A program made the position numbers and the translations under genes. Under the pieces are notes generated by a model that saw nothing but the letters and a program-made list of their open reading frames with translations, had not been told where the DNA came from and ran no database searches. A stretch of DNA of 5,559 nt, taken from positions 1 to 5,559 of the forward strand of contig JBFLYA010000245.1 of NCBI GenBank assembly GCA_040757115.1, given 5' to 3'. Positions 1-5,559 of this stretch are shown here, piece after piece (position 1 is the first letter of the stretch; the number at the start of each line of letters is the position of its first letter). Source of the DNA: a bacterium. GTDB lineage: Bacteria > UBA9089 > CG2-30-40-21 > SBAY01.

Positions 1-312
1 TTTATCTGGAGGCCAGGCATAGCGTATCCGCTCTCTCTTAGGATTATAAAGTGCTAAAAACGAATCTATCTCCTTTGCTACATCACTTACAGTTACCTTA
101 AATAATCCTCGTTTAGGTATGTTTATCCTGTAATAATCTATATCTTGCTTTGGGGCAATGTTATTACCCGTGATTACCTGACCTAATTCTATCTTCGTTG
201 CCTGATTAAAACTGTCATTCGGCTCAAAGAGATCTTGGGCAAAAGTCTTTGTGGCAAAAATACATGGGATAACTAATCCTACGAATACACTTAAAATCAA
301 ACTTTTTTTCAT
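1..312 (-). CDS. Secreted protein with PPC-like beta-sandwich domain, 5' part only
   Basis: The reading frame starts at the ATG at 312 and stays open to the window edge, giving 104 residues; the 3' end lies outside. An AGGAGG Shine-Dalgarno (323-328) sits 10 nt upstream and supports the start. Residues 1-25 form a Sec signal peptide: MKK, a hydrophobic core, and a T-F-A|Q cleavage site. The mature part opens with EPND (30-33), then an ATKIELGQ stretch, DIDYYRINIP (57-66) and SDVAKEIDSFLALYNP (76-91). This pattern matches the bacterial pre-peptidase C-terminal (PPC) fold, a small beta domain found in exported proteases and other secreted multidomain proteins. The domain usually aids secretion or binding and is not catalytic. 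The rest of the protein is unseen, so its enzymatic role, if any, is unknown. A lipoprotein is unlikely because the VIPC around Cys17 is a poor lipobox. The export call is firm; the PPC assignment is from motif memory. Confidence 0.8.
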   Translation of the reverse strand, partial: MKKSLILSVFVGLVIPCIFATKTFAQDLFEPNDSFNQATKIELGQVITGNNIAPKQDIDYYRINIPKRGLFKVTVSDVAKEIDSFLALYNPKRERIRYAWPPDK

Positions 313-531
313 TTTGTCTATTCCTCCTCGTATAATATAATATGAACACTCTCGGATAAATTTGAGCGTTGATTTTATTAGCCTTCACACACCTCGAATT
401 TTCCCTTCACCCCCAGTATTCCCCTCTTGAGAGGCTTATCGTTACCCACAAGTCCAAATATAGTTAATTGACAATTATCAATTAGCCATTATCAATTCAC
501 AATTAATATTTGATGTTAACAAAATTAACAA
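313..531. other. Non-coding gap with an AT-rich heptamer tract and a short palindrome
   Basis: No convincing gene is visible. The part next to the secreted-protein gene contains its Shine-Dalgarno and an AT-rich TATAATATAATAT stretch (331-343). That stretch resembles a -10 region but lies too close to the Shine-Dalgarno to be assigned with confidence. Around 421-435, CCTCT..AGAGG forms a 5-bp stem with a 2-nt loop, embedded in a C-rich stretch that reads like a dispersed-repeat relic. Positions 466-507 form a 7-bp-periodic tract, listed separately. Confidence 0.6.
466..507. repeat. Degenerate heptamer tandem tract, six units
   Basis: Six successive 7-mers run without a gap: AATTGAC, AATTATC, AATTAGC, CATTATC, AATTCAC and AATTAAT. 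The AATT core recurs every 7 bp and the last three bases vary. The pattern resembles short tandemly repeated heptamers known from several bacterial groups. It lies 24 bp from the end of the inverted-repeat unit at 532. Confidence 0.7.
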
Positions 532-743
532 GTAACTATTCACCACGAAGAGCACGAAGGGCAGGGAGATGTTACAGAACAAATCTCTTTATGCCTTCTT
601 TCAATCTTTCCACATTGAAATTTATCACTAGACCAACCTTGATATTTGCCAATTTCATATATGTTAATATTTGAGCTTCATGAATTCGATAATTCATCAA
701 ATTTCACTTCGTGCTCTCCGTGCCTTTCGTGGTGAATAGTTAC
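532..743. mobile_element. 212-bp inverted-repeat unit carrying a GxxExxY stub
   Basis: The left end (532-549) begins GTAACTATTCACCACGAA and the right end (726-743) is its exact reverse complement, giving 18-bp perfect terminal inverted repeats. Similarity continues imperfectly inward through GCACGAAGG/GCACGGAGAG-type words. The first 11 bases, GTAACTATTCA, are the same as the ends of the 1798-2149 unit, so the two belong to one family. The inside encodes only the C-terminal 41 residues of a GxxExxY protein. No target duplication is seen: the 8 bp on the left (ATTAACAA) and right (CTAATCGA) differ. The unit is therefore either old or was formed by internal deletion or recombination. No transposase is encoded, so it would be non-autonomous. 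Confidence 0.6.
572..697 (-). pseudogene. C-terminal remnant of a GxxExxY-family protein
   Basis: A 41-residue open frame runs from the ATG at 697 to the TAA at 572, with an in-frame TGA at 704-706 just upstream. The peptide includes HEAQILTYMKLANIKVGLV followed by INFNVERLKEGIKRFVL. This matches the last third of the GxxExxY family (normally about 125-130 residues), where an H-x-A-Q-L-x-x-Y-L segment precedes a V-G-L-L-I-N-F-N strand and a short R-F-x-L tail. The N-terminal part, including the GxxExxY motif, is absent; the frame runs straight into the inverted repeat. The function of the family is unknown, and its fold is thought to be nuclease-like. I see no Shine-Dalgarno, so I treat it as a relic rather than a small gene. 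Confidence 0.75.
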
Positions 744-745
744 CT

Positions 746-766
746 AATCGATAATTCACTAATTCG
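746..766. repeat. Short heptamer tract at the rpn 3' end
   Basis: AATCGAT, AATTCAC and TAATTCG follow each other in a 7-bp register between the end of the 532-743 unit and the stop codon of the Rpn gene, overlapping the last codons. The composition is similar to the tracts at 466-507 and 1775-1795. It is only three units long, so chance is possible. Confidence 0.35.
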
Positions 767-1757
767 CTAGTCTTACAACCCTATTTATTTCCTCTTCTGA
801 AAGTTCTGTTATCTCAGCAATCATCTCCAATTTAAACCCTTTTTTATACATCGATTTAGCTGTTTCTATTGCCTTCCTATATTCGCCTTGTTGTAATCCT
901 TGTTCTAATCCTTGTTGTAACCCTTGTTCTAATCCTTGTTGTAATCCTTGTTCTAATCCTTGTTGTAACCCTTGTTCTAATCCTTGTTGTAACCCTTGTT
1001 CTAATCCTTGTTGTAACCCTTGTTCTAATCCTTGTTCTAACCCTTTCTTTTCGGCATAAGAAATCGATGCCTTTTGAATATAGATGAAATCTTTCCTTTT
1101 ATGCTGTATCTCTAATTCTTTAGCACTCAGACCTGCTTGATTGGCTATCTCAAATGCCTTCTTTATCTCTTTACTCATCCCCAGTGTTTTGGGTATGTAA
1201 TTTAGCTTACCCGCATTTTTTATAAAATATATCCATTTATCCGTAATATCACTTAATTCACTTTCTTCCTTCTTGAATTTTGGCAACTCAATGAAGATTA
1301 ATTCAATATCTCCACTATATTCAACTAACTCCTCCTTCTCTATCAATCTGAAGTAACTGATGACCTTTGTCCACTCACTAAACATCTCAAAATCAGTAAT
1401 AGTGATAGCAATAATCGGGTTTAATAGATAAAATTCATCACCACATAAAAGTTGCGTAGAATATGCCTTCGCCGCATTGTAGAGAATCCTTTTTTCTAAT
1501 CCTTCATAATTTAATATCTGCATCTCAATAATTACGCCACTACCATCTGATAATATTGCCTTGACATCAACATAGGTATCTTTCATCCCTTTAAGTAACG
1601 GTATCTGATATGGGTCAACTATGGTTAAATCTTCAATAATGCTTCCATCTTTGAATTTAACCACGGAGTTTATAAAGTTTATAAGTATATCTTTTGATTG
1701 TTTACTTCCAAATACCTTTTTAAAGGCAAAGTCTGTTTTTACATCTAAAAACTGCAT
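759..1757 (-). CDS. Rpn family recombination-promoting nuclease / putative PD-(D/E)XK transposase
   Basis: The protein is 332 residues with an ATG at 1757 and a strong Shine-Dalgarno, AAGGAGGAA (1765-1773). The N-terminus has the family signature D-x-A-F-K-K-V-F-G (residues 9-17). A PD-(D/E)XK-type active site is visible as D64 in YVDVKAIL and E78-M-Q80 in GVIIEMQIL, followed by the helix KRILYNAAKAYSTQL (89-103). Rpn proteins are Mg-dependent DNA nucleases that raise recombination in E. coli and are widely labelled putative transposases. Residues 239-290 are 13 uninterrupted G-L-(E/Q)-Q tetrapeptides, extending the glycine-rich repeat often seen in this family. A helical tail follows (291-332) with KAIETAKSMYKKGFKLEMIA and ITELSEEEINRV, the usual C-terminal motif of the family. 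The frame and catalytic residues look intact. The gene is monocistronic and sits between two inverted-repeat units; one of them inserted 33 bp upstream of the start codon. No clear promoter is visible. Confidence 0.93.
   Translation of the reverse strand: MQFLDVKTDFAFKKVFGSKQSKDILINFINSVVKFKDGSIIEDLTIVDPYQIPLLKGMKDTYVDVKAILSDGSGVIIEMQILNYEGLEKRILYNAAKAYSTQLLCGDEFYLLNPIIAITITDFEMFSEWTKVISYFRLIEKEELVEYSGDIELIFIELPKFKKEESELSDITDKWIYFIKNAGKLNYIPKTLGMSKEIKKAFEIANQAGLSAKELEIQHKRKDFIYIQKASISYAEKKGLEQGLEQGLQQGLEQGLQQGLEQGLQQGLEQGLQQGLEQGLQQGLEQGLQQGEYRKAIETAKSMYKKGFKLEMIAEITELSEEEINRVVRLAN
888..1043. repeat. In-frame 12/24-bp minisatellite encoding GLEQ/GLQQ
   Basis: The tract is 156 bp, or thirteen 12-bp units, mostly alternating between an E form and a Q form so that the higher-order period is 24 bp. 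On the coding strand the units are G-L-E-Q and G-L-Q-Q; the first two units are both GLEQ, then strict alternation begins. Near-identity between units at the DNA level, including synonymous sites, points to recent expansion by slippage or unequal recombination. Gain or loss of units keeps the frame. Confidence 0.92.
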
Positions 1758-1774
1758 ATTTTTATTCCTCCTTG

Positions 1775-1795
1775 AATTCGTATTTCGTAATTTGT
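1775..1795. repeat. Heptamer tract in the rpn leader, overlapping the element target site
   Basis: AATTCGT, ATTTCGT and AATTTGT are consecutive 7-mers between the rpn Shine-Dalgarno and the inserted unit. The 8-bp target duplication (1790-1797) starts inside the last heptamer. Confidence 0.45.
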
Positions 1796-1797
1796 AG
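1790..1797. repeat. Left target-site duplication, ATTTGTAG
   Basis: ATTTGTAG lies directly against the first base of the left terminal inverted repeat. The identical 8-mer lies directly against the last base of the right one (2150-2157). Confidence 0.75.
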
Positions 1798-2149
1798 GTA
1801 ACTATTCAGCCACAGATGGATACAGATGAAACACTGATTTTATTTTTTTATCCCTGCTAATCCGCCTCGATCAGATTACTATTCGCCAACCATAACTCCT
1901 GTGTATTTTACTTTAATTGGGTATTCCAATTCTGGTGAATATTTCCAGGCTAATAATTCAATCTATTATGTTTTTTGATAAACTCTTTCCCAAAAAGCAT
2001 AACCAAAATATTGTAGACTTCAAATGCACATCCTCAGTTCTTTTTTCATATTTTAAACTCATTCTATTTCATCCGTGTTAATCCGTGTCCATCAGTGGCT
2101 GAATAATTACATTTTTATATTCTTTGTGTCTTGGTGGCTGAATAGTTAC
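1798..2149. mobile_element. 352-bp MITE-like unit with 16-bp TIRs and an 8-bp target duplication
   Basis: The left end (1798-1813) reads GTAACTATTCAGCCAC and the right end (2134-2149) is its exact reverse complement. An identical 8-bp direct repeat, ATTTGTAG, abuts both ends. A second copy of the right terminus, with one mismatch, lies inside at 2095-2110. Past the terminus the left arm continues imperfectly (about 40 bp) into this inner copy through CAC(A/G)GAT-type words, so the right end appears partly duplicated. The interior carries a decayed GxxExxY gene and nothing resembling a transposase, so movement would need help in trans. The shared 11-bp terminus with the 532-743 unit defines a small family. 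Confidence 0.75.
1879..2062 (-). pseudogene. Frameshifted GxxExxY-family pseudogene
   Basis: Reading leftward from the ATG at 2062 gives MSLKYEKRTEDVHL, matching the family's K-Y-E-x-L-T-E start. One frame over comes AFEVYNIL. After a one-base deletion comes GYAFWERVYQKT, which corresponds to the defining G-x-x-E-x-x-Y helix with the last Gly changed to Ala. Further on, in another frame, ELLAWKYSPELEYPIKVKY and TGVMVGE match the Y-P-I-x-V-x-Y-x-G-x-x-V-G-E strand region. Stops (TAG, TAA) follow at once. The normal C-terminal third is missing. Order and spacing agree with the family, so the assignment is strong although no frame is intact. It is enclosed by the inverted repeats of the 1798-2149 unit. 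Confidence 0.75.
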
Positions 2150-2157
2150 ATTTGTAG
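2150..2157. repeat. Right target-site duplication, ATTTGTAG
   Basis: Exact copy of the 8-mer at 1790-1797, abutting the outer end of the right terminal inverted repeat. Confidence 0.75.
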
Positions 2158-2350
2158 AATGAATAACAAACAATGAACTGGACTTTCGTAAATTTTATGC
2201 TCCTATTGAGGCTATCTAAAGCTCTCTTTATCCTTATCAATCTGTTTATTTTGTTCAAAGATGGCAAAATTAGACTCAAAAGCCTGATGATTTTTTTGCA
2301 ACTTATCCTTTGAAGTTGAGTTGATAAAAAATGTTTTACCTATTTTCTTC
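2158..2350. other. Intergenic stretch with no supported gene
   Basis: No intact gene is seen between the inserted unit and the CTTTG-type repeat. On the minus strand a frame without any ATG is open from about 2358 to a TAG at 2212. It includes KDKLQKNHQAFESNFAIFEQ and then NKQIDKDKESFR, which looks helical and protein-like. It could be the tail of a decayed gene, but I do not recognise a family, and its length is within chance for AT-rich DNA. Confidence 0.45.
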
Positions 2351-2446
2351 CCTTTGTGTCCTTTGCGTTACTACTTTGTGCCCTTTGCGATTTATCCTTT
2401 TTTAATCGCAAAGAACACAAAGAAATCAACCGCAAAGAACGCAAAG
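2351..2446. repeat. Imperfect long inverted repeat of CTTTG(T/C)G words
   Basis: The inner arms at 2374-2392 and 2404-2422 pair at 17 of 19 positions around an 11-nt loop. The outer arms at 2352-2370 and 2428-2446 pair at about 15 of 19. Each arm is built from CTTTGTG or CTTTGCG words, related in style to the CACAAAG and CACGAAG words inside the two mobile units. It is downstream of ctpA on the transcribed strand, but no T-run follows the stem, so it is not a typical intrinsic terminator. More likely it is another dispersed-repeat copy. Confidence 0.7.
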
Positions 2447-2514
2447 ATTAAAGGCAAAAGAAATCATAAAAAATTCACGAAACACCAGTTTATACAAAAC
2501 TTTGCTTGTATTTA

Positions 2515-4047
2515 CTAAAGTTTTTTTGAGGTCTTCATATTATTAAATATCTGTGAAGCAGTAAGAATATCCACTGCTCGTTGAAGTTGCGTGTCTAAAA
2601 TCAGGTCATAAACAGGTTCCTTTTTTAACTCCTTTTTTCTGATTTCTATATCTATCTTTTTCTTAAGGAGCACTTCTTTTATTTTTATCCCATCTTTTTC
2701 TAAATTAGCCAGTAGTTCTTTCATATCATCTTCTGTATATGGATTATGTTCTTCAATAAATTTTTTTACATACCCTTCTTTTTCTATCTTATTAAACATC
2801 TCTGCATCTTCCTTACTTAATTCATATTCTTCGGCAGTAATATCAGGAATGATTCCTTTATCATGGATAGATTTACCTGAAGGTGTATAGTATTTAGCCG
2901 TAGTGAGGGCTATGCCGGAGTTATCTGCGAGTGAAATAACTGTTTGCACTGAGGCTTTTCCAAAACTTGGCAAACCAACGATAACTCCTCGTGGGGGAGC
3001 AACTCTTCTTTTAACAAGCCATTTTTCTGATTCTATCTCATTAATAGAAATATCCTCTTTATTCTCAAGCAATTTAGCCCATTTATCATATTCTACCTTA
3101 TTAGTGATTAAAAATTTCTCATATTGTGGGTCTTGAATAGCTCCAGCAACAATTTCTGAACCACTGGCACTCCCATGGTTAATTAAAACTACCATTGGAT
3201 AATCACCATCCAGCCCTGAATCTGTTGCCTGATAATCTTGATTCATTTGTGGAATGCGACCATTAATGGAAACAATCAATTTCTTATCGGATAAAAATTC
3301 ATCCGTCACTGCCACGGCTGAATCTAATAACCCACCCGGATTATTTCTTAAATCTAAGATTAAACTCTTCATATCCTTTTCTTTTAACTTTAAAAGGGCA
3401 TTATGGAATTCATCTGGTGTCTTTTGATTAAAATTAGTTATCCGAATATAACCCATATCTTTCTTAATCATATCATATTTAACACTTTCGATTTTGATTA
3501 TATCACGAATAATCGTAAATTTAAGCCATTCTTTTTCACCTTCCCTTTCAACGCTAATCGTAACTTCTGTTCCCTTAGGACCTCTTAATTTTCCAACCGC
3601 CTCAAATAAGGTAATATCTTTTGTTGTAACTCCATCAATCTCCATAATTTTATCACCTGCTTTAACGCCCGCCAGTGCCGCTGGTGTTTCCTCAATCGGT
3701 GAAATAACCGTTAATTGATTATCTTTAAGACCAATAACAATTCCTACTCCACCAAATTCACCTTCTGTCTCCACTTTCATCTCTTTATATGATTCTGGGG
3801 TCATAAATCGTGTATGTGGGTCATTCAAACTTTTTAATAAGCCGCTAATGGCTCCATAGATTAAATCCTTTGACTTAACTTTATCAATATCCACATATTG
3901 AGTCTGGACAATAGAGAGTGCCTGGGTAAAAAGCCGTATGTCATCATACATTTGTTGATTTTTATCGGATGATGACCTGCTATCTCCGACTATTAGTCCT
4001 AAAAATGTTAGCCCAACAATTAACCACAATATTTTCTTACGAAACAT
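2515..4047 (-). CDS. ctpA: S41 family C-terminal processing peptidase (CtpA-type, PDZ domain)
   Basis: The protein is 510 residues with an ATG at 4047 and an AAGGAGGAT Shine-Dalgarno (4051-4059) 5 nt away. Residues 6-21 form a hydrophobic signal or anchor segment, so the enzyme acts outside the cytoplasmic membrane. The family N-terminal region follows (AISGLLKSLNDPHTRFMTP, 66-84). A PDZ domain spans about 96-182 (GEFGGVGIVIG, then SPIEETPAALAGVKAGDKI), and the tail-specific protease core comes after it (LILDLRNNPGGLL, 229-241). Ser295 in GSASGSEIVAGAIQD is the expected nucleophile; Lys364 in SFGKASVQ and Gln368 complete the usual Ser-Lys-Gln site. Ser and Lys are 69 residues apart instead of about 25, because roughly 45 lysine/glutamate-rich residues (307-351) are inserted. 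The usual FGKG is FGKA here. GIALTTAKYYTPSGKSI (378-394) and the terminal D-x-Q-L-Q-R-A helix are standard. Such proteases trim C-termini of envelope proteins. The gene has its own strong promoter. Confidence 0.93.
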   Translation of the reverse strand: MFRKKILWLIVGLTFLGLIVGDSRSSSDKNQQMYDDIRLFTQALSIVQTQYVDIDKVKSKDLIYGAISGLLKSLNDPHTRFMTPESYKEMKVETEGEFGGVGIVIGLKDNQLTVISPIEETPAALAGVKAGDKIMEIDGVTTKDITLFEAVGKLRGPKGTEVTISVEREGEKEWLKFTIIRDIIKIESVKYDMIKKDMGYIRITNFNQKTPDEFHNALLKLKEKDMKSLILDLRNNPGGLLDSAVAVTDEFLSDKKLIVSINGRIPQMNQDYQATDSGLDGDYPMVVLINHGSASGSEIVAGAIQDPQYEKFLITNKVEYDKWAKLLENKEDISINEIESEKWLVKRRVAPPRGVIVGLPSFGKASVQTVISLADNSGIALTTAKYYTPSGKSIHDKGIIPDITAEEYELSKEDAEMFNKIEKEGYVKKFIEEHNPYTEDDMKELLANLEKDGIKIKEVLLKKKIDIEIRKKELKKEPVYDLILDTQLQRAVDILTASQIFNNMKTSKKL

Positions 4048-4107
4048 CTTATCCTCCTTACAAAAAAACTCTCTTTATTTATATTATCGACAAAATATAA
4101 CGATTTC

Positions 4108-4136
4108 ATTATACCCTATAATTATATTTATGTCAA
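4108..4136 (-). promoter_or_regulatory. Consensus sigma-70 promoter of ctpA
   Basis: On the minus strand TTGACA (4131-4136) is followed by exactly 17 nt and TATAAT (4108-4113), matching consensus at all 12 positions. Transcription would start near 4101, leaving a leader of about 54 nt before the ctpA ATG. The promoter lies in the gap after moeA, so ctpA is transcribed independently of it. Confidence 0.9.
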
Positions 4137-4137
4137 C

Positions 4138-4152
4138 AAAAAAAATTTTTTT
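4138..4152 (-). promoter_or_regulatory. A/T tract upstream of the ctpA -35, possible UP element
   Basis: Eight A followed by seven T (plus strand) lie immediately upstream of the -35 hexamer, within the region bound by RNA polymerase alpha C-terminal domains. The tract also directly follows the moeA stop codon. It has no GC stem, so it is a poor terminator. Confidence 0.45.
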
Positions 4153-4157
4153 CAAAC

Positions 4158-5372
4158 TTAATACCCCATTCTAAATGGTTCGACCCACACCTCATCTCCT
4201 TCTCTAATTTCATTTTGCTCTGGTAAAATCATCATCAAGCAATTAGCCACTAACATGGAAGAAAGTATCCCAGAACCTTGAGGACCGGTTGTGGTCACTT
4301 CCCAGCCATCTTTTCCTTGCGAAAGTATCCCCCTTAGAAATTCTGTTCGATTATCCTTTTTAGTCCTTTGAAATTTAGCCTTAGCTTTAAACTGGATAAT
4401 TTTATCATAATCTTTATAACCAGCCATTTTCAAAAGGGCACATCGGACAAATTTAATAAAACTCACCATTACCGAAACAGGATTACCCGGCAAACCAAAG
4501 AAGTAACAATTACCAATCTTGCCAAATGAAACAGGTTTTCCTGGTTTTACATTCACCTGCCAGAATTCCAGATTACCCAATTCATTTACTACTTCTTTTA
4601 CTAAATCATACTGGCCTACCGAAACACCACCAGAGGTAATGATAGCATCTGCTTTATTACTTGCCTGGGCGAATTTCTTCTTTAAAACATCTTTATCATC
4701 TCTGATAATGCTTAGATCAATTATTTCTACCCCCAATTGTGTTAGTAATCCCATTAAAGTGTATCGATTGCTATCGTATTTTTTGCCTGATGGTCGTTTT
4801 TCTCCAGGCAGAAGGAGTTCATCGCCGGTGGAAGCAATGGCAACCGTTAATTTTCTAAAGGCATTTATAGTTGTATATCCCATTGCGGCTAACATCCCCA
4901 TTTCTTGTGGTTTAATCCAGGTACCTTTGTCTAATATCAGGTTACCCTGTTTAATATCTTCACCTTGAAATCGGATATTAGCCCATTTTTTAGCGGCTTT
5001 TGGGGGAATAGTTACCCACTCACCTTCCTGACCTGTCACTTCTTGAATAACGACTGTATCGGCTCCTTCAGGGAGGGTAGCACCTGTCATAATCCTAACT
5101 GCTTGTCCCTCTTCAATCTTTTTATCAAAATACCCTCCTGCGGGTAACTCACCAATTACCTTTAATCTTGAGGGGGCTATTTCACTAATATCCTCGTATT
5201 GAATGGCATAACCATCCATTGCTGAATCATTATGAGATGGAATATCAAAAGGAGCGATTATATCTACGGCAAGAATTCGATTTAATGATGCGACAATCTT
5301 AATTTCATCAGTTTCTTTAACCGTCACAACAGTTTCCAGTATTTTTGTTTTTGCCTCTTCAAATGAAATCAA
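4158..5372 (-). CDS. moeA: Molybdopterin molybdenumtransferase MoeA
   Basis: MoeA inserts molybdate into adenylylated molybdopterin in the last step of molybdenum cofactor synthesis, in the cytoplasm. I choose the TTG at 5372 (404 residues, starting ISFEEAKTKI as MoeA proteins usually do). AAAGGA lies 9-10 nt upstream, and the promoter -10 box covers the alternative TTG at 5396. Numbering from the 5372 start: SAMDGYAI (50-57) is the domain I/III signature. GELPAGG (74-80) and RIMTGATLPEGAD (93-105) form the next conserved blocks. STGDELLLPG (181-190), the RDD near 225, ITSGGVSVGQYD (245-256), VKPGKPVSFG (275-284) and FGLPGNPVSVMVSF (292-305) make up the MoCF-biosynthesis domain. The acidic residues corresponding to E. 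coli Glu188, Asp228 and Asp259 are present. Domain IV (about 327-400) ends the protein. Length is normal. No other cofactor gene is in view. Confidence 0.95.
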   Translation of the reverse strand: MISFEEAKTKILETVVTVKETDEIKIVASLNRILAVDIIAPFDIPSHNDSAMDGYAIQYEDISEIAPSRLKVIGELPAGGYFDKKIEEGQAVRIMTGATLPEGADTVVIQEVTGQEGEWVTIPPKAAKKWANIRFQGEDIKQGNLILDKGTWIKPQEMGMLAAMGYTTINAFRKLTVAIASTGDELLLPGEKRPSGKKYDSNRYTLMGLLTQLGVEIIDLSIIRDDKDVLKKKFAQASNKADAIITSGGVSVGQYDLVKEVVNELGNLEFWQVNVKPGKPVSFGKIGNCYFFGLPGNPVSVMVSFIKFVRCALLKMAGYKDYDKIIQFKAKAKFQRTKKDNRTEFLRGILSQGKDGWEVTTTGPQGSGILSSMLVANCLMMILPEQNEIREGDEVWVEPFRMGY

Positions 5373-5395
5373 TTTTAAATATCCTTTTGCAGGCA

Positions 5396-5424
5396 ATTAT
5401 ATCAAAAACTTGAATCTATGTCAA
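5396..5424 (-). promoter_or_regulatory. Consensus sigma-70 promoter of moeA
   Basis: On the minus strand TTGACA (5419-5424), a 17-nt spacer, then TATAAT (5396-5401), a 12 of 12 match. The start of transcription should fall near 5389, giving a very short leader of about 17 nt that still contains the AAAGGA Shine-Dalgarno (5382-5387) for the TTG at 5372. Confidence 0.9.
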
Positions 5425-5460
5425 TTAAATTCTTGTAACTGCTGTGATTCAGACACTGGA

Positions 5461-5498
5461 CATCAACCATCAACCATCAACTATCAACTATCAACCAT
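5461..5498. repeat. Heptamer tandem repeat (C/T)ATCAAC
   Basis: CATCAAC occurs three times, then TATCAAC twice, then a partial CAT, all in a 7-bp register. It lies between the sigma-28-like motif and the moeA promoter and is not in a coding frame of any recognised gene. Its ATCAA core and 7-bp period resemble the tract at 466-507. Confidence 0.85.
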
Positions 5499-5532
5499 AC
5501 TAATGTGAAGTTTTGGTTAATATTTACTATAC

Positions 5533-5559
5533 TTATCGGCATTTCTAAGTAAAATTTTG
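5533..5559 (-). promoter_or_regulatory. Sigma-28 (FliA)-like promoter motif at the window edge
   Basis: On the minus strand GCCGATAA (5533-5540) is identical to the FliA -10 consensus. Eleven bases upstream, CAAAATTT (5552-5559) matches 6 of 8 positions of the TAAAGTTT -35. The 11-nt spacing is exactly what sigma-28 uses. No flagellar gene is visible downstream; the first gene in that direction is moeA, about 160 bp away, which has its own sigma-70 promoter. It could be a remnant, drive a small RNA, or be chance. Confidence 0.4.

Follow-up and report, generated by a model that had tools for sequence, protein, structure and literature searches.

GxxExxY gene relics, IS66-type tips and inverted iteron arms at a locus of an uncultured bacterium

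Layout of the locus and its two inverted-repeat units

The window, which is the whole stretch of 5,559 nucleotides analysed here, is contig C245 of a 4.3-Mb genome from an uncultured bacterium (labelled G000; the genome of a sister species is labelled G001). An Rpn-type PD-(D/E)XK gene, an S41 protease gene and a MoeA gene follow a partial ORF (Table 1), and searches of the window against Rfam and for tRNA genes gave no match. The S41 protease has its nearest named relative, at 76% identity, in a metagenome assembly that bears the label Nitrospira sp. Bin_21_1. Within the Rpn-type gene, a 12-bp tandem repeat (QGLEQGLQ) runs in frame at about 885–1045; related copies of the gene, at 68–92%, are present in G001. 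A dispersed repeat at 2178–2488 is present in about 20–30 copies in the sister species (84–96% identity). CGCAAAGRR iterons form an arm-like hairpin within it (about 2347–2454); a tblastn search of this repeat for a GxxExxY relic found none. GxxExxY proteins are widespread and often multicopy, and have no assigned role. The Rpn gene has one inverted-repeat unit on each side, and, as the initial annotation had noticed, both units share the terminus GTAACTATTCA and carry GxxExxY relics in the same orientation.

Table 1 Features of the window.
Feature	Position	Strand	Details
Partial ORF	1–312	-	No Pfam match
Unit 1, GTAACTATTCA-tipped inverted-repeat unit	532–743	.	Arms 532–568 and 707–743
Relic of GxGL-type GxxExxY gene in unit 1	581–688	-	PF13366 profile positions 83–117
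PD-(D/E)XK Rpn-type gene	759–1757	-	PF12784, TIGR01784
Left copy of unit 2 target duplication	1790–1797	.	8 bp, ATTTGTAG
Unit 2, GTAACTATTCA-tipped unit	1798–2149	.	Tips 1798–1808 and 2139–2149
Decayed, frame-shifted relic of GxGF-type GxxExxY gene in unit 2	1870–2007	-	Residues ~17–62
Right copy of unit 2 target duplication	2150–2157	.	8 bp, ATTTGTAG
S41 protease gene	2515–4047	-	
MoeA gene	4158–5396	-	

The arms of unit 1 are 84% complementary and are made of CACGAAGRR iterons (AG class). Its relic covers the final ~35 residues encoded by such a gene, in agreement with the C-terminal part originally assigned to it, and the 42-aa ORF scores above the curated cut-offs of both family profiles (TIGR04256: E 2e-10, 40.9 bits, cut-off 35; PF13366: E 7e-10, 39.7 bits, cut-off 22). 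The best tblastn score was 60.5 bits, while none of 150 dinucleotide shuffles exceeded 25.4, and the relic is nearest to a GxGL-type protein with CACGAAG arms. No target duplication was found at the window copy. Copies at 97–99% occur elsewhere in G001, where a copy of this type (L258:372–778) has a perfect 8-bp duplication, ATTGCCGA.

Unit 2 is bounded by a 16-nt inverted repeat of 100% complementarity (1798–1813/2134–2149) with a longer inner arm pair at 1798–1830/2078–2110, its arms being CACGGATTAA/CACAGATGGA iterons of the AT class (CACGGAT). The empty site of this insertion is intact in the sister species (G001, contig C38), in which ATTTGTAG is single. Only a tblastn search that used 123 family members as queries detected the relic, at 38.1 bits (0/150 shuffles reached this score, the highest giving 25.0); the genome-wide profile search missed it. 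While the presence of a GxxExxY relic in this unit is upheld, its description as the N-terminal two-thirds of the protein was somewhat generous, the remainder beyond the matched residues being frame-shifted and read by eye. The relic is nearest to GxGF-type proteins. The two relics thus come from separate GxxExxY subfamilies, their inner arms differ as well, and the proposal that they are two differently deleted copies of one element has to be abandoned.

Inverted iteron arms around GxxExxY genes

The inner arms, which lie between the tips and the gene, are inverted arrays of 8–10-nt iterons and are found beyond the tipped units as well. Arms were scored as present at a local complementarity score of at least 14 within 200 bp on both sides. 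With this threshold, 13 of the 19 full-length GxxExxY genes of G000 and 27/35 of those of its relatives have arms, compared with 8/187 (G000) and 0/17 control ORFs of this lineage; the 8 positive G000 controls include an S23 gene and several ORFs adjoining tipped units. A broad sample covered 61 genomes (among them Gemmatirosa, Bacteroides, Bernardetia and Sphingomonas) and 72 GxxExxY genes, of which 46 have arms, as against 1 of 144 control ORFs from the same loci (Fisher p 4e-27); the other 26 genes show no arms at the chosen score. The expectation that inverted repeats bound GxxExxY genes, whether intact or not, more often than control genes is thus supported by a wide margin. A scan of viral contigs yielded one degenerate GxxExxY copy, also with arms (CACGAAAA).

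Arm sequences are closely matched within a unit (median arm match score of 20) and not between units (median of 5). Iteron type is closely related to the type of protein: AG-ending iterons (CNCAGAG, CACGAAG, CACAAAG) accompany GxGL-type proteins in 40 of 41 scored cases, and AT-ending iterons (CGCAGATT, CACGGAT, ACAGGAT) accompany GxGF-type proteins in 24 of 25. Only 4 changes of iteron class are needed on a tree of 87 proteins, and one iteron family is common to distant proteins of different hosts (e.g. L318 from Sphingomonas, L341 and L343). This tracking of protein clade by iteron type indicates that a gene moves together with its arms and that the arms are under constraint. As independent switches are few (3 pairs only in an independent-pairs test of residue against iteron class, too few to reach significance), the association fits co-inheritance and coevolution of arms and protein equally.

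Arms also occur at 21 of 26 S23 genes (L190–L218), where they consist of strict 7-nt tandem repeats that differ in sequence from locus to locus. One S23 unit, with TCGGGAC arms (L194, about 1150–1447), ends an apparent CRISPR array (repeat GTAGGAAAATAAGACCTGATGAATAAGGGATTGCGAC).

The residues E..D..ExK and QxxxY, the signature of RecB/Cas4-type PD-(D/E)XK nucleases, are invariant in 27 full-length GxxExxY proteins; the window relics are not intact. Matches of Cas4 profiles to GxxExxY are weak, and searches by sequence or profile for relatives in the PDB found none. In four GxxExxY genes of G000 (C242:5121, C144:2645, C234:1808 and C56:5588), truncation at profile position 15 is accompanied by a new N-terminus common to all four, LPVTN(H/Y)QLPESNSVRYLFNTT, indicating a fused or recombined subfamily. 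Given the predicted nuclease core and the arms that accompany it, GxxExxY may bind or cut its own arms, single-stranded or as a cruciform, to maintain or spread the inner unit; we hold this view tentatively, with somewhat less than even confidence. The arms themselves provide this hypothesis of a nuclease acting on them, and would serve as ready-made test substrates.

Two other functions of the arms are each considered unlikely. The first is that they act as RNA, a long stem in the transcript being cut or protected in the manner of the S23 intervening sequences in 23S rRNA. In favour of this reading, the S23 (23S_rRNA_IVP) genes share the two-armed architecture and are known from rRNA intervening sequences (Coxiella IVS, PMC4990558). 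However, arm mismatches are evenly divided between sense-type (75) and antisense-type (74; p = 1), and this lack of a sense-strand G-U bias makes a DNA-level role more likely than an RNA hairpin. The iteron periodicity and the clade-specific core also seem more like repeated protein-binding sites. The second, to which we give a similarly low probability, is that GxxExxY is a defence or toxin-like cargo whose arms are unconnected with mobility and serve solely for its regulation or insulation. Such a function would suit a Cas4-like nuclease core found in integron-like cassettes and mobile carriers, where defence genes often occur, but no defence-system family matched at a convincing score, no partner gene was found, and the arms are conserved over deep divergence.

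Outer tips, cargo and carriers

The tip GTAACTATTCA is present in 391 copies in G000 (200 forward, 191 reverse), compared with 7 (1 and 6) for the reversed pattern. Units were counted on a sequence base of about 460 kb plus gene neighbourhoods; in the 460 kb, the pattern GTAACYRTTCA delimited 48 distinct tip-to-tip units, and for 15 of these, unit 2 among them, the insertion is flanked by a perfect direct repeat of 8 bp. A second search for empty sites gave no further clean case. The terminal inverted repeats of the units begin with GTAA (GTAACTATTCA / GTAACCGTTCA) and resemble the ends of the sole near-complete IS66 transposase copy (PF03050) of G000. This copy (L069, 893–2455) lies between GTAACCGTTCAGGTA ends spaced 1.56 kb, with 15 nt identical at both ends; two stops interrupt it, and no target duplication is visible. 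No intact IS66 partner was found in G000 or G001, the latter being without a good copy; repeats are often lost in assemblies of this kind. The tipped units contain no transposase, and tip-to-tip spans of up to 4.5 kb hold ordinary host genes only, with no other transposase candidate.

The tips are close to the published ends of ISDge4, a member of the ISBst12 group of the IS66 family (GTAACTGCTCAGCA / GTGACTACTCAGCA, with an 8-bp duplication; PMC12898284), and the inverted repeat of IS66 begins with GTAAGCG and is likewise associated with 8-bp duplications (PMC11946415). The outer tips thus behave as IS66/ISBst12-type transposon ends, and the combination of tips, 8-bp duplications and published ends suggests that the units are IS66-mobilised MITE-like cassettes. 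On the evidence of the duplications and the empty site, spread within this phylum has likely proceeded mainly by these ends, and the link to them would account for the spread of hundreds of copies here.

Among 31 tipped units chosen blind to GxxExxY, 11 contain a GxxExxY piece and 2 an S23 piece, all above shuffle level, while the remainder have the same kinds of arms and no recognisable gene. Full-length GxxExxY genes lie inside tipped units on contigs C97 and C129 of G000, and a tipped unit of G001 (L146, 888–1450) surrounds an intact GxxExxY gene and has a perfect 8-bp duplication, AAATGGGA. GxxExxY is a regular cargo in this phylum, as initially suggested, and probably not the transposase of the tips. 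The stronger form of that suggestion, in which GxxExxY would itself transpose the GTAACTATTCA-tipped elements, could draw on its being the commonest recognisable cargo of unselected units and on the intact nuclease active site of the intact copies in tipped units. It is nevertheless very unlikely, since the same tips bound the IS66-family transposase, units with S23 relics and units without a recognisable gene, since tips and duplications match the published ISBst12/IS66 ends, and since GxxExxY units outside this phylum lack the GTAACTATTCA tips and show no duplication.

Nor do the data support a conserved outer terminus plus target duplications as a general feature of GxxExxY, as the initial annotation had envisaged: no duplication stands out in units without IS66 tips (6, compared with a mean of 2.2 and a maximum of 6 in 200 permutations). 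Duplications at arm-only units were not above permutations after L146 had been recognised as IS66-tipped. These counts give no sign of independent movement of the inner unit. That the module can be separated from its carrier is seen in the C-terminal relic with CACGAAG arms, which is found inside IS66 tips (unit 1 and its copies) and also untipped, between attC-like sequences (TAACG...GTTAGA, identified by eye) in both G001 and G000. Two orthologous sites differ between the species. A full armed GxxExxY gene of G001 (L147) corresponds in G000 to the two arms alone, forming a hairpin (L045, C5:22306–22557), and an armed gene of G001 (L150) corresponds to an uninterrupted site with an imperfect direct repeat on contig C56 of G000.

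Arrays of attC-like sequences (about 100 bp, 75–94% identity) were observed on G000 contigs C30, C116, C118, C130, C39 and C205 and in L142, L143 and L145, and apparently form a large integron, of which some armed GxxExxY units seem to be cassettes.

We consider it likely that the structure is nested, with an armed GxxExxY unit inside IS66-type ends. The inner layer would consist of a gene for a RecB/Cas4-like PD-(D/E)XK nuclease and its two inverted iteron arms, inherited together across bacteria. In this phylum, such a unit would have acquired ISBst12-type IS66 ends (GTAACTATTCA / GTAACCGTTCA) as an outer layer, and an IS66 transposase, the presumed mover, would transpose the tipped unit in trans, duplicating 8 bp of the target. 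Deletions within the units would then have reduced most copies to short MITE-like units, the window presenting two such relics from two GxxExxY subfamilies. By acting on its own arms, the nuclease may serve to excise the inner unit, to copy it or to spread it, much like the role proposed for RAYT proteins on REPs. It is hardly credible that the arms are nothing but common repeats of the host, such as MITE ends or simple repeats of the STRR kind, in which small genes landed by chance: these genomes are repeat-rich and the few armed control genes of G000 adjoin repeats too, but controls in the broad sample almost never have arms, iteron type tracks protein clade across phyla, and the period is specific to the gene family (8–10 nt for GxxExxY, 7 nt for S23).

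Significance and comparison with known systems

The clade-specific arms, inherited with the gene across phyla, offer a first testable lead to the role of GxxExxY, and the 7-nt-period architecture of S23 suggests that two unexplained multicopy families follow one principle. The arms of both are a possible source of heptamer and nonamer repeats in bacterial genomes. More tentatively still than for the proposed action of GxxExxY on its arms, we suggest that GxxExxY and S23 could define a widespread kind of two-armed element, in which a small protein acts on coevolving inverted iteron arrays. Such elements would be a nuclease-based counterpart of REP-RAYT that rides IS66 ends, integron cassettes and other carriers, and their deletion products would account for many short palindromic repeats. 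No description of inverted iteron arms of GxxExxY was found in the searchable open literature, with little coverage of subscription journals, and priority is uncertain.

The genes in the units are those of the known GxxExxY family (TIGR04256 / PF13366 PDDEXK_3). In their outer layer, the units agree with the MITEs and mobile insertion cassettes of IS66/ISBst12 (ISDge4) in having GTAAC.NTTCAG-type ends and an 8-bp duplication (PMC12898284, PMC11946415), and with IS66-derived MITEs in being short, internally deleted copies, which would likewise be moved in trans. They differ from the latter in their interior, which is a GxxExxY or S23 unit with its own iteron arms and not a deleted IS66.

S23 elements, or 23S rRNA intervening sequences (PF05635), likewise have inverted arms of short tandem repeats on either side of a small gene, and their relics occur in the same tipped units as GxxExxY. 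However, the S23 protein is an unrelated 4-helix bundle, its repeats have a 7-nt period, and it is known from rRNA genes, whereas the units described here are intergenic and the window has no Rfam match.

In the REP/REPIN-RAYT systems (REPtrons), too, short inverted repeats tied to the clade of the gene enclose a small gene of nuclease type. REPs are also dispersed as hairpins; here, one clear hairpin of arms alone was seen (L045, at the orthologous site). RAYTs are HUH proteins related to IS200/IS605 (PMC3116915, PMC6006769), while GxxExxY is a PD-(D/E)XK protein, so that the HUH (Y1) RAYT protein that defines REPtrons is absent; moreover, the arms described here are arrays of 8–10-nt iterons private to each unit, and excision was not seen. 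IS66-type MITEs are of an already known kind, and the armed GxxExxY unit resembles REP-RAYT in its layout.

Follow-up and report, generated by a model that had tools for sequence, protein, structure and literature searches.

Mobile insertion cassettes, such as MIC231 of Bacillus cereus and the mic with qnrD, consist of a gene other than a transposase gene located between inverted repeats, are flanked by a target duplication, and are moved in trans by the transposase of a matching insertion sequence (PMC3913671). Bacterial MITEs, such as MITEPsy1, are short multicopy elements with terminal repeats and duplications and without transposase coding capacity (PMC3189936), and the Tn3-derived TIME and TIME-COMP elements are small non-autonomous units that can combine to move larger segments (PMC4133298). 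Among autonomous elements, the IS66 family is recorded with 8-bp repeats (PMC3281130).

Here, we analyzed a stretch of 5,559 nucleotides (the window) from a fragmented bacterial draft genome (4.3 Mb, 462 contigs). Positions 1798-2149 are likely to represent a non-autonomous transposon of the mobile-insertion-cassette or MITE type, moved in trans by an IS66 transposase, and its ends would have captured a cassette containing a GxxExxY gene.

The unit and its family of ends

A preliminary description of the window had reported 16/16 inverted ends, an 8-bp direct repeat abutting both outer ends, and a coincidence of boundaries that is hard to attribute to chance. The terminal inverted repeats, GTAACTATTCAGCCAC at 1798-1813 and its exact reverse complement at 2134-2149, were indeed found to match at 16 of 16 positions, and the target-site duplication ATTTGTAG (1790-1797 and 2150-2157) was exact and abutted the ends of the 352-bp unit (Table 1). 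No transposase gene and no ORF of at least 60 aa were found inside 1798-2149, and an Rfam search of the window gave no match. The arm pair of the unit is 85% complementary (1798-1830 versus 2078-2110).

Table 1. Features of the window and related loci in this and other genomes.
Feature	Position	Strand	Remark
Left target-site duplication ATTTGTAG	1790..1797	+	Also present as a single copy in the empty site (G001, contig C38)
Left terminal inverted repeat GTAACTATTCAGCCAC	1798..1813	+	Family-wide portion is GTAACTATTCA
Left arm of GxxExxY cassette (GCCACAGATGGATACAGATGAA)	1809..1830	+	
Broken GxxExxY (PDDEXK_3) gene with internal stops	1882..2037	-	tblastn and HMM; reads FGYAFWERVYQKT, two stops, IELL...EYPIKVKYTGVMVGE
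Right arm of GxxExxY cassette	2067..2099	-	Inverted relative to left arm
Inner right end GTGGCTGAATAATTAC	2095..2110	-	One base different from outer end; the C33 sister copy stops here
39-bp extension	2111..2149	-	Includes the right portion of a different arm type (CTTTGTGTCTTGGTGG) and the outer terminal inverted repeat (2134-2149)
Right target-site duplication ATTTGTAG	2150..2157	+	
Second unit of the class, GTAACTATTCACCACGAAGAGCACG ... CTTTCGTGGTGAATAGTTAC	532..743	-	Around C-terminal third of a GxxExxY gene
Third end class CGACCTGTG..., bounding other GxxExxY cassettes	L057 1400-1946; L059; L047 1426-1787		This genome; 8-bp duplications
IS66 transposase fragment between GTAACTATTCAGCA ends	G014, contig C31		
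Right end after IS66 ORFs	G014, contig C43; G005, contig C353		
Intact IS66, 541 aa, with GTAACTACTCAGG ends	G005, contig C86		
IS66 with GTAACCGTTCAGG ends	This genome, contig C277		
Bacteroidetes GxxExxY cassettes in a different transposon, GCTACTC ends GCTACTCTTT	L239 2287-2984; L241 2287-2983		

A sister copy on contig C33 shares 93% identity with the unit over unit positions 1-320, stops at the inner right end (2110), and has no target duplication. Since the innermost pair 1798-2110 of the window is not bounded by a duplication either, it was ruled out as the unit, and the outer end at 2134-2149 was the one used in the window insertion. The window copy used a right end located 39 bp beyond that of the C33 copy, which suggests that the ends may be interchangeable and that any two compatible ends would be accepted. 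The second unit of this class in the window lacks a target duplication and contains a GxxExxY match on the minus strand (581-688; PF13366, E 3.2e-8; GxxExxY HMM, E 4.1e-11).

Two neighboring features were also observed in the window. A gene at 759-1757 on the minus strand encodes an Rpn-family PD-(D/E)XK nuclease or putative transposase (PF12784, E 1.7e-45; TIGR01784) and contains a 12-bp tandem repeat coding for QGLEQGLQ; related copies were found in the same-genus genome G001, one of them with a GTAACTATTCA-type unit on the other side. Another dispersed element of about 311 bp lies at 2177-2490; it is bounded by CTGGAGTTTCGT...ACGAAACTCCAG, encloses inverted arms of the CGCAAAG type, and is present in more than 20 copies in G001 with no clear target duplication.

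The 11-mer GTAACTATTCA occurs 391 times in the genome, compared with 7 times for the same letters reversed, used as a control. Such pattern counts cover the whole genome, while pair statistics cover approximately 1.2 Mb (about 27%) of it together with stretches of G001. Inverted GTAACTATTCA pairs spaced by 60-1500 bp were counted (n = 123), abutting exact direct repeats were scored at every length from 2 to 12, and the expectation was obtained by swapping right flanks between units. Exact 8-bp duplications were found at 22 of the 123 pairs versus 0.39 expected, in line with the earlier view that the boundary matches exceed chance, and lengths of 2-7 and 9-12 showed no enrichment among these pairs. 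The duplications were either perfect or absent, with a single case showing one mismatch, suggesting that the units with duplications are young. The same rule was followed by units with the same ends and different interiors. It was also observed in G008, from another family of the phylum (9 of 20 pairs versus 0.41 expected), as well as at 55 of 172 pairs of the sister class GTAACCGTTCA and at 8 of 18 pairs of another, CGACCTGTG.

A longer form of the end is abundant in G001 and in G008 and G015, which belong to other families of the phylum, and rare elsewhere. G015 has many GTAACTATTCAGCA ends and no GxxExxY gene; a 68-bp unit with such ends was observed there (L350, 2903-2970), most GTAACTATTCAGCA-type ends being unpaired in the stretches read.

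Empty sites and recent movement

The preliminary description had proposed that direct repeats should be sought at other copies, as found above for 22 of the 123 pairs, along with an orthologous empty site holding a single ATTTGTAG. Such a site was identified in G001, where positions 1-149 of contig C38 correspond to window 1649-1797 (98.7% identity) and positions 142-169 to window 2150-2177 (100%), the flank joining straight to 2158 with one ATTTGTAG. Four further GTAACTATTCA units of this genome are vacant in G001, with a single 8-mer, and in the reverse comparison, empty sites were found for two GTAACTATTCA units of G001 and three units of the sister class. Approximately ten clean empty sites, including that of the window, were thus found between the two species, the gap being exactly minus 8 in each case. 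On the basis of these empty sites and of duplications restricted to 8 bp, the unit is a non-autonomous transposon that has moved recently.

Copies with the same ends and no direct repeat, which the earlier reading had regarded as evidence against it, do exist, as 64 of the 84 innermost GTAACTATTCA pairs have no duplication; those that could be compared look old or deletion-associated. They were either present in both genomes or found opposite 241 or 407 bp of unrelated DNA, and it is from this comparison with the sister genome that a missing repeat can be said to mark old or deletion-associated copies rather than non-mobile ones. Such a pattern is probably what deletions next to or between copies would leave. 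Reciprocal recombination between units was also considered as a cause of the missing duplications and was not supported: partner 8-mers were found elsewhere in 23 cases versus 0-7 at neighboring offsets, and almost all of them traced back to a small number of flanks that recur or are of low complexity (GAAATAAA nested copies and A/T runs).

The units have moved so recently that species of the same genus differ in them. They also seem to remodel the genome, as the positions of several copies are occupied by other DNA in the sister species.

The GxxExxY cargo and its arms

The interior of the window unit matched the genome's own GxxExxY protein L056 (tblastn, E 3.9e-5, with two stops inside), as well as L061, and a GxxExxY HMM profile (E 2.1e-6), only part of the protein being kept. 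The assignment to PF13366/TIGR04256 is based on the profile match together with the conserved G-x-x-E-x-x-Y and D...ExK residues; intact relatives match TIGR04256 (E 5.5e-48) and have invariant G, E, Y, D, E, and K. The genome contains 65 matches to PF13366 (PDDEXK_3, GxxExxY), many of which are broken. Elsewhere in the genome, GxxExxY open frames also lie between ends of this kind (L051 and L052, for example), and a related unit on contig C90 of G008 overlaps a PF13366 match. GxxExxY sequence or its arms are present in 73 of the 84 GTAACTATTCA units that are innermost or have a duplication, and 32 of the 84 contain recognizable GxxExxY sequence. These data show that the window unit carries a GxxExxY gene (predicted PD-(D/E)XK nuclease fold) that has decayed, together with the inverted CACAGATGGACAC-type arms of this gene. 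The dispersed CCACAGATGGACACAGAT repeats had previously been described as the arms of a defined mobile unit with precise ends. The mobility of the unit and the precision of its ends are retained here, but the CCACAGATGGACACAGAT repeats are not the ends of the transposon itself: they are the borders of the GxxExxY cassette, located just inside the GTAACTATTCA ends.

In parallel, GxxExxY genes were gathered from 80 loci distributed over many phyla and two domains (bacteria and some archaea). The collection scan used alignment A2, as the first alignment (A1) was too diverse, and arm counts rest on a motif test, an earlier arm score having given spurious matches in high-GC loci. Inverted arrays of C[AG]C[AGT][AG]AG were found on both sides of the gene at 65 of the 80 loci, compared with 0 of the 879 control windows taken from these loci. 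The purine-rich strand lies upstream on the coding strand at 53 of these 65 loci, and the orientation is opposite at the other 12. The commonest heptamer was identical on both sides at 52 of the 65 loci versus 14 expected from shuffling, indicating that the arms are matched pairs belonging to the GxxExxY gene. When terminal repeats and duplications of 4-10 bp were scanned for native cassettes at the 80 loci, two were found at 8 bp, other lengths remaining at control level. These two, from Bacteroidetes, are bounded by the GCTACTC ends given in Table 1 and by exact 8-bp duplications (TGCCCCCG for L239 and CCCGGGGA for L241).

The predicted structure of the GxxExxY protein has a mean pLDDT of 92.7, and its best, weak structural matches were the PD-(D/E)XK nucleases Cas4 SSO0001, lambda exonuclease, and MGME1; by sequence, no convincing relative was found among solved structures. 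Repeats of this type, common and left unannotated, seem to be the arms of GxxExxY cassettes, at times captured by other transposons, and the cassette with its arms may be the older entity, captured by IS66-type ends. It is quite possible, if somewhat short of probable, that GxxExxY and its inverted C[AG]C[AGT][AG]AG arrays form a mobile or homing-like element in which the nuclease would recognize or process its own arms, that CACAGAG, CACGAAG, and CGCAAAG repeats are its traces, and that IS66-type and GCTACTC-ended transposons captured it repeatedly. No earlier account of CCACAGATGGACACAG-type repeats was found in the open-access papers searched, and other papers may contain one. These repeats, present in many draft genomes and left unannotated, are now tied to one poorly known protein family, and one lineage shows how they spread, carried by small transposons that leave a constant 8-bp footprint.

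The mobilizing enzyme and comparison with known systems

Five loci, distributed over three genomes, have an IS66 transposase gene or fragment within or adjoining ends that are the same or near-identical (Table 1), with NCBIfam IS66 profile matches of E 2.5e-84 and 2.5e-45. For both end subclasses, TATTCA and CGTTCA, an IS66 copy bounded by corresponding ends was found. An IS66-ended element shows the same outer 8-mer, cttttacc, on a left-end contig (C172) and a right-end contig (C325), and is multicopy in this genome, where contigs C133, C40, C280, and C172 are interrupted 126-127 bp inward from the left end, as is usual when the copies of an insertion sequence are collapsed in an assembly. 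An IS66-family DDE transposase, produced by elements with ends starting with GTAACTATTCAGCA, would thus recognize the 11-13 bp end and move any segment located between two such ends, and staggered cuts at insertion would leave the 8-bp duplication. As the unit makes no transposase, it would depend on help in trans. Some observations are unfavorable to this reading: the assembly of this genome contains IS66 remnants and no intact IS66 transposase, no IS66 transposase was found in G008 or G015, though G008 has many units with exact duplications, the common end (11-13 bp) is shorter than usual IS66 ends, and duplications are missing at 64 of the 84 innermost pairs as well as at the C33 copy. Since no intact gene was found here and none at all in G008 or G015, we infer the source of the transposase.

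These absences would fit with a different DDE transposase generating 8-bp duplications, the IS66 copies having merely acquired similar ends, and 8-bp repeats are also recorded in other IS families, such as IS6 (PMC3281130). However, IS66 genes or fragments lie within or adjoining such ends, or closely similar ones, at the five loci described above, both end subclasses are matched by the ends of an IS66 copy, and, apart from IS66, no transposase was observed inside pairs of ends 700-4500 bp apart that have an 8-bp duplication, making this explanation unlikely. That GxxExxY itself is the mobility enzyme, acting on the GTAACTATTCA ends by nuclease-based transposition, might be suggested by the 73 of 84 units with GxxExxY or its arms and by the resemblance of the protein model to PD-(D/E)XK nucleases such as Cas4 and lambda exonuclease. 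Yet GxxExxY is recognizable in just 32 of the 84 units while duplications are exact, the ends are present in G015 without any GxxExxY, and only 2 of the 80 genes elsewhere lie in terminal-repeat units with an 8-bp duplication, with different ends; on this evidence, GxxExxY was rejected as the transposase of the GTAACTATTCA ends, and such a role is very unlikely. PD-(D/E)XK nucleases are not known to carry out terminal-repeat transposition with fixed duplications by themselves.

It is still less probable that the arms, rather than the GTAACTATTCA ends, delimit the mobile unit, the 8-bp repeat being due to recombination or repair: the arms do flank GxxExxY genes in many phyla without GTAACTATTCA ends, but the duplications abut the GTAACTATTCA ends exactly, whatever the interior, and the breakpoints of the empty sites fall at these ends. 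For a fragmented draft of 462 contigs, one might suspect faulty assembly or binning, or mere chance given the AT-rich sequence, but this is hardly credible when duplications are enriched at a length of 8 only (22 versus 0.39), independent genomes agree, with an empty site matching to the base, and the same length is found in another family (G008).

Among known systems, the unit is closest to the mobile insertion cassettes. As in these, 16/16 inverted repeats surround DNA without a transposase gene, a target-site duplication and an empty site are present, and there is a passenger gene, here the GxxExxY remnant. Matching ends were seen around IS66 genes, and movement in trans may follow the same scheme. 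Unlike in MICs, the ends are of the IS66 rather than the IS231 type and number in the hundreds, and the nuclease gene carried as passenger is usually broken and has inverted short-repeat borders of its own. The unit also resembles MITEs (50-1000 bp) by its size of 352 bp, its terminal repeats, its 391 ends, and its lack of functional coding capacity, but interiors vary within the family and derive from GxxExxY cassettes rather than from internally deleted insertion sequences. With the IS66 family, it shares 8-bp duplications and ends that are the same as, or near-identical to, those found around or beside IS66 transposases; since the unit has no transposase gene, it was not classified as an IS66 element, and the common end is short. 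TIME and TIME-COMP are likewise small and non-autonomous, but involve a different transposase family and 5-bp duplications. In REP/RAYT systems, the gene of a DNA-cutting enzyme lies between inverted short repeats, which occur in dispersed form as well, and RAYTs are Y1 transposases. Only the GxxExxY cassette may be compared with them, by analogy in the genetic linkage of gene and repeats, as GxxExxY has a predicted PD-(D/E)XK fold. Thus, the kind of element, mobile insertion cassette or MITE, is already known, and what is new is the cargo and its link to dispersed repeats.
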